A stretch of 49,390 bases of DNA from Dehalococcoidia bacterium (GTDB taxonomy: Bacteria > Chloroflexota > Dehalococcoidia > Tepidiformales > Tepidiformaceae). The notes under the pieces were generated by a model, which worked only from the letters and a program-made list of their open reading frames with translations, was not told where the DNA came from and did no database searches. The position numbers and the translations under genes were made by a program. The stretch lies in the NCBI GenBank assembly GCA_020432105.1, contig JAGQGZ010000002.1, forward strand, positions 1 to 49,390, in the 5' to 3' direction. Of this stretch, positions 1 through 49,390 are shown one piece after another. Positions within the stretch are counted from its first letter, which is position 1. Each line of letters opens with the position of its first letter.

Positions 1-2
1 AC

Positions 3-536
3 GTGGAAGTGGTGGAGGCCAAACCAACTTTCCTGGTGGTGGGAGCGGGACACGTCGGCAGGTCGCTCGTGAAGCTGGCGGACTTCCTCGATTTCCATGT
101 CGTGGTCATCGACGACCGAGACGATTTTGCCGACCCGGAGTTGTTACCTGAGGCCGACCAGGTGATCTGTGCGGACTTTGAAGAAGCACTCGAGAACTTC
201 CCAATCACCAATGACACGTCGATCGTGCTTGTCACGCGAGGGCACAAGCAGGACGAAGTCTCGTTGCGGAAGTGCCTGGGCCGAGGCGCCCGCTACCTCG
301 GGATGATTGGCTCGCGGCGGCGTTCGGCGACGGTGCTCGAACACCTCATCGAGGAGGGGTTCGAGCGTGAGGAGATTGCAAAAGTGCGCACGCCAATCGG
401 ACTCGATATCCATGCCGAATCGCCGGAGGAGATCGCGATTGCGGTGATGGCTGAGGTGATCATGTTGCGGAAGGGTGGCGAAGGTGCACCGATGTACTAC
501 AGGAAGGCAGCACTGAGGAATCTGGCTGGCGAATGA
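3..536 (+). CDS. XdhC/CoxI-family protein, C-terminal NAD-binding-like domain (probably 5'-partial)
   Basis: The 177 residues match the Rossmann-like C-terminal domain of XdhC/CoxI proteins. A VVGAGHVG nucleotide-binding loop lies near residues 12-19, followed by VTRGHKQDE and the family signature GMIGSRRR near 100-107, then IHAESPEEIAIAVMAE. XdhC proteins bind and sulfurate molybdenum cofactor and hand it to xanthine or CO dehydrogenase-type enzymes in the cytoplasm. The first start in the window is GTG at 3, but only two bases precede it. The usual N-terminal XdhC domain may therefore lie in frame outside the window, and this start may be false. No molybdenum hydroxylase subunit is visible in the window. 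The family is clear; the true length is not. Confidence 0.85.
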   Translation: MEVVEAKPTFLVVGAGHVGRSLVKLADFLDFHVVVIDDRDDFADPELLPEADQVICADFEEALENFPITNDTSIVLVTRGHKQDEVSLRKCLGRGARYLGMIGSRRRSATVLEHLIEEGFEREEIAKVRTPIGLDIHAESPEEIAIAVMAEVIMLRKGGEGAPMYYRKAALRNLAGE

Positions 537-555
537 CCGGCATGGCCCTGGGCCC

Positions 556-561
556 TAGAAT
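556..561 (+). promoter_or_regulatory. Putative -10 box TAGAAT of a leaderless promoter
   Basis: TAGAAT ends 6 nt before the GTG at 568, so transcription is expected to begin at or beside the start codon. No Shine-Dalgarno sequence can fit. Confidence 0.6.
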
Positions 562-567
562 GATCGC

Positions 568-1437
568 GTGGATGGATTTACCTATGAACCGGTTGAGGGT
601 CTCCGTTCGCCGGTTGTAGTGATGGCCTTTATGGGCTGGAGTGACACCGGCACGGTTACCGTTGACGCAGCCCGGCACCTGGTCGAGACCTATGACGCAG
701 AGAGTTTCCTGACGGTCGACCCGGAAGATTATTATGTTTTCACCGATACGCGTCCGATGGTGAGCATCGATGACGATGGGGAACGGGTGTTGAGCTGGCC
801 CGAGAATGAGGCGTTCTACGCAAGGATGCCGACGGCCGACCATGACCTGGTTGTGATCAGTGGCGTGGAGCCGAATCTGCGCTGGAAGACGTTTAGCGAC
901 CGACTGAGCGACGCGATTGTGGCCTGCAACCCATCACTTGTGTGCACGCTGGTGGCACGACCGGCAGCAACGCCCCACACCCGGCCGATCCCGGTCACGG
1001 GTTCATCGGCAGATTCGGAACTGGTTTCGCGCTTTGGGCTTGGCCGTTCGATGTACCAGGGCCCGACCGGAATAATCGGTGTGCTGCACGACACCTTGCG
1101 GCGGCGCGAGATCCCGCTGCTGAGCCTGGCAGCCGGCGTACCCCACTACCTGAACGTGGCGGAGAATCCACCGGCCACGATGGCGCTGCTGAAGGCACTA
1201 CACCCGATGCTTGGATTTACGCCTCCCGTCGACGAGCTTGAGCGCGAGGGCGTGCAGTTTGTGGAGAAGGTGGAGGAGGCATCGGCAGGCGACGGCCAAA
1301 TCGGGGAGTACGTGCGGACGCTGGAGCAGCAGTACGGGGAATCCGGCCCACCCGAACCGGACTCGGAAGGCAGCGAACTCTCGGCTGACGACGTCATCCG
1401 GGATGTGGAAGACCTGCTGCGCGGTAGCGGCGACTAG
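568..1437 (+). CDS. PAC2 family protein (proteasome-assembly-chaperone-like)
   Basis: This 289-residue protein has the PAC2 pattern: an N-terminal VVVMAFMGWSDTG stretch (residues about 15-27), LVVISGVEPNLRW in the middle, a GPTGIIGVLHDTLRR stretch and a PHYLNVAENPPAT segment. Bacterial PAC2 proteins are related to archaeal/eukaryotic proteasome assembly chaperones, but their role in bacteria is not settled. The acidic C-terminal tail (from about 255) is probably flexible. The start is GTG at 568. An ATG at 572 is in another frame, and a TAGAAT box 6 nt upstream supports leaderless expression. The next gene begins 12 bases downstream with its own strong RBS, so co-transcription is likely. Family assignment is good; function is unknown. 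Confidence 0.8.
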   Translation: MDGFTYEPVEGLRSPVVVMAFMGWSDTGTVTVDAARHLVETYDAESFLTVDPEDYYVFTDTRPMVSIDDDGERVLSWPENEAFYARMPTADHDLVVISGVEPNLRWKTFSDRLSDAIVACNPSLVCTLVARPAATPHTRPIPVTGSSADSELVSRFGLGRSMYQGPTGIIGVLHDTLRRREIPLLSLAAGVPHYLNVAENPPATMALLKALHPMLGFTPPVDELEREGVQFVEKVEEASAGDGQIGEYVRTLEQQYGESGPPEPDSEGSELSADDVIRDVEDLLRGSGD

Positions 1438-1449
1438 GAGGCATTTGCC

Positions 1450-1968
1450 GTGAGTGTACGAACCCTGGTCTGGAAGCTGGCGTCGCCGTACGACGCCTAC
1501 ATCTCACACGTTTCGCAGCTGAACGATGCGATCGACCGGATCCGGGCGCTGAGCGGGGCGACGCTGGCGTATGAAGCCGGACTCCAGAGTTCCGTACGCC
1601 TGGTGCCGAACGAACAGCCGGCCACCGAACGCGCGCAGCGCTTCCGCAAGCAGCTGGACGAAGCACGCTCCACGATGAGCGAGACCGAGTTCGAAAACTT
1701 CATCACGCATATCGGCGGTGGCGAAGTGGCGACGGTGGAAGCCGACCGGGCCCAGACGGTGCAGCGCATGGGTTTTGCGCGCCGGGGCCTGCAGGAGTAC
1801 TTCAAGATTGCCGGGCAGGAGCTGCGGACGCTGGCGGGGCGGGGCTACGACCCCAAGCGGCCCGATGTCCGGCGTCAACTGGAAGCGAACGGCCTTCCGA
1901 ACTGGACGGTGGAGGACTACCGGCGCCTGCTTGGTGAACTGGGTGCGAAGGTTGGACAGCGGGCCTGA
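1450..1968 (+). CDS. Conserved-looking hypothetical protein, helical
   Basis: I do not recognise this 172-residue protein. It is charged and mostly helical by composition, with no membrane segment, no signal peptide and no cysteine. The C-terminal half (YDPKRPDVRRQLEANG, WTVEDYRRLLGELG) looks like a small helical bundle. A textbook ribosome site AGGAGG at 1437-1442 sits 7 nt before the GTG start and overlaps the stop of the PAC2 gene. Its stop TGA shares one base with the ATG of the following SUI1 gene (TGATG), so the two are probably translationally coupled. The context (PAC2, translation factor) hints at a protein-quality or translation role, but that is only guilt by association. Confidence 0.7.
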   Translation: MSVRTLVWKLASPYDAYISHVSQLNDAIDRIRALSGATLAYEAGLQSSVRLVPNEQPATERAQRFRKQLDEARSTMSETEFENFITHIGGGEVATVEADRAQTVQRMGFARRGLQEYFKIAGQELRTLAGRGYDPKRPDVRRQLEANGLPNWTVEDYRRLLGELGAKVGQRA

Positions 1969-2330
1969 TGAATCGCCGCCCGGGAAGTGAGAGCCGGCTC
2001 GTCTATTCGACGGACGGAGGCCGGGCGAAGCCACCACCAGGTGAGAAACGGGCGGCGCCACCGAGACAGCAGACTTCGGGGGCGCCCGATGACGGATTCG
2101 TGCGCGTGATGCGTTCGAAGACGGGCCGCGGAGGAAAGACGGTGACCCTGATCACTGGCCTTCCGGGGAGCCCCGCCGAGCTTGAGAAGCTATTGAAGCG
2201 CCTGAAGTCCCAGTGCGGTACGGGTGGCGCGCTTGAGGGTCGGAGCCTTGCAATCCAGGGGGATCAGCGCGAGCGGGTTGTGGAGCTACTTGAGAAAGAC
2301 GGGCACAAGGTGAAGCTGGCCGGGGGCTAA
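1968..2330 (+). CDS. SUI1/YciH-type translation initiation factor
   Basis: This 120-residue protein has the SUI1 fold signature: an N-terminal SRLVYSTDGG segment typical of bacterial YciH, then VRVMRSKTGRGGKTVTLITG, a helical LEKLLKRLKSQCGTGG segment, and an ending in IQGDQRERVVELLEKDG. Members resemble eukaryotic eIF1, bind the small ribosomal subunit and are thought to influence start-site fidelity. That is notable in a genome with many leaderless and non-ATG starts. The start ATG overlaps the upstream stop by one base. The stop overlaps the stop of the convergent DinB gene by four bases. The family is confident; the specific role is not experimentally fixed for most bacteria. Confidence 0.9.
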   Translation: MNRRPGSESRLVYSTDGGRAKPPPGEKRAAPPRQQTSGAPDDGFVRVMRSKTGRGGKTVTLITGLPGSPAELEKLLKRLKSQCGTGGALEGRSLAIQGDQRERVVELLEKDGHKVKLAGG

Positions 2331-2890
2331 GCCTGCAGATCGGGCAGGTGGTCTTCGTAATGGTGCCAGGTATTGCCGCGGAACCACTGCCAGAGGGGAA
2401 AGCCCTGCTCGCCAGGCTGGGCTGGCCGCACCTGGCCGGTGTAGCCGCTATCAACAATGGCATAGGGGGCAGCGAATTCACCGGCCGGAAGCCTTTCGGC
2501 AAGCTCGATGATGCGGGCACGGTAATGCACCAGCGCGTTGCGTATGTCCTGGAGAGGCTGCGACTTGTGCTGTTCGAACTGCCAGGCGTTGCGGCCATTG
2601 GGGGTCGCCATGTCGTACCCCGCAGGTGGGGGTCCCGGGATGGCGTAGCACTCATCGGGGGACGGCAAGCGCGCAGCGGCCAGGGCGGCGAGTTGACCGG
2701 CCCACCAGCGGTGGTCCGCGGCGATGTGGGCCAGGATGTCACGTTTTGCCCAGCCGCCGTCAGGAGGGCGGGCGAGGAGTTGCTCGTCGCTCAGCGGTGC
2801 GACTGCTGCGTCGAGGGCAGCCGCAGCACGGCGGAACCTTTCGAGAATTGCCGGCCCGGTCTGCGGTTCTGATTCCACTGGTCGCTCCAT
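2327..2890 (-). CDS. DinB-family (DinB_2) putative metal-dependent protein
   Basis: This 187-residue four-helix-bundle protein has the DinB layout: HIAADHRWWAGQ in the second helix region and the C-terminal TWHHYEDHLPDL, which supply the histidines expected to bind a divalent metal. The N-terminal part (LDAAVAPLSDEQLLARPPDGGWAKRDILAHI) is typical of damage-inducible or thiol-transferase-like DinB_2 proteins. The substrate is unknown. I chose the ATG at 2890 because the frame upstream runs into the neighbouring permease gene. A GATACT box ends 8 nt before it, so it may have its own promoter, although it lies only 13 nt after the ABC operon. A second DinB protein is encoded at 13195. Confidence 0.8.
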   Translation of the reverse strand: MERPVESEPQTGPAILERFRRAAAALDAAVAPLSDEQLLARPPDGGWAKRDILAHIAADHRWWAGQLAALAAARLPSPDECYAIPGPPPAGYDMATPNGRNAWQFEQHKSQPLQDIRNALVHYRARIIELAERLPAGEFAAPYAIVDSGYTGQVRPAQPGEQGFPLWQWFRGNTWHHYEDHLPDLQA

Positions 2891-2903
2891 GGTCGAGGAG
2901 TAT

Positions 2904-3644
2904 CTAGGTTGTCTCGCCGATCTCAAAGCGCTGGAGTCGCCGAACGGCACCCCAGGTGGCGAGTCCAGCGAGGAGGGCCATAGCGACGACAGCCGTGGTT
3001 GGGCTCAATTCGGCTTCGAAAACGCGGTCGCTGACGGTGGTGAAGGCATCGGCGATGCCGAGCGTGTAATGGCGGACGCTGAGCAGCCGGGTGCCGTCGA
3101 AGAGGCCGTTGATGAGGCCCTCCCAGATAAACACGTAGGCAAGGCCGGCGATGAGTGCCCGGCTGGTGAGCACGCTGAGGAAGACGAACAGCGCCGAGTA
3201 GGCAAGTGCTCCCAACACGATTCCGACGGTGAAGCCCAGAAGCATCCCATCGTCAGAGGCGCCGGCGATGCCGACCAGGGCCGCCAGGAGGGCACACCCG
3301 CCGACGGTGACACTCGTCGCCAACCACGAGGCGGCGAGCTTGGCAAGGACAATCTGGACCCGGGGGATGGGCTTCGAGAGCACGTAGACCGCCGTGCCAT
3401 CTTCTATCTCTGCGCCGAGCACGGCGGTGCCGTAGACGAGGGCGACGAGCGGGAGAATAAGGGTGACGACAAAGCTTGAGTAGATCGCGTTGGCGACGAA
3501 GTCCTGGTGGTCATAGTCCGCGGGCGAGGCGAGGCGGACGATGACGGCGAGGAGCAAGGGTACGAGCGAGAGGGCAAGCATGAGAAGTGTGCGGCCACGG
3601 CCAAGAAGCTGCCGCATGGTGAGCTGGAAGACGACGCTGCTCAT
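2904..3644 (-). CDS. ABC-2 type transporter permease
   Basis: The 246 residues form about six hydrophobic segments with the ABC-2 permease pattern. A first helix lies near residues 18-38, followed by an extracytoplasmic loop, VVTLILPLVALVYGTAVLGAE, then the cytoplasmic DGTAVYVLSKPIPR coupling region (residues about 80-95) that contacts the ATPase, and further helices to the C-terminus. It resembles permeases of the NosY/GldF type. The start ATG overlaps the stop of the ATPase gene upstream (ATGA), so it is translated with that ATPase and most likely forms its transporter. The transported substrate cannot be told from the sequence. Confidence 0.85.
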   Translation of the reverse strand: MSSVVFQLTMRQLLGRGRTLLMLALSLVPLLLAVIVRLASPADYDHQDFVANAIYSSFVVTLILPLVALVYGTAVLGAEIEDGTAVYVLSKPIPRVQIVLAKLAASWLATSVTVGGCALLAALVGIAGASDDGMLLGFTVGIVLGALAYSALFVFLSVLTSRALIAGLAYVFIWEGLINGLFDGTRLLSVRHYTLGIADAFTTVSDRVFEAELSPTTAVVAMALLAGLATWGAVRRLQRFEIGETT

Positions 3645-4582
3645 CGATTGACCAGGTAGCTGAAGACGCTCTCGAGCGACTCATCGGTGGGCCGCAGCTC
3701 GTAGAGGGTGATGCCGCCGGCCTGGGCAAGTCGCGATATCGATGAGGTGAAGGCTGCGAACTGGTTGGTGCGGACTGTCACCCGATCGTCATCGAGTTCG
3801 ACGCCGAAGACGCTGGGGTCGCCTATGAGGGTGGATGCGACCTTACGGTTGTCGCTGGTGCGGAGGGTGAAGGTGTGGGGCCGATCGGTCATGAGTTTTC
3901 GGATCTCGCGGAAGTCGCCGCTGGCGGCCAGCCGCCCGGCCACGATGACCAGCACGTTTTCGGCAAGGCGCTCGACTTCCTCGAGGATGTGGGAGGAGAA
4001 GACAAGCGTCCGCCCTTCGGCGGCAAGGCTGCGGAAGAGGGCCATCATCTGGATGCGCTGGCGAGGGTCGGCCCCGTTGAACGGCTCATCGAGGAGGAGG
4101 ACCTCGGGGTCGTGGACGAGGGCGGCGGCCACCTTGATGCGTTGCTTCATGCCCTTGCTATAGCCACCGGTAGCGCGGTCTGCGGCAAAGCCCATCTCCA
4201 CAGCAGCGATAGCTTTCCGGGCAGCACCAGCGGGGTCGGGGAGCCTGTGCAGGCGAGCGGAGAGCTCGACGAACTCGGTGCCGGTGAGAAACGAGTAGAC
4301 AGCTTCACGTTCGGGAACGAGACCGAGCTGATGGTAAAGCGCAACGTTCTGCCAGGCCGGCTGGCCGAGAATGCGGACGTCGCCGTTGGAGGGCTTAAGG
4401 AATCCGGAGAGCATGTGGAGGATGGTGCTTTTGCCGGCGCCATTGGGACCGAGAAGGCCGGTGATGCCGGGGCCGAGGGCGAAGGAGATATCGTTCACGG
4501 CGACGATGTTGCCGTACCAGCGGGACGCGTTTACAAGCTCGATCGTGGCATCCGGGGAAGGCCCGGCCGCAATGGTGCTCAT
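3641..4582 (-). CDS. ABC transporter ATP-binding protein (first of two in the cassette)
   Basis: This 313-residue ATPase has Walker A GPNGAGKS at 45-52, the signature YSKGMKQR at 141-148, Walker B VLLLDEP at 161-167 and a switch histidine in FSSHILEEVE. The signature is the variant seen in ABC-2 exporters of the CcmA/NatA group rather than LSGGQ. A C-terminal accessory domain of about 90 residues follows the core. The start ATG at 4582 overlaps the stop of the upstream permease (ATGA), and its stop overlaps the next permease start. The longer upstream open frame is only the shadow of that permease. The cytoplasmic ATPase powers export or membrane remodelling with its partner permease. Confidence 0.93.
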   Translation of the reverse strand: MSTIAAGPSPDATIELVNASRWYGNIVAVNDISFALGPGITGLLGPNGAGKSTILHMLSGFLKPSNGDVRILGQPAWQNVALYHQLGLVPEREAVYSFLTGTEFVELSARLHRLPDPAGAARKAIAAVEMGFAADRATGGYSKGMKQRIKVAAALVHDPEVLLLDEPFNGADPRQRIQMMALFRSLAAEGRTLVFSSHILEEVERLAENVLVIVAGRLAASGDFREIRKLMTDRPHTFTLRTSDNRKVASTLIGDPSVFGVELDDDRVTVRTNQFAAFTSSISRLAQAGGITLYELRPTDESLESVFSYLVNR

Positions 4583-5466
4583 GCCGTTACCCGCTGGAAG
4601 CGCCGGACGAGAAAGACGGCACCAATGGCGAGCCAGGCGAGGCCGGCGAGAAGATAGATGTATCCAGCGAAGTCCGCATCGAGGAGGGCCTCGGAGTCCA
4701 CCGGCGCATTGAAGAACCAGAGCGCGAAGCCTTCGAAAATCGTGGGGCTGAGGAGGAGGAAGTAGCGACTCACTTCCGGGTCCGTGGTTTCGATGAGGAT
4801 GTTGGCGACCGTGATGGGGATGATGAAGGCGGCGAGGATGGCGACGGTGGCATAGGACCGGCGGGGAACATAGGCGCCGATGGCAAGGCCTATCGAAGCG
4901 ATGATGCCGGAAATGAGGAGGGCACTGGCAACGATGGGGCCGATCTGGTCCCATTCGCGCTGGATATAGCCCCAGACGTCGTCCTCGGCGAGGCCGTTGC
5001 CGATGTAGAGGAGCATTTGCGGACCAAGGGTGAGTACGAGCATGGCCGTAACAAGAGCGGCGAGCTTGGCGATGGCGTAATCCTCCCGGCGGAGGGCACG
5101 GGAGAAGTAGAGGCTGAGGGTGTGGGTGCGCTGGTCGCGCCCGGCCAGTTCGGGTGCAGTGGTGGCACAGAAGAGGAGGAGAATGATCTGGATGAAACCG
5201 TAGTAGTCCTCGTGGGCGAAGAGTTCGACGTCGGCGTTGAGCGAACTGGTGAAGGCTCCGATCCCCAGCTGAATCAATGCAGGGATGAAGGCGATAACGG
5301 CAAATCCCACCGGGAAGAGCTTGCTGACCGTTCGCCGGCCGAAGCCAAACGAAGCTCGAAGGCTATGGATGTAGAGCGTGACGAAGGCCTGTGATCGCCC
5401 CAGGCGTTCGCCCGCATAGTTGCGATAGCCGAGGTCATAGATGTTGCCGGTGGCCCGCTCAGACAC
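4579..5466 (-). CDS. ABC-2 type transporter permease
   Basis: The protein has 295 residues. An N-terminal cytoplasmic segment (YDLGYRNYAGERLGR) is followed by about six membrane helices, with a long second loop carrying APELAGRDQRTHTLSLYFSRALRRED, the coupling motif of this permease family. The N-terminal YRxYxGxR pattern is common in ABC-2 permeases paired with CcmA-like ATPases. The start is the GTG at 5466, which overlaps the end of the preceding ATPase gene by 8 nt; frames upstream of it belong to that ATPase. The stop overlaps the next ATPase start. The gene is unlike the other permease (2904-3644) in length and detail, so the operon holds two distinct transporters or one heteromeric one. 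Confidence 0.88.
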   Translation of the reverse strand: MSERATGNIYDLGYRNYAGERLGRSQAFVTLYIHSLRASFGFGRRTVSKLFPVGFAVIAFIPALIQLGIGAFTSSLNADVELFAHEDYYGFIQIILLLFCATTAPELAGRDQRTHTLSLYFSRALRREDYAIAKLAALVTAMLVLTLGPQMLLYIGNGLAEDDVWGYIQREWDQIGPIVASALLISGIIASIGLAIGAYVPRRSYATVAILAAFIIPITVANILIETTDPEVSRYFLLLSPTIFEGFALWFFNAPVDSEALLDADFAGYIYLLAGLAWLAIGAVFLVRRFQRVTA

Positions 5467-6382
5467 CAGCCGCCTCCTCGGGTTGCGACTCGCGGAAGAG
5501 ATCCTCAAGCTGACGGCGGTCCTGCTCAAGACGCACGAGGCCGACCCCGGCCTCAATGGTTGCGTCGCGGATAAGGTCGTAGACGCGGTCGTCAGTGATG
5601 GGGACGCGAAGCTCACGACGATCGACGGTGACGCTGAAACCGGCCCCACGAATCCTCTCGCCAACAGGGGCAGCATCACCATCGACTTCGACGAGGAGGA
5701 CGGCGGTCTGGCGCGTGAAGCTGGCGATGGAATCGGACTGGACGAGTTTGCCGGCGTCGATGACGACAAGGTGTTCGCAGACGCGTTCGATCTCGGAGAG
5801 CAGGTGGGAGGCCATGATGATCGAAATACCGAATTCCTTGCCGGTGCGACGGACGAGGTCGAGCATCTCATCCCGTCCTTCGGGATCGAGGCCATTGGTG
5901 GGTTCATCGAGGAGCATGAGGCGAGGGTCGTGGACAAGGGCCTGGGCGAGCTTTACGCGTTGCTTCATGCCGGTGGAGTAGCCCCGCATTTCCCGGTAGC
6001 GCTCTTCGAAGAGGCCGACGTGGCGAAGCGTCTCGGCGGTGCGTTCGCGAGCGGCACCGCGCGGCAGTCCGTTGATCTGGGCCATGTGAGCGACGAACTC
6101 GGTGGCGGAGATGTCGATTGGAAGGCAGTCATGTTCGGGCATGTAGCCGACGAACTGGCGGGCGGTGGGACCCTCGGTGACAACGTCGAAGCCAAGCATG
6201 CTGGCAGAGCCGGAAGTGGCATCGATAAGGCCGAGGAGGATCTTCAGGAGTGTGCTCTTGCCGGCACCGTTTGCACCCACGAGGCCGATGATCCCCGGCT
6301 CGAGTTGAAGATCGAGTGCGTCGAGGGCCCGGACACCGGGGTATTGCTTGGTCAGTGCTCGCGTCTCGATAAGGCCGGGCAT
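5459..6382 (-). CDS. ABC transporter ATP-binding protein (second, operon-leading)
   Basis: This 307-residue ATPase has Walker A GANGAGKS at 36-43, signature YSTGMKQR at 135-142 and Walker B LMLLDEP at 155-161, with ASHLLSEIE supplying the switch histidine. An accessory C-terminal domain follows. It is the first gene of a four-gene minus-strand cassette (ATPase, permease, ATPase, permease) in which every junction overlaps. The upstream extension of the open frame lacks family features. The ATG at 6382 gives MPGLIETRALTKQYPG, a standard beginning, and a TACTCT box ends 8 nt before it, which suggests a leaderless transcript. The substrate is unknown; relatives act in drug, lipid or peptide export. 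Confidence 0.92.
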   Translation of the reverse strand: MPGLIETRALTKQYPGVRALDALDLQLEPGIIGLVGANGAGKSTLLKILLGLIDATSGSASMLGFDVVTEGPTARQFVGYMPEHDCLPIDISATEFVAHMAQINGLPRGAARERTAETLRHVGLFEERYREMRGYSTGMKQRVKLAQALVHDPRLMLLDEPTNGLDPEGRDEMLDLVRRTGKEFGISIIMASHLLSEIERVCEHLVVIDAGKLVQSDSIASFTRQTAVLLVEVDGDAAPVGERIRGAGFSVTVDRRELRVPITDDRVYDLIRDATIEAGVGLVRLEQDRRQLEDLFRESQPEEAAGV

Positions 6383-6390
6383 TGCGCCCC

Positions 6391-6396
6391 AGAGTA
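6391..6396 (-). promoter_or_regulatory. Putative -10 box TACTCT for the ABC operon
   Basis: TACTCT on the minus strand ends 8 nt before the ATG at 6382. It lies back to back with the TAGCAT box of the divergent gene at 6479. Confidence 0.45.
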
Positions 6397-6466
6397 CACC
6401 TACAGATTTCGTGGGAAATCTGGCGGCAGGTTCCATTTCCCCAACCCGATGCCGGCTCGCCAGTGC

Positions 6467-6472
6467 TAGCAT
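6467..6472 (+). promoter_or_regulatory. Putative -10 box TAGCAT of a leaderless promoter
   Basis: TAGCAT ends 6 nt before the ATG at 6479, and no ribosome-binding site fits between them. Confidence 0.55.
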
Positions 6473-6478
6473 AGCGGC

Positions 6479-6829
6479 ATGACGCAAACCGACCCCTTCT
6501 CGGAGATGATGGCCGCCTGGAAGAAGACGACCGACGACTTCCTCAAGACGTGGAACAGCGCCGTCGAGAGCGCAACGGGCTCGGAGGAGTCAGATGAGGC
6601 TGCACGCCAGGCGCGGGCAACCTACCTGGGTACGCAGACGAACCTCGCGGAAGCCCGCAAGAAGGTTGCCGAGCCGATGGTGGAGATGGCCGGCGGCGTA
6701 CCGCTGAGCGAGTTCCGACGGCTGATGGACCAGATGAATACGGTGCTGCTCCGCCTGGACCGTATCGACGACCAGTTGACCGAACTGGTGGTGAAGAAGC
6801 GAAAGAGCCGAAGGAAGAAGTCCGACTAG
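6479..6829 (+). CDS. Small PhaE/phasin-like protein
   Basis: This 116-residue protein begins DPFSEMMAAWKKTTDDFLKTW, the kind of helix found at the start of PhaE (class III polyhydroxyalkanoate synthase subunit) and phasins. It continues as amphipathic helix, with a second helix FRRLMDQMNTVLLRLDRIDDQLTEL that may form a coiled coil. The C-terminus is very basic (KKRKSRRKKSD) and could touch DNA, as in some phasins that tie granules to the nucleoid. It is much shorter than normal PhaE (over 300 residues). A PhaC-type synthase lies about 0.9 kb away on the other strand, which supports a granule or synthase-partner role. Its stop overlaps the kinase-like gene by four bases. Confidence 0.6.
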   Translation: MTQTDPFSEMMAAWKKTTDDFLKTWNSAVESATGSEESDEAARQARATYLGTQTNLAEARKKVAEPMVEMAGGVPLSEFRRLMDQMNTVLLRLDRIDDQLTELVVKKRKSRRKKSD

Positions 6830-7731
6830 GCGATTTCGGTGCGGGCGAGGGCTTCGTCCCTGAGGATTAGCAGACGTTTCAGGTCTCGGGCACTGGCCCA
6901 GCCGCGGCCCTCATCTATGGCGCTGGCGAATTCGTAGTGGTAGACGCCGTAACCAAGCGCTTCGAACATGGCGTCCAGGGGAAATCGGCCGGCGAAGTCC
7001 AGGTAGCCCTCGCGCCAGCCGTTGGTGAACCGGCCCCGCAGCATGTTCATGGCCCGGCCGGGCACGCCTGGCGGGAGCGGCGCCGCCCTGAGTACGGCGT
7101 TGGTCAGCCCGAGATCAGCACGGATGTCGCTGGCGGCGGCGACGGTGAAATCGACTAGCCCGGTAACCCGTTCGCCATCGTGGAGAATGTTGAGAGGGTG
7201 GAAGTCGAAGTGGCAGAAGCGAGCCTCGCTGGTGAGCAGCTCCCGCTGGACGGCGGCGGCCAGGGCGGGATGTCCGGCACGGTCCACCCAATCGGTATCG
7301 GTTATTGGACGGAGGTACTCGCCGGGAAGGGAATGGAGGCGGGCCTGGAGCCTGCCAAACTCACGACCGTAGCGGCGCGCCAGCCACGGTTTGCGACGAA
7401 CGGCATCGAGGATGGTGCCGCCGGGCAACCACTCAAGGATGAGGAATGGGGCGCCCGAGTACACACCGCGGGCGGCGATGGCAGGAACGGGAATATCCGC
7501 CTGGCGGGCCACGTCCATGGCGACCACCTCGTGTTCAAACCCCCTTGCACGGGCCGCGAGGTCGGCGTCCTCTTCCAGCCGGACAACACGAAGAGCGTAG
7601 GCCGCTCCGTCGCAGGTGAACTTCCAGAGGTGGTTGTCCCAGCCGCCGTTGACGGGCTCGGGTGGGCGGTCAGCTTTCCAGCCAACAACCGCGAGGACGG
7701 TCTCGGGGTCGAGAGGGACGGAGACAGTCAT
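6826..7731 (-). CDS. Aminoglycoside phosphotransferase (APH) family kinase-like protein
   Basis: This 301-residue protein has the APH/choline-kinase fold signature HFDFHPLN at 174-181 (HxDxxxxN catalytic loop) and a following VDFTVAAASDIRADLG segment that supplies the metal-binding aspartate. The N-lobe has FLILEWLPGG as hinge. The position usually held by the ATP-binding lysine reads YALRVVR, an arginine, which is common in remote members. The natural substrate is unknown, and nothing here indicates antibiotic resistance. The start ATG lies 4 nt after the PhaC stop, so the two genes are very probably co-transcribed. Its stop overlaps the PhaE-like gene. Confidence 0.85.
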   Translation of the reverse strand: MTVSVPLDPETVLAVVGWKADRPPEPVNGGWDNHLWKFTCDGAAYALRVVRLEEDADLAARARGFEHEVVAMDVARQADIPVPAIAARGVYSGAPFLILEWLPGGTILDAVRRKPWLARRYGREFGRLQARLHSLPGEYLRPITDTDWVDRAGHPALAAAVQRELLTSEARFCHFDFHPLNILHDGERVTGLVDFTVAAASDIRADLGLTNAVLRAAPLPPGVPGRAMNMLRGRFTNGWREGYLDFAGRFPLDAMFEALGYGVYHYEFASAIDEGRGWASARDLKRLLILRDEALARTEIA

Positions 7732-7735
7732 CCGA

Positions 7736-8782
7736 TCAGTCGTGGTCCTTTAGCCAGGAGAGGACGCCGGGCCAGACGTCTTCCCGGGCGCGGCGCCCGG
7801 CAATAACGCTGATGTGCCCTCCGGGTAGCTCCCGGTACTCCTTGTCTTCGCTCCCAATCAGGTCGACGAGAGCGCGTGCACTGCCGGGCGGGACAATGTC
7901 GTCGCGCGCGGCCGAGATGCAGAGGGTTGGCACCCGGAGCTGCGAGAGGTCCACCCGTTCACCGACGACGCGGAACTCACCGGAGACGAGCTCATTGCCC
8001 TGGTAAAAGTGCTTGACCCACTGGCGGAAGAACTGCTTGGGGAGGGGGACCCACTCTTCGGCCCAGCGGTTCATCGCGCGGAAGTTCCGGAGCCAATCCG
8101 GGTTCCACATGTTCTCCACCAGCGACTGGAACTGCTTTGAGTCGCCCATCGGGTTCAACATCTTGAAGCCGGAGCGGACGAATTCGGCGGGCATCATGTC
8201 GAAAGTCTCGACAACGGCGTCGACATCGAAGCGGTCCGCCTGGGTCTGCTCGGGGAACTCACCTTCGCTGAAGTCGATGGGGCCGACCATTGCGAGGAAG
8301 TTCTTCACGGGGAGTGAGGGGTCGCGGGCGATGGCGCTGGCGGTCATCGGCACACCCATACAGTAGCCGAAGGCGGTGGCTTCGCTGGCGCCGGCATGTT
8401 CAAGGGCCTGTTTGAGCAGCGAGGGAATGCGGTCGGCGATGATGTCGGCCATTCCGACCTCGCGGTCTTCGGGCCCGAAGACCCCCCAGTCGACGAGATA
8501 CAGGGGCACGCCGTTCTCGGTGAGGAACTTCGCGAAGGACTCGTCGGGCCTGAGGTCGAAGATGTAGGGGCGGCTGATGCCGAGGTAGGGGAAGAGGACA
8601 AGCGGCGTGCGCAGCCGTGACTCAGCCGCGGGGGCGTAGTAATAGAGACGGGCTTTACCGCGGAACCCGACGACCATGCGTTCGGATGTACCTACCGGAG
8701 CAGGGGTGCCCTGGAAGGCAAGCCGGCTACCCGCGGCAAGGCGCAGGAGTTGGCGTTCGGATTCGGTGGCAGGGTCAGTCAT
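7736..8782 (-). CDS. phaC: PhaC-type polyhydroxyalkanoate synthase
   Basis: This alpha/beta hydrolase of about 349 residues has the PHA-synthase lipase-like box GYCMG (residues 140-144), with cysteine rather than serine as nucleophile, plus DD at 295-296 (SAARDDIVPP) and H324 (PGGHISVIAG) completing the triad. Length and motif order fit class III/IV PhaC. Such enzymes polymerise 3-hydroxyacyl-CoA into storage granules. Two ATG codons abut at 8785 and 8782. The GAGGAGG site lies 4 and 7 nt upstream of them respectively, so I prefer 8782 (MTDPATES), one residue shorter. Residue numbers above count from 8785. A class III enzyme needs PhaE; the small PhaE-like protein at 6479 is the only candidate nearby. 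Confidence 0.88.
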   Translation of the reverse strand: MTDPATESERQLLRLAAGSRLAFQGTPAPVGTSERMVVGFRGKARLYYYAPAAESRLRTPLVLFPYLGISRPYIFDLRPDESFAKFLTENGVPLYLVDWGVFGPEDREVGMADIIADRIPSLLKQALEHAGASEATAFGYCMGVPMTASAIARDPSLPVKNFLAMVGPIDFSEGEFPEQTQADRFDVDAVVETFDMMPAEFVRSGFKMLNPMGDSKQFQSLVENMWNPDWLRNFRAMNRWAEEWVPLPKQFFRQWVKHFYQGNELVSGEFRVVGERVDLSQLRVPTLCISAARDDIVPPGSARALVDLIGSEDKEYRELPGGHISVIAGRRAREDVWPGVLSWLKDHD

Positions 8783-8859
8783 CATTCAACCTCCTCACGT
8801 GGGGTGCCAGGCCAATGAGCGGCGAGTGTATCACCCGGGTGTACCGGCTGTGTGGCCGC

Positions 8860-9426
8860 TCATTCGTCGCCGGCATCGGGGCCGACCTGATCGTCGACCG
8901 CGGTGGCGCCGTCGAGGAACGCGTCTATCGCTCGATTGAAGGCGTTGGGGAGGACGGTGAGCACGAAGGGTGTGCCGTCGAGGAGAACCCCGGCAGCTAC
9001 CGAATCGTCGATGTCCTCCCGCAGGTTCGGCTTGGGGAAGGCTACGAAGGCGATGAGGATGACCTGGCAGACGAGGACGCCCTTGACGAAACCGAAGGCA
9101 GCACCGGCGAGCTGGTCGGCGGCACCAAGGTTGAGGATCTCGGTGCCACGACGGAGGAGGTAGGCGGCGACCTGCCCCCCGATGATGATCCCGGCGAGGA
9201 TCGCCAGGAACGAGAGGAGGGCAGCACCGACCTGGTTGTCGATGATCGGTTCGACCTTGGGGTAGAGGTCGTCGTAGAAGATGCCGGCGATGGGGATGGC
9301 GAGGATGACAGCACCGAGTGACACGAGCTCCCGGATGAAACCGTTCTTCCATGCCCTCCAGGTCAGGAACCCGATGGTCAGGACGATAAGGATGGTGACC
9401 CAGTTCAAGCGGTGGCCCTCGCACAC
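8860..9426 (-). CDS. CvpA-family membrane protein
   Basis: The 188 residues have four hydrophobic segments in the CvpA pattern: an N-terminal NWVTILIVLTIGFLTWRAWKNGFIREL, a second helix with LGAVILAIPIAG, a third LLSFLAILAGIIIGGQVAAYLL, then the conserved GAADQLAGAAFGFVKGVLVCQVI loop-helix. CvpA proteins sit in the inner membrane and are tied to colicin V production and envelope stress, but the mechanism is unclear. The start is GTG at 9426 with AAGGTGA 6 nt upstream. A TTG at 9408 with GAGGG before it would give a more typical N-terminus and is a fair alternative. The gene stands alone on the minus strand. Confidence 0.82.
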   Translation of the reverse strand: MCEGHRLNWVTILIVLTIGFLTWRAWKNGFIRELVSLGAVILAIPIAGIFYDDLYPKVEPIIDNQVGAALLSFLAILAGIIIGGQVAAYLLRRGTEILNLGAADQLAGAAFGFVKGVLVCQVILIAFVAFPKPNLREDIDDSVAAGVLLDGTPFVLTVLPNAFNRAIDAFLDGATAVDDQVGPDAGDE

Positions 9427-9496
9427 ATTGGGTCACCTTCGCGCGTCATCGCCGCAGCATCAAGCATCGCGGTGTGACTCAGTCCTCGTGGCGTCG

Positions 9497-9502
9497 TACG
9501 AT
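9497..9502 (+). promoter_or_regulatory. Putative -10 box TACGAT of a leaderless promoter
   Basis: TACGAT ends 7 nt before the ATG at 9510. Confidence 0.55.
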
Positions 9503-9509
9503 TCCGGGA

Positions 9510-9695
9510 ATGCGACCGGACCTGATGGAGATCCTTGTCTGCCCAACCTGCAAGGGCGAAGTCACGCTCACCGTGTACAAGGAATCGGACGGTGAGATTG
9601 TCGAGGGGCGGATCGACTGCGCCGCCTGCAAGGTGGAGTACCCGATCGAGGACGGCATCCCGAACATGTTGCCCCCCGACCTCCGCGACCAATGA
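9510..9695 (+). CDS. Trm112-like zinc-ribbon protein
   Basis: This 61-residue protein has two cysteine pairs, CPTC near residues 9-12 and CAAC near 36-39, framing a small beta ribbon, and ends in the family signature YPIEDGIPNMLP. It belongs to the Trm112/YcaR family. In eukaryotes and archaea these activate methyltransferases; bacterial members are thought to have similar partner roles. I chose the ATG at 9510 rather than the start 36 nt upstream because TACGAT ends 7 nt before it and the protein then begins with the family's usual MRPDLMEILVCP. Its stop overlaps the next start (ATGA), giving a coupled two-gene unit. Confidence 0.85.
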   Translation: MRPDLMEILVCPTCKGEVTLTVYKESDGEIVEGRIDCAACKVEYPIEDGIPNMLPPDLRDQ

Positions 9696-9985
9696 ATGAA
9701 CACCCGGACCACGGCGACGACCCTCACCACGGTGGCGAGGACGAAGAGCACGGCTACGGTGTAGCTGATGTCCCGCGCTTCCAGGCGGGGCTCGCGGTAA
9801 GGGGTGCTCTGCTGATTCTCGCCGGGCTGGGGATGATTTCAGGCGGCCTGAGGACGTTCCGGAACCACCACGTACTGGGGCTTCCGTTCGCGATTGCCGG
9901 GGTTGCCGGGGGCCTGACGTCGATCTGGGCAGGGATCATCCACATCACGGGTGGCGAACGCTTCGACGACCACCCGTTCCTCTAG
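9692..9985 (+). CDS. Small two-helix membrane protein, histidine-rich N-terminus
   Basis: The protein has 97 residues. The first 20 are dominated by histidine, aspartate and glutamate, which could bind metal. Two membrane helices follow near residues 33-50 and 62-85. I do not recognise a family. The ATG overlaps the stop of the Trm112-like gene (ATGA), so it is probably made with it. The stop overlaps the stop of the convergent gene at 9982 by four bases. No function is proposed. Confidence 0.7.
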   Translation: MNEHPDHGDDPHHGGEDEEHGYGVADVPRFQAGLAVRGALLILAGLGMISGGLRTFRNHHVLGLPFAIAGVAGGLTSIWAGIIHITGGERFDDHPFL

Positions 9986-10362
9986 GTCGATACTCCAGTT
10001 CGTAGCGAGCGAGGGCGGCGCCAGTGCGTGGCAATCGCGTAGATTGCTGCGCTTGTAAGGACGACGGCTGCGACCGCAAGGGGTATCTGCCACCAGGCAA
10101 AGGTGCGGTCGTTGGCGGCCCGCACGGCTGAAACGGTAAGGATGAATCCGATGGCAGCCCCGGAGATGACCAGCCATCGGTCGCCGGGGAGGCGACCGGC
10201 GAGAAGCCAGGCGATAGCGGGATAGCCGGCGGCCGAGAAGTAGATGAGCACGACAGCAATGGCAAAGAGCCAGCCCTGGTCCGTGGCGCCGCCAACGATA
10301 TGCAGGGCAAAAGACAGGGCGAAGACGAGGAAGGCACCGACGAGACCGGTGAGGTAGCGCAT
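9982..10362 (-). CDS. Small hypothetical membrane protein (four helices)
   Basis: The 126 residues contain four hydrophobic segments (about 5-25, 31-55, 63-82, 88-111) and a basic C-terminal tail (HWRRPRSLR), which suggests both ends lie in the cytoplasm. There is no recognised family. It follows rsmE by 4 nt and may be the last gene of the dnaJ-prmA-rsmE unit. A TACACT box inside the end of rsmE, 6 nt before the ATG, would also allow leaderless expression on its own. Confidence 0.65.
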   Translation of the reverse strand: MRYLTGLVGAFLVFALSFALHIVGGATDQGWLFAIAVVLIYFSAAGYPAIAWLLAGRLPGDRWLVISGAAIGFILTVSAVRAANDRTFAWWQIPLAVAAVVLTSAAIYAIATHWRRPRSLRTGVST

Positions 10363-10366
10363 GGAA

Positions 10367-11086
10367 TCAGTGTACGGCGGCCCGAACGAGAGAGGTGGCG
10401 ACGATGGCCGCCGTTTCCGTGCGGAGGACGTTTGGACCCAGCGATGTGAGGATGGCTCCCCTGTGCCGGGCCTGGGTCACCTCATCCGGCGTGAACCCCC
10501 CTTCGGGGCCGACGAGCACCGCAAGCGTTCCGCGCCGGGGGAGAAGGTTGGCGGCTTCGGGCCAGGACATCTCCTGCGGGTGCGGCACCAGGAATGCCTG
10601 TCCGGGGCGTTCCAGCAGGCGTGTGAGGGAGGCCGGTTGCTGAAGCACGGGCAGGTAGAGGCGTCCCGACTGCTCAGCCGCCTCGATGACGATGCGTTCC
10701 CACCGATCGTACCGGCTCGGGGAAGGTGATTCGCCACGGCCCGACCGCTCTGTAAGGAGTGGTGTGATCACGTCTGCCCCGATCTCGGTTGCCTTCTCGA
10801 CGATGAGGTCGAAGCGGTTGGCACGTACGAGACCGGCATAGAGTTCAAGGCTCAACGCCGGCGGTGGTTCGTGGCGACTGGGGGCGCCAAGGCTGGCTCT
10901 GATGCGCTTGCCAGAGGCCTGATCGATGACGGCGGGGTACTCGTGGCCGTCGCCAGAGAAAGCGAGGAACTCGTCTCCCCGGGAGAGGCGAAGGACCGTT
11001 GTGAGGCGGCGGGCAGCATCCCCTGCGACACTGACAGGCCCGGGCTGGAGGGGCCCGGGAAGGTAGACGCGGGGCAGCGCAGCCAC
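10367..11086 (-). CDS. rsmE: 16S rRNA (uracil-1498-N3)-methyltransferase RsmE
   Basis: This 239-residue SPOUT methyltransferase has the trefoil-knot motifs LVGPEGGFTPDE at 191-202 and LGPNVLRTETA at 217-227, and an N-terminal PUA-like domain (LPRVYLP, RLTTVLRLSRGDEF). EKATEIG near 98-104 is also diagnostic. RsmE methylates U1498 of 16S rRNA in the 30S subunit using S-adenosylmethionine. The gene lies 9 nt after prmA in a dnaJ-prmA-rsmE cluster, an arrangement known from many bacteria. Its expression is therefore likely tied to the CIRCE-controlled promoter before dnaJ. Confidence 0.95.
   Translation of the reverse strand: MAALPRVYLPGPLQPGPVSVAGDAARRLTTVLRLSRGDEFLAFSGDGHEYPAVIDQASGKRIRASLGAPSRHEPPPALSLELYAGLVRANRFDLIVEKATEIGADVITPLLTERSGRGESPSPSRYDRWERIVIEAAEQSGRLYLPVLQQPASLTRLLERPGQAFLVPHPQEMSWPEAANLLPRRGTLAVLVGPEGGFTPDEVTQARHRGAILTSLGPNVLRTETAAIVATSLVRAAVH
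10369..10374 (-). promoter_or_regulatory. Putative internal -10 box TACACT of a leaderless promoter
   Basis: TACACT lies over the last codons of rsmE and ends 6 nt before the ATG at 10362. The spacing matches the other leaderless sites, but the site is inside a coding end and could be chance. Confidence 0.35.
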
Positions 11087-11095
11087 CGATTCAGC

Positions 11096-11989
11096 CTAGC
11101 GTGGCTTGCGGCGAAATTCGACGAGAGCCCATTCGCGGTCGACAAGGAGATTTGTGCGGTCGAACCAGGGAGCGAGGCCGGTGGCAACATCCCCCACGTT
11201 CTCCTCGAGGAGGCCACTGAGGATGAGTACTGCGCCGGTGTGTGCCGCTTCAGCGAAGACTGGAGCAAGTGCGGTGTTGGCTGCCGCGCTGATGTTGGCG
11301 ACAACGATGTCGTAGGTTCGCGTCAGTGTGCCGGGCTCGAGCGTGCCGGAGCCAATGTTTACATCGACAGCGTTTGCCCTGGCATTCTCGGCGGCGACCT
11401 CTGCGGCGGTCGGATCGATGTCGATTGCGTCGACCTGGCTGGCACCGAGGAGCTTTGCCCCAATGGAGAGAATGCCGGAGCCGGTGCCGACATCGAGTAC
11501 GGAGGCGCCGGCTGTCACATGCCTTTCGAGGGCGGCAAGGCAAAGGCGAGTGGTCTCGTGGTGCCCGGTGCCGAAGGCGCGGCCGGGGTCGAGGTGGATG
11601 ACGAGCTGCCCGGGGGCTGGTTGGTGTTCGATCCAGGTGGGCACGACGATGAGCCGGCCGCCGGTTTCCACGACACCGAAAAACTCACGCCAGTTGACGG
11701 CCCAGTCCTCTTCGTAGATGGGCTTCGCCGTGAGTTCGACTTGCGGCCAGTGTTGCATAGCCTCGCGGAGGTTTGAGACGAGGATGGCTCCGAGTTCGCT
11801 GGCAGGGAGCCAGGCCCGTACGAGATTGGGTTCACCGGCCCGGACGCTGAACCCCATTTCGGGCCCGAGAATGTCAATCGGCTCCTCGATGGTGACGCCA
11901 CCGGGGGCGACTCCCCGCATCACGTCGGCGACCGCCTCCGTCTCGGCAGGCGGGACCGAGGCGGTGATCTCGTACCAGAGATTGGTCAT
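11096..11989 (-). CDS. prmA: Ribosomal protein L11 methyltransferase PrmA
   Basis: This 297-residue class I SAM methyltransferase has an N-terminal substrate-recognition domain (residues 1-110), the PrmA signature GTGHHETT at 140-147, SAM motif VLDVGTGSG at 164-172, and VANISA around the catalytic region. PrmA trimethylates ribosomal protein L11. The gene starts 9 nt after the dnaJ stop and precedes rsmE, so the three form a ribosome/heat-shock operon. No RBS is obvious in the short gap, and translation may depend on ribosomes finishing dnaJ. Confidence 0.95.
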   Translation of the reverse strand: MTNLWYEITASVPPAETEAVADVMRGVAPGGVTIEEPIDILGPEMGFSVRAGEPNLVRAWLPASELGAILVSNLREAMQHWPQVELTAKPIYEEDWAVNWREFFGVVETGGRLIVVPTWIEHQPAPGQLVIHLDPGRAFGTGHHETTRLCLAALERHVTAGASVLDVGTGSGILSIGAKLLGASQVDAIDIDPTAAEVAAENARANAVDVNIGSGTLEPGTLTRTYDIVVANISAAANTALAPVFAEAAHTGAVLILSGLLEENVGDVATGLAPWFDRTNLLVDREWALVEFRRKPR

Positions 11990-11998
11990 GGATTGGGG

Positions 11999-13129
11999 TT
12001 AGCCGGCGACGGCGTCGCGGAGGCGTTCGAAGAAGCTCTTCTGGCGCTTCGGCAGCGTAGGCGTGCCCATGGTCTCAGCGAGTTGTTCGAGGAGCTGCCG
12101 CTGGTCGTCGGTGAGCTCGTCGGGGATGACGACGGTGGCGCGCACGATCATGTCGCCGCGGCCGGATCCGCGAAGGTGGGGGACGCCGCGGCCACGGATG
12201 ACGAAATCGTCACCAGACTGCGTGCCGGGCGGGATCTCCACGTCTTCCTCGCCATCGAGCGTAGGAATAGGGACGGTCGCACCGAGGGCCGCCTGCGCCA
12301 TGTTGACGGGCAGTTCGTAGAGGATGTGATCCTCGACCCGTTCGAAGACTTCGTGCGGCTTTACGTTGAGCACAACGTAAAGATTGCCGGCGCCGCCGCC
12401 GCGGGGTCCGCCTTCACCTTCGCCGGAAATGCGGATCTGGGACCCGTTGTCGACGCCCCTGGGGATGGTGACGTTGATGGTGCGCTCGTTGCGCTGGAGG
12501 CCGACACCGCGGCAGTGGACGCAGGGAGAGGCGATCACCCTACCTTCACCCTTGCAGCGGGGGCAGGCGGTGACGTTCACGAACTGGCCGAAGACACTCT
12601 GCTGGGCCCGCCGGATCTCGCCGGCGCCGCTACAGGTACCGCAGACTTCGGGTTCCGTGCCGGGAGCAGCACCGGTGCCCGTGCACTCCTGGCAGGTTTC
12701 GGCCCGCTTGTAGGTGATCTCCTTGTCGGCGCCGAAGACGGCTTCTTTGAACTCGAGGTCGAGGGCAACCCGGAGGTCGGCGCCGCGGGTGGGCCCGGAG
12801 CGGCGGCGACCGCTGCGGCTGCCCCCGAAGAAGGCATCGAAAATGTCGCCGAAGCCGTCGAAGTTGGAGAAGCCCTCGAAGCCCTGGGGCCCGCCAGCAC
12901 CTTCGACGCCGGCATGGCCGAAGCGGTCGTAGCGCTCGCGCTTGGCCTGGTCGCTCAGGATCTCATAGGCGTGGTTGACTTCTTTGAACCTGTCGGCGGC
13001 ATCAGCCTCGTTGTTGCGGTCGGGATGGAATTGCATGGCCAGCTTGCGGTAGGCCTTCTTCAGCTCGTCCGCGGTGGCGGAACGGCCGACGCCGAGTACC
13101 TCGTACAGGTCACGCTGAGTGGTCGCCAT
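11999..13129 (-). CDS. dnaJ: Chaperone protein DnaJ
   Basis: This full-length 376-residue type I DnaJ has a J domain with HPD at 35-37, a G/F-rich linker (about 75-115), and four zinc-binding CxxCxGxG repeats near 146, 163, 189 and 203 ([32 protein letters not shown]). C-terminal substrate-binding domains complete the protein. It delivers unfolded proteins to DnaK and stimulates its ATPase. No dnaK or grpE is in the window. A CIRCE operator 6 nt upstream of the ATG, covering the -10 box, predicts repression by HrcA and induction by heat. Confidence 0.97.
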
Positions 13130-13135
13130 AGGTGT

Positions 13136-13162
13136 TTAGCAGTGTAGCAAACCGAGTGCTAA
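13136..13162. promoter_or_regulatory. CIRCE operator (HrcA-binding inverted repeat) before dnaJ
   Basis: On the plus strand TTAGCAGTG at 13136-13144, a 9-nt spacer, then GAGTGCTAA at 13154-13162. The consensus is TTAGCACTC-N9-GAGTGCTAA, so the right arm is perfect and the left arm has two mismatches. It starts 6 nt outside the dnaJ ATG and contains the dnaJ -10 box. The divergent DinB gene promoter (-10 at 13182) is only 20 nt away and might also feel HrcA. Confidence 0.85.
13141..13146 (-). promoter_or_regulatory. Putative dnaJ -10 box TACACT inside CIRCE
   Basis: TACACT on the minus strand lies 11 nt before the dnaJ ATG, within the CIRCE element, so bound HrcA would mask it. No good -35 hexamer is visible. 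Confidence 0.5.
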
Positions 13163-13181
13163 TTGCCGCCAGTTGGGTCTG

Positions 13182-13187
13182 TACAAT
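13182..13187 (+). promoter_or_regulatory. Putative -10 box TACAAT of a leaderless promoter
   Basis: TACAAT ends 7 nt before the ATG at 13195, with no room for a Shine-Dalgarno sequence. Confidence 0.6.
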
Positions 13188-13194
13188 GGCCCCT

Positions 13195-13698
13195 ATGCCG
13201 CGCATTCCCGAGGAAATTGCCCCCGACTTCGACCGGCTTGTGGCCGGTCCGGCGAACCTGCGTGCAGCCCTCAAAGGCCTGGATGCAGGGGCGTTCAACC
13301 GGCGGCCACCAGGTGAGGAGTGGTCGATCCGCGACGTGGTGATGCACATCACCGATGCCGAACTCGTGCGGGCGGCGTCGCTACGGTTCGTGATGGCCCT
13401 GGAGAACCCCGTGGTCCCGGATTGGGACGAGACGCTCTTCAAGCGCAAGCTCCACTACCTCTTCCGGGATCCAGAGCTGGCCCTCACGGTGTTCCAGACC
13501 GTGAGGTTCTGCAATGCCGAACTCCTTCAGCAACTCGATGCGCAGTCGTGGCAGCGTGCAGGGACGCGGGCGAGCGACGGATCGACGACGACCCTGGCAG
13601 AACTGATGGTGCGAGCGGTGGAACATGATGCCAACCACATCGCCCAGATCGAAGTGATGCGAGACGTGCTTGGGATGGGGTTGGGTACGGCCGGGTAG
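13195..13698 (+). CDS. DinB-family protein
   Basis: This 167-residue helical-bundle protein has the DinB_2 pattern: EEWSIRDVVMHITDAELVRA with the first metal-binding histidine, and HDANHIAQIEVMRDVLGMG near the C-terminus carrying the second pair. The substrate is unknown. A longer open frame begins at 13132, but TACAAT 7 nt before the ATG at 13195 and the natural start MPRIPEEIAPDF argue for this shorter product. It is divergent from dnaJ. The stop TAG overlaps a TAGAAT box that probably drives the next gene. Confidence 0.8.
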   Translation: MPRIPEEIAPDFDRLVAGPANLRAALKGLDAGAFNRRPPGEEWSIRDVVMHITDAELVRAASLRFVMALENPVVPDWDETLFKRKLHYLFRDPELALTVFQTVRFCNAELLQQLDAQSWQRAGTRASDGSTTTLAELMVRAVEHDANHIAQIEVMRDVLGMGLGTAG

Positions 13699-13701
13699 AA
13701 T
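13696..13701 (+). promoter_or_regulatory. Putative -10 box TAGAAT overlapping the upstream stop
   Basis: TAGAAT shares its first three bases with the DinB stop codon. It lies 29 nt before the ATG at 13731, which has GGAGG at 13720-13724, so this is a leadered promoter. Confidence 0.4.
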
Positions 13702-13730
13702 CGTTCCATCCCCGCCCCCGGAGGCGTCTT

Positions 13731-14507
13731 ATGTCCGATACCGTGCTGCTCAGCCGCGATGGGGGCATCGCCACGATCACGCTGAACCGGCCCGACCAGA
13801 TGAATGCACTCAACGGTGAACTTCTCGATGCCCTGGTATTGCGTGGGAGAGAGGTGGCAGAGGATGCGACGGTCCGTTGCGTGGTGGTGACGGGTGCAGG
13901 CCGCGCCTTCTGTGCGGGGGGTGACCTTGCTGCGATCCAGCACGATGGCCTGGTAAGCGATGCGGCCCGGCTGGAACGGCAGGAGGAGATCTCGCAACTG
14001 CTCCATGAAATGCCCAAGCCGACGGTGGCAGCGATCAACGGGGCAGCGGCCGGTGCCGGCCTCAGCATCGCCCTGGCCTGCGACTTCCGCATCGCCGGGC
14101 AGCACGCGAAGCTCACGACAGCATTTGCAAGTGTCGGTTTCAGCGGTGATTTCGGCGGGACATGGACTTTGCAGCGAATTGTGGGCCCGGCAAAGGCGCG
14201 CGAGCTCTACCTGCTCGCCGACGTGATCAGTGCCGATGAGGCGTACGAGATGGGCGTCATCAACCGGGTTGTAGCACCGCGGGAGTTCGACGAGGAGGTG
14301 TTGTCGTTTGCGCGGCGGTTAGCTGCGGGACCGACGGCTGCCTACGCCCGGATCAAGGCGAACTTCACCTTCGGGGCCAACCACACCCTTTCGGAGACGT
14401 TGACGGTGGAGGCGAGGAATATGGTCGACAGTGCCGCCACACGGGACAACGCTGAGGGGATCGCGGCGTTCCTGGAGAAGCGCGAGCCCCAGTTCGAAGG
14501 CCGCTAA
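13731..14507 (+). CDS. Enoyl-CoA hydratase/isomerase family protein, PaaG-like
   Basis: This 258-residue crotonase-fold protein has oxyanion-hole segments AFCAGGDL (59-66) and NGAAAGAGLS (103-112). At the catalytic loop it has SGDFGGTW with Asp140, whereas hydratases carry glutamates. An aspartate in this position is typical of PaaG-type ring 1,2-epoxyphenylacetyl-CoA isomerases and some delta-enoyl isomerases. I therefore read it as an isomerase rather than a standard hydratase, acting on an aromatic or unsaturated acyl-CoA. GGAGG sits 6 nt before the ATG. No other phenylacetate genes are nearby. The stop overlaps that of the convergent lipoprotein gene. Confidence 0.82.
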   Translation: MSDTVLLSRDGGIATITLNRPDQMNALNGELLDALVLRGREVAEDATVRCVVVTGAGRAFCAGGDLAAIQHDGLVSDAARLERQEEISQLLHEMPKPTVAAINGAAAGAGLSIALACDFRIAGQHAKLTTAFASVGFSGDFGGTWTLQRIVGPAKARELYLLADVISADEAYEMGVINRVVAPREFDEEVLSFARRLAAGPTAAYARIKANFTFGANHTLSETLTVEARNMVDSAATRDNAEGIAAFLEKREPQFEGR

Positions 14508-15682
14508 TTGCCCCAGGCAGGTCGGCTCAACACGCGGTTCGAATCCCAGCGGTAGACCTCTCCCGTGAGCGTGTCGACCACGCGGAGGAAGCCGCGCGGG
14601 CAGGTACGCATGTTGCAGTCGCCCCCATCGGCCACGACGGCAACGTAGCGGCCGCCCGGCGACCAGGCGGAGTCGTCGACCCGGCCTTCGTAGATGAGCA
14701 CAGGAGAACGGCCGGGAGAGATCGCCCAGAGGCCGGTGACGCCCTCGCCGTTCGTGCCGTGGAAGGTGACGAGGTCCTCGCCGTCGAACTGCCAGCGCAG
14801 GCCCGACAGGCCGGAGTATGCGGGGGCAAGCGTTGCCACGACGAGCCCCTGTTCATCGATAACGGAGAGACGCCAATCGGGCTCATGTTGGTCCGTTGGT
14901 GAATCGTTGGGAACTTCGGGCGTGGTTTCCGGGTCCGTCGCTGAAGTCGGCTCTGCTGTTGCCGTGGGCGCCCGTTCAACCTGGATCACCGCGGCCCGTT
15001 CGCCATCGGGGGAGAAGGCGAATTCACGGGCTTCGTAGCCGGCGTTGGCGTTAAACGTGCGCTGCCCGCTTCCGAACGCAAACACGGTGGCAGCGCCATC
15101 GAGGACGTAGCTAAAACCCTGTCCATCCGGAAGCCAGCGGAGATCCACCGGTTCGATGTCGCCCAGTTCAGCGGTGGCGGCCATCCCCGAGGCGAGGGTG
15201 TACCAGCGGATCCGGAACCCCCCATCAGCGTTGGCCAGCCGTGCTGCGAGGTATTCCCCGTCCGCTGAAAAGAAGGGGGCGGTCTCATCAAGCTCGGGGG
15301 TCTGGGAGATGTTCTGCTGGGCGAATGGGCTTACGAGGTCGACAAGGAGAATATCGGCCGGCTCGACGCCAGGAGGTGCGACAGCTGCCACGCCGCCACG
15401 TGGGCTGAGGGCTACTTCGGCAAAAGGCAACTGGATTGGGAGTGCTTCGGGCACGCTCGCCAGGTCATCGACGGCGATCTGGTGGATCACGCTTCCGTAG
15501 GGGCCCTGGGTGACGAAGTAGAGCAGCACCGGGGGGACCGGCGTTGCGGTTGGCGGTTCGGGCGTCGCGGTCGGGGTGGGGGAAGTAGAGGGCGACTGGA
15601 CAGGGGTTGGCGTGGACTCGGCCCCACCGCCGCAGGCGGCGAACAGCAGTGCGACGAGGAGTGACAGATGCCAGCGCCCCAT
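14504..15682 (-). CDS. Exported lipoprotein with WD40/TolB-like beta-propeller
   Basis: This 392-residue protein starts MGRWHLSLLVALLFAACGGG, a lipoprotein signal whose lipobox cysteine is at about residue 18. A Thr/Pro-rich linker with TPTPT repeats follows (about 22-55), then repeated blades with FSADGEYLAA, LRWLPDGQGF, FAFSPDGERAA and AWSPGGRYVAV, as in TolB/WD40-like propellers. It is expected to be anchored outside the membrane and to bind a ligand or partner. I chose the ATG at 15682 because AAGGAG precedes it and the signal peptide begins there; the longer frame upstream has no signal features. A second Thr/Pro stretch interrupts the propeller near 260-290. Confidence 0.85.
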   Translation of the reverse strand: MGRWHLSLLVALLFAACGGGAESTPTPVQSPSTSPTPTATPEPPTATPVPPVLLYFVTQGPYGSVIHQIAVDDLASVPEALPIQLPFAEVALSPRGGVAAVAPPGVEPADILLVDLVSPFAQQNISQTPELDETAPFFSADGEYLAARLANADGGFRIRWYTLASGMAATAELGDIEPVDLRWLPDGQGFSYVLDGAATVFAFGSGQRTFNANAGYEAREFAFSPDGERAAVIQVERAPTATAEPTSATDPETTPEVPNDSPTDQHEPDWRLSVIDEQGLVVATLAPAYSGLSGLRWQFDGEDLVTFHGTNGEGVTGLWAISPGRSPVLIYEGRVDDSAWSPGGRYVAVVADGGDCNMRTCPRGFLRVVDTLTGEVYRWDSNRVLSRPAWGN

Positions 15683-15929
15683 TGAATTCCCGCTCCTTAT
15701 CGATGAGAACGTTCGGGGGACCTGAAATGTTCCCTCCGCCGGTGAAAGCCTTGTGGAACCAGGGGGCGAAACCAGGGGCAAACCGGAGTGCACATGGTGG
15801 GCCATGCGCAGGCAAGCCTCGAGTTCGAGGTAAATGGGCGAGTACGCACGACAGCCTGGACACCGGCGCCGGTTGCGGCCAGACCAGATTTCCGACAGCC
15901 TGCATATCACTACCCACGAGGAGCCAGCC
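15683..15929. other. Divergent intergenic region (247 nt)
   Basis: This stretch lies between the lipoprotein and quinone-reductase genes and must hold both promoters. I see ribosome sites at both ends but no convincing -35/-10 pair, operator or RNA structure. Confidence 0.4.
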
Positions 15930-16898
15930 ATGAAAGCCGCCGTCTATTACCGCACCGGTCCACCGTCCGTATTCCAGTACGAGGAGGTTCCCGACCCGGT
16001 GGTTCGCCCCCGGGGCATCGTCTTCAAAGTCGAAGCGATCAGCATCGAGGGTGGGGATGTCCTTCACCGCGCCGGTGGCGAACTGGTGGGCACTCCGCAC
16101 ATCGTGGGCTACCAGGCCGCCGGGACGATCGTGGCCGTTGGGGAGGCAGTGACGGACCGTTTCGTGGGCCAGAAGGTGGTTGCGACGATGCCCAATGGCT
16201 CGCACGCCGAGTACGCTTCGGTCCCGTCTATCGCGAGCTATGTGGTGCCCGACGATGCGGATATCCACGCAATCGCCTGTGTACCGGTAGCGTTCGGGAC
16301 AGCCGACGACTGCCTCTTCGAGTTCGGCCACCTTATACGCGGAGAAACCGTGCTGGTGCAGGCGGGTGCCGGTGGCGTGGGCCTGGCGGCGGTTCAGCTG
16401 GCGAAGCGGGCGGGGGCGACGGTGCTGGCGACGGCATCGACAGATGAGCGGCTTGAACGCCTGCGTGAGTACGGGATGGACTACGGCATCAACTACGTGG
16501 ACAAGAACCTCGCGGGTGAGGCGTTCCGGCTGACCGAGGGGCGCGGGATTGACCTGGTCGTCGACCCTGTTGGCGGGAAGACCCTGGAAGGCAGCGTTGC
16601 GGCGCTGCGCTATCGCGGGCGCATCACCTGGGTGGGAAATGCGGGACGGGAGGAAGCGCTCCCGGACGTCCGGGGGATCATGCAGAAGAATGCGTCGATC
16701 ACGGGCGTCTACCTCGGCGCCGAGTTTGCCCAGAACCCGGCACGCACGCGTCCGTTAATCGAGGGGCTGATCGCGGATGTGGCACGGGGCGATTTGAAGG
16801 TAGCCATCGACAGCACCTTCCCTCTCTCGGAGGCCGCTGCGGCGCACGCGCACATCGAGAGCCGCCAGGCGTTTGGACGGGTAGTCCTGGTGCCTTAG
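15930..16898 (+). CDS. Zinc-independent quinone oxidoreductase (MDR family)
   Basis: This 322-residue medium-chain reductase has a GroES-like N-terminal domain (MKAAVYYRTGPPSVFQYEEVPDP) and the nucleotide-binding loop VQAGAGGVGLAAVQLAKRAGA near 145-165, typical of NADPH:quinone reductases. The zinc-binding cysteines and histidine of alcohol dehydrogenases are absent. It reduces quinones or enones with NADPH in the cytoplasm. The ATG at 15930 has GAGGAG about 7 nt upstream, which favours it over the earlier open-frame start at 15834. The stop overlaps the convergent small gene by four bases. Confidence 0.87.
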   Translation: MKAAVYYRTGPPSVFQYEEVPDPVVRPRGIVFKVEAISIEGGDVLHRAGGELVGTPHIVGYQAAGTIVAVGEAVTDRFVGQKVVATMPNGSHAEYASVPSIASYVVPDDADIHAIACVPVAFGTADDCLFEFGHLIRGETVLVQAGAGGVGLAAVQLAKRAGATVLATASTDERLERLREYGMDYGINYVDKNLAGEAFRLTEGRGIDLVVDPVGGKTLEGSVAALRYRGRITWVGNAGREEALPDVRGIMQKNASITGVYLGAEFAQNPARTRPLIEGLIADVARGDLKVAIDSTFPLSEAAAAHAHIESRQAFGRVVLVP

Positions 16899-17152
16899 TC
16901 CTTGCTCTTTTCCTTGCCTTCCAGCTTCTCAAGCCGGTCGTACATCCCGTAGTCGACCATGATGTGGTCGGCAAGGGAGAAAGCGAGGATGCCGACGCCG
17001 AGGACGATGCCGCCGATAACTGCTGTGACGCCGCTATCGTTGGCGGCGCCGATTCCGAGGACGACCCCGCCGATACCGGCCGCGAGCGCGGCGATAGCGG
17101 GCGCGGCATGGCCCTCCTCCTGGGCGACGGCGTTGCGAAGCTGTTGGGTCAT
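16895..17152 (-). CDS. Small two-helix membrane protein
   Basis: The 85 residues have two glycine-rich helices (AAPAIAALAAGIGGVVLGIG and VTAVIGGIVLGVGILAFSLA), then a charged tail YDRLEKLEGKEKSKD. The GxxxG-like spacing suggests tight helix packing or oligomers. No family is recognised. GGAG lies 8 nt before the ATG at 17152. The stop overlaps the quinone-reductase stop. The role is unknown. Confidence 0.65.
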   Translation of the reverse strand: MTQQLRNAVAQEEGHAAPAIAALAAGIGGVVLGIGAANDSGVTAVIGGIVLGVGILAFSLADHIMVDYGMYDRLEKLEGKEKSKD

Positions 17153-17232
17153 GGCAGTGCTCCTCTGTAAGTGCCGGGGAACATACCACAGTTGGACGGG
17201 CCACAACCCGCCGAGGAGCCGGATGCCAGACC

Positions 17233-17754
17233 TTATCCGGTGATCACGGTGACGGGGTTGCTATTGCGAATGAGGTTAGTGATCGGACACTGCTCGGCAT
17301 AGCGATGCAGCCGGCCGAGCTGGGCGTCGGTGGCATCGGGTGCAACGAGTGTGACGGTGGCCCGGATGTTGAAGGGGAGGAGGGGGTCGCTGCCGGCAAT
17401 GCCGAGGAGAGGGGCATCGTTGTTGTCGGCGGTGGCACGAACTTCAACACGGTCGACTGGCACGCCAAGGTGTGCAGCGCCGATGAGATAGGTGTGGGTA
17501 AGGCAGGTGCTGATGACACCGCAGAGAAGCTCCGGCGAGGACGGCCCGAGGTTTTGGCCGCCGAATGAGGGACCGGAATCGCCGATGAACTCCCAGTCGC
17601 GGAGCCGAAGTTTGCGGACGCCGGACTCGTCATCAGCGACGCAGACGGCTTCCACGGCCTCGCGCCAGTGTGACGGGTCGGGGTGTTCGGCGGCCGCAGC
17701 GTCCATCGCAGCCTTCTTGTGTTGGAGGTAGTGACGGAGTCCAGTGTCTGCCAT
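17233..17754 (-). CDS. OsmC-family protein
   Basis: This 173-residue protein matches the OsmC/Ohr fold. It has a conserved cysteine at C84 in ISTCLTHTYL, a second at C156 in AEQCPITN, and GGQNLGPSSPELL just before the central helix. Members are thiol peroxidases acting on organic hydroperoxides or uncharacterised relatives. The C-terminal CPIxN motif supports a redox-active pair. A TACCCT box ends 7 nt before the ATG, inside the 25-nt gap after the LLM gene, so it is likely to have its own leaderless promoter rather than being purely co-transcribed. Confidence 0.87.
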   Translation of the reverse strand: MADTGLRHYLQHKKAAMDAAAAEHPDPSHWREAVEAVCVADDESGVRKLRLRDWEFIGDSGPSFGGQNLGPSSPELLCGVISTCLTHTYLIGAAHLGVPVDRVEVRATADNNDAPLLGIAGSDPLLPFNIRATVTLVAPDATDAQLGRLHRYAEQCPITNLIRNSNPVTVITG

Positions 17755-17761
17755 GGAGGGA

Positions 17762-17767
17762 AGGGTA
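17762..17767 (-). promoter_or_regulatory. Putative -10 box TACCCT of a leaderless promoter
   Basis: TACCCT on the minus strand ends 7 nt before the OsmC-family ATG at 17754. Confidence 0.5.
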
Positions 17768-17779
17768 CCGGACGCGGCC

Positions 17780-18781
17780 CTAGCGGATCAGCGCCTCGTA
17801 GGTCTTCTGCATCTCCTGGGGCGCCTGGCCCTCGATCGTGACGCTGTGGAGGTCGATGCCGGCGGCCGCTTCCTCGGCGAGACGCTCGCGCGCTTCTTCG
17901 ACGGAGTTGGTGACGAGGATGAGCTGCTGCTGGAGATCCGGTGGCACTGCCTCGGCGCCGGCGCCTGAGCCGCCTTCGGACCAGGCCTTCTGCACCATGT
18001 CGACGATATCGCCATAGCCAAGCCGCCGGATGTGGCGGTGGTAGAAGACGCCCATGCGATTGAGATAGTAGGCAAAGTTGCCGGCGGTGGCGGCACGGGC
18101 CCGATCGACGTCGTTGGTAATGATGATGCCGCCGGGGGAACGGAGCGTGAGGGCATCGGCGGGACGGCCGGCATCGGTCGCACTCTTGCGGATTTCGGAA
18201 GAGATCCGGTCGATGTCCTGGATAGGGGTCCAGATAGGTAGCCAGCCGTCAGCGATCTCACCGGTCTGCTGGATGCTCTTCGGCGAAAGGGTGGCGAGGA
18301 AGACAGGGATGTGGTCGCGTTGGCGCTGCATGTTGAGCGTGAATCCACGCTCCATCTGGAAGATCTCGCCTTTGTACTTCAAGGGGGCGCCCGCGATGAG
18401 GATGTTGATGATCTCGACGTACTCCCGTGTGCGCTGCAACGGCCGGTCGAAGGGAACACCGTGGAAGTGTTCGATGACGTTTGCACCGCTGGTGCCGAGG
18501 CCGATGATCATGCGGCCGCCACTGGCGACGTCGAGGCTGGCGAAGTGCTGCGCCAGTGCAGCAGGCGTGCGCGAGTAGACATTAACGATGGCGCTGCCGA
18601 CCTTGACCTGCTTCGTGCGGTCGACGATTTGCCCCATGAGGGTGAAGGCATCTTCGCCCCAGGACTCGGCCACCCAGATGGTGTCGACGCCGGCCTCGTC
18701 GGCGGCGCGGACGCGGTTGAAGGCTTCTTCGCGGTCGGTGCCGCCGCGGGAGCGGAAGCCGATGGAGAGCTTGTAGGACAT
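17780..18781 (-). CDS. LLM-class (probably F420-dependent) oxidoreductase
   Basis: This 333-residue TIM-barrel protein of the luciferase-like monooxygenase superfamily has RAADEAGVDTIWVAESWGEDAF near the N-terminus, ASGGRMIIGLGTSG in the middle and a C-terminal substrate cap. The lack of flavin-monooxygenase partners and the similarity to methylenetetrahydromethanopterin-reductase-like proteins suggest coenzyme F420 use, although that is not proven by sequence. I chose the ATG at 18781 (MSYKLSIGFRSRGG); the frame upstream is low-complexity non-coding sequence. An inverted repeat and a TACAGT box lie just upstream. Confidence 0.85.
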   Translation of the reverse strand: MSYKLSIGFRSRGGTDREEAFNRVRAADEAGVDTIWVAESWGEDAFTLMGQIVDRTKQVKVGSAIVNVYSRTPAALAQHFASLDVASGGRMIIGLGTSGANVIEHFHGVPFDRPLQRTREYVEIINILIAGAPLKYKGEIFQMERGFTLNMQRQRDHIPVFLATLSPKSIQQTGEIADGWLPIWTPIQDIDRISSEIRKSATDAGRPADALTLRSPGGIIITNDVDRARAATAGNFAYYLNRMGVFYHRHIRRLGYGDIVDMVQKAWSEGGSGAGAEAVPPDLQQQLILVTNSVEEARERLAEEAAAGIDLHSVTIEGQAPQEMQKTYEALIR

Positions 18782-18785
18782 GGAA

Positions 18786-18811
18786 TCACCTGCCTGGTTG
18801 TTTCCAGGTGA
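18786..18811. promoter_or_regulatory. Inverted repeat, candidate operator before the LLM gene
   Basis: TCACCTG at 18786-18792 and CAGGTGA at 18805-18811 form a perfect 7-bp inverted repeat with a 12-nt spacer. A smaller CCTGG/CCAGG pair lies inside it. The repeat ends at the first base of a TACAGT -10 box (18816-18811, minus strand), so a bound repressor would block transcription. It could also fold as an RNA hairpin in the leader. Confidence 0.45.
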
Positions 18812-18816
18812 CTGTA
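18811..18816 (-). promoter_or_regulatory. Putative -10 box TACAGT of the LLM gene
   Basis: TACAGT on the minus strand lies 29 nt before the ATG at 18781 and touches the inverted repeat. Confidence 0.35.
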
Positions 18817-19020
18817 CCGGCATCGGGGGCGGCTTGGCGCGCCGGCACGGGCTGCGCCCCTCGCGGTGACGGCGAAGCAGACCTCCTTCGGCTGCGCGAC
18901 CCCGAATGGCACCGTGGTGTTTCGCCACCGTAGGGGAGGGGCAGCAGTTGTGGCTCCACTAAGGTTCCGTTCGTTCTGGTATGCTTCGGCGCACGCTAAA
19001 TTCCACCCCGTGAGGTCCAA
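18817..19020. other. Divergent intergenic region
   Basis: About 200 nt without a gene between the LLM and acyl-CoA dehydrogenase genes. TATGCT near 18979-18984 may be the -10 box of the dehydrogenase gene, and GTGAGG just before 19021 its ribosome site. I see nothing else definite. Confidence 0.4.
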
Positions 19021-20196
19021 ATGCAGTTCAAGTACGACGAAGACGTAGAGGCTTTCCGCCAGGAAGTACGCCAGTTCATCAAGGACGAGCTGCCACCAGA
19101 AGAGATCCGGCTGCAGCGGGGGTACGAGGGCGGCTTCGACACTTACGAAGAAGAGTACGACTACACGATGGGCTTCCAGAAGAAGCTGGCCGCGAAGGAC
19201 TGGCTGGCGATGGCCTGGCCGAAGGAGTACGGCGGCGGCGGCGCCAGCCACATGCGCCAGCTCGTCTACAACGAGGAGATGGCCTACCACTCGGCGCCGG
19301 TCGGCAATATGGGGATCGCCTGGGTCGGCCCATCGCTGATGCTCTACGGCACGGACGAACAAAAGGAGAAGTTCATCCCACGGATCACGCAGGCGGACGA
19401 CTGGTGGTGCACGCTCTACAGCGAGCCGGGAGCCGGTTCCGACCTTGCCAGCCTGCAGACCCGGGCCACCCGCGACGGCGACGACTACGTGATCAATGGC
19501 CAGAAGATCTGGACCAGTGGTGGCCACCTGGCCGACTGGGGCTGGTTGGCGGCGCGCACCGACCCGGATGCGCCGAAACACAAGGGGATCACGATGTTCA
19601 TGCTCGACATGAAGAGCCCCGGGGTGACCGTGCGGCCGCTCATCAACATGTCCGATCGGCACGGATTCAACGAGGTGTTCTTCGAAGATGTACGGGTACC
19701 GGCCAGCCAGGTCGTGGGTGAAGAGAACCGGGGCTGGTACCACATGGCGGTGGCTCTCGACTTCGAACGCAGCGGCATCGGCGCCTATGCCGGCGGAAGG
19801 CGAAACGTGGAGCGCCTGGCAAAACTGGCGAAGGACAACCCCCAGTTGATCGAGCGGCGCCCCTCGGTGAAGCACGAGCTTGCCGACCGGTCGGTGGAGC
19901 TGGAAGTGGGGACGCTGCTGGCCTACCGCGTGGCCACCATGCAGGCGAAGGGCCTGGTGCCGAACCACGAGGCCAGTGCGGCGAAGATGTTCGGCAGCGA
20001 GATGGGACAGCGCATCCAGCTCACAGGGATGCACTTGCTGGGTACGGCAGGCCAGTTGCGTAACGGGAGCCACGGTCAGATCGCCGACATAGCGACGAAC
20101 TACCTTTCGAGCGTTTCGGGCACGATTGCCGCCGGCACGAGCGAGATCCAGCGCGGGATCATCGCGACGCGCGGCCTGGGGCTGCCAAGGGGCTAA
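19021..20196 (+). CDS. Acyl-CoA dehydrogenase
   Basis: This 391-residue flavoprotein has the family segments KKLAAKDWLAMAWPKEYGG, YSEPGAGSDLASLQTRA (FAD/substrate loop), GQKIWTSGGHLADW and the C-terminal GTIAAGTSEIQRGIIA. It oxidises an acyl-CoA to the 2-enoyl-CoA, passing electrons to ETF. In the C-terminal loop the usual catalytic YEGT glutamate is replaced (AAGT). The base may instead be the glutamate in DFERSGIGAYAG, as in long-chain or isovaleryl types; that is inference. GAGG lies upstream of the ATG. It stands alone between a divergent LLM gene and the signalling cluster. Confidence 0.92.
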   Translation: MQFKYDEDVEAFRQEVRQFIKDELPPEEIRLQRGYEGGFDTYEEEYDYTMGFQKKLAAKDWLAMAWPKEYGGGGASHMRQLVYNEEMAYHSAPVGNMGIAWVGPSLMLYGTDEQKEKFIPRITQADDWWCTLYSEPGAGSDLASLQTRATRDGDDYVINGQKIWTSGGHLADWGWLAARTDPDAPKHKGITMFMLDMKSPGVTVRPLINMSDRHGFNEVFFEDVRVPASQVVGEENRGWYHMAVALDFERSGIGAYAGGRRNVERLAKLAKDNPQLIERRPSVKHELADRSVELEVGTLLAYRVATMQAKGLVPNHEASAAKMFGSEMGQRIQLTGMHLLGTAGQLRNGSHGQIADIATNYLSSVSGTIAAGTSEIQRGIIATRGLGLPRG

Positions 20197-20397
20197 GCCC
20201 GGCAAACTCCTGACCGGCGGCTCCCCGAGAGGACGCGCCGGTCCGCGGTGAGGATCTCGGCCGCAGGCTGCGGTGTGCGCCTCGCGCAGCAGGGAATCCC
20301 CGCAACGAGGCGTGGCCGAGTATTTCGTCCACAGCAGATACCTCAATGGCTGCCTGTAATGCGCCGATACTCATACGTAGTGGAGGCAAGGACGACC
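20197..20397 (+). other. Leader/intergenic region before the signalling cluster
   Basis: About 200 nt with several GC-rich self-complementary stretches (20205-20330). The open frame runs through it from 20248 but shows no protein family. GATACT at 20366-20371 could be a -10 box. I could not match any known riboswitch core. Confidence 0.3.
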
Positions 20398-21369
20398 GTG
20401 CCTGGCGAAACGGACTTCTTAGAAATCCTCTGGGATGCAGATCTTCAGCAGCTCATGCTGGTGGCGTGCCCGGACGGGATCATCGTGACCGACGCCGATG
20501 ATCGGGTGATTATGTACACCGGGGCGAGTGAGACGATCTTTGGATACGCCCCCGTCGAAGTCCTCAACCGCGACGCCGGGGTGGTGTTCGGATCGGCCAG
20601 CGAGTACCAGGACTTCCACAGCGACCTGATTGCGGACGGCTCGGTGGTGAATACGGAGCTGACGGGACTCCGCAAAGGCGGCGCGACGTTCCCCGCTGCT
20701 GTGTCCGCCTCGCTCCTGCGAGATCGGTATGGCGCGATCCTGGGGACGGTGATGTATGTCCGCGACCATACCCAGCTCCAACGCATCGAACACGACCTGA
20801 GGGACAAGAACGACCGCCTGAACGAGATTGTGGCGACGCTCGACCACGTTGCGCGCCACGACGGGCTGACGGGGCTCCTGCGGCGAGCCAGCGCCTTCGA
20901 AGAGGCCGAACGCAAACTCAAGGAGTGCGTCGTGAACGGCAAGGCATTCAGCGTTGCGCTGTTCGACCTCGACCGGTTCAAGAGTGTGAATGACGTCTAC
21001 GGGCACATGGTGGGCGACCAGGTACTCGCGGCACTTTCGCTGGTGCTCAGCCATGCCGCCCGGCAGGGAGACATCCTTGGCCGTTTCGGCGGGGAGGAGT
21101 TCGTTGCCTTCTTACCGGGCGCCGACTACGCAGCCGTGCAGAAGTTCGCCGAGCGCGTGCGGTTGGCGATAAGCGCGGCGATGATTCCCGTGCCGGACGG
21201 CGATGCCGTGAGAGTCACCGTTTCGGGTGGCATTGCCACCATCCCCCGCTGCGCGGGCAGCCTGGAAAGTGCGATACATCTAGCAGACAACCGGCTGCTT
21301 GCGGCCAAACGCCAGGGCCGCAACCGCATTGTTTCGGACGGCGAACACGACAAGAGGAACGCAGCATGA
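20398..21369 (+). CDS. PAS-GGDEF diguanylate cyclase
   Basis: This 323-residue protein has a PAS domain (about 14-125: ACPDGIIVTDADDRVIMYTGASETIFGY) and then, after a short helical linker, a GGDEF domain beginning DGLTGLLRR. The active site is GGEEF at 231-235, with FDLDRFKSVND supplying metal and substrate residues, and an intact inhibitory RxxD (RQGD, 222-225). It should make cyclic di-GMP and be product-inhibited. There is no membrane segment, so it senses a cytoplasmic signal. The start chosen is GTG at 20398 with AAGGA 5 nt upstream; ATG at 20359 would add 13 residues. Its stop overlaps the HDOD gene (ATGA). Confidence 0.88.
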   Translation: MPGETDFLEILWDADLQQLMLVACPDGIIVTDADDRVIMYTGASETIFGYAPVEVLNRDAGVVFGSASEYQDFHSDLIADGSVVNTELTGLRKGGATFPAAVSASLLRDRYGAILGTVMYVRDHTQLQRIEHDLRDKNDRLNEIVATLDHVARHDGLTGLLRRASAFEEAERKLKECVVNGKAFSVALFDLDRFKSVNDVYGHMVGDQVLAALSLVLSHAARQGDILGRFGGEEFVAFLPGADYAAVQKFAERVRLAISAAMIPVPDGDAVRVTVSGGIATIPRCAGSLESAIHLADNRLLAAKRQGRNRIVSDGEHDKRNAA

Positions 21370-22325
21370 GCGGGACGAACCTGGCACCTGAAGAACCTGG
21401 AGAGCTGTTGCGCATGATCGTCAACAGGACAATGGAACTTGCCCCGCTCAGGGCGGTGGCAACGAAAGCGATCCAGATGGCGGAGGATGAGCACTCCGCG
21501 GCGATGGACCTTGCCGCCGTCCTCAGCAGCGACCAGGCCCTGACGGCCAAGCTCCTGAAGCTCTCGAATTCCGCCTACTACGGCTACGCACGCCGCATCG
21601 GCAATGTGCGCGAGGCCGTGATCCTCCTGGGAATGCGCACCGTACGTTCGGTGGCCATCGCTTCTTCGATCATCGACGCCTTTGATGTGGAAGAGGTCGA
21701 GGGTTTCGATCGTGACCTGTTCTGGGCGCACAGCGTTTGCACGGGACTGGTCGCCGAGGCGATTGCGAAAGAGACGCGGGTCGCCCGCCCAGAGGATGCG
21801 TTCACAGCGGGTGTGCTCCACGATGTGGGCAAACTGGCCATGCTGCTCGCCGAACCACGGCGCTTCCGGGCAGCGGTGAAGCTGACCACGCGGGATGGGT
21901 TGAACTGGCACGATGCGGAGGTCGCTACATTCGGCGTCGGGCACCAGTACATCGGCGCCCGGCTGGCGCAGCGCTGGAAGTTCCCCGAACCACTGGTGAG
22001 CGCCCTGAAGCACCACCACGACCCATTGCGCTCGACGGTGGATTCGATGAACGACGTGGTGGCGGCGGCCAACCTGGCCTGTAACCGTGCCGGCCTGGCA
22101 TGTGGCTTCGACTGGACGAGGGAGCCGGAACGCTGGGCGCGGGCGACACTGCCGCCGCGCGTTGATGACGCCCTTGACCGCGTGAACGGAGGGATCCGGA
22201 GCGTTGAGGACCGAGCACGCGCGTTCCTGCTGCATGTAAGTTCCAAGCCTCCGCGCTGGTACCACGGTCCCGATGAACCGGCGGCCGATGACGAGGAGAT
22301 GGTCTCGGACGAACCGGCCGCTTAA
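21366..22325 (+). CDS. HDOD-domain signalling protein
   Basis: The 319 residues are dominated by an HDOD domain (about 25-225): ELAPLRAVATKAIQMAEDEH, VLSSDQALTAKLLKLSNSAYYG, EAVILLGMRTVRSVAIASS, HSVCTGLVAEAIA and GVLHDVGKLAMLLAE. HDOD proteins resemble HD phosphohydrolases but usually lack full metal ligands and act as signalling or regulatory modules, often beside diguanylate cyclases. The acidic C-terminal tail (PDEPAADDEEMVSDEPAA) is disordered. The ATG overlaps the cyclase stop, so both are made together. It is likely to work downstream of, or in complex with, the cyclase. Confidence 0.87.
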   Translation: MSGTNLAPEEPGELLRMIVNRTMELAPLRAVATKAIQMAEDEHSAAMDLAAVLSSDQALTAKLLKLSNSAYYGYARRIGNVREAVILLGMRTVRSVAIASSIIDAFDVEEVEGFDRDLFWAHSVCTGLVAEAIAKETRVARPEDAFTAGVLHDVGKLAMLLAEPRRFRAAVKLTTRDGLNWHDAEVATFGVGHQYIGARLAQRWKFPEPLVSALKHHHDPLRSTVDSMNDVVAAANLACNRAGLACGFDWTREPERWARATLPPRVDDALDRVNGGIRSVEDRARAFLLHVSSKPPRWYHGPDEPAADDEEMVSDEPAA

Positions 22326-22375
22326 CTCGCCGGACAATCTGCCGATGAAACAGGGGAAGGACTAAGACGGGGACT

Positions 22376-23119
22376 ATGGACGAGCAAGCAGCCACGCAAC
22401 CGCAGAGCAAGCACAGCCGAAGAAGGCAACGAGTGCTCCGAATCGTGAGTTTCGGCCTCTGGGGGGTGATTATCGCCTATGCCGTTTTCACGGCCGTAAC
22501 CAACCCTTCGATGGTCTCGCTGATCACGGCGGCGGCCTTCGTCCTGCTCTTCGGCGTCGTCAATGCCCAGTTGCTCCTTTCCCGTTGGCTGGACCAGCGC
22601 CGATTCAAGATGATGTCGTCGAAGTTGACGGGCACCGGGTACATCAGCGAACTTCACAATCTGCCAAACCGGAATTACCTGCTGAGCGAACTGCGGCGGG
22701 AAATGCCCCGGGCCCGCAGCGAGGAGGCGCCGTTCACGCTCATTATCTTTGAGCTGGACGAGATGGACGGTATCGAAGCACGGCGTGGCAAGGGTTTCCG
22801 GGAGCGCACGCTGAACTCCGCAGTCGAACTGCTGAAGCGTGTGACACGGAGCTCCGACTTCCTCAGTCACCTGGGTGGCGAACGTTTCTGCGTGGTGCTG
22901 ACGGAGTGCACCTATGAGCAGGGCTTTCTCTACCTGAAGCGGGTGCCCGGCACGATTGCAGTGAGCGATGGCCGCCGAATGCTCGAAGTGCGCATCACGG
23001 CGCGGATGATGCAGTACGACATGGAGTCGATGTACGCGACGGACGTGCTGCACGATGCCGAGGAGTCGTCGCCGCTGCGCCGAAAGGAAGCACCGCGCGC
23101 GAACACGGTTGCGGCCTAA
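22376..23119 (+). CDS. Membrane protein with degenerate GGDEF domain
   Basis: This 247-residue protein has two membrane helices (about 22-42, 46-68) followed by a GGDEF-like domain. The signature is GGERF at 167-171 instead of GGDEF, and the metal motif reads FELDEMDGI rather than FDLDxFK, so catalysis is probably lost. An RxxD (RSSD, 158-161) remains at the inhibitory-site position, so it may bind cyclic di-GMP as an effector. It begins 50 nt after the HDOD gene on the same strand, forming a three-gene signalling cluster. Its stop overlaps the convergent DUF2007-like gene by four bases. Confidence 0.78.
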   Translation: MDEQAATQPQSKHSRRRQRVLRIVSFGLWGVIIAYAVFTAVTNPSMVSLITAAAFVLLFGVVNAQLLLSRWLDQRRFKMMSSKLTGTGYISELHNLPNRNYLLSELRREMPRARSEEAPFTLIIFELDEMDGIEARRGKGFRERTLNSAVELLKRVTRSSDFLSHLGGERFCVVLTECTYEQGFLYLKRVPGTIAVSDGRRMLEVRITARMMQYDMESMYATDVLHDAEESSPLRRKEAPRANTVAA

Positions 23120-23466
23120 GGCGCGAGGACGTTGAGGAGCAGCCCGGCGGCGAAGAAGGCACCGATAATCGCGGCCATCACCCACACCAGTTTCATCGGA
23201 TCGGCGTCATCCCGTCCCGTACCGGAGGCTATCCGCTCGGCGCCACCGAGTTCGCCGAGGACCTCACGGGCAACGTCGAGATCGTCGCCGTTGACCAGGA
23301 GCTGAAAGAAGGCGCCGGGGAACAAGACGCCGCCGCCAAGGGCGCCGCGCGTGCCCCGCGTAACAATCTCCGTCCGAACGCCGGCATCGCGCAGGGCGTC
23401 GGCCCAGAGATTGGCCTCCAGTTCGTCGCCCGTCTCAGCGATGGTGAGAACGTCTGGCGTGGTCAC
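23116..23466 (-). CDS. DUF2007-like signal-transducing protein with one membrane helix
   Basis: This 116-residue protein has an N-terminal small alpha/beta domain (VLTIAETGDELEANLWADALRDAGVR, later FFQLLVNGDDLDVAREVLGEL) like DUF2007/putative signal-transducing proteins. One C-terminal membrane helix follows (LVWVMAAIIGAFFAAGLLLNVL). The start is GTG at 23466, overlapping the pyruvate kinase stop (GTGA), so it is coupled to pyk. Function is unknown. The association with a kinase of central metabolism may be only transcriptional. Confidence 0.7.
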   Translation of the reverse strand: MTTPDVLTIAETGDELEANLWADALRDAGVRTEIVTRGTRGALGGGVLFPGAFFQLLVNGDDLDVAREVLGELGGAERIASGTGRDDADPMKLVWVMAAIIGAFFAAGLLLNVLAP

Positions 23467-24908
23467 CGCGATTCCCCCACCTGGTGGAGCTTGATGAAGT
23501 TGGTGGTGCCGGCGGTGGCGACGGGGAGGCCGGCCACTATCAGCACCTCTTCCCCTTCGGCTACAGCACCGCTTTCGACCAGGTGCTCGTCGACCAGGCG
23601 AAACACCTCGTCGGCGGTGTTTACCGGCCGGCAAAGCATGGGAATGACACCACGGGCGAGGGAGAGCCGGTTTACGACCGCCTGGCTCTGGGAGAGTGCG
23701 TAGATGGGCGCCTGGGGGTGGACCTTGCTCATGAGGACGGCGGTATAGCCACTGCTGGTGTAGCAGACGATGGCACGCATGTTTGCATCGCTCTCGACGA
23801 TGCGGCGTGCAGCAAGTGCCAGGACATAGGAATGATCGTCGGTGTTGGCGCGCGGTGCGGGCGGCGTGCTCACCTGGAGTTCCGATTCGGCCCGGCGGAT
23901 GATCCGGTCCATCATCGCCACGGTTTCGACGGGGTAACGCCCGACGGCCGTTTCACCGCTCAGCATCAAGGCGTCCGAGAGGTCCCACACGGCGTTGGCA
24001 ACATCGCTGGCTTCGGCACGAGTGGGACGCGGGGAGTTGATCATGGACTCGAGCATCTGGGTTGCGGTGATGACCGGTACTTTGTGGAGTGCGGCGGAGG
24101 CGATGATCCGGCGCTGCTGCACCGGTACGTCTTCCGGGGGCAGTTCGACGCCGAGGTCACCGCGGGCCACCATCGCACCGTCAGTCTCAGCCATGATGGC
24201 GTCGAGGTTTTCGATGGCCTTGCGCCGCTCGATCTTGGCGATGATGGGGATGTCGCCACCGCAAGCGTTGATCGTGGCCCGCGCCGCCGCGACATCGCTC
24301 ACCTCGCGAACGAAGCTCAGGGCGAAGTAATCCACCCCGGCCCTGACGCCGGCGGCGATCGCCTCCCTATCACGGTCGGTGAGGGAAGGGAGCTGGAGCC
24401 GGGTGTGGGGCAGGCTGACACCGCGATTGGCGCCGAGTGAGCCCCCAAAGACGACTTCGGCCACGACATCCTGGCCCTTGATTTCGACAACGGTGAGTTC
24501 GATATTGCCGTCATCGAGAAGGATGGGGTCGCCGGCCTGAACATCCTCGGCGAGGCGGGCGAAGTTCACGTGCACCTGGCGGGCATCGCTACCTACGAGT
24601 TCCGGGGTGACACGGAGTCGCTGACCACGCTTGAGGGGGACGGGTTCGGCACCGGCAAGGGGACCGGTGCGCAGCTTTGGCCCGCCGAGGTCGAGGAGGA
24701 TGCCGATCGGACGTCCTTCGGCACGAGATGCTGCCCGGAGCCTTTCGGCGGTCGCTACATGGCCCGCGATATCGCCATGACTGGTGTTGAGGCGAGCGAC
24801 ATCCATGCCCGCGCCAATCATGGCCTGGATTGTTGCAGGATCGGCCGATGCGGGACCGAGAGTGCAGACGATCCGTGCCTTGCGCGTGGCCCGGGGCTCA
24901 TGGTTCAT
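23463..24908 (-). CDS. pyk: Pyruvate kinase
   Basis: This complete 481-residue pyruvate kinase has RKARIVCTLGPAS at the N-terminus, GMDVARLNTSHG, ILLDLGGPKLRTG, the catalytic lysine in IIAKIERRKAIENL, metal-binding ARGDLGVELP, and ATQMLESMI and LSGETAVGRYP. The C-terminal alpha/beta domain follows. It converts phosphoenolpyruvate and ADP to pyruvate and ATP. The ATG at 24908 is preceded by TACACT ending 7 nt away, so the message is probably leaderless. The 57-residue distance to the opposite leaderless gene makes this a compact divergent promoter pair. Confidence 0.97.
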   Translation of the reverse strand: MNHEPRATRKARIVCTLGPASADPATIQAMIGAGMDVARLNTSHGDIAGHVATAERLRAASRAEGRPIGILLDLGGPKLRTGPLAGAEPVPLKRGQRLRVTPELVGSDARQVHVNFARLAEDVQAGDPILLDDGNIELTVVEIKGQDVVAEVVFGGSLGANRGVSLPHTRLQLPSLTDRDREAIAAGVRAGVDYFALSFVREVSDVAAARATINACGGDIPIIAKIERRKAIENLDAIMAETDGAMVARGDLGVELPPEDVPVQQRRIIASAALHKVPVITATQMLESMINSPRPTRAEASDVANAVWDLSDALMLSGETAVGRYPVETVAMMDRIIRRAESELQVSTPPAPRANTDDHSYVLALAARRIVESDANMRAIVCYTSSGYTAVLMSKVHPQAPIYALSQSQAVVNRLSLARGVIPMLCRPVNTADEVFRLVDEHLVESGAVAEGEEVLIVAGLPVATAGTTNFIKLHQVGESR

Positions 24909-24915
24909 TGCAGCC

Positions 24916-24921
24916 AGTGTA
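24916..24921 (-). promoter_or_regulatory. Putative -10 box TACACT of a leaderless pyk promoter
   Basis: TACACT on the minus strand ends 7 nt before the pyk ATG at 24908. Confidence 0.6.
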
Positions 24922-24953
24922 GCGAAGCCCTGTAAGCGGATGATGTTGGGGAT

Positions 24954-24959
24954 TACCAT
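24954..24959 (+). promoter_or_regulatory. Putative -10 box TACCAT of a leaderless promoter
   Basis: TACCAT ends 6 nt before the ATG at 24966. Together with the pyk box it forms two divergent leaderless promoters with starts 57 nt apart. Confidence 0.6.
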
Positions 24960-24965
24960 AGCCAC

Positions 24966-25493
24966 ATGCCGAAAGCGAACGGGACATTGAAAGCACGCGA
25001 GTTCCTGTTCGCCTGCGAAGACCGGGCGATGGCCCAGCTACCTTCCTCGGTGCCGCAGCCTGAACGGAAGGTGATGTGGACGATTCTCCAACTCCACTAC
25101 GGCGATCCCTTCGTTCACTTCGAGATCCAGCCGCAGGTCTCGCGGGGCCAGGTCGAACTCGGCCTCCATTTCGAGGGTGTCCTCGACAAGAATGAGGAGT
25201 GGGCGCAACGCATCGCCAACCTGGCGGCACCGATCGCAGGAACACTGGGGCCGGCATGGGAACTGGAAGAGTGGACTGCATCGTGGCGGCGACTGCACAG
25301 GGTCTTCCATTTCGACCGGCTTACGAGCGTGCTGGCCAGCGAAGTAGCCGAACAGTACGCGCTGCTGATCGGTACGCTTCATCCAGTCGTCCGGGAAGGG
25401 CTGGAAGTGATCGGCCAGTCGAAACCGCACCAGCCGGCACCTTCGACCGGGACTGGCGGAAGACGCTGGCAGCGCCAACGTGCGCGGCGCTAG
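24966..25493 (+). CDS. Hypothetical soluble protein
   Basis: I do not recognise this 175-residue protein. It has no membrane segment or signal peptide. The middle (MWTILQLHYGDPFVHFEIQP, VELGLHFEGVLDKNEEWAQRI) looks like an alternating strand/helix domain, and the end is basic and disordered (GGRRWQRQRARR). A TACCAT box 6 nt before the ATG supports this start. It is divergent from pyk and convergent, with a 4-base stop overlap, with the Nudix gene. No function is proposed. Confidence 0.65.
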   Translation: MPKANGTLKAREFLFACEDRAMAQLPSSVPQPERKVMWTILQLHYGDPFVHFEIQPQVSRGQVELGLHFEGVLDKNEEWAQRIANLAAPIAGTLGPAWELEEWTASWRRLHRVFHFDRLTSVLASEVAEQYALLIGTLHPVVREGLEVIGQSKPHQPAPSTGTGGRRWQRQRARR

Positions 25494-26335
25494 TGGAACA
25501 TCGCCTTGTAGGCCGGGCTCTCGACGAATTCCCCGAGGATTCGGCGGGTGACGGGGGCCAGGGGGGCACCGGCTAGTCCCTCGCGGTCGACATAGACATA
25601 TTCGTTACCGTCGAGACCGAGCATGGCGGCGTCGAGGTCGGCGTCATGGTAGTAGAGGTGCATGGTTTCGAACGGCGCGTTGGGAAAGCCAGACGAGCGC
25701 CGATAGGTGCGAAATAGCCTGAGGGTGGGCAGCAATGCCGAGGTCTCCGCTTCGAACCCCCGGAGGGCGGCGATGTCGGGGCTCTCTGCAGCAGTGATCG
25801 TGACCATTGGCAGCCGGAAGTCCTCGGTGGTGAGATGGCCGTGCCCAAGACGGTCGCGGCGCAGGAGGATCCGGCCCCAGCGATCGATGGCGATGACGGC
25901 GGCGCCACTCGAAACCGGGCTGTGCATGAGTTCGGCGTAAGCGGCGCTGGCAGTGAAGTCCCGAATGAATCTCCGGGTGCGAGGGTTCAAAGGGAGAGCA
26001 TCGATTTCCTGCGGTTGCCAGTACTGGAAGTCGATACCTTCGAACACGGTGATCCGCTCGCGCTCCACGGCGTCGTTGGAACAGAAAGCGTGGAGGGCCG
26101 ACGCTTCGTCGACGAGGTCGATGAAGTCGCCGAAGTGGACAACCGACTGGAGGGGCACGCCGGTTTCCTCGAGGAATTCGCGGTGTACCGTCTGTTCAGG
26201 GGTCTCATCCCCTTCGCGGCCACCACCGGGAACAGCCCAGCGGCCATAACCCGCAGGTGGCACGTTGTCGTCGCGCTGTTGAAGGAGGACACGGCCCGTG
26301 GGATCGACGAGGAGGATCGCGCTGCCTTCAGTCAT
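25490..26335 (-). CDS. Tandem Nudix-fold protein with one active and one degenerate Nudix domain
   Basis: This 281-residue protein is an internal duplication. The first half carries a complete Nudix box (residues about 38-60, GGREGDETPEQTVHREFLEE then TGV) able to bind Mg and hydrolyse a nucleoside-diphosphate-linked substrate. The second half repeats the fold (AVIAIDRWGRILLRRDRLG) but has no Nudix box. Both halves end in matching segments: TRRFIRDFTASAAYAELMH and TRRILGEFVESPAYKAMFH. The second half may be a substrate-recognition or structural copy. A TACCCT box ends 6 nt before the ATG, so expression is probably leaderless. The substrate is unknown. Confidence 0.82.
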   Translation of the reverse strand: MTEGSAILLVDPTGRVLLQQRDDNVPPAGYGRWAVPGGGREGDETPEQTVHREFLEETGVPLQSVVHFGDFIDLVDEASALHAFCSNDAVERERITVFEGIDFQYWQPQEIDALPLNPRTRRFIRDFTASAAYAELMHSPVSSGAAVIAIDRWGRILLRRDRLGHGHLTTEDFRLPMVTITAAESPDIAALRGFEAETSALLPTLRLFRTYRRSSGFPNAPFETMHLYYHDADLDAAMLGLDGNEYVYVDREGLAGAPLAPVTRRILGEFVESPAYKAMFH

Positions 26336-26341
26336 TCGCTC

Positions 26342-26347
26342 AGGGTA
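26342..26347 (-). promoter_or_regulatory. Putative -10 box TACCCT of a leaderless promoter
   Basis: TACCCT on the minus strand ends 6 nt before the Nudix-gene ATG at 26335. Confidence 0.5.
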
Positions 26348-26358
26348 GCGGGTGGCGG

Positions 26359-27243
26359 TTAGTCGCCAAGCACGACTTCGTCGCCTTCGTGGATCTCGCC
26401 CGGAGCTGAAATAAGGGCGTAGACGCCAAAGTCCTGTGCAGTCTCGCGGACGAGGGTCCGCATCACAGATGGAGCGCGCTCGAGCCCGGGCTGGGCATGG
26501 GTAGGCATCGCACAGCGGAGAGTGCGGGCCTTAACATCGAGCCGCAGCCCGCCGATCGAGACCGTCCGGTCACACCAATCGAGTTCCAGGAAGCCGGGGG
26601 CACCGGTGCTGACGACGATGTTGGCACGGAAGCGACGGCTGTCGGCATCGGCGGCAGGGTTCAGGCGGGCGAGTTCGGCGAGAGAGCTCGTGGTAATGAG
26701 ATGCAGCGGGGCAACGTCGAAATAGGTGCCCGGCGGGGTCGCGAACTCACGAAGCTGGGCGAGTCCGGGAAGCGACGCCATCCCCGCGGCATTCGGCATC
26801 GGGTCACCATCTTCGAGCGCGAACATGGCCATAGCCTGGGCTTTCGGGTCTTCGAAATCGGGTTTGCCGCGGCGGTAATGGGCGGTATCCGACGCCGGCT
26901 TTAAGGGAGAGAGCCGAAGGTTGCGGCCCAGGTCCGCGGTCAGGGCCGAAGACGCGTGGGCCAGGTCGTCGCTGGTGAGGAGGGCGCCGCCGGGCGCATC
27001 GATGGCCACCGGGGGAGAGATATTGCCGTTTGGTTCGCTGGTATAGCGGGCACGGTACTGGAGGAGCTTTGGCAGTAGCTTGGCGTTACGAATCTGACCG
27101 GCATCTTCGTCGTAGAGTGCCCAGCCGCGGTCACCGGGCAGGCCCCCTTCGCCAACGAAGACCGATGGGATGCGTTCGCCACCCATCGACTTCACGGGAT
27201 ATCGCCAGATTTCGGCAACAGTACCAACGGTTTGTCCTGCCAC
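26359..27243 (-). CDS. MOSC-domain protein
   Basis: This 294-residue protein has the N-terminal MOSC beta-barrel (VAEIWRYPVKSMGGERIPS, LPGDRGWALYDEDAGQIRNA) and the C-terminal MOSC domain with the conserved cysteine in RTLRCAMPTHAQPG. MOSC proteins bind molybdenum cofactor and transfer or use its sulfur in reductive reactions. It begins 5 nt after the GerW-like gene with a GTG start and a weak upstream purine stretch, so it is translated as part of that operon. With the XdhC protein at the window start it is the second molybdenum-cofactor-related gene here, but there is no shared cluster. Confidence 0.85.
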   Translation of the reverse strand: MAGQTVGTVAEIWRYPVKSMGGERIPSVFVGEGGLPGDRGWALYDEDAGQIRNAKLLPKLLQYRARYTSEPNGNISPPVAIDAPGGALLTSDDLAHASSALTADLGRNLRLSPLKPASDTAHYRRGKPDFEDPKAQAMAMFALEDGDPMPNAAGMASLPGLAQLREFATPPGTYFDVAPLHLITTSSLAELARLNPAADADSRRFRANIVVSTGAPGFLELDWCDRTVSIGGLRLDVKARTLRCAMPTHAQPGLERAPSVMRTLVRETAQDFGVYALISAPGEIHEGDEVVLGD

Positions 27244-27248
27244 GATCC

Positions 27249-27662
27249 CTACCTGAAGAGCGCCCTGAGGCCGCGCAGGAAGAGGAATCCCGCGACCCCA
27301 CCGGCAAGGACAACCGGCCAGAGATCGGCCGTGTGATGGATGGGCCGGAATTCGGCACCGGCAGCCGAGATCTCGATGAACCCGAGGGGCGTGGCCGTAG
27401 TGCCGCCGCCGCCCCCACCGCCTTCGCCGGAGTCGTCGTCCTTTCCACTGCCGCTGCCGCCCCCGGCCCCGAAGCCGATGCGCACCTTGGCGACGGGGAT
27501 GATGGTGACGCCGTCACGTTCGACGGGTTCGCCGAAGACCGCAGTGGCAGAAGCATGCTGACCGAGTCGCTCGGCCACGACGCCAAGGATGCGATCGACG
27601 CGTGAGTTGGCTGCCGCATAGGCGTCGTCGAAGGCCGTCGAGGACTCGTAGTCGGTAGTCAT
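27249..27662 (-). CDS. GerW/YtfJ-family protein with C-terminal membrane helix
   Basis: This 137-residue protein has the GerW (YtfJ) signature VFGEPVERDGVTIIPVAKVRIGFGAGGG, then a glycine/acidic loop and PLGFIEIS. A C-terminal hydrophobic helix (LWPVVLAGGVAGFLFLRGLRALF) is added. In Bacillus the family is linked to spore germination, but members occur widely in non-spore-formers with unknown role. GGAG lies 8 nt before the ATG at 27662. It heads a two-gene operon with the MOSC gene. Confidence 0.82.
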   Translation of the reverse strand: MTTDYESSTAFDDAYAAANSRVDRILGVVAERLGQHASATAVFGEPVERDGVTIIPVAKVRIGFGAGGGSGSGKDDDSGEGGGGGGGTTATPLGFIEISAAGAEFRPIHHTADLWPVVLAGGVAGFLFLRGLRALFR

Positions 27663-27753
27663 GGTTCGCTCCTTCGCCCGCTACTGTGCCGCGTGACGCC
27701 AGCGCTGGCAAGGCACCGGCCCCTCAGCGTTCGAGCCCGGTTCGATGGCGCGC

Positions 27754-27759
27754 TACCAT
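27754..27759 (+). promoter_or_regulatory. Putative -10 box TACCAT of a leaderless promoter
   Basis: TACCAT ends 7 nt before the GTG at 27767. Confidence 0.6.
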
Positions 27760-27766
27760 TGAACAC

Positions 27767-29038
27767 GTGGACCAGCCCAAAGTCGCTGCCGTAATCACGC
27801 TTGGCTGCAAGCTCAACCTGGCTGACAGCGCGGAGATCGGTCGCCAGTTGCAGGACCGCGGCTTCGCTGTCACGGACAGGCTCTGTGAAGCGAGCGCCTA
27901 CGTGCTGAACACCTGCTCGGTAACGCACGTGGCGGACCAGAAATCGCGGCGTCTGATCCGGGCGGCGAGGAGGATATCGCCGGGGGCCATCGTAACGGTC
28001 ACGGGCTGCTACCCGCAGACGGCAGGCGAAGCTCGAGTGCTCGAACTTGGCGCGGACCTTGTTGTCGGTACACGAGACAGGGACAAAGACGAACTGGTCA
28101 GCTTCATTGGCGACCGGGTGAGCGTGCCCGCCAATGCCGAGTCGACGGAGACGACGCACACGCGGGCGTTTGTGAAGGCGCAGGAAGGCTGCAACGACGT
28201 TTGTGCATTCTGCATCGTTCCGCGCACGCGGCATCGAGAGGAGTCGCGCTCGATCGAACGCGTTGTCCAGGAGGTTCGGGAAGCGGTAGGGCGCGGGGTG
28301 CGCGAGGCAGTGATCACCGGGACGCAGTTAGGGGCATGGGGGAGGGACTTCGATCCACCCCTCGCACCACACCGGCTGATCGGAGGCATCCTCGAACAGA
28401 CGGACATCGCGCGGCTGCGTTTCAGCTCGCTGCAACCGCAGGACATCACCCCGGAGCTGCTCGCCACCTGGCAGGATCCCCGCGTGATGCCGCACTTCCA
28501 CCTGGCCCTGCAGAGCGGCAGTGAGAACGTGCTGCAGGCGATGCGGCGGCGATATGCGGCCCGCGAGTTCCTGGAGGCGGTCGAACGGATTCGTGGGGCG
28601 GTCGCTGATGTTGCGATTACGACGGATGTCATCGCGGGCTTCCCGGGGGAGACGGATGCTGACTTCGAGGCGACGCTGTCGTTGGCCCGGGAGGCCGGCT
28701 TTTCGCGCATCCACGCGTTTCCGTATTCGCCACGAACGGGGACGGTTGCGATGAAGCTGGCCGGCCAGGTAGACGCGGAGGTTAAGAAGGAGCGCATGAG
28801 CCGACTGCTTGGCCTTGGCGATGAACTGGCCGCAGAGTTCCGGAAGGCCCACGAGGGAACCGTTCGCCCCGTCCTCTGGGAACAGGCGCGCATGGTCGAG
28901 GGAAGACAATACTGGCACGGCTACACCGACAACTACATCCCCGTATATGCTGCAGGCGGCCACCTCTCCAACCGCATCACCATGACCCGGCTCGGCGCAC
29001 TTTTGCACGATGGGCTGAGCGGGGAGACTGCCGGATAA
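27767..29038 (+). CDS. mtaB: tRNA (t6A37) methylthiotransferase MtaB
   Basis: This 423-residue radical-SAM methylthiotransferase has N-terminal cluster cysteines C14, C50 and C81 (TLGCKLN, NTCSVTH, TGCYPQ) and the radical-SAM triad C142, C146, C149 (EGCNDVCAFCIVPR). A TRAM-like C-terminal region follows. It converts t6A to ms2t6A at position 37 of tRNAs reading ANN codons. An open frame starts earlier at 27686, but GTG at 27767 gives the family's usual N-terminus and has TACCAT 7 nt before it. The AmaP-like gene follows after 4 nt. Confidence 0.93.
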   Translation: MDQPKVAAVITLGCKLNLADSAEIGRQLQDRGFAVTDRLCEASAYVLNTCSVTHVADQKSRRLIRAARRISPGAIVTVTGCYPQTAGEARVLELGADLVVGTRDRDKDELVSFIGDRVSVPANAESTETTHTRAFVKAQEGCNDVCAFCIVPRTRHREESRSIERVVQEVREAVGRGVREAVITGTQLGAWGRDFDPPLAPHRLIGGILEQTDIARLRFSSLQPQDITPELLATWQDPRVMPHFHLALQSGSENVLQAMRRRYAAREFLEAVERIRGAVADVAITTDVIAGFPGETDADFEATLSLAREAGFSRIHAFPYSPRTGTVAMKLAGQVDAEVKKERMSRLLGLGDELAAEFRKAHEGTVRPVLWEQARMVEGRQYWHGYTDNYIPVYAAGGHLSNRITMTRLGALLHDGLSGETAG

Positions 29039-29042
29039 GACG

Positions 29043-29837
29043 ATGAACCTACTCGCTCGCTTCTTTCTCACGATCTACGGCCTGCTGCTGATCAGCGCCT
29101 GCGGCGGCCTGGTGGCACTTTCGTTTGCAGAAGACGAGAAGCTCGATGTCTCGATCGGTGACTACAACCTCCAGGCGCTGGTCATCACCTCCGACGGGGC
29201 ACGCATCGCAGTCACCGTGATACTCGCGGCGGTAGCCCTGCTGGGCGCGATCAGCGTCCTGCTCGCGTTCCTTCCCTGGCGCCGCCGGGACCGTGACGCG
29301 ACCGTAAAGATCCAGCGCGGCGGTGGGGGTACGGTCGAGATCACGACGAACGCGGTGGAACGTACGCTGGCTGATGAGCTTCGGCCGTTGCCGGGGGTAC
29401 GTGAGGTGTCGCCGGTCGTCCGGGTTCGGGGCGGCACGGTGGAAACAGAGATCACGCTCTCGATCGACCCGGGCGCGAGCATCGCCGATGTCACCTCCAC
29501 CGTCTCGGAAGCGACGGGACAGGTGCTTCGTGAGCAGATCGGGGCGACCCAGGTACGGCGTCCGACGATCCGGATCACCTACGATGAAATCCAGGTGCGA
29601 CACCCGGCCACAACGCGTCCCGTGACGCCACCGGAAGGACCGCTGCCGCCACCGCCGCCATCAGCGGTGGCCGCGGCCCGCTGGCCGCACGAAGAGCACG
29701 GGGAGGAGGCGGCAGGCCCAACCTGGGAACCGCCGCGAAACGTGCCGGAGCCCGACGATCCCTTCGGCTCCGAAGAACCGGAGCAGGTTGATGGGGGCGA
29801 GACCACAGAGAACGGAGACCCGAGACCCGATGCCTGA
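29043..29837 (+). CDS. AmaP/Asp23-like membrane-anchored protein
   Basis: This 264-residue protein has two N-terminal membrane helices (about 5-28 and 56-80). An alkaline-shock-like domain follows (VEITTNAVERTLADELRPLPGVREVSPVVRVRGGTVET, ISLSIDPGASIADVT-type pattern), then a Pro/acidic-rich tail (from about 195). It resembles AmaP, the membrane anchor of Asp23/Gls24 envelope-stress proteins in Gram-positive bacteria. It starts 4 nt after mtaB and overlaps scpB by 8 nt, so the group mtaB, this gene, scpB and DUF503 is one operon. Confidence 0.7.
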   Translation: MNLLARFFLTIYGLLLISACGGLVALSFAEDEKLDVSIGDYNLQALVITSDGARIAVTVILAAVALLGAISVLLAFLPWRRRDRDATVKIQRGGGGTVEITTNAVERTLADELRPLPGVREVSPVVRVRGGTVETEITLSIDPGASIADVTSTVSEATGQVLREQIGATQVRRPTIRITYDEIQVRHPATTRPVTPPEGPLPPPPPSAVAAARWPHEEHGEEAAGPTWEPPRNVPEPDDPFGSEEPEQVDGGETTENGDPRPDA

Positions 29838-30390
29838 CGACTCGCTGGCGCCGCCATCCCGGAACGAGTTGCCCTGGGTGCTGGAGGCGATGCTCTTTGC
29901 CGCCGGTGAGGAGCCCCAGTCGACGGGAGCACTGGCCCGGGCCTGCGGTGTCGGCGAGGCGACGGTGAAGCGCGCCCTGGCCCAGCTCGCGGAGGATTAC
30001 AAGGCACGGGGGCTGCGCCTGCAGCACGATGGGAACAATCACCGCATTGTCACGGCGGCGCCGTATTCGAAATATGTGGCGCGGCTGCTGGGCCGGGAGG
30101 ACTCGTTCCGGCTTTCGCGGGCGGCACTGGAAACGTTGAGCATTATTGCCTATCGGCAGCCCTGCACCCGTGCCGAGATTGAGGCAGTGCGGGGAGTCAA
30201 CAGCGACCGCATGGTGGCGACGCTGGAACAACGGGGCGTGATCGAAGAGACCGGTCGGGCTGACCGGCCGGGAAGGCCCCGGCTCTACCGGCCGACGCTC
30301 CTCTTCTACGAACACTTCGGCTACACGGGAATCGAAGACCTGCCGCCGCTGCCCGAGGAAGAGCCCGGCGGGGAAGTCGAGCCCTTTTAG
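29830..30390 (+). CDS. scpB: Segregation and condensation protein B
   Basis: This 186-residue protein has two winged-helix domains with the ScpB signature LPWVLEAMLFAAGEEPQST, LSRAALETLSIIAYRQPCTRAEIEAVRGVNSD and the terminal GRPRLYRPTLLFYEHFG. ScpB binds ScpA and SMC in chromosome condensation. ScpA, its usual neighbour, is not in the window. The ATG at 29830 overlaps the preceding gene by 8 nt; an earlier in-frame start at 29788 would give a non-family extension inside that gene. Confidence 0.92.
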   Translation: MPDDSLAPPSRNELPWVLEAMLFAAGEEPQSTGALARACGVGEATVKRALAQLAEDYKARGLRLQHDGNNHRIVTAAPYSKYVARLLGREDSFRLSRAALETLSIIAYRQPCTRAEIEAVRGVNSDRMVATLEQRGVIEETGRADRPGRPRLYRPTLLFYEHFGYTGIEDLPPLPEEEPGGEVEPF

Positions 30391-30393
30391 GCG

Positions 30394-30681
30394 ATGGTCA
30401 TCGGCCTGTTGCACCTGAGCTTCGATGTGCCGGCGGAGTCGCTGAAAGAGAAGCGCAGCATCATTCGGCCGTTGGTGGAGCGTACGCGGGCGCGATTCAA
30501 TGCGAGCGTGGCCGAGGTGGGCGCCAACGACGATGCCGGCTCAGCAATACTGGCGGTGGCGGTGGTAAGCAACGACGCACGGCATGCGGACTCGCAACTC
30601 CAGGCAATCCTCGCGGCGATAGAGGACTGGAGTCATGATGCTGTGCTCTCAGGCGTGGAGACCGAAATCCTCCACGCCTGA
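30394..30681 (+). CDS. DUF503-family protein
   Basis: This 95-residue protein begins MVIGLLHLSFDVPAESLKEKRSIIRPLVERTRARFNASVAEVG, the classic DUF503 (YlxP-like) pattern, with IEDWSHDAVLSGVETEIL at the end. YlxP-type proteins are often encoded near rbfA/infB and are thought to relate to ribosome function. Here it ends the mtaB-scpB operon, 3 nt after the scpB stop. Confidence 0.85.
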   Translation: MVIGLLHLSFDVPAESLKEKRSIIRPLVERTRARFNASVAEVGANDDAGSAILAVAVVSNDARHADSQLQAILAAIEDWSHDAVLSGVETEILHA

Positions 30682-30696
30682 AGCGAACGTACCGGT

Positions 30697-33276
30697 CTAC
30701 GGCCCGGCCGGGATGACCCAGCTTCGAGCCTCATCGAGGGCGATCCAGTAGGCGTTGCCGAAGACGAGGACGCTGAGGGTGTTGGTTCCCGGGATGTTGA
30801 CGCCCGCGGGGAAGAAGCGGAGCCAGCCGGGGTTCTGGTAGAAGTAGACCGCCGTGACGTCACCGTAGATGGACGTGGTCTCGTTGTTTCCATCGAGACT
30901 CTGGAGGGCGACGATGACGTCGATGCCGGTGGGGCCGGCCCAGGTGACGAGGTTCCAGCGGAACGACAGCGAATAGGTAACCGTCGCGGTGCTGCTCTTG
31001 TAGGTGTAGGTCGTGCCGCTCCCGGTGGGGCTTGTGCCCTGGGGAGTAACGACGCGCACGGTCACGGCCCCGGGCACCCCGGCTGGAGCGACGGCGGTGA
31101 TCTTCGTGCTGCTGTCGACCTGGAAGCTGGTGGCCGCATTGCCACCGAACGCGACGGAGGTTGCCCCGGTGAGGTCGGTACCGGTGATGACGACCTGCGT
31201 GCCACCGGCGACCGGCCCCTGCGAAGGTGAGAGCGAGCTGATGGTGGGCAGGGCGTTGTAGGTGTACTCGTCATCATCGGTGGTGGTACTGAGGCCGGCG
31301 GGGCTCTGCACGCGAACGTGGACGACACCGGTACCGGCGGGCACCTGGGCCACGATCGAGGTCCCGCTCGAGACCTGGATGGCAGGGGATTCGTTGGTGC
31401 CGAAAAGAACAATCGTTGCGCCGAGGAAGTTGCTGCCGGTGATGGTGATGAAGCCACCGCCGGTCTTGGGGCCACTATTGGGCGTCAGGGCACTGACCGA
31501 CGGTACTCCGTAGGTGAAGCGGTCGGCATTGACCTCGGGGCTGGTGCCACCGGGAGCCGAGACCCGGATATGGACGGTTCCCAGGGCCTGTGCAGGAGAG
31601 GTGGCAGTGATGCTCGTGTCGCTGACGAAGGTGAAGCTGGTCGCGGCGATGGCTCCGAAGCTCACGGCGGTGACGCCGGTGAAGCCACTGCCGGTGATGG
31701 TGACGACGGTGCCACCTGCGGTGGGGCCGCCGGTGGGCGAGACGCCGGTGATGTTCGGGCCGCCAAGGTATTCGTAGTCGTCGGCGGCGACGTTGGGGCT
31801 GGTACCGCTGGCATTGGTGACACTGACGTTCACGGTGCCGAGGGCGTGCGGCGGTGCGACGGCGGTTATCTGGGTGGCGCCGTTGATGACGAAGCTCAGC
31901 GCGTTCGTCCCGCCGAAGCTGACGGTGGTGACGCCGAGCAGGTTGGTGCCGCTGATGATGACGTTGTTGTTGCCACCGGTGGGACCGGTGTCAGGATTGA
32001 GACCCGTGATGGTTGGCGCCAGGGTGTAGGTGAAGTCGTTGCCAGTGCCGGCGGTTGGGCTGGTACCGGCAGGAGTGATCACGGTGACATCGACAGTACC
32101 CGGTACTGTCCCTGACGGTACGGTGGCGGTCAGCGTTGTGGAGCTGTCGACATGGAACACTGATGCTGTGAACGAACCGAACTTTATCGATGTCACGGTA
32201 CCGAGGAACTGGCCCGTGATGGTGACCTGGGTGCCGCCTGCAACCGGGCCGGAGTTCGGCGTGACGCTGGTGACGAGAGGGATGTTGCCGGTGTAGGTGA
32301 AGTCGTCCGCAGGCGTGTTCGGACTCGTACCGGATGGACTGGTGACGCTTACTCGAACCGTGCCTACTGTCAGTGCGGGAGCGGTCGCCGTGATCTGATC
32401 GTCGTCATCGATATTAAAGGCGACTGCGGGTGTCCCGCCGAACGATACAGCGCTTGCGCCAGTGAACCCGTTTCCGTGAATCACTACCTCGCTCGTTTGC
32501 CCAGCCGGGCGGCTGGCCGGGTTGAGAGAGTGAATCGCAGGGCCGGATGTGTACTCGAACTTGCTCGCGGCAGAGGGTACATTTTGTCCCCCGTCGCGGT
32601 TGTCCACCAGTACGTCGACTATCCCGGCTGCGTGATTGGGAGCGACGGCCTGGATCCGGTTGTCGCTGGCGATGCTGCAGCTAAGTGCGGCAGTACCGCC
32701 AAATGTCACGTCGTCGGGACACGTAGCTCCGAGGAAATTAGCGCCGAGAATCGTGACGTCGGCACCGCCCGATGTATTGTCGCTGCTCGGTGACACGCTC
32801 GTGATGATGGACTTCTGCGGGCCATCGTCGTCATTGATCGTGATGCTAACGCTATCCTGATCACCAGGGACGCTGCACGGTGTCTGGCCGCCACCGACGT
32901 TCTCGTCGATTATGAAGTCCACAACGATCGAATCGCCCGGAGTGCCGTTGTCTACTGCCGTAAGCGTGACAGTCTCGCTGTTTGAGGACCCTGTGAACTC
33001 CTCGGAGCCGGCAGGAGATAGTCGGCCGGATGGCACGCCCAAGTATTCGGTGTAGTACCGGACGTGGGCAGTTTCATTTCCGCCGGACCGGTTCAGCACA
33101 ATATTGATCTGCTGACCCTCAGTGACTACGTAGGTCCCCGGCATGATCGTACACGTCCCAACCGCGGCACTTGCCGGGCGGATGCTACTGGCTGCCAGGG
33201 CAATGCCGATGAGCAGCGCCGCAAGCACAAGTACGAGAAGCCGCAGCGGATGCGACAGGACAGGAGTTGTTCCCAT
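30697..33276 (-). CDS. Large exported IPT/TIG-repeat surface protein with shared C-terminal module
   Basis: This 859-residue protein has an N-terminal signal sequence (RLLVLVLAALLIGIALAASS, cleavage probably near 38), a Calx-beta-like domain (about 42-150), then seven IPT/TIG repeats of 80-90 residues. Each repeat has a PxxGPxxGGTxVxIxGxxFxG / VxFGGxxAxxF pattern and ends in a SPTG..FTY-like strand. It ends with a domain of about 90 residues (RWNLVTWAGP, VTAVYFYQNPGWLRFFPAG, AYWIALDEARSWVIP) that also ends three other exported proteins of the window. GGAGG lies 6 nt before the ATG. It is probably displayed at the cell surface as an adhesive or structural rod; there is no membrane anchor or sortase motif. 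Confidence 0.85.
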   Translation of the reverse strand: MGTTPVLSHPLRLLVLVLAALLIGIALAASSIRPASAAVGTCTIMPGTYVVTEGQQINIVLNRSGGNETAHVRYYTEYLGVPSGRLSPAGSEEFTGSSNSETVTLTAVDNGTPGDSIVVDFIIDENVGGGQTPCSVPGDQDSVSITINDDDGPQKSIITSVSPSSDNTSGGADVTILGANFLGATCPDDVTFGGTAALSCSIASDNRIQAVAPNHAAGIVDVLVDNRDGGQNVPSAASKFEYTSGPAIHSLNPASRPAGQTSEVVIHGNGFTGASAVSFGGTPAVAFNIDDDDQITATAPALTVGTVRVSVTSPSGTSPNTPADDFTYTGNIPLVTSVTPNSGPVAGGTQVTITGQFLGTVTSIKFGSFTASVFHVDSSTTLTATVPSGTVPGTVDVTVITPAGTSPTAGTGNDFTYTLAPTITGLNPDTGPTGGNNNVIISGTNLLGVTTVSFGGTNALSFVINGATQITAVAPPHALGTVNVSVTNASGTSPNVAADDYEYLGGPNITGVSPTGGPTAGGTVVTITGSGFTGVTAVSFGAIAATSFTFVSDTSITATSPAQALGTVHIRVSAPGGTSPEVNADRFTYGVPSVSALTPNSGPKTGGGFITITGSNFLGATIVLFGTNESPAIQVSSGTSIVAQVPAGTGVVHVRVQSPAGLSTTTDDDEYTYNALPTISSLSPSQGPVAGGTQVVITGTDLTGATSVAFGGNAATSFQVDSSTKITAVAPAGVPGAVTVRVVTPQGTSPTGSGTTYTYKSSTATVTYSLSFRWNLVTWAGPTGIDVIVALQSLDGNNETTSIYGDVTAVYFYQNPGWLRFFPAGVNIPGTNTLSVLVFGNAYWIALDEARSWVIPAGP
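30700..30978 (-). other. Copy A of the shared C-terminal module (IPT protein)
   Basis: It encodes FRWNLVTWAGP, then VTAVYFYQNPGWLRFFPAG, then NTLSVLVFGNAYWIA and a terminal tryptophan (SWVIP). The same order of motifs occurs at 46331-46624, 42406-42626 and 43541-43753. Confidence 0.75.
31014..32820 (-). repeat. Seven tandem IPT/TIG Ig-like repeats in the exported protein
   Basis: Repeat heads recur about every 80-90 codons. Examples are SVTPNSGPVAGGTQVTITG, GVSPTGGPTAGGTVVTITG, ALTPNSGPKTGGGFITITG and SLSPSQGPVAGGTQVVITG. The first repeat is the most divergent. Confidence 0.75.
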
Positions 33277-33327
33277 GTCGAACCTCCCTCATGACCGGTG
33301 CCCCGCCGATCCGGTGGTTCGCCCCTG

Positions 33328-33333
33328 ATTGTA
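33328..33333 (-). promoter_or_regulatory. Putative -10 box TACAAT of the IPT-protein gene
   Basis: TACAAT on the minus strand lies 51 nt before the ATG at 33276, which also has its own GGAGG ribosome site, so this would be a normal leadered transcript. Confidence 0.4.
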
Positions 33334-33445
33334 CGGGGATATTGGGCGACATGATACTGCCCAGTCGAACCAATCCGGAGCCCGCAACCGCAGCGGATCG
33401 GCCCGTGCTGACGTCCGGCCACGGCACGCCGCACGGTATTCGCGG

Positions 33446-34357
33446 CTAAGCGTCGGCGACCATGGAGCGGACTTCCTTGAGCAGCCGCAACGACGACAGG
33501 GCACGGGACTGGTCGCTGACAAGGCTGCGGACGATGACGTCGGTGTAGCCCATAGCGGCGAGTTCCCGGAAGTCCTCGGCCACCTCTGCCGGAGACCCGT
33601 AGACGGGGGCGTCTTTGGGGAATCCGCGGTAGCCCTTTTCGACGATGGGCCCGGCAATGCGGGCAGCCTCTTCGCTCGTCTCGCCGACGAAGATGTCACG
33701 GCGGATAGCGGTGACACCTGCCGGCTTACCCAGTGCGGCACAGCTGGCCCGATACTGCTCGACCTGGTGGCGAGCACCCGGTTTGGGTTCGCCGGGTGCG
33801 GCCAGCCAGCCATCGCCCATGCGGGCGGCGCGCTCGATAGCGACATCGGCGGAGGCGGCAATCCAGATTTCAACCGGTTCGGGTGGGACCGGCGAGATGG
33901 AGGCCGCGGTGAAGGTAAATCGCCCGCTTGAGGAGACATCTTCGCCGGCCCAGAGCCTGCGCAATGCCGTGAGTGACTCTTCGAAGGCTGAGGGACGGGT
34001 CTTCATGGTTGTGCCCATGGCGGCGAACTGGTCTTCGCCGTAGCCGAGGCCGCACTGCAGGATGAATCGCCCTTCGGCAAGTGAGGCGAGCGTGCCGACT
34101 TGCTCGGCCAGCAAGACCGGCTGCCAGAGGGGGAGCAAGAAGAGGCAGCCGAAAGGCCTGTCGCCCCATTCGGCCAGCAAACGGCCCATGATCGGAACGT
34201 TCTGGTAGTAGGGCGCGGGCGTCGCGTGGTGGTCGCCAACGAAGAGCGAGTCCAGGCCCGCCTCACGTGCGGCGATGGTCCGCTCAATCATGTAGCGGGC
34301 CCCTTCGCGGGGGTCTGTCACGGCGTGGCTGCTGCTCAGCGAGATTCCGATGCGCAT
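33446..34357 (-). CDS. LLM-class (probably F420-dependent) oxidoreductase
   Basis: This 303-residue luciferase-like TIM-barrel protein begins MRIGISLSSSHAVTDPREGARYMIERTIAAREAGLDSLFVGDHHATP, with LLPLWQPVLLAEQVGTLASLAEGRF and QCGLGYG, as in F420-dependent family members. It is distinct from the LLM protein at 17780. The substrate is unknown. Its ATG shares one base with the TGA of the upstream aldo/keto reductase gene (TGATG), giving a coupled two-gene operon of two oxidoreductases. Confidence 0.85.
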   Translation of the reverse strand: MRIGISLSSSHAVTDPREGARYMIERTIAAREAGLDSLFVGDHHATPAPYYQNVPIMGRLLAEWGDRPFGCLFLLPLWQPVLLAEQVGTLASLAEGRFILQCGLGYGEDQFAAMGTTMKTRPSAFEESLTALRRLWAGEDVSSSGRFTFTAASISPVPPEPVEIWIAASADVAIERAARMGDGWLAAPGEPKPGARHQVEQYRASCAALGKPAGVTAIRRDIFVGETSEEAARIAGPIVEKGYRGFPKDAPVYGSPAEVAEDFRELAAMGYTDVIVRSLVSDQSRALSSLRLLKEVRSMVADA

Positions 34358-35316
34358 CAGGCGTCTCCTCGTAAGGCGTTGTCTATCTGGCGGACGAGTT
34401 CCGGGGGTAAGGGTCCGGCGGCTTCGGCGGCGAGGCAATCGCTCAGCTCCTGGCGGTTCTTGACGCCGAGGACGACGGTCGAGATGCCGGGCATGGAGAG
34501 CGCGTAGCGGTGGGCGAGGTTGGCTGTGGTCAGGCCCATGCCACGGGCAATCTCCCGGAGGGGCGCGGCGCGCTCGTAGTCGGCCAGAGCCGGGTCACCA
34601 GGGGGAAGGTCACGATCGATGGCATCAGTAAGCGACCCCGCGGCGACGGCGCGAATGCCCATGACGGCGACGTCGTTGCGGGCTGCGGCAGCGATAATCT
34701 CACGGGGGCGAGGCTCCTCGTCGAAGCGGCGCATGCCACCGAGAGCGTCAAGCGGATTGGCTATGGACTGGCAGATGTCCGGCCGGGGGCCGTTCTCCAG
34801 CAGATTGAGGATGGCCGATGGCACGCCGACGGCGGTGATTCCCCAGGCCCGGATACGGCCCTGCTCGCGGATGCGTTCGAAGGCGGGTGCGACGGCGGAA
34901 CGGAAGAGGTCGAGTGGGGTGTTTGGCCGGGTTGCACCGGGCAGGTCGGGGCCAACCTGGCCGTGGAGGATGAAGGCATCAACGGCATCGAGGCGCATGC
35001 GTTTGAGGCTCTCATCGAGGCTCGCTGAGAGACGGTCGTAGACCTCACCCGGGGGTGCGCTGCCGAGGAGGTGCTTGGTGGTGAACATGGCGCCAACGGG
35101 AGGGTGGCCGCCGAACGCCTCACCGATGACGGTCTCTGCCTCGCCCTGGCCGTAGGTGGGAGCCATATCGAAGAGGGTGATCCCGCCGGCCACGGCTTCG
35201 TGGACGGTGGCGATGGCTTCATCGCGGCTGGTCGGGCCCCAGACTGCGCCGATCCCGCCGCCACCGAGAGCGAGGCGGCTGACAGGACCAAGGGGGCCAA
35301 GGAGTGCGGTGTTCAC
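34357..35316 (-). CDS. Aldo/keto reductase
   Basis: This 319-residue (alpha/beta)8 NAD(P)H-dependent reductase has a catalytic tetrad at D50 and Y55 (LFDMAPTYGQGE), K80 (TTKHLL) and H117 (AFILHGQVG). A C-terminal cofactor-binding region with GISTVVLGVKNRQEL follows. It reduces an aldehyde, ketone or sugar-like substrate in the cytoplasm. The start is GTG at 35316 (VNTALLGPLG); the open frame runs on upstream without family features. TATGCT ends 8 nt before this GTG, consistent with a leaderless promoter. It is co-translated with the LLM gene downstream. Confidence 0.88.
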   Translation of the reverse strand: MNTALLGPLGPVSRLALGGGGIGAVWGPTSRDEAIATVHEAVAGGITLFDMAPTYGQGEAETVIGEAFGGHPPVGAMFTTKHLLGSAPPGEVYDRLSASLDESLKRMRLDAVDAFILHGQVGPDLPGATRPNTPLDLFRSAVAPAFERIREQGRIRAWGITAVGVPSAILNLLENGPRPDICQSIANPLDALGGMRRFDEEPRPREIIAAAARNDVAVMGIRAVAAGSLTDAIDRDLPPGDPALADYERAAPLREIARGMGLTTANLAHRYALSMPGISTVVLGVKNRQELSDCLAAEAAGPLPPELVRQIDNALRGDA

Positions 35317-35324
35317 GGGCGGGA

Positions 35325-35330
35325 AGCATA
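35325..35330 (-). promoter_or_regulatory. Putative -10 box TATGCT
   Basis: TATGCT on the minus strand ends 8 nt before the GTG at 35316 (aldo/keto reductase). Confidence 0.45.
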
Positions 35331-35431
35331 CAGGCCCGGCGGACCGGTATCCGGCCACTCGCGGGGATGATGGGGACGGAGGGATCGTTCCTTCGGGTTT
35401 CCCTGGAAACGACCACAGACGCCTTTGGCCG

Positions 35432-35437
35432 TACGAT
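35432..35437 (+). promoter_or_regulatory. Putative -10 box TACGAT of the leaderless murJ promoter
   Basis: TACGAT ends 6 nt before the ATG at 35444. Confidence 0.6.
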
Positions 35438-35443
35438 GCCCCC

Positions 35444-37036
35444 ATGGCCGATGCTGCCCCGGGCCAGGCAGCGCCCTTTCAACGACCAAGCGGTCTCCTC
35501 ATCGCGGCCGCTATCGTTGCTTTTGGCTTCATTGGTTCCCGGTTGCTCGGAGTTGTGCGTACGGCAGCGATCGCCGAGCAGTTCGGCTCGTCGCCCGATA
35601 TCGCGGCCTACCGCGTGGCCTTTCTCGTCCCCGATCTGATCTTCCAGGTGCTTGCCGGCGCGACCCTCGGCAGCGCGTTCATCCCGGTGTTCGCCCGGCT
35701 ATACCGGCGAGATGGCAGCGAGCGAGCGTGGCAGCTGGCGAGTTCAGCGCTCACGCTTGTTACTGCCGCAACGGCGGTCCTTTGCGTACTCGCCTTCATC
35801 TTCGCTCCCCTGCTGGTCCCGGCCCTGGCGCCGGGCCTTAGCGGAGACGGCGCTGATGTCGAAAGTAAGGCCGTATCGCTGACACGGTTGATGCTGCTCT
35901 CACCGTTTTTCTTCGCGATCAGCGGCATGGTCACCGGGATCCTCAATGCCCGGCAGCAGTTCTTCCTCCCGGCCCTGGCGCCGATGGTCTACAACATCGC
36001 GATCATTTTCGGGGCGGTTGTCCTGGCCGAGCCGTGGGGCGTTGAAGGGCTGGCCGCCGGTGTGGTGGTTGGCGCGGCGTTACACCTGGCCGTGCAGGTG
36101 CCAGGACTCGTCCGCGAACGCTTTCACTTCCGGTTGCGCTGGGACTGGCGCGATGAAGCGGTGCGGGAAGTGGGACGGCTCATGGGGCCCCGGGTGCTGG
36201 GGCTGGCAGCGGTGCAGCTCAACCTCTTCGTCACTGTCTTCTTTGCTTCGAAGATCGGATCGGCGGCGCTGGCGAACGTCACCTATGCCTTCTTCGTTGC
36301 CCAGCTGCCGCTGGCCCTGTTCGGGATGGCACTTTCGACGGCTGCCTTCCCACGGCTGGCGGACATGGTGGCAGAAGAAGACATGGCGGGCCTGGTGGCG
36401 ACCGTTTCGCGAGTCCTCCGCTTCATTCTCTTCCTGACGATCCCGGCAGCGGTGGGACTCGCACTTCTGCGGGAGCCGGTTACTGAGGTGCTGCTGGAAC
36501 GTGGCGCCTTCACGTCGGCCGACACGGCGATGACCGCGGCGGCGGTTGGGTGGTATTGCCTTGGGATCATTCCCCAGGCGGGTGTGGAGATTCACAGTCG
36601 CGGCTTCTATGCCCTCGGCGACACCCGCACGCCGGTGATCCTCACGGGCCTGAACCTGCTGGCCAACGGAGTGCTCTCCGCGCTGCTCTGGAAGGAGTTC
36701 GGGATCGAGGGCCTCGCCTTCTCCGTCGGCGTGGCATCGTGGGTGGAATGGCTACTGCTCTACCACCTTTACGCGCGCCGAACCGGGGCCGACACGCGCG
36801 AGGAGTTGCAGTTCACCAGTGCCTATGCGTTGTGCGCGGGGGCAATGGCGCTGTTCGTGGCCGTGGCCTGGGGCTTCCTCGATGTTGGTGGGGCGGGCAA
36901 TTCGCTGACGACCGGTGTGGCGCTGGCTGGCGGCGGTGCGGCCGTCTACGCCGGTACGTCGCTGCTGCTCAACATCCCCGAAATCACGGATGTGCTTGCG
37001 CGGTTGCGCAGGGTAAGGCGAGAAGCGCCCGGTTAG
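35444..37036 (+). CDS. murJ: Lipid II flippase MurJ (MviN family)
   Basis: This 530-residue protein has about 14 membrane helices of the MOP superfamily MurJ pattern: IVAFGFIGSRLLGVVRTAAIAEQFG at the start, VAFLVPDLIFQVLAGATLGSAFIPVF, GILNARQQFFLPALAPMVYNIAII, and the helix-8 region GAFTSADTAMTAAAVGWYCLGIIPQAGVEIHSRGFYALGDTRTP. It flips lipid II for peptidoglycan synthesis across the cytoplasmic membrane, so the organism makes peptidoglycan. An open frame begins much earlier (35156), but TACGAT 6 nt before ATG 35444 and the family N-terminus fix this start. The stop overlaps the DUF3500 gene by four bases. Confidence 0.93.
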   Translation: MADAAPGQAAPFQRPSGLLIAAAIVAFGFIGSRLLGVVRTAAIAEQFGSSPDIAAYRVAFLVPDLIFQVLAGATLGSAFIPVFARLYRRDGSERAWQLASSALTLVTAATAVLCVLAFIFAPLLVPALAPGLSGDGADVESKAVSLTRLMLLSPFFFAISGMVTGILNARQQFFLPALAPMVYNIAIIFGAVVLAEPWGVEGLAAGVVVGAALHLAVQVPGLVRERFHFRLRWDWRDEAVREVGRLMGPRVLGLAAVQLNLFVTVFFASKIGSAALANVTYAFFVAQLPLALFGMALSTAAFPRLADMVAEEDMAGLVATVSRVLRFILFLTIPAAVGLALLREPVTEVLLERGAFTSADTAMTAAAVGWYCLGIIPQAGVEIHSRGFYALGDTRTPVILTGLNLLANGVLSALLWKEFGIEGLAFSVGVASWVEWLLLYHLYARRTGADTREELQFTSAYALCAGAMALFVAVAWGFLDVGGAGNSLTTGVALAGGGAAVYAGTSLLLNIPEITDVLARLRRVRREAPG

Positions 37037-38163
37037 TGCGCGGCGGCGTAGTGCTCGCCGAGGAGATCGCGCCCGAAGTCGGCTACGGGGTCTCGCCAGA
37101 CAGTGTGAACGTGGTTGGCGCCGTCCTGGACGCAGTCGTACTCGATGAGGAGGCGGGGGCCCTGCAGCCGCCAGTAGTGCGGTTCGCCCGGCTCAGTGCT
37201 ACCGGCCCAGGCGAAGTGAACATCGGCAAGCGAGTCTGCCGTGACGGGTGAAGATTCCGCGAGTTGTGGCGGCAGGCGCCGGGAGAACAGGGTTGCGAGA
37301 TCCTGCAAAACGCCGGCCGCCGGGGAACCGGTGAGGTCGCGCCCGGAAATGCCCCTGGGACGGGCCGGAAGGGCGAGGGCCTCGTAGAGCTCTTCGGTCA
37401 TACCGAGGTGTTCGGCGAAGCGGGCGATGCGGGCCACCATCGGCCGGTGCAGCTCTTCGGGGATGCCGCGCATGAGCTGCCATTGCGGCGGGGGTCGGTT
37501 TCCAGCTCCGAAACGCGGGCGATTGGCAGTGACCATGTCTTCCGGGGCGGCAGGGGAGAGGATGGCCACCTTCCGTTGTTCACCACTCAGGGCGTTGAGC
37601 AGGCTGCGGCCGAGATCCATCTCATCGGCGAGGGGGCGCATGAGCTGTCGTCCCACCGGGTACGAGGCAGGGTTCGCCCCGAAGAAGAGCGGTTGGTAGC
37701 GCACATCGTTGCCGGCGATGGTGTAGTTGACGGAGATGTGGTGCCCGCCAAAGCGCCAGCCCCAGCCGGAAGATGCGCCGGGGTCGCCAAACACGGTGAG
37801 GTAGTAGAAGTTGGGATCACGGGCGCGGCCGCGGTCATGGAGGAAGGCGGCGGTGAATCCTTCCCGCCCGTCGAGGACGTTCTCGAGGCCGATGATGGTG
37901 CAGGCGGTGTTGTAGGCCGATTCACTCAGCCCACTGTGGAGCAGGGCGAAGGCACGGCGCTGCTGTGGGCCATCCATATCGCGGAGGCTGAGGCCGCCGT
38001 GGTCGGTCGGTGTGTAAAACCAGGTGGTGCGTTCGCCTTCATCTTCGAAGGGCAGGTTGGCGATCGTTCGTTGTTCGGCGGACAGGCCGTCGAGAAGGGC
38101 ATGCGCGGCAGCGGCCATCTCCTCAACGGCCTGCGATGTGGCGCCGGCGGGCGATACGGCCAT
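37033..38163 (-). CDS. DUF3500-family protein
   Basis: This 376-residue protein shows DUF3500 motifs: LSAEQRTIANLPFEDEGERTTWFYTP, LSLRDMDGPQQRRAFALLHSGLSESAY, YYLTVFGDPGASSGWGWRFGGHHISVNYTI and the C-terminal HYWRLQGPRLLIEYDCVQDGANHVHTVWRDP. The histidine/aspartate-rich segments (GGHHISVN, NHVHTVWRD) suggest a metal site. The family has no established function. GAGG lies 5 nt before the ATG at 38163. The gene follows the SCP2-like gene by 10 nt, so they form one operon. Confidence 0.85.
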   Translation of the reverse strand: MAVSPAGATSQAVEEMAAAAHALLDGLSAEQRTIANLPFEDEGERTTWFYTPTDHGGLSLRDMDGPQQRRAFALLHSGLSESAYNTACTIIGLENVLDGREGFTAAFLHDRGRARDPNFYYLTVFGDPGASSGWGWRFGGHHISVNYTIAGNDVRYQPLFFGANPASYPVGRQLMRPLADEMDLGRSLLNALSGEQRKVAILSPAAPEDMVTANRPRFGAGNRPPPQWQLMRGIPEELHRPMVARIARFAEHLGMTEELYEALALPARPRGISGRDLTGSPAAGVLQDLATLFSRRLPPQLAESSPVTADSLADVHFAWAGSTEPGEPHYWRLQGPRLLIEYDCVQDGANHVHTVWRDPVADFGRDLLGEHYAAAH

Positions 38164-38173
38164 TCGGCCTCGC

Positions 38174-38605
38174 TTAGATGGCGAATTCGGTATCGATCTT
38201 GGCGGACATATCGAAGTAGTCCTGGATCGTCTGGTTGAAGCGATAGAAGAGGTCTCGGCGGTTGTAGTCCTTGCCGACCGCGAGCTCTTTCTCGGTGTGA
38301 AGGTCGAGAGAGTTGAGGGTGAACTCGTGCTCGGCCTGGCCATTGTCCTTGATGTTCTGGAGCATGGCCTTCCACTCCTCGGGCTCCTGGACAAGCGTGA
38401 AGTCGAGGTCGGCCGCGTCGGGTGATGCGATCTCTTCCACGTCGGTAATCTCGAAGGCGTCGAAGACGATCTTGAATGTCTTGTCACCGACCTGGACGCC
38501 CATCTGGGCATCGGCGGCGCCAAACTGCTTGAAGCTGTCGGACTTGGCCAGCAAGTCTGCAGCCTCCCGGAACCACTCAACCGATGGGAATACTTTCTTG
38601 GACAT
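38174..38605 (-). CDS. SCP2-like (sterol-carrier-type) domain protein
   Basis: The 143 residues form a single small domain like SCP2/sterol-transfer proteins: WFREAADLLAKSDSFKQFGAADAQMGVQVGDKTFKIVFDAFEITDVEEI, then mixed strands and helices with FTLNSLDLHTEKE. Such domains bind hydrophobic ligands such as lipids or acyl-CoA. GGAGG sits 5 nt before the ATG, and tandem TAGAAT boxes lie 54-77 nt upstream. It is co-transcribed with the DUF3500 gene. The family call is reasonable but the N-terminal half is diverged. Confidence 0.6.
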   Translation of the reverse strand: MSKKVFPSVEWFREAADLLAKSDSFKQFGAADAQMGVQVGDKTFKIVFDAFEITDVEEIASPDAADLDFTLVQEPEEWKAMLQNIKDNGQAEHEFTLNSLDLHTEKELAVGKDYNRRDLFYRFNQTIQDYFDMSAKIDTEFAI

Positions 38606-38658
38606 GGAACCTCCGCGATTTGGGTCCGGGATCGCCTGGCGGGCTCCGGACGAAATAG

Positions 38659-38682
38659 ATTCTAGCTATAGACAGGATTCTA
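38659..38682 (-). promoter_or_regulatory. Tandem TAGAAT boxes upstream of the SCP2-like gene
   Basis: Two TAGAAT hexamers on the minus strand (38682-38677 and 38664-38659), 18 nt apart and 54-72 nt before the ATG at 38605. The nearer one is probably the -10 box. Confidence 0.4.
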
Positions 38683-38706
38683 CGGGAGCAGGGTGGAGGT
38701 GTGCCA

Positions 38707-40620
38707 TCAGCGGATACAGCCAGATTGCTGCCAGCTGTAAGACCGGGTCGTTGCATTGCCTTTGGTGTCGAAGGCCGTGACCTGGAAGGTTGAGGGGACG
38801 GGGTCGCCGGGATTGTTCACCGTGCCTTCGTAGCTCCCCTGGCCGATGTGCGTCATCGACGCCGAGTCACTGCCCCAGACCAGCTGTGCCCTCTCTACGC
38901 CCGAGGGATCGGTGGCGACCACCACGACGGTGAGCGAGATGGGATTGATTTCCAGGTCACAAGTGGAGAGCTGGACGGCCGGCCCGGTGGTATCGGGAAC
39001 CGTCGTTGGTGTCGGCGTTGGCCCGATGGTCGACACGGATATCCGGATCGTGGCCCCGAGAATCGGATCCAGTATCACCTCAGCCGACTGATCGCCCGAT
39101 GGCAGCTTTTCCCGGTCGATGTTGAGCACCACGACCTGGATGGCATTCGGGGCGGGCGCCAATGCGAAGCTTGCCGGGCTCACCGTCAGCCAGGGCTGGC
39201 TGGAGGAAGTGACGACCTCCGCGCCGCCGCAGAAGGAGACGTTGCGCACCTCGATTTGCCATACGGGCAGGTCCCTGAGGTCCAGCGACGTGGTTGGGAC
39301 ACTGAGCTGCGGGACGCAGGTGGTCGGGGTAGGGGTGACCGTCGGCGTGCGTGTCGGCGTCGGGGTGTTGGTAGGCGTGGCGGTCGGCGTACGGGTACCC
39401 GTGGGCGTCGCCGTGGGGATTCCGGGGGTGGCCGTTGGCGAAGGCGTGGCGGTCGCCTCTTCGAGGTTGCCACCGCTCGAAGACGGGGTGTCAGTGGGCG
39501 CCGGCTCGGGGGTGGCGGTGTCGTCGGCCGGCGGTGTCGCGGTCTCGGTGGGGGCAGTGGTTGGCGTCTCGGTGGGGTCGCGGTCCGTGGGGACGACGAG
39601 ACCGCCATCATCGTCGCCGCCGTTGCGGGCGAGATTGAGGGGCGTGAAGGCAAAGAGGAGGAAGAGAACGGCAGCGAATGCCCCGAGGCCGAGTGCGGCA
39701 TTGAAGACACGCCCGCCGAACCGGCCACCACCACCGGCCGTGGGGAAAGCAGGGGAGGCGGGGATACCGGCACCGCCGCCAGCGGCTGTGGCACCCTGCC
39801 AGTTCGCCATGAGCTGACCCAGGACGTCGGCCTTGAGGGCAGGAGGGGCCGCCAGTGGGGTGAACGCGCCGAAGACGGCCAACGGGCTCACCATCTTCTT
39901 CTTCCGTTCTTCGCACTGTTCGCAGCGGGCCACGTGCTGCTGCACCATCTTGCGCACGTCGGGCGTCATTTCGCGGATGCCCTGCTGCTCCAGTGCGGAG
40001 TCAAGCTCCGGGCAGTGTTTTCGTCCGTCGTGCAGCATGATGTAGGCCCCGATAGCTTCTTCGACGGCCTTTTTGAGACGGTTGAGCATCACGTAGCCGT
40101 TGTTCTTCGTGACGCCCATTACCTCGGCTATCTCAGCGCTTTCCAACCCCTGGTGCAGGTGGAGCTGGAGGAGCGATAGCTGTTTCGGGTCGAGGCCGGC
40201 GGCCGCCTCCCAGACGAGCGAGCCCATGGCCGAAGCCTCTGCAGCCTCGGCGGGGTCGCCGAACCGGTCGGTATCGACCACGTCCATCGAGACGTCGTCG
40301 CCATCGTCATCCTCGAAGCTGAGGGGGCGGGTCCGCGACGCCTTCTCCAGGCGGTTGAGGGTCGTATTCCTGGCAATCGTGAAGATCCAGCTCTTGAAGC
40401 TGGCTCCCTCCTTCAAACCGCCCAGCGCCTGCATCGCCTTGATGAAGGTGTCCTGGGTGATGTCGGCGGCCTCGTCGCGGTTGCGGGTCATGCGCGCGAC
40501 GAAGTCGTAGACACGGTCGAAGTAGCGGTCGTAGAGACCGGCGAACGCCTGCTGATCGCCGGCCAATGCGGCGGCAACCAGTTTGCGATCCGTCTGCGCC
40601 TCTAGCGACGCGATTGCCAT
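38707..40620 (-). CDS. ECF sigma factor fused to anti-sigma zinc motif, membrane helix and extracytoplasmic Ig-like domains
   Basis: This 637-residue single polypeptide begins with sigma region 2 (about 18-95: QQAFAGLYDRYFDRVYDF, AADITQDTFIKAMQ, FKSWIFTIARNTTLNRL) and region 4 (145-190: LDPKQLSLLQLHLHQGLESAEIAEVMGV, NNGYVMLNRLKKAV). A zinc anti-sigma motif follows (C203, then HVARCEQC at 229-236, the HxxxCxxC of ZAS domains), then one membrane helix (about 307-330). A Thr/Pro linker with TPTPT repeats (340-435) and two Ig/BACON-like domains outside the cell (about 437-637) complete it. Normally these are two or three separate proteins. I chose the ATG at 40620 because GGAGG lies 6 nt upstream. 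A rhomboid protease gene lies 148 nt upstream on the same strand. Confidence 0.88.
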   Translation of the reverse strand: MAIASLEAQTDRKLVAAALAGDQQAFAGLYDRYFDRVYDFVARMTRNRDEAADITQDTFIKAMQALGGLKEGASFKSWIFTIARNTTLNRLEKASRTRPLSFEDDDGDDVSMDVVDTDRFGDPAEAAEASAMGSLVWEAAAGLDPKQLSLLQLHLHQGLESAEIAEVMGVTKNNGYVMLNRLKKAVEEAIGAYIMLHDGRKHCPELDSALEQQGIREMTPDVRKMVQQHVARCEQCEERKKKMVSPLAVFGAFTPLAAPPALKADVLGQLMANWQGATAAGGGAGIPASPAFPTAGGGGRFGGRVFNAALGLGAFAAVLFLLFAFTPLNLARNGGDDDGGLVVPTDRDPTETPTTAPTETATPPADDTATPEPAPTDTPSSSGGNLEEATATPSPTATPGIPTATPTGTRTPTATPTNTPTPTRTPTVTPTPTTCVPQLSVPTTSLDLRDLPVWQIEVRNVSFCGGAEVVTSSSQPWLTVSPASFALAPAPNAIQVVVLNIDREKLPSGDQSAEVILDPILGATIRISVSTIGPTPTPTTVPDTTGPAVQLSTCDLEINPISLTVVVVATDPSGVERAQLVWGSDSASMTHIGQGSYEGTVNNPGDPVPSTFQVTAFDTKGNATTRSYSWQQSGCIR

Positions 40621-40768
40621 TGGCAACCTCCCCGGGTCCACCCGGTACCCGAAACAGGGATGGCCTGGCCGTCGATGGTTCGGCTATCCCACTCCTGAGA
40701 CAGCTGAACCGCGGGTTTCTTACAGATTTCGGCACAAGAGTACATGAGTGTGCCAGGTGATAGCCGTC
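40621..40768. other. Intergenic region between the rhomboid and sigma-fusion genes
   Basis: It holds the sigma-fusion ribosome site (GGAGG near 40627-40631). GAAAC near 40715 might be an ECF-type -35, but the matching -10 is not at the right distance. No terminator is visible after the rhomboid gene, so read-through into the sigma gene is possible. Confidence 0.3.
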
Positions 40769-41554
40769 CTACGGGGGGTGCCGGCGGCCGCGGATCAGGA
40801 CAGCGGTGACCATGCCGAAAACGAAGCCCCCGATATGCGCGAAGAATGCGACACCGCCTTCGGGCCCGGCCGCGGCGCCAAGCGAGGCGTAGCCGGCCAC
40901 CAGGTTTTGGGCGAACCAGAAGCCAATCATGAGAATGGCGGGGACGGGCAGAGGGATGAAGAAGAAGGGGAAGAACGGGATGATGATGTTGACGGTTGCC
41001 CGCGGGAACCAGAGGAAGTAGGCGCCGAGGACCCCGGCAACGGCACCGCTGGCCCCGACGACCGGGACCACGGACTCCGTGTCGATGGCGACCTGGGTGA
41101 GCGACGCGACAATCCCGGCGAGTGCGTAGAAGAGCACGTACCCAAAGTGGCCGAGGCGATCCTCGACGTTGTCGCCAAACACCCAGAGAAACAGCATGTT
41201 GCCGAGCAGGTGGAGCCAGCCGGCGTGGAGGAAGAGGGAGGTGAGGATGGTCGCGAGCACGGGCAGCGTGGCCTGGCCACCGAGGTCGGAGTCACCGCTG
41301 AGGGCATCGAGGAACTCACGAGGCTGGAGGGCCCACTCGCAGTAGAAGCGGTCAACATCTGTTGGGGCCGCATCGAACCCGTAGCAGACACCGTCCCGTT
41401 GTTCGCGGAACTCCTCGAGGCCCTGGCGGCGGGTGCCCGGCACTGCATTGGAAAGCGTGAGGGCATAGACGAAGACAGCGAGATTGACCGCGATAAATGC
41501 GTAGTTGACGAAGGGCGTCGTGCGGGTGCGAGGGCTGTCGCTGATGGGGATCAA
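40769..41554 (-). CDS. Rhomboid-family intramembrane serine protease
   Basis: This 261-residue protein has six or seven membrane helices. The catalytic pair is S169 in GASG and H240 in FFAHIGG. HAGWLHLLGNMLFLWVFGDNVEDRLG (about 110-134) is the family signature region. Rhomboids cleave membrane helices of other proteins inside the bilayer. The start is TTG at 41554, giving MIPISDSPRTR, the usual bacterial beginning. A 5-codon open frame, MADPN then TGA, precedes and overlaps this TTG, and a TACGAT box lies 6 nt before its ATG. It is adjacent to the membrane-bound sigma fusion, which is a plausible substrate. Confidence 0.88.
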   Translation of the reverse strand: MIPISDSPRTRTTPFVNYAFIAVNLAVFVYALTLSNAVPGTRRQGLEEFREQRDGVCYGFDAAPTDVDRFYCEWALQPREFLDALSGDSDLGGQATLPVLATILTSLFLHAGWLHLLGNMLFLWVFGDNVEDRLGHFGYVLFYALAGIVASLTQVAIDTESVVPVVGASGAVAGVLGAYFLWFPRATVNIIIPFFPFFFIPLPVPAILMIGFWFAQNLVAGYASLGAAAGPEGGVAFFAHIGGFVFGMVTAVLIRGRRHPP

Positions 41555-41568
41555 TTCGGGTCCGCCAT
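41551..41568 (-). other. Five-codon leaderless minicistron overlapping the rhomboid start
   Basis: ATG-GCG-GAC-CCG-AAT-TGA on the minus strand starts 6 nt after a TACGAT box and its TGA overlaps the rhomboid TTG (TTGA). Either translation of the minicistron feeds ribosomes to the TTG start, or one base is missing in the assembly and the true protein starts at this ATG. Confidence 0.45.
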
Positions 41569-41574
41569 GGCCGG

Positions 41575-41580
41575 ATCGTA
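41575..41580 (-). promoter_or_regulatory. Putative -10 box TACGAT before the rhomboid minicistron
   Basis: TACGAT on the minus strand ends 6 nt before the ATG at 41568 and 20 nt before the rhomboid TTG. Confidence 0.5.
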
Positions 41581-41634
41581 GCGGGCCGGAGCTAAGGTGC
41601 CGCCCGGGGCCGGAACCGGACAAATCGGACCGGG

Positions 41635-41672
41635 CGTAAACGGGGGGAATCCGTGCCGTAATTTCTCCGTAA
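41635..41672 (+). promoter_or_regulatory. CGTAA direct repeats on an 11-bp period before the first CAP gene
   Basis: CGTAA begins at 41635, 41657 and 41668, steps of 22 and 11 bp, i.e. on the same face of the helix. The two closest copies read CCGTAATTTCT and CCGTAAATCCT. Direct repeats of this period are typical of OmpR/PhoB-type response regulators. Confidence 0.4.
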
Positions 41673-41783
41673 ATCCTGCTCCGCCTGAGGGGTTCCCCGG
41701 TTCCCGTAGGGGGTCGCGGTTCATACGTTCGAGGCCGGTCGCAGGTGTGCCCCCGCCCAATCTCGCGACCGCTGGATATCGCC

Positions 41784-42629
41784 ATGGGCCGAAACCCGGC
41801 CTTACCGATGGCACTCGTGCTGGTTGCCGTGTGCACAGCCCTTGCCTTATCACTAACGACGCCGGGAGCAGTGCATGCCGGTGCCAACTGCGAAACCGCG
41901 GGCGCCGGGCTGAGCGCCTCCGAACAGGAGATGTTCGACCTGATCAATGCGGCCCGGGCTGCCGAGGGACTCAGCCCCCTCGTGATCTCACCGGGCCTGA
42001 ACCGGACGGCAGCGTGGAAGTCAGCAGACCGGAGCGCGTGGGGAACAACGCCTTCAGATCCGTTGTTCTCACACAAGGACTCGCTGGGGCGCATGCCGAC
42101 GCAGCGTGCGAATGACTGCGGCTTCCCAAAGGATGCGGCCGAGAACATCGCCTACGGCTGGGGAAGCGCGCGCGCCACGTTCGATGCCTGGATGGCGAGT
42201 TCGGGCCACCGCGCGAACATCCTGATGTCGTACTACGTGACGGTTGGGATCGGTGAACATGACGACCGCTGGACTGCGAACTTCGGGATCTTCAACGACG
42301 GTGCGGCAGCAGTACCGGCTCCGGCCGCGACAGTGGCCCCGGCTGCACCCGTTAGCCAGGCGAAGCCTGCGGTCCCGCAGCCACCGAAAGCAATGAAGCT
42401 CGGCGCCGGAGCCACGAGGGTTGTGTACGCGGGACCTGGCGGCTGGAGCGAAGACATCTTCGGCAGCCTCGGTTCCTCGCTCGAGTTCGTTTACACGTGG
42501 GATGCGGCACACGGGTGCTGGCTTCGTTATGTCCCGGGCGAGCCCTCCTACGTCAATTCCCTTGCGTGGATAAAGCCCGGCATTGAGGTGATCGTCGGGG
42601 TGACGTCGGCAGGCACGTGGGAGTGGTAG
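41784..42629 (+). CDS. Secreted CAP/SCP-domain protein with shared C-terminal module (first copy)
   Basis: This 281-residue protein has a signal peptide at about 1-32 (LVLVAVCTALALSL, AVHA), then a CAP (cysteine-rich secretory/SCP-PR1) domain: FDLINAARAAEGLSPL, LNRTAAWKSADRSAW, FSHKDSLGRMPTQRANDCG, AAENIAYGWG and WMASSGHRANILM. An Ala/Pro linker follows (about 175-210), then the C-terminal module shared with three other proteins (VVYAGPGG, WLRYVPGEPSYVNSLAW, ending TWEW). The ATG at 41784 is chosen because it starts the signal peptide. CAP proteins are extracellular and have diverse, often unproved, activities. CGTAA repeats lie 110-150 nt upstream. Confidence 0.88.
   Translation: MGRNPALPMALVLVAVCTALALSLTTPGAVHAGANCETAGAGLSASEQEMFDLINAARAAEGLSPLVISPGLNRTAAWKSADRSAWGTTPSDPLFSHKDSLGRMPTQRANDCGFPKDAAENIAYGWGSARATFDAWMASSGHRANILMSYYVTVGIGEHDDRWTANFGIFNDGAAAVPAPAATVAPAAPVSQAKPAVPQPPKAMKLGAGATRVVYAGPGGWSEDIFGSLGSSLEFVYTWDAAHGCWLRYVPGEPSYVNSLAWIKPGIEVIVGVTSAGTWEW
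42406..42626 (+). other. Copy C of the shared C-terminal module (first CAP protein)
   Basis: It encodes ATRVVYAGPGG, LEFVYTWDAAHGCWLRYVPG, VNSLAWIKPG and a terminal tryptophan (TWEW). It is the most diverged copy. Confidence 0.65.
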
Positions 42630-42679
42630 AGAGCAGATCAGGGCGCCAGCGTTAGCTCACGGATCGCCCCGGGCAAAAT

Positions 42680-42700
42680 GTTTGTAAAACGTTTGAATTG
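42680..42700 (+). promoter_or_regulatory. Possible direct repeat and promoter before the second CAP gene
   Basis: GTTTG starts at 42680 and 42691 (11-bp step; GTTTGTAAAAC then GTTTGAATTG). TTGAAT at 42693-42698 followed by TATTTG at 42715-42720 could be -35 and -10. The match to the CGTAA repeats is weak. Confidence 0.3.
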
Positions 42701-42799
42701 GGGCCGATCCGGTGTATTTGCTAACTCCGCCGGTGGCTAGCTTCAGGTGGAGTCGCAGGGCCCGACCCCGCCCGACACCGGCGACTTACCCGGGGGAAC

Positions 42800-43756
42800 A
42801 TGGGAAGAACACGTGCGCGAGTGTCGCTTGCGCTGTTCGCCGCAGCAATGTTCTCGGCCGCCGTCTGGGCGGCAATGTCGGTTGAAGGCGCACGGGCGAT
42901 CACTGACTGCGATACGGAAACGGCGGGCAACGATTCGGCCGAACTGGCAATGCTCCAGCTGGTGAGCAGCATGCGGGCGAGCCAGGGTGCAAATGCACTG
43001 GTGGTCTCTCCCAACCTGAACCGGATGGCTGCCTGGAAGTCGGGCGACTCGAGCAACCTCCCGCCGCTCAGCCACACGGACAGCCTGGGTCGTGCGCCCT
43101 TCGAGCGTGCGACGGACTGTGGCTACGGTTCCGGCGCGGCCGAGAACATTGCCTATGGCTATCCTTCGGCACAGGCGACATTCGACGCGTGGATGGCGTC
43201 TTCCGGACACCGCGCGAACATCCTGAACCCCACGTACGTGGCGATCGGCATCGGTCACACGGGCAATTCCTGGGCGATGAACTTCGGCTTCCTCAATGAT
43301 GGCGGGGCGCCGGCACCAACGAGCACGTCACCGCCAACGAGCACAGCCACGCCGACTAACACTCCTCCCGGATCGCCGACGCAGGCCCCACCGACGCAGA
43401 CCGCACCAACCCAGGCCCCGCCAACAGCGACCCGTACGATCGCCAGCCCGACACAGTCACCAGGGCAGCTGGCCCCTACCTTCACTCCTACCGTGCCCGC
43501 ACCGACGAAGACTGCTGCGACTGGCAGACAGATGATCCAGGGACTCAACCTCGTCACCTATTCGGGGCCGACACTGCCGGTGGAACATGCCCTTGGCTCG
43601 CTGGGGTCGAATGTGGAGTGGGTGTACACGTGGGATGGTAGCAACTGGCTACGGTATTTCCCGGGCCAACCCCCGTATGTGAACACCTTGAAGACGCTGC
43701 AGCCCGGGGTCGCCTACTTCATTGCGATGCGAGGCGCAGCCAGCTGGGGCTACTAA
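42800..43756 (+). CDS. Secreted CAP/SCP-domain protein with shared C-terminal module (second copy)
   Basis: This 318-residue paralogue of the preceding gene has a signal peptide at about 1-34 (SLALFAAAMFSAAVWAAMSVEGARA) and a CAP domain with SPNLNRMAAWKSGDSSN, LSHTDSLGRAPFERATDCG, AAENIAYGYPS and WMASSGHRANILN. A long Thr/Pro linker (about 172-240) follows, then the module GLNLVTYSGP, VEWVYTWDGSNWLRYFPG, NTLKTLQPGVAYFIA, ending SWGY. A GGGGGA purine tract is close to the ATG. The linker differs in sequence and length from the first copy while both end domains are conserved, so selection appears to act on the domains. Confidence 0.88.
   Translation: MGRTRARVSLALFAAAMFSAAVWAAMSVEGARAITDCDTETAGNDSAELAMLQLVSSMRASQGANALVVSPNLNRMAAWKSGDSSNLPPLSHTDSLGRAPFERATDCGYGSGAAENIAYGYPSAQATFDAWMASSGHRANILNPTYVAIGIGHTGNSWAMNFGFLNDGGAPAPTSTSPPTSTATPTNTPPGSPTQAPPTQTAPTQAPPTATRTIASPTQSPGQLAPTFTPTVPAPTKTAATGRQMIQGLNLVTYSGPTLPVEHALGSLGSNVEWVYTWDGSNWLRYFPGQPPYVNTLKTLQPGVAYFIAMRGAASWGY
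43541..43753 (+). other. Copy D of the shared C-terminal module (second CAP protein)
   Basis: It encodes LNLVTYSGP, VEWVYTWDGSNWLRYFPG, NTLKTLQPGVAYFIA and a terminal tryptophan (SWGY). Confidence 0.7.
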
Positions 43757-43821
43757 GGGACGCGACATAGTTCCCGGTCGAATGTCAGGGACTACCCGTA
43801 TATCGACTCCCCAACGGCGCT

Positions 43822-43838
43822 CGTAATCTACCCGTAAT
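43822..43838 (+). promoter_or_regulatory. CGTAAT direct repeats before the hybrid kinase gene
   Basis: CGTAAT starts at 43822 and 43833, an 11-bp step, and the second copy ends 8 nt before the TACAAT -10 box. This placement over the -35 region is where an OmpR/PhoB-type activator would bind. Confidence 0.4.
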
Positions 43839-43846
43839 CCGTCTGG

Positions 43847-43852
43847 TACAAT
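43847..43852 (+). promoter_or_regulatory. Putative -10 box TACAAT
   Basis: TACAAT ends 8 nt before the TTG at 43861. No good -35 is visible; the CGTAAT repeats occupy that position. Confidence 0.45.
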
Positions 43853-43860
43853 CCCCGGCG

Positions 43861-45591
43861 TTGCCCAAGAGGTACGCCGTACTCTCTTGGAGCGATACGA
43901 TTCTGCATCAATCGCCAGGGGCTACGACCAGCGCACCCACGTCTCGAATCCGCCGTGAAAGTCCAGCTCGCACGAACGCCGATGCCGGAAAAGCCGGCCA
44001 GATGACGGGTGAAACCAGATTCGACCCGGGCGGGAGCGCCGCCCTGGAATCGCTGGTTACGGCGTTCCACAGCATGGACCTGGCGCGAGGACTTGCCCAC
44101 CAAACGGGCGCCAGCTTCGCCGCAGTCATTGCCTGCGATGACGACACCGACACCATTGTGGATGTGTACCCGCAGGACCTTGGCTGGACGGCCAACGCGC
44201 CGGCGCCACGGGAACTGCTGGAAGGGCAGGCAGCGGGAACCTGGATGGTCGTGGATGCGAACCTGCGAGCCGCCGAGGCAAGGACACTGGCGGCCCATCT
44301 CGCAGACCTTGGGTTTGTAACCGCGGCACAGGTCTGCATTGGGAAGCCGGGCGAGTTCGCCGGGCGCATCGTGCTGGCAAGCCTCGCGAGTGACTGGCGG
44401 CCCCCCGAGCCGGGGGAGGCCTTCGGGCAGATGCTCCAGGCGCTCTGGCCGTACCTGAGGCACAGTGCTCGTTCGGCCCAGCGCACCATTCAGCGCCAGA
44501 TGTTGCAGGCCCAGAAGATGGAATCGCTTGGATCGATGGCGGGAATGATCGCGCACGACTTCAACAACCTGCTTACGACGGTTCTCGGCTATACCAGCCT
44601 GCTGAAGATATCTCCGACGGTGAATGAACACGATCGCGAGAGCCTCGAACTGATCGAGAATGCGGCCCACAAGGCGGCTGACCTGAGCGGGCGACTGCTC
44701 ACGTTTGCGCGTGGCGGCCTGGCCCGATTCGGTCCGCTGGACCTGCGTTCGGTGGTGCACGATGCGACGAAACTCGCCGAACCGGCGATCCACGAGCGGA
44801 TCGCGCTGTATTGCAGCCTGCCGGATACACCGGTGCCGATCGAGGGCGATGGCGGCCAAATGCAGCAGGCGATCCTGAATATCGTGCTCAATGCCGTTGA
44901 TGCGATGCCGGAGGGAGGGGTGATCGACATTGCCCTCGGTATCGAAGGCGGGAAGGCCCGCCTGGTGATCGCCGACGATGGGCCGGGGATGGCCGAGGAG
45001 ACGCAGGTGCGGATCTTCGAGCCCTTCTACACGACGAAACCGATCGGCTCTGGCTCGGGGCTGGGGATGGCGATCACGTACGGGATTGTTGTGCAGAGCC
45101 ACGAAGGGCAGATTTCCCTGGAGACGGCGCCGGGCGAAGGGGCCCGGTTCACCGTTGAACTGCCGCTGCTGGAAGAACACGAACCCAACCTGGCGTTCGC
45201 GGACCCCGCGGTGGATACGGACCTCGTACTTATCGTGGATGACGATGACATGGTGCGGCGAGCGACGGGGGAGGCGATCAAGCACCTGGGGTACAACGCA
45301 GTGGAAGCGTCAACGGGCCGGATGGCGATCGAGCTAGTGCGGGCACGACCGGAACGGTTTTCGGTTGTGCTACTGGACCTTGTGATGCCGGAGCTCACGG
45401 GGGCGGAAACGTTCCGTGAACTGCAGAAGATCCGGGAGGACCTGCCGGTCATTGTGTGCACGGGGTATGCCTCGGATGGGCACATCGACGCGGCGATGCG
45501 ACGGAAGATCGCCGGGCTAGTGCAGAAGCCATTCACGCCGGAGCGGTTGCGTGCTGCAATCGCTGAAGTGGCGCCGGCGCTGGTCTCTTAG
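43861..45591 (+). CDS. Hybrid sensor histidine kinase with C-terminal receiver domain
   Basis: This soluble protein has up to 576 residues. A GAF-like sensor region (about 60-200) precedes the HisKA helix with phospho-acceptor H232 in AHDFNNLLTTVLGYTSLL. The HATPase domain has N box ILNIVLNAVDAMPEGG, DDGPGMAEETQVRIFEPFYTTKP and GSGLGMAITYG. A receiver domain starts at about 456 (LVLIVDDDDMVRRATG) with phospho-Asp near 505 (VVLLDLVMPELTG) and conserved K in VQKPFTPE. There is no membrane segment, so it senses a cytoplasmic cue. The start is uncertain: TTG at 43861 follows TACAAT by 8 nt, while ATG at 44002 would drop a low-complexity 47-residue leader. A bidirectional terminator follows the stop. 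Confidence 0.88.
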   Translation: MPKRYAVLSWSDTILHQSPGATTSAPTSRIRRESPARTNADAGKAGQMTGETRFDPGGSAALESLVTAFHSMDLARGLAHQTGASFAAVIACDDDTDTIVDVYPQDLGWTANAPAPRELLEGQAAGTWMVVDANLRAAEARTLAAHLADLGFVTAAQVCIGKPGEFAGRIVLASLASDWRPPEPGEAFGQMLQALWPYLRHSARSAQRTIQRQMLQAQKMESLGSMAGMIAHDFNNLLTTVLGYTSLLKISPTVNEHDRESLELIENAAHKAADLSGRLLTFARGGLARFGPLDLRSVVHDATKLAEPAIHERIALYCSLPDTPVPIEGDGGQMQQAILNIVLNAVDAMPEGGVIDIALGIEGGKARLVIADDGPGMAEETQVRIFEPFYTTKPIGSGSGLGMAITYGIVVQSHEGQISLETAPGEGARFTVELPLLEEHEPNLAFADPAVDTDLVLIVDDDDMVRRATGEAIKHLGYNAVEASTGRMAIELVRARPERFSVVLLDLVMPELTGAETFRELQKIREDLPVIVCTGYASDGHIDAAMRRKIAGLVQKPFTPERLRAAIAEVAPALVS

Positions 45592-45632
45592 GGAATCCCT
45601 GCGGGGACGGTTCTTCGACAACGGGATGCATG

Positions 45633-45666
45633 CAAAACGGGCCCCCCTTGCGGGAGGCCCGTTTTG
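45633..45666. terminator. Bidirectional intrinsic terminator
   Basis: CAAAACGGGCC at 45633-45643 and its exact complement GGCCCGTTTTG at 45656-45666 form an 11-bp stem with A-rich and T-rich flanks on both strands. It separates the convergent hybrid kinase and sortase-type genes, the only convergent pair here with a clear terminator. Confidence 0.85.
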
Positions 45667-45692
45667 TGTTTGTAGGCTACGAGAGCCGGTGC

Positions 45693-46229
45693 TTAGCGGG
45701 TGCGGCGTGCGACCGCGACGCCGGAGGCGCCGAAGGCGATAACACCGAGACCGAGTACAGCGAACAGCCACGAGGACGTGCTTGCTGCATCGCTAGCGCC
45801 GGTACCCGTTTCAGGGGCCGTGGGCGTGGGCGGAGTTACGACCGTGAGGTCCAGCTGGTTGAGCTGATAGTTCAGCCAGCTGCCCGTCTGCGAGGCCTTC
45901 TTGCCGCCGACCCAGAAGTCGACGGAAGCACCTTCAGTGCCGCAGTTGGGTGTCTGGTCGGGGTCCAGCGCCGGGATTTCCAGCGTGTAGCGGGCCTGAG
46001 AACCAGAGTTGAACACGGTTGTAACGCCACAGGAGGCGCCGCCGATACGAGCTTCGACGACCGTGCCCGCTGATGGCGCTACGCCATCGACGAGAACTGC
46101 GCCAACGAAGGTTGCGGGCGGGGCCGGAGGAGAATCCGCCGCGGCCTGGGAAGCACCGAGCGTGCCGGCGATACCGAACAGCATCACCGCGAGCCCTGCG
46201 CCGCCGAGCCACTTGAGAATCTGCGTCAT
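45693..46229 (-). CDS. Exported protein with LPXTG-like (APETG) wall-sorting signal
   Basis: The protein has 178 residues. A signal peptide covers 1-31 (LGGAGLAVMLFGIAGTLGASQAAA). A beta-sandwich-like domain (about 40-130) contains two cysteines and YTLEIPALDPDQTPNCG. The C-terminal tail has APETG (138-142), a hydrophobic helix (153-174) and RRTR, the layout of sortase substrates. No sortase gene is in the window. The ATG at 46229 has GGAG upstream, and TACCCT at 46279-46274 (minus) may be its -10 box. It is probably displayed on the cell surface beside the large surface protein. Confidence 0.8.
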   Translation of the reverse strand: MTQILKWLGGAGLAVMLFGIAGTLGASQAAADSPPAPPATFVGAVLVDGVAPSAGTVVEARIGGASCGVTTVFNSGSQARYTLEIPALDPDQTPNCGTEGASVDFWVGGKKASQTGSWLNYQLNQLDLTVVTPPTPTAPETGTGASDAASTSSWLFAVLGLGVIAFGASGVAVARRTR

Positions 46230-46283
46230 TCCATTTGCTCCATTCTGTGGTGTGACCTTGTAACCATCCGTTCAGGGTACCGC

Positions 46284-46309
46284 CCTTCCCCTCCTGGTGG
46301 AGAGGAAGG
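46284..46309. terminator. Hairpin downstream of the large surface-protein gene (terminator-like)
   Basis: The left arm (46284-46294) and right arm (46299-46309) pair at 10 of 11 positions around a 4-nt loop, 18 nt after the surface-protein stop on the minus strand. There is no U-tract, so it may act as an RNA 3'-end stabiliser or a weak terminator. Confidence 0.5.
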
Positions 46310-46327
46310 ACAGGTTCCCTTTACGAA

Positions 46328-49300
46328 CTAGTTAACGTCGGTCACCACCGTCCAGGTGATGGAATTGGGGCCCTTGATTGCGATCCAGTAGGCGGCGCCT
46401 TCCTCGAGGCCGGTGAGGTCGTTCGCACCAGGAACGCCGACACCGTCGGGGAAGAAGCTGAGCCACGACTGTGACTGCTGTTGCCAGCCGTACACGGCCG
46501 TTACTTCGCTGAGGATGTTCGTACCGCCGTCGTTGGCGCCCGTACCGGAGAGAGCGTCGGTCGGCGAGATGCCGTCGGCGCCGGCCCAGGTGATGAGGCT
46601 CCAGCGGAAGTTCAGCGTGTACGTAATCTCATCGGTGAAGTCAACGATGCGATCGAATCCGAGCTTGCCTTCGTCGGCCGGCTCGTGGGCGATGATGAAG
46701 ACGTTGGTGCGGCCGAGGAGGCTGTTAGACAGCTTGACCCAGGTCTGGCACTCAACGGTCTGGTCGTTGATCGGCGGGAAGGTCTTGTGACCGTGCGCCG
46801 TTTCAGCGGTGCTGTAGGTGTACGTCGTCGCGGACTGGTTGGTCACAGCGATGGTGCCGAGGTGTGCGGCATCAATGAAGCGGCCGCCTTCGTCGGAATC
46901 GATGAGCCAGTCGACCTGCTCGCCGAGGACCGGGTGCAGGCTGATGCGACCATTCGCGTTCTCGTTCTGGCAGAAGCCGTCGCGATCGAGCGCGTGGAGG
47001 ACGATGTACTTGAACTGCTGGGTCTCGCCGTCTTCAACGGTGACTTCCTTGTAGCCGCCCCACGTCCAGTTAACCGTGGCCGTGTTGGTGCTGACAGGGA
47101 AGTGCTTACCGCGGAAGTCGGGGTAATCGGCAGTTGCGCTGATGGTGGAGACGCCGACCACGTCGCCCATGGAGCAGTGATGCCCACCGGCGTAGAGGTT
47201 GGTCTCGCACTCGTCGAACGTGAGGTTGGCGTCGCCGTTGGCGATGACCATGAACTCACCGTGGTTGTCGCTGAAGACGACCAGGCGGCGGGCGATGGTG
47301 GAATCACCGTAGACGGAGACGGCATTGGCGAGCTCGGCGGCCAGCTTGGTGCTGATCACCTGGCCCGGGCTACCGTTCCGGTTCTTGCCGACGTAGACGG
47401 CGGTCCAGTACTCGTAAGCACCCTGACCGAGGCCGCCAGGACCGTCGAGGCCCCACGTATTCCAGTCGAAGCCACCACCAGCGACGTTCGCCGGGAGCCA
47501 CGGGCTCTCAGGAATGTCGGTGTAGTAGTAGGCGTTCGGGAAGATCTGGCCGGCAGCGTTGGCGCCACCGATGTAGTAGACGTCCTGCTTGCGGACCTGC
47601 TTGATGAAGCCGGCGCCGTTGATGTCAATGGTCACAGGGGCCGGAGGCATCGGGGCGTCCCACCAATCGAGCACGCCGTCACCAAGGATGGTGTCCTTGA
47701 TGTTGCCGGGATCGAGGTCGCTGAGGGCTGCGCCACCGAAGACGGGGGCGAGACCGGGGATATCGATCATGCTGTACGGGCCTTCGAAGGGCACGCCAGA
47801 AAGGACCGAGATGGTGGTACCGGCAGCCGGAGCGGCGGCCAGGGCCGAGCTAATGGTGATGGAGTTGCCAGCCTTGGCGATGACCGTGTAGGTCGAAGTG
47901 CCGGCACCAACCTTGATGACCTGGCCGACTGGCAGCTGGCTTGCGTCAGCAACCTTGAGGACAGTCGTCGTGCTGCCCGCCACCGTGGTGGTCACGAGGG
48001 TTGCGCTGCCCTGGCCCGTAGGCGTGGAGAGAGCGATGCCCTTCGTGTTGTTGGGGGCGAACATGTAGTCGTACTCGGGCCGGCATTCGTAGCCGCAGGA
48101 GCCGCCCTGGAGCAGAGCCCAGTCAGTCGGCATAACCCAGCGGTCGGCCGGGAGCACGTTGGTCGGATCGCTATCGTCGCGGGCGCGGCCGGACGGGTTG
48201 CTGTTGGTGAACCAACCGGTGACGCGGCCGCGGACCAGGAGGTCGCGCGAGACGTTCCAGTCGGCCTCGGTAACGTCGGTCGAGCTGTCCCACGGGTTGC
48301 CCGGGGCGAAGTCGCTGCCCGTGCTGTTGTGGGTCGGCTTGGAGACCGAGGTGACGAGGGAGACGTTCACCGTGTTGAGCTTCATGTAGTAGATGACAAC
48401 GGCGACCTTGGTCTGGTTGTCATTGAGTTCGTCACAGCCGTCATCACAGGCATCGACGACGAACATTTCGATATCAACCTGGCCCTGATCTTCCGACTCA
48501 TAGATGAAGCGAGAGATACAGCCGGGCTGTTCGCCGGTCTCGTCGATGAATTCGTTGTCGAGCCAGTCGTCCTCGAACTGCTCGCTTCCCGTGTCGACGT
48601 CGATGTAGGCGAAGTCGTTGCCTTCGATGTCAACATCGAGACCGGGGACGAAGTTGCCGGGGCCGGAGCCACGGACAGCCTCAACCTCGAAGTAGTCGTA
48701 GTCGAACCACGGGCAGTAGCCGTTCGAATCGAGCGTACCGTTCGGGAACTGGGAGGGATCGCCAGTGTGGGTAGCCTGGAAGTCGCCCGGGGGCAGACGC
48801 CAGTCGTGCTCAACCATGACGCGCTGGCCGGCCCAGGCAAGCACTACCTGCTTGACGGGGAGCGGAGCGGTGATCAGGTTGATCCGCACCTTCTGGTAGA
48901 TCTCGATACCGGTGCCGCTGCCGATGGGGCCCGGCTCGCTGCCGTAGATGGTGAACTCAATGGAGTCACCGATCTGGCAGGCGTCCGACCAGACGGTCAC
49001 CTCAGGCAGGTCAAAGACATCACCATCATTGTCGAGCTTGGTGAGGCCGTCGGAGCCGGAAGGACCGTAGCTCCAGTCGGCGCATGAGCTCGACGGGAAA
49101 TCGATCTCCCACTCAACGCCAACGAGGGCGTGCTCTTCATGGCCACCGGCACTGTTGGTGTGGCTGCCATAGAAGGCGTCATCGAAAAAGATATTGCCGA
49201 ACTCGTAGACGCTGTTGGCGGGGTTGAAGTAGGCGGGAGCATTGAGTTCCAGCACGACTTCGTTGGCACCACAGCCGTCGTCGGTGATCAGGTTGTCTTC

Positions 49301-49390
49301 CTTGACGTTGTTCGACTGCGCGAACTGGCTCTGGCCGAAGCCCCAGTCGACGCAGCTGTACTCGAGGCGATTCCATTCCTTGATGAGGGC
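46328..49390 (-). CDS. Very large acidic surface protein, 5'-partial (S-layer-like candidate)
   Basis: The frame is open from 46328 to the window edge, so at least 1,020 residues are present and the N-terminus is outside. It is acidic and rich in aromatic residues, Asp/Asn/Gly and scattered cysteines. Repeated short strands suggest many beta domains, for example VVLAWAGQRVMVEHDWRLPP, WNVSRDLLVRGRVTGWF and STTTVLKVADASQLPVG. No enzyme motif is seen. The C-terminus is the shared module (FRWSLITWAGA, VTAVYGWQQQSQSWLSFFP, AAYWIAIKG). The GTG sometimes read as a start (49255) is internal. Size, composition and position beside other exported genes fit a major surface or S-layer protein, which is inference. 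Confidence 0.75.
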   Translation of the reverse strand, partial: ALIKEWNRLEYSCVDWGFGQSQFAQSNNVKEDNLITDDGCGANEVVLELNAPAYFNPANSVYEFGNIFFDDAFYGSHTNSAGGHEEHALVGVEWEIDFPSSSCADWSYGPSGSDGLTKLDNDGDVFDLPEVTVWSDACQIGDSIEFTIYGSEPGPIGSGTGIEIYQKVRINLITAPLPVKQVVLAWAGQRVMVEHDWRLPPGDFQATHTGDPSQFPNGTLDSNGYCPWFDYDYFEVEAVRGSGPGNFVPGLDVDIEGNDFAYIDVDTGSEQFEDDWLDNEFIDETGEQPGCISRFIYESEDQGQVDIEMFVVDACDDGCDELNDNQTKVAVVIYYMKLNTVNVSLVTSVSKPTHNSTGSDFAPGNPWDSSTDVTEADWNVSRDLLVRGRVTGWFTNSNPSGRARDDSDPTNVLPADRWVMPTDWALLQGGSCGYECRPEYDYMFAPNNTKGIALSTPTGQGSATLVTTTVAGSTTTVLKVADASQLPVGQVIKVGAGTSTYTVIAKAGNSITISSALAAAPAAGTTISVLSGVPFEGPYSMIDIPGLAPVFGGAALSDLDPGNIKDTILGDGVLDWWDAPMPPAPVTIDINGAGFIKQVRKQDVYYIGGANAAGQIFPNAYYYTDIPESPWLPANVAGGGFDWNTWGLDGPGGLGQGAYEYWTAVYVGKNRNGSPGQVISTKLAAELANAVSVYGDSTIARRLVVFSDNHGEFMVIANGDANLTFDECETNLYAGGHHCSMGDVVGVSTISATADYPDFRGKHFPVSTNTATVNWTWGGYKEVTVEDGETQQFKYIVLHALDRDGFCQNENANGRISLHPVLGEQVDWLIDSDEGGRFIDAAHLGTIAVTNQSATTYTYSTAETAHGHKTFPPINDQTVECQTWVKLSNSLLGRTNVFIIAHEPADEGKLGFDRIVDFTDEITYTLNFRWSLITWAGADGISPTDALSGTGANDGGTNILSEVTAVYGWQQQSQSWLSFFPDGVGVPGANDLTGLEEGAAYWIAIKGPNSITWTVVTDVN
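46331..46624 (-). other. Copy B of the shared C-terminal module (large surface protein)
   Basis: It encodes FRWSLITWAGADG, VTAVYGWQQQSQSWLSFFPDG and NDLTGLEEGAAYWIAIKG, ending near ITWTVV. It is closest to copy A. Confidence 0.75.

Follow-up and report, generated by a model that had tools for sequence, protein, structure and literature searches.

In a 49,390 nt stretch of DNA from a Dehalococcoidia bacterium (contig JAGQGZ010000002.1; the whole stretch is referred to here as the window), a sigma factor is encoded in one frame with what look like its own inhibitor, a membrane helix, and an external sensor, next to a gene for a rhomboid protease. The locus raises the question of whether this fusion is genuine and, if so, how its sigma factor could be held and freed, which genes it would serve, and whether the neighbouring rhomboid is involved. 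The 637 aa protein begins with an ECF sigma factor and continues with a zinc-type anti-sigma domain and a single membrane helix; a Thr/Pro stalk then leads to two beta domains. The locus is laid out as follows.

38174..38605 (-), downstream gene, 143 aa; adjoins the fusion gene in 10 loci and is approximately 62 % identical across genera
38707..40620 (-), fusion gene, 637 aa; a single uninterrupted frame from the ECF sigma factor to the outer beta domains
38710..38982 (-), second outer Ig-like domain, about residues 547-637; from the structure model
39025..39309 (-), first outer domain, about residues 438-532; Ig-like beta sandwich, BACON-like by family; model pLDDT 89
39316..39597 (-), Thr/Pro-rich stalk, about residues 342-435; from the sequence
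39634..39699 (-), single membrane helix, about residues 308-329; hydropathy 2.3 over 19 residues (308-326)
39805..40014 (-), zinc-type anti-sigma domain, residues 203-272; C203, H229, C233, and C236 in a helical bundle
40066..40215 (-), sigma region 4, residues 136-185; Pfam Sigma70_r4_2, 2.2e-4, slightly short of the cut-off
40330..40536 (-), sigma region 2, residues 29-97; Pfam Sigma70_r2, 5.7e-16
40699..40723 (-), putative ECF promoter GTAAGA-N15-TGTC, inside the gap between the rhomboid and fusion genes
40769..41554 (-), rhomboid protease, 261 aa; PF01694, 5.6e-34; putative TTG start

The fusion gene starts with an ATG at 40620, just preceded by GGGGAGG. Its sigma part has regions 2 and 4 only and is ECF-type in sequence: Sigma70_r2 scores 58.5 bits, TIGR02937 scores 85 bits against a cut-off of 42.9, and profile matches to ECF sigma factors in the PDB extend over region 4 as well. 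The HVARCEQC motif starts at residue 229. Pfam, hydropathy, and alignment thus agree with an earlier sequence-only reading, which had described sigma regions 2 and 4, HxxxCxxC with a partner cysteine, one helix, and a Thr/Pro linker in 637 codons, and where it had placed Ig-like domains outside, the model of the C-terminal part shows two all-beta domains. The outer domains of the window copy have no Pfam match, and a fold search with them returned general Ig-type matches only (pilus chaperones, TM about 0.4); BACON_2 is detected by Pfam in 17 out of 22 relatives (best 1.9e-9). The 143 aa downstream protein has no match in Pfam or the PDB. Elsewhere in the window, at 30697-33276 (-), an 859 aa protein with seven IPT/TIG domains is encoded, probably a surface protein.

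The fusion is not peculiar to this locus. A second one of the same design is present on another contig of the same genome (L002), strong matches were found in 25 of 61 genomes (this genome and its relatives), and, when 393 genomes of the class were searched and the architecture read, the same domain order was found in 12 families. All complete fusion frames read among the relatives have HxxxCxxC and then a membrane helix. In 44 aligned sequences, an alignment that omits four decayed or divergent copies (L066, L071, L073, and L080), the residues C203, L206, H229, C233, C236, and two in the sigma part are invariant. Because of this invariance and the recurrence of the order in dozens of other genomes, chance, a frameshift, a chimera, or an assembly error can be excluded as the origin of the fusion. 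A broken frame or an unconserved fusion had been named beforehand as grounds for abandoning the idea; the frame is intact and the order recurs. The fused sigma/anti-sigma/sensor protein is therefore widespread in these Chloroflexota. In two relatives within the family of the window copy, the outer part is a sortase: sigma factor, anti-sigma motif, helix, and C-terminal sortase domain form one polypeptide in L063 (8190-9857, (+); PF04203, 1e-20), and L064 has the same chain (8871-10478, (-); PF04203, 3e-16). Three fusion-like frames (L145 in G132:C2, L159, and L165) are interrupted by stops and are perhaps pseudogenes or sequencing errors. A fusion very near the Dehalococcoidia copies (L039) also occurs in an Acidobacteriota-labelled MAG, the record being titled Holophagae bacterium FeB_10, which is probably binning contamination.

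The domain that follows the sigma factor has the features of a class I ZAS protein: Hx3Cx2C, a further ligand about 25 residues upstream, these four being the presumed zinc ligands, and a helical fold. A profile of the 44 sequences matches ChrR in the PDB (2q1z_B, E 4.9e-5, profile positions 207-298), as well as many ECF sigma factors, and the Pfam domain zf-HC2 is detected in 18 of the 44. In an AlphaFold2 model of the sigma and anti-sigma part, pLDDT is mostly >90 (about 96 in the anti-sigma domain as far as residue 270) and pTM is 0.78, with low confidence in the helix and linker, confidence having been judged by pLDDT and pTM. Foldseek comparisons, given as TM-scores on the target, place this model closest to SigW in its complexes with RsiW (0.76-0.79) and to CnrH with CnrY (0.78), against just 0.30-0.44 for SigE, SigH, and SigL bound to RNA polymerase; other ECF factors bound to anti-sigma factors (AlgU, RpoE-RseA, SigK, and RpoE-ChrR) reach only 0.47-0.54. 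The predicted arrangement of the sigma regions resembles SigW held by RsiW, which supports a self-inhibited resting state, short of proof.

The putative promoter GTAAGA-N15-TGTC is the sole match in the window, where 0.11 would be expected by chance, and it lies inside the gap between the two genes, so the fusion has a promoter candidate of its own. The same element, with a spacer of 15 or 16, precedes 15 further fusion genes in the same family and two others, giving a consensus of GTAAGA-N15/16-KGTC, a layout that we take to resemble RpoE-type promoters. A strict form, with NNAC added after, was fixed before the downstream genes were inspected and was compared with the backwards pattern as control. 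The strict form occurs 39 times across 27 fusion-bearing genomes and the control 10 times (31 against 8 in 14 genomes, 8 against 2 in 13 more), counts to be read with the pattern having been chosen by eye from fusion upstream regions and the genomes being related. Where no fusion was detected, in another 14 genomes, the counts are 5 and 4.

Ten of the 38 strict sites that were read in fusion genomes are at fusion genes. Among the other 28, 19 are 13-59 nt before the start codon of a gene for a protein with an export signal or a helix at its N-terminus, against a background of 24.5 % of genes (p about 1.6e-6); in the fusion-lacking genomes, none of the five sites is so placed before the gene of an exported protein. 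In the genome of the window, a sortase gene on contig C43 has a site with a spacer of 16 at 10 nt upstream of its start, and strict sites stand before genes for two exported proteins, one on C384 and one on C333; the relaxed pattern shows no enrichment in this genome (9, against 15 for the control). The C43 sortase (G000:C43; L202, L008) is lipoprotein-type, and its contig also carries T/P-rich exported proteins. Sortase-type C-terminal signals are present in three products (L189, L193, and L186) and, in G132 and G195, in those of the genes that follow the fusion. It is therefore probable, as judged from site placement, that the sigma factor of the fusion switches on secreted and surface-anchored proteins. 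Several intact fusions from other subclades are without the element; either their specificity differs or the link between promoter and fusion is not general. For the same reason, its absence at decayed copies, considered as proof of function, is not decisive. The rhomboid gene was also considered as a regulon member and rejected, there being no element upstream of it within the window. At one locus (L174, G005:C12), the element upstream of the fusion faces the opposite way, towards a divergent gene for an exported 422 aa protein.

As a prediction from sequence and model, tethering and self-inhibition of the ECF sigma factor have good support, namely the ChrR profile match, the inhibited-like model, the conserved ligands, and the ECF-type promoter at the gene itself; the earlier reading had already proposed the tethering. 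Since the sigma factor must be cytoplasmic, the helix is predicted to be oriented N-in/C-out. The genome encodes an RseP-like M50 site-2 protease, beside an ORF that we take to be Dxr. Such S2P proteases generally cleave N-in/C-out helices (PMC8144685), and from IutY and ECF52 (PMC8999054; see below) proteolytic release of the sigma factor would be a reasonable inference.

Our preferred reading, which we consider probable, is of an envelope switch contained in one polypeptide, in which an inhibited ECF sigma factor would be released by proteolysis to serve a regulon of exported proteins through GTAAGA-N15/16-KGTC. At rest, the anti-sigma domain would hold sigma regions 2 and 4 in the way that RsiW clamps SigW. 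An event outside, acting on the beta domains, would lead a site-1 protease to trim the outer part, and a site-2 protease, for example the RseP-like protein of this genome, would then cut the helix. Cytoplasmic proteases would strip the inhibitor domain from the soluble part, and the free sigma factor would read its promoters, so that more of itself and of exported proteins would be made; the latter may include the sortase in this genome and sortase-anchored proteins in relatives. At the window locus, the rhomboid may serve as the site-1 protease. A more specific form of this reading is tentative: the proteins may be surface-assembly switches, in which the outer Ig/BACON or sortase domain would monitor the sortase-built surface and the sigma factor would raise the sortase and its substrates; in part of one lineage, a rhomboid would make the first cut.

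That the adjacent rhomboid itself cleaves the helix at its outer end and so frees the sigma factor, on its own or together with an S2P, is unlikely, despite a recurrent association. As had been read from the sequence, the rhomboid gene is 148 nt upstream on the same strand. Both catalytic motifs are complete, GASG (GxSG) and AHIGG (AHxGG), as expected for an active rhomboid, and it is the single one detected in this 81%-complete genome. A rhomboid gene followed by a fusion on one strand, with gaps of 34-229 nt, is found in eight genera of two families (the window, G001, G002, G005, G008, G013, and G017 in one family and G067 in the other), which suggests an old link. Among the genera of the family, 14 have both genes, three have neither, and one has the rhomboid only (p 0.005, confounded by kinship). 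Just past the outer end of the helix, a helix-breaking P-x-S-P-x-A-L-T-R is conserved in most family members.

The adjacency sought in relatives thus recurs, but as a minority arrangement; as a general rule it was rejected, most intact fusions being without a neighbouring rhomboid. It was not found in the remaining family genomes with both genes (contig ends limit some), and in three single-contig genomes, G012, G029, and G032, the rhomboid is 476, 422, and 340 kb from the fusion. Outside the family, only one of 36 fusion loci is next to a rhomboid (G067), and two genomes, G080 and G195, have the fusion and no PF01694 match. A rhomboid as the protease for all fusions cannot hold. The orientation is also the inverse of that expected. 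A survey of rhomboid substrates took N-out/C-in helices and cited one type II substrate, Star (PMC2941825), and the fusion, by its inferred topology, departs from the canonical N-out/C-in helix with a motif at the outer end. The stretch AALGLGAFAA, which the sequence-only reading had thought suited to a rhomboid, is at the cytoplasmic end of the helix, whereas rhomboids cut at the outer end, and that suggestion is dropped. In the window copy, the motif at the outer end has drifted or been lost (TPLNLAR).

Furthermore, in five of the eight rhomboid-linked copies (G001, G002, G005, G008, and G067), sigma region 2 is degenerate and under the Pfam cut-off. The helix is kept in all of these copies, as is the outer domain wherever it can be read; the G008 copy is without HxxxCxxC. 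In G005, an intact fusion is present elsewhere and the decayed copy is the one beside the rhomboid. Sigma70_r2 is full in the linked copies of the window, G017 (60.6 bits), and G013 (63.6 bits). The five decayed rhomboid-linked copies are those at L072, L073, L074, L080, and L150, L080 being the one that has lost HxxxCxxC, and it is possible that such copies are pseudo-sigma factors. The 143 aa downstream gene adjoins the fusion at least as often as the rhomboid does. Two exported CAP-domain proteins are encoded at 41745-42629 and 42800-43756 (+), divergent from the rhomboid, and CAP genes also neighbour the rhomboid in many relatives, whether or not a fusion is present. Because CAP and kinase genes occupy the same block, inheritance of the block from a common ancestor could explain the linkage in place of function. 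No paper was found on an ECF-rhomboid pair, apart from passing mentions. Weighed against the unlinked fusions, the rhomboid-less genomes, the topology, and the decayed copies, the case for the rhomboid as the releasing protease is weak.

A redox or metal switch without cleavage, in which the zinc site senses, the domain unfolds, and the still tethered sigma factor acts at the membrane, is very unlikely. The zinc-ligand set is invariant, and soluble ZAS proteins can sense via such a site (PMC8999054), but the site may instead be structural, as in RsiW (PMC7406223), a membrane-bound sigma factor would need to reach promoters, and the long outer stalk with its conserved domains would be left without a role. 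Least probable of all, and opposed by the full sigma region 2 of the window, G017, and G013 copies and by the promoter element of the window copy, is that at rhomboid-linked loci the product is mainly a surface or membrane protein with a vestigial sigma part, for which the five degenerate copies, and the loss of the zinc motif from one, would speak.

The preferred reading, a one-polypeptide envelope switch, has precedents in other bacteria. In ECF52, represented by SCO4117 of Streptomyces coelicolor, a sigma factor, zinc finger, helix, proline-rich stretch, and putative carbohydrate-binding module follow one another; the group has been called exclusive to Actinobacteria, and proteolytic release has been proposed (PMC5826349, PMC8999054). 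By domain order, the window fusion matches it in the sigma factor, zinc finger, helix, and proline-rich extension. It differs in lineage, the fusions here being in Dehalococcoidia and Thermomicrobium; in the outer domain, which here is BACON/Ig-like or a sortase (BACON-like in the relatives noted above, and without a Pfam match in the window copy); in the predicted exported and surface regulon; and in the rhomboid linkage of some genomes. A Nonomuraea protein from a plasmid record (L217) shares this order and includes a T/P stalk and a tail of beta type, and the cultured Thermomicrobium roseum has a shorter related fusion, TRD_RS13910, also found in a plasmid record. IutY of Pseudomonas putida (ECF243) likewise joins a sigma factor and a membrane anti-sigma factor in one chain, from which the sigma factor is released in regulated proteolysis by Prc and then RseP (PMC8999054). 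IutY serves iron cell-surface signalling with a receptor. Its inhibitor is FecR-like, not zinc-type. SigW-RsiW and RpoE-ChrR share with the fusion, by sequence and model resemblance, a zinc-type anti-sigma domain that clamps an ECF sigma factor, but there the partners are two separate genes and ChrR is soluble. ECF57 proteins are also ECF factors with a long C-terminal extension, made of WD40-like repeats in place of the anti-sigma domain and Ig-like sensor here (PMC8999054).

No paper was found on such fusions in Dehalococcoidia, nor on a sigma-sortase fusion. The architecture is known from actinobacterial ECF52; the lineage, the predicted regulon, and the sortase variants look new. A fused sigma/anti-sigma/sensor chain places an entire signalling pathway in one gene, and its carriers in Dehalococcoidia and Thermomicrobium, with a predicted promoter and regulon, make it testable outside the Actinobacteria. 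If the tie to sortases and the surface is true, it would provide a first handle on cell-surface regulation in these mostly uncultured bacteria.
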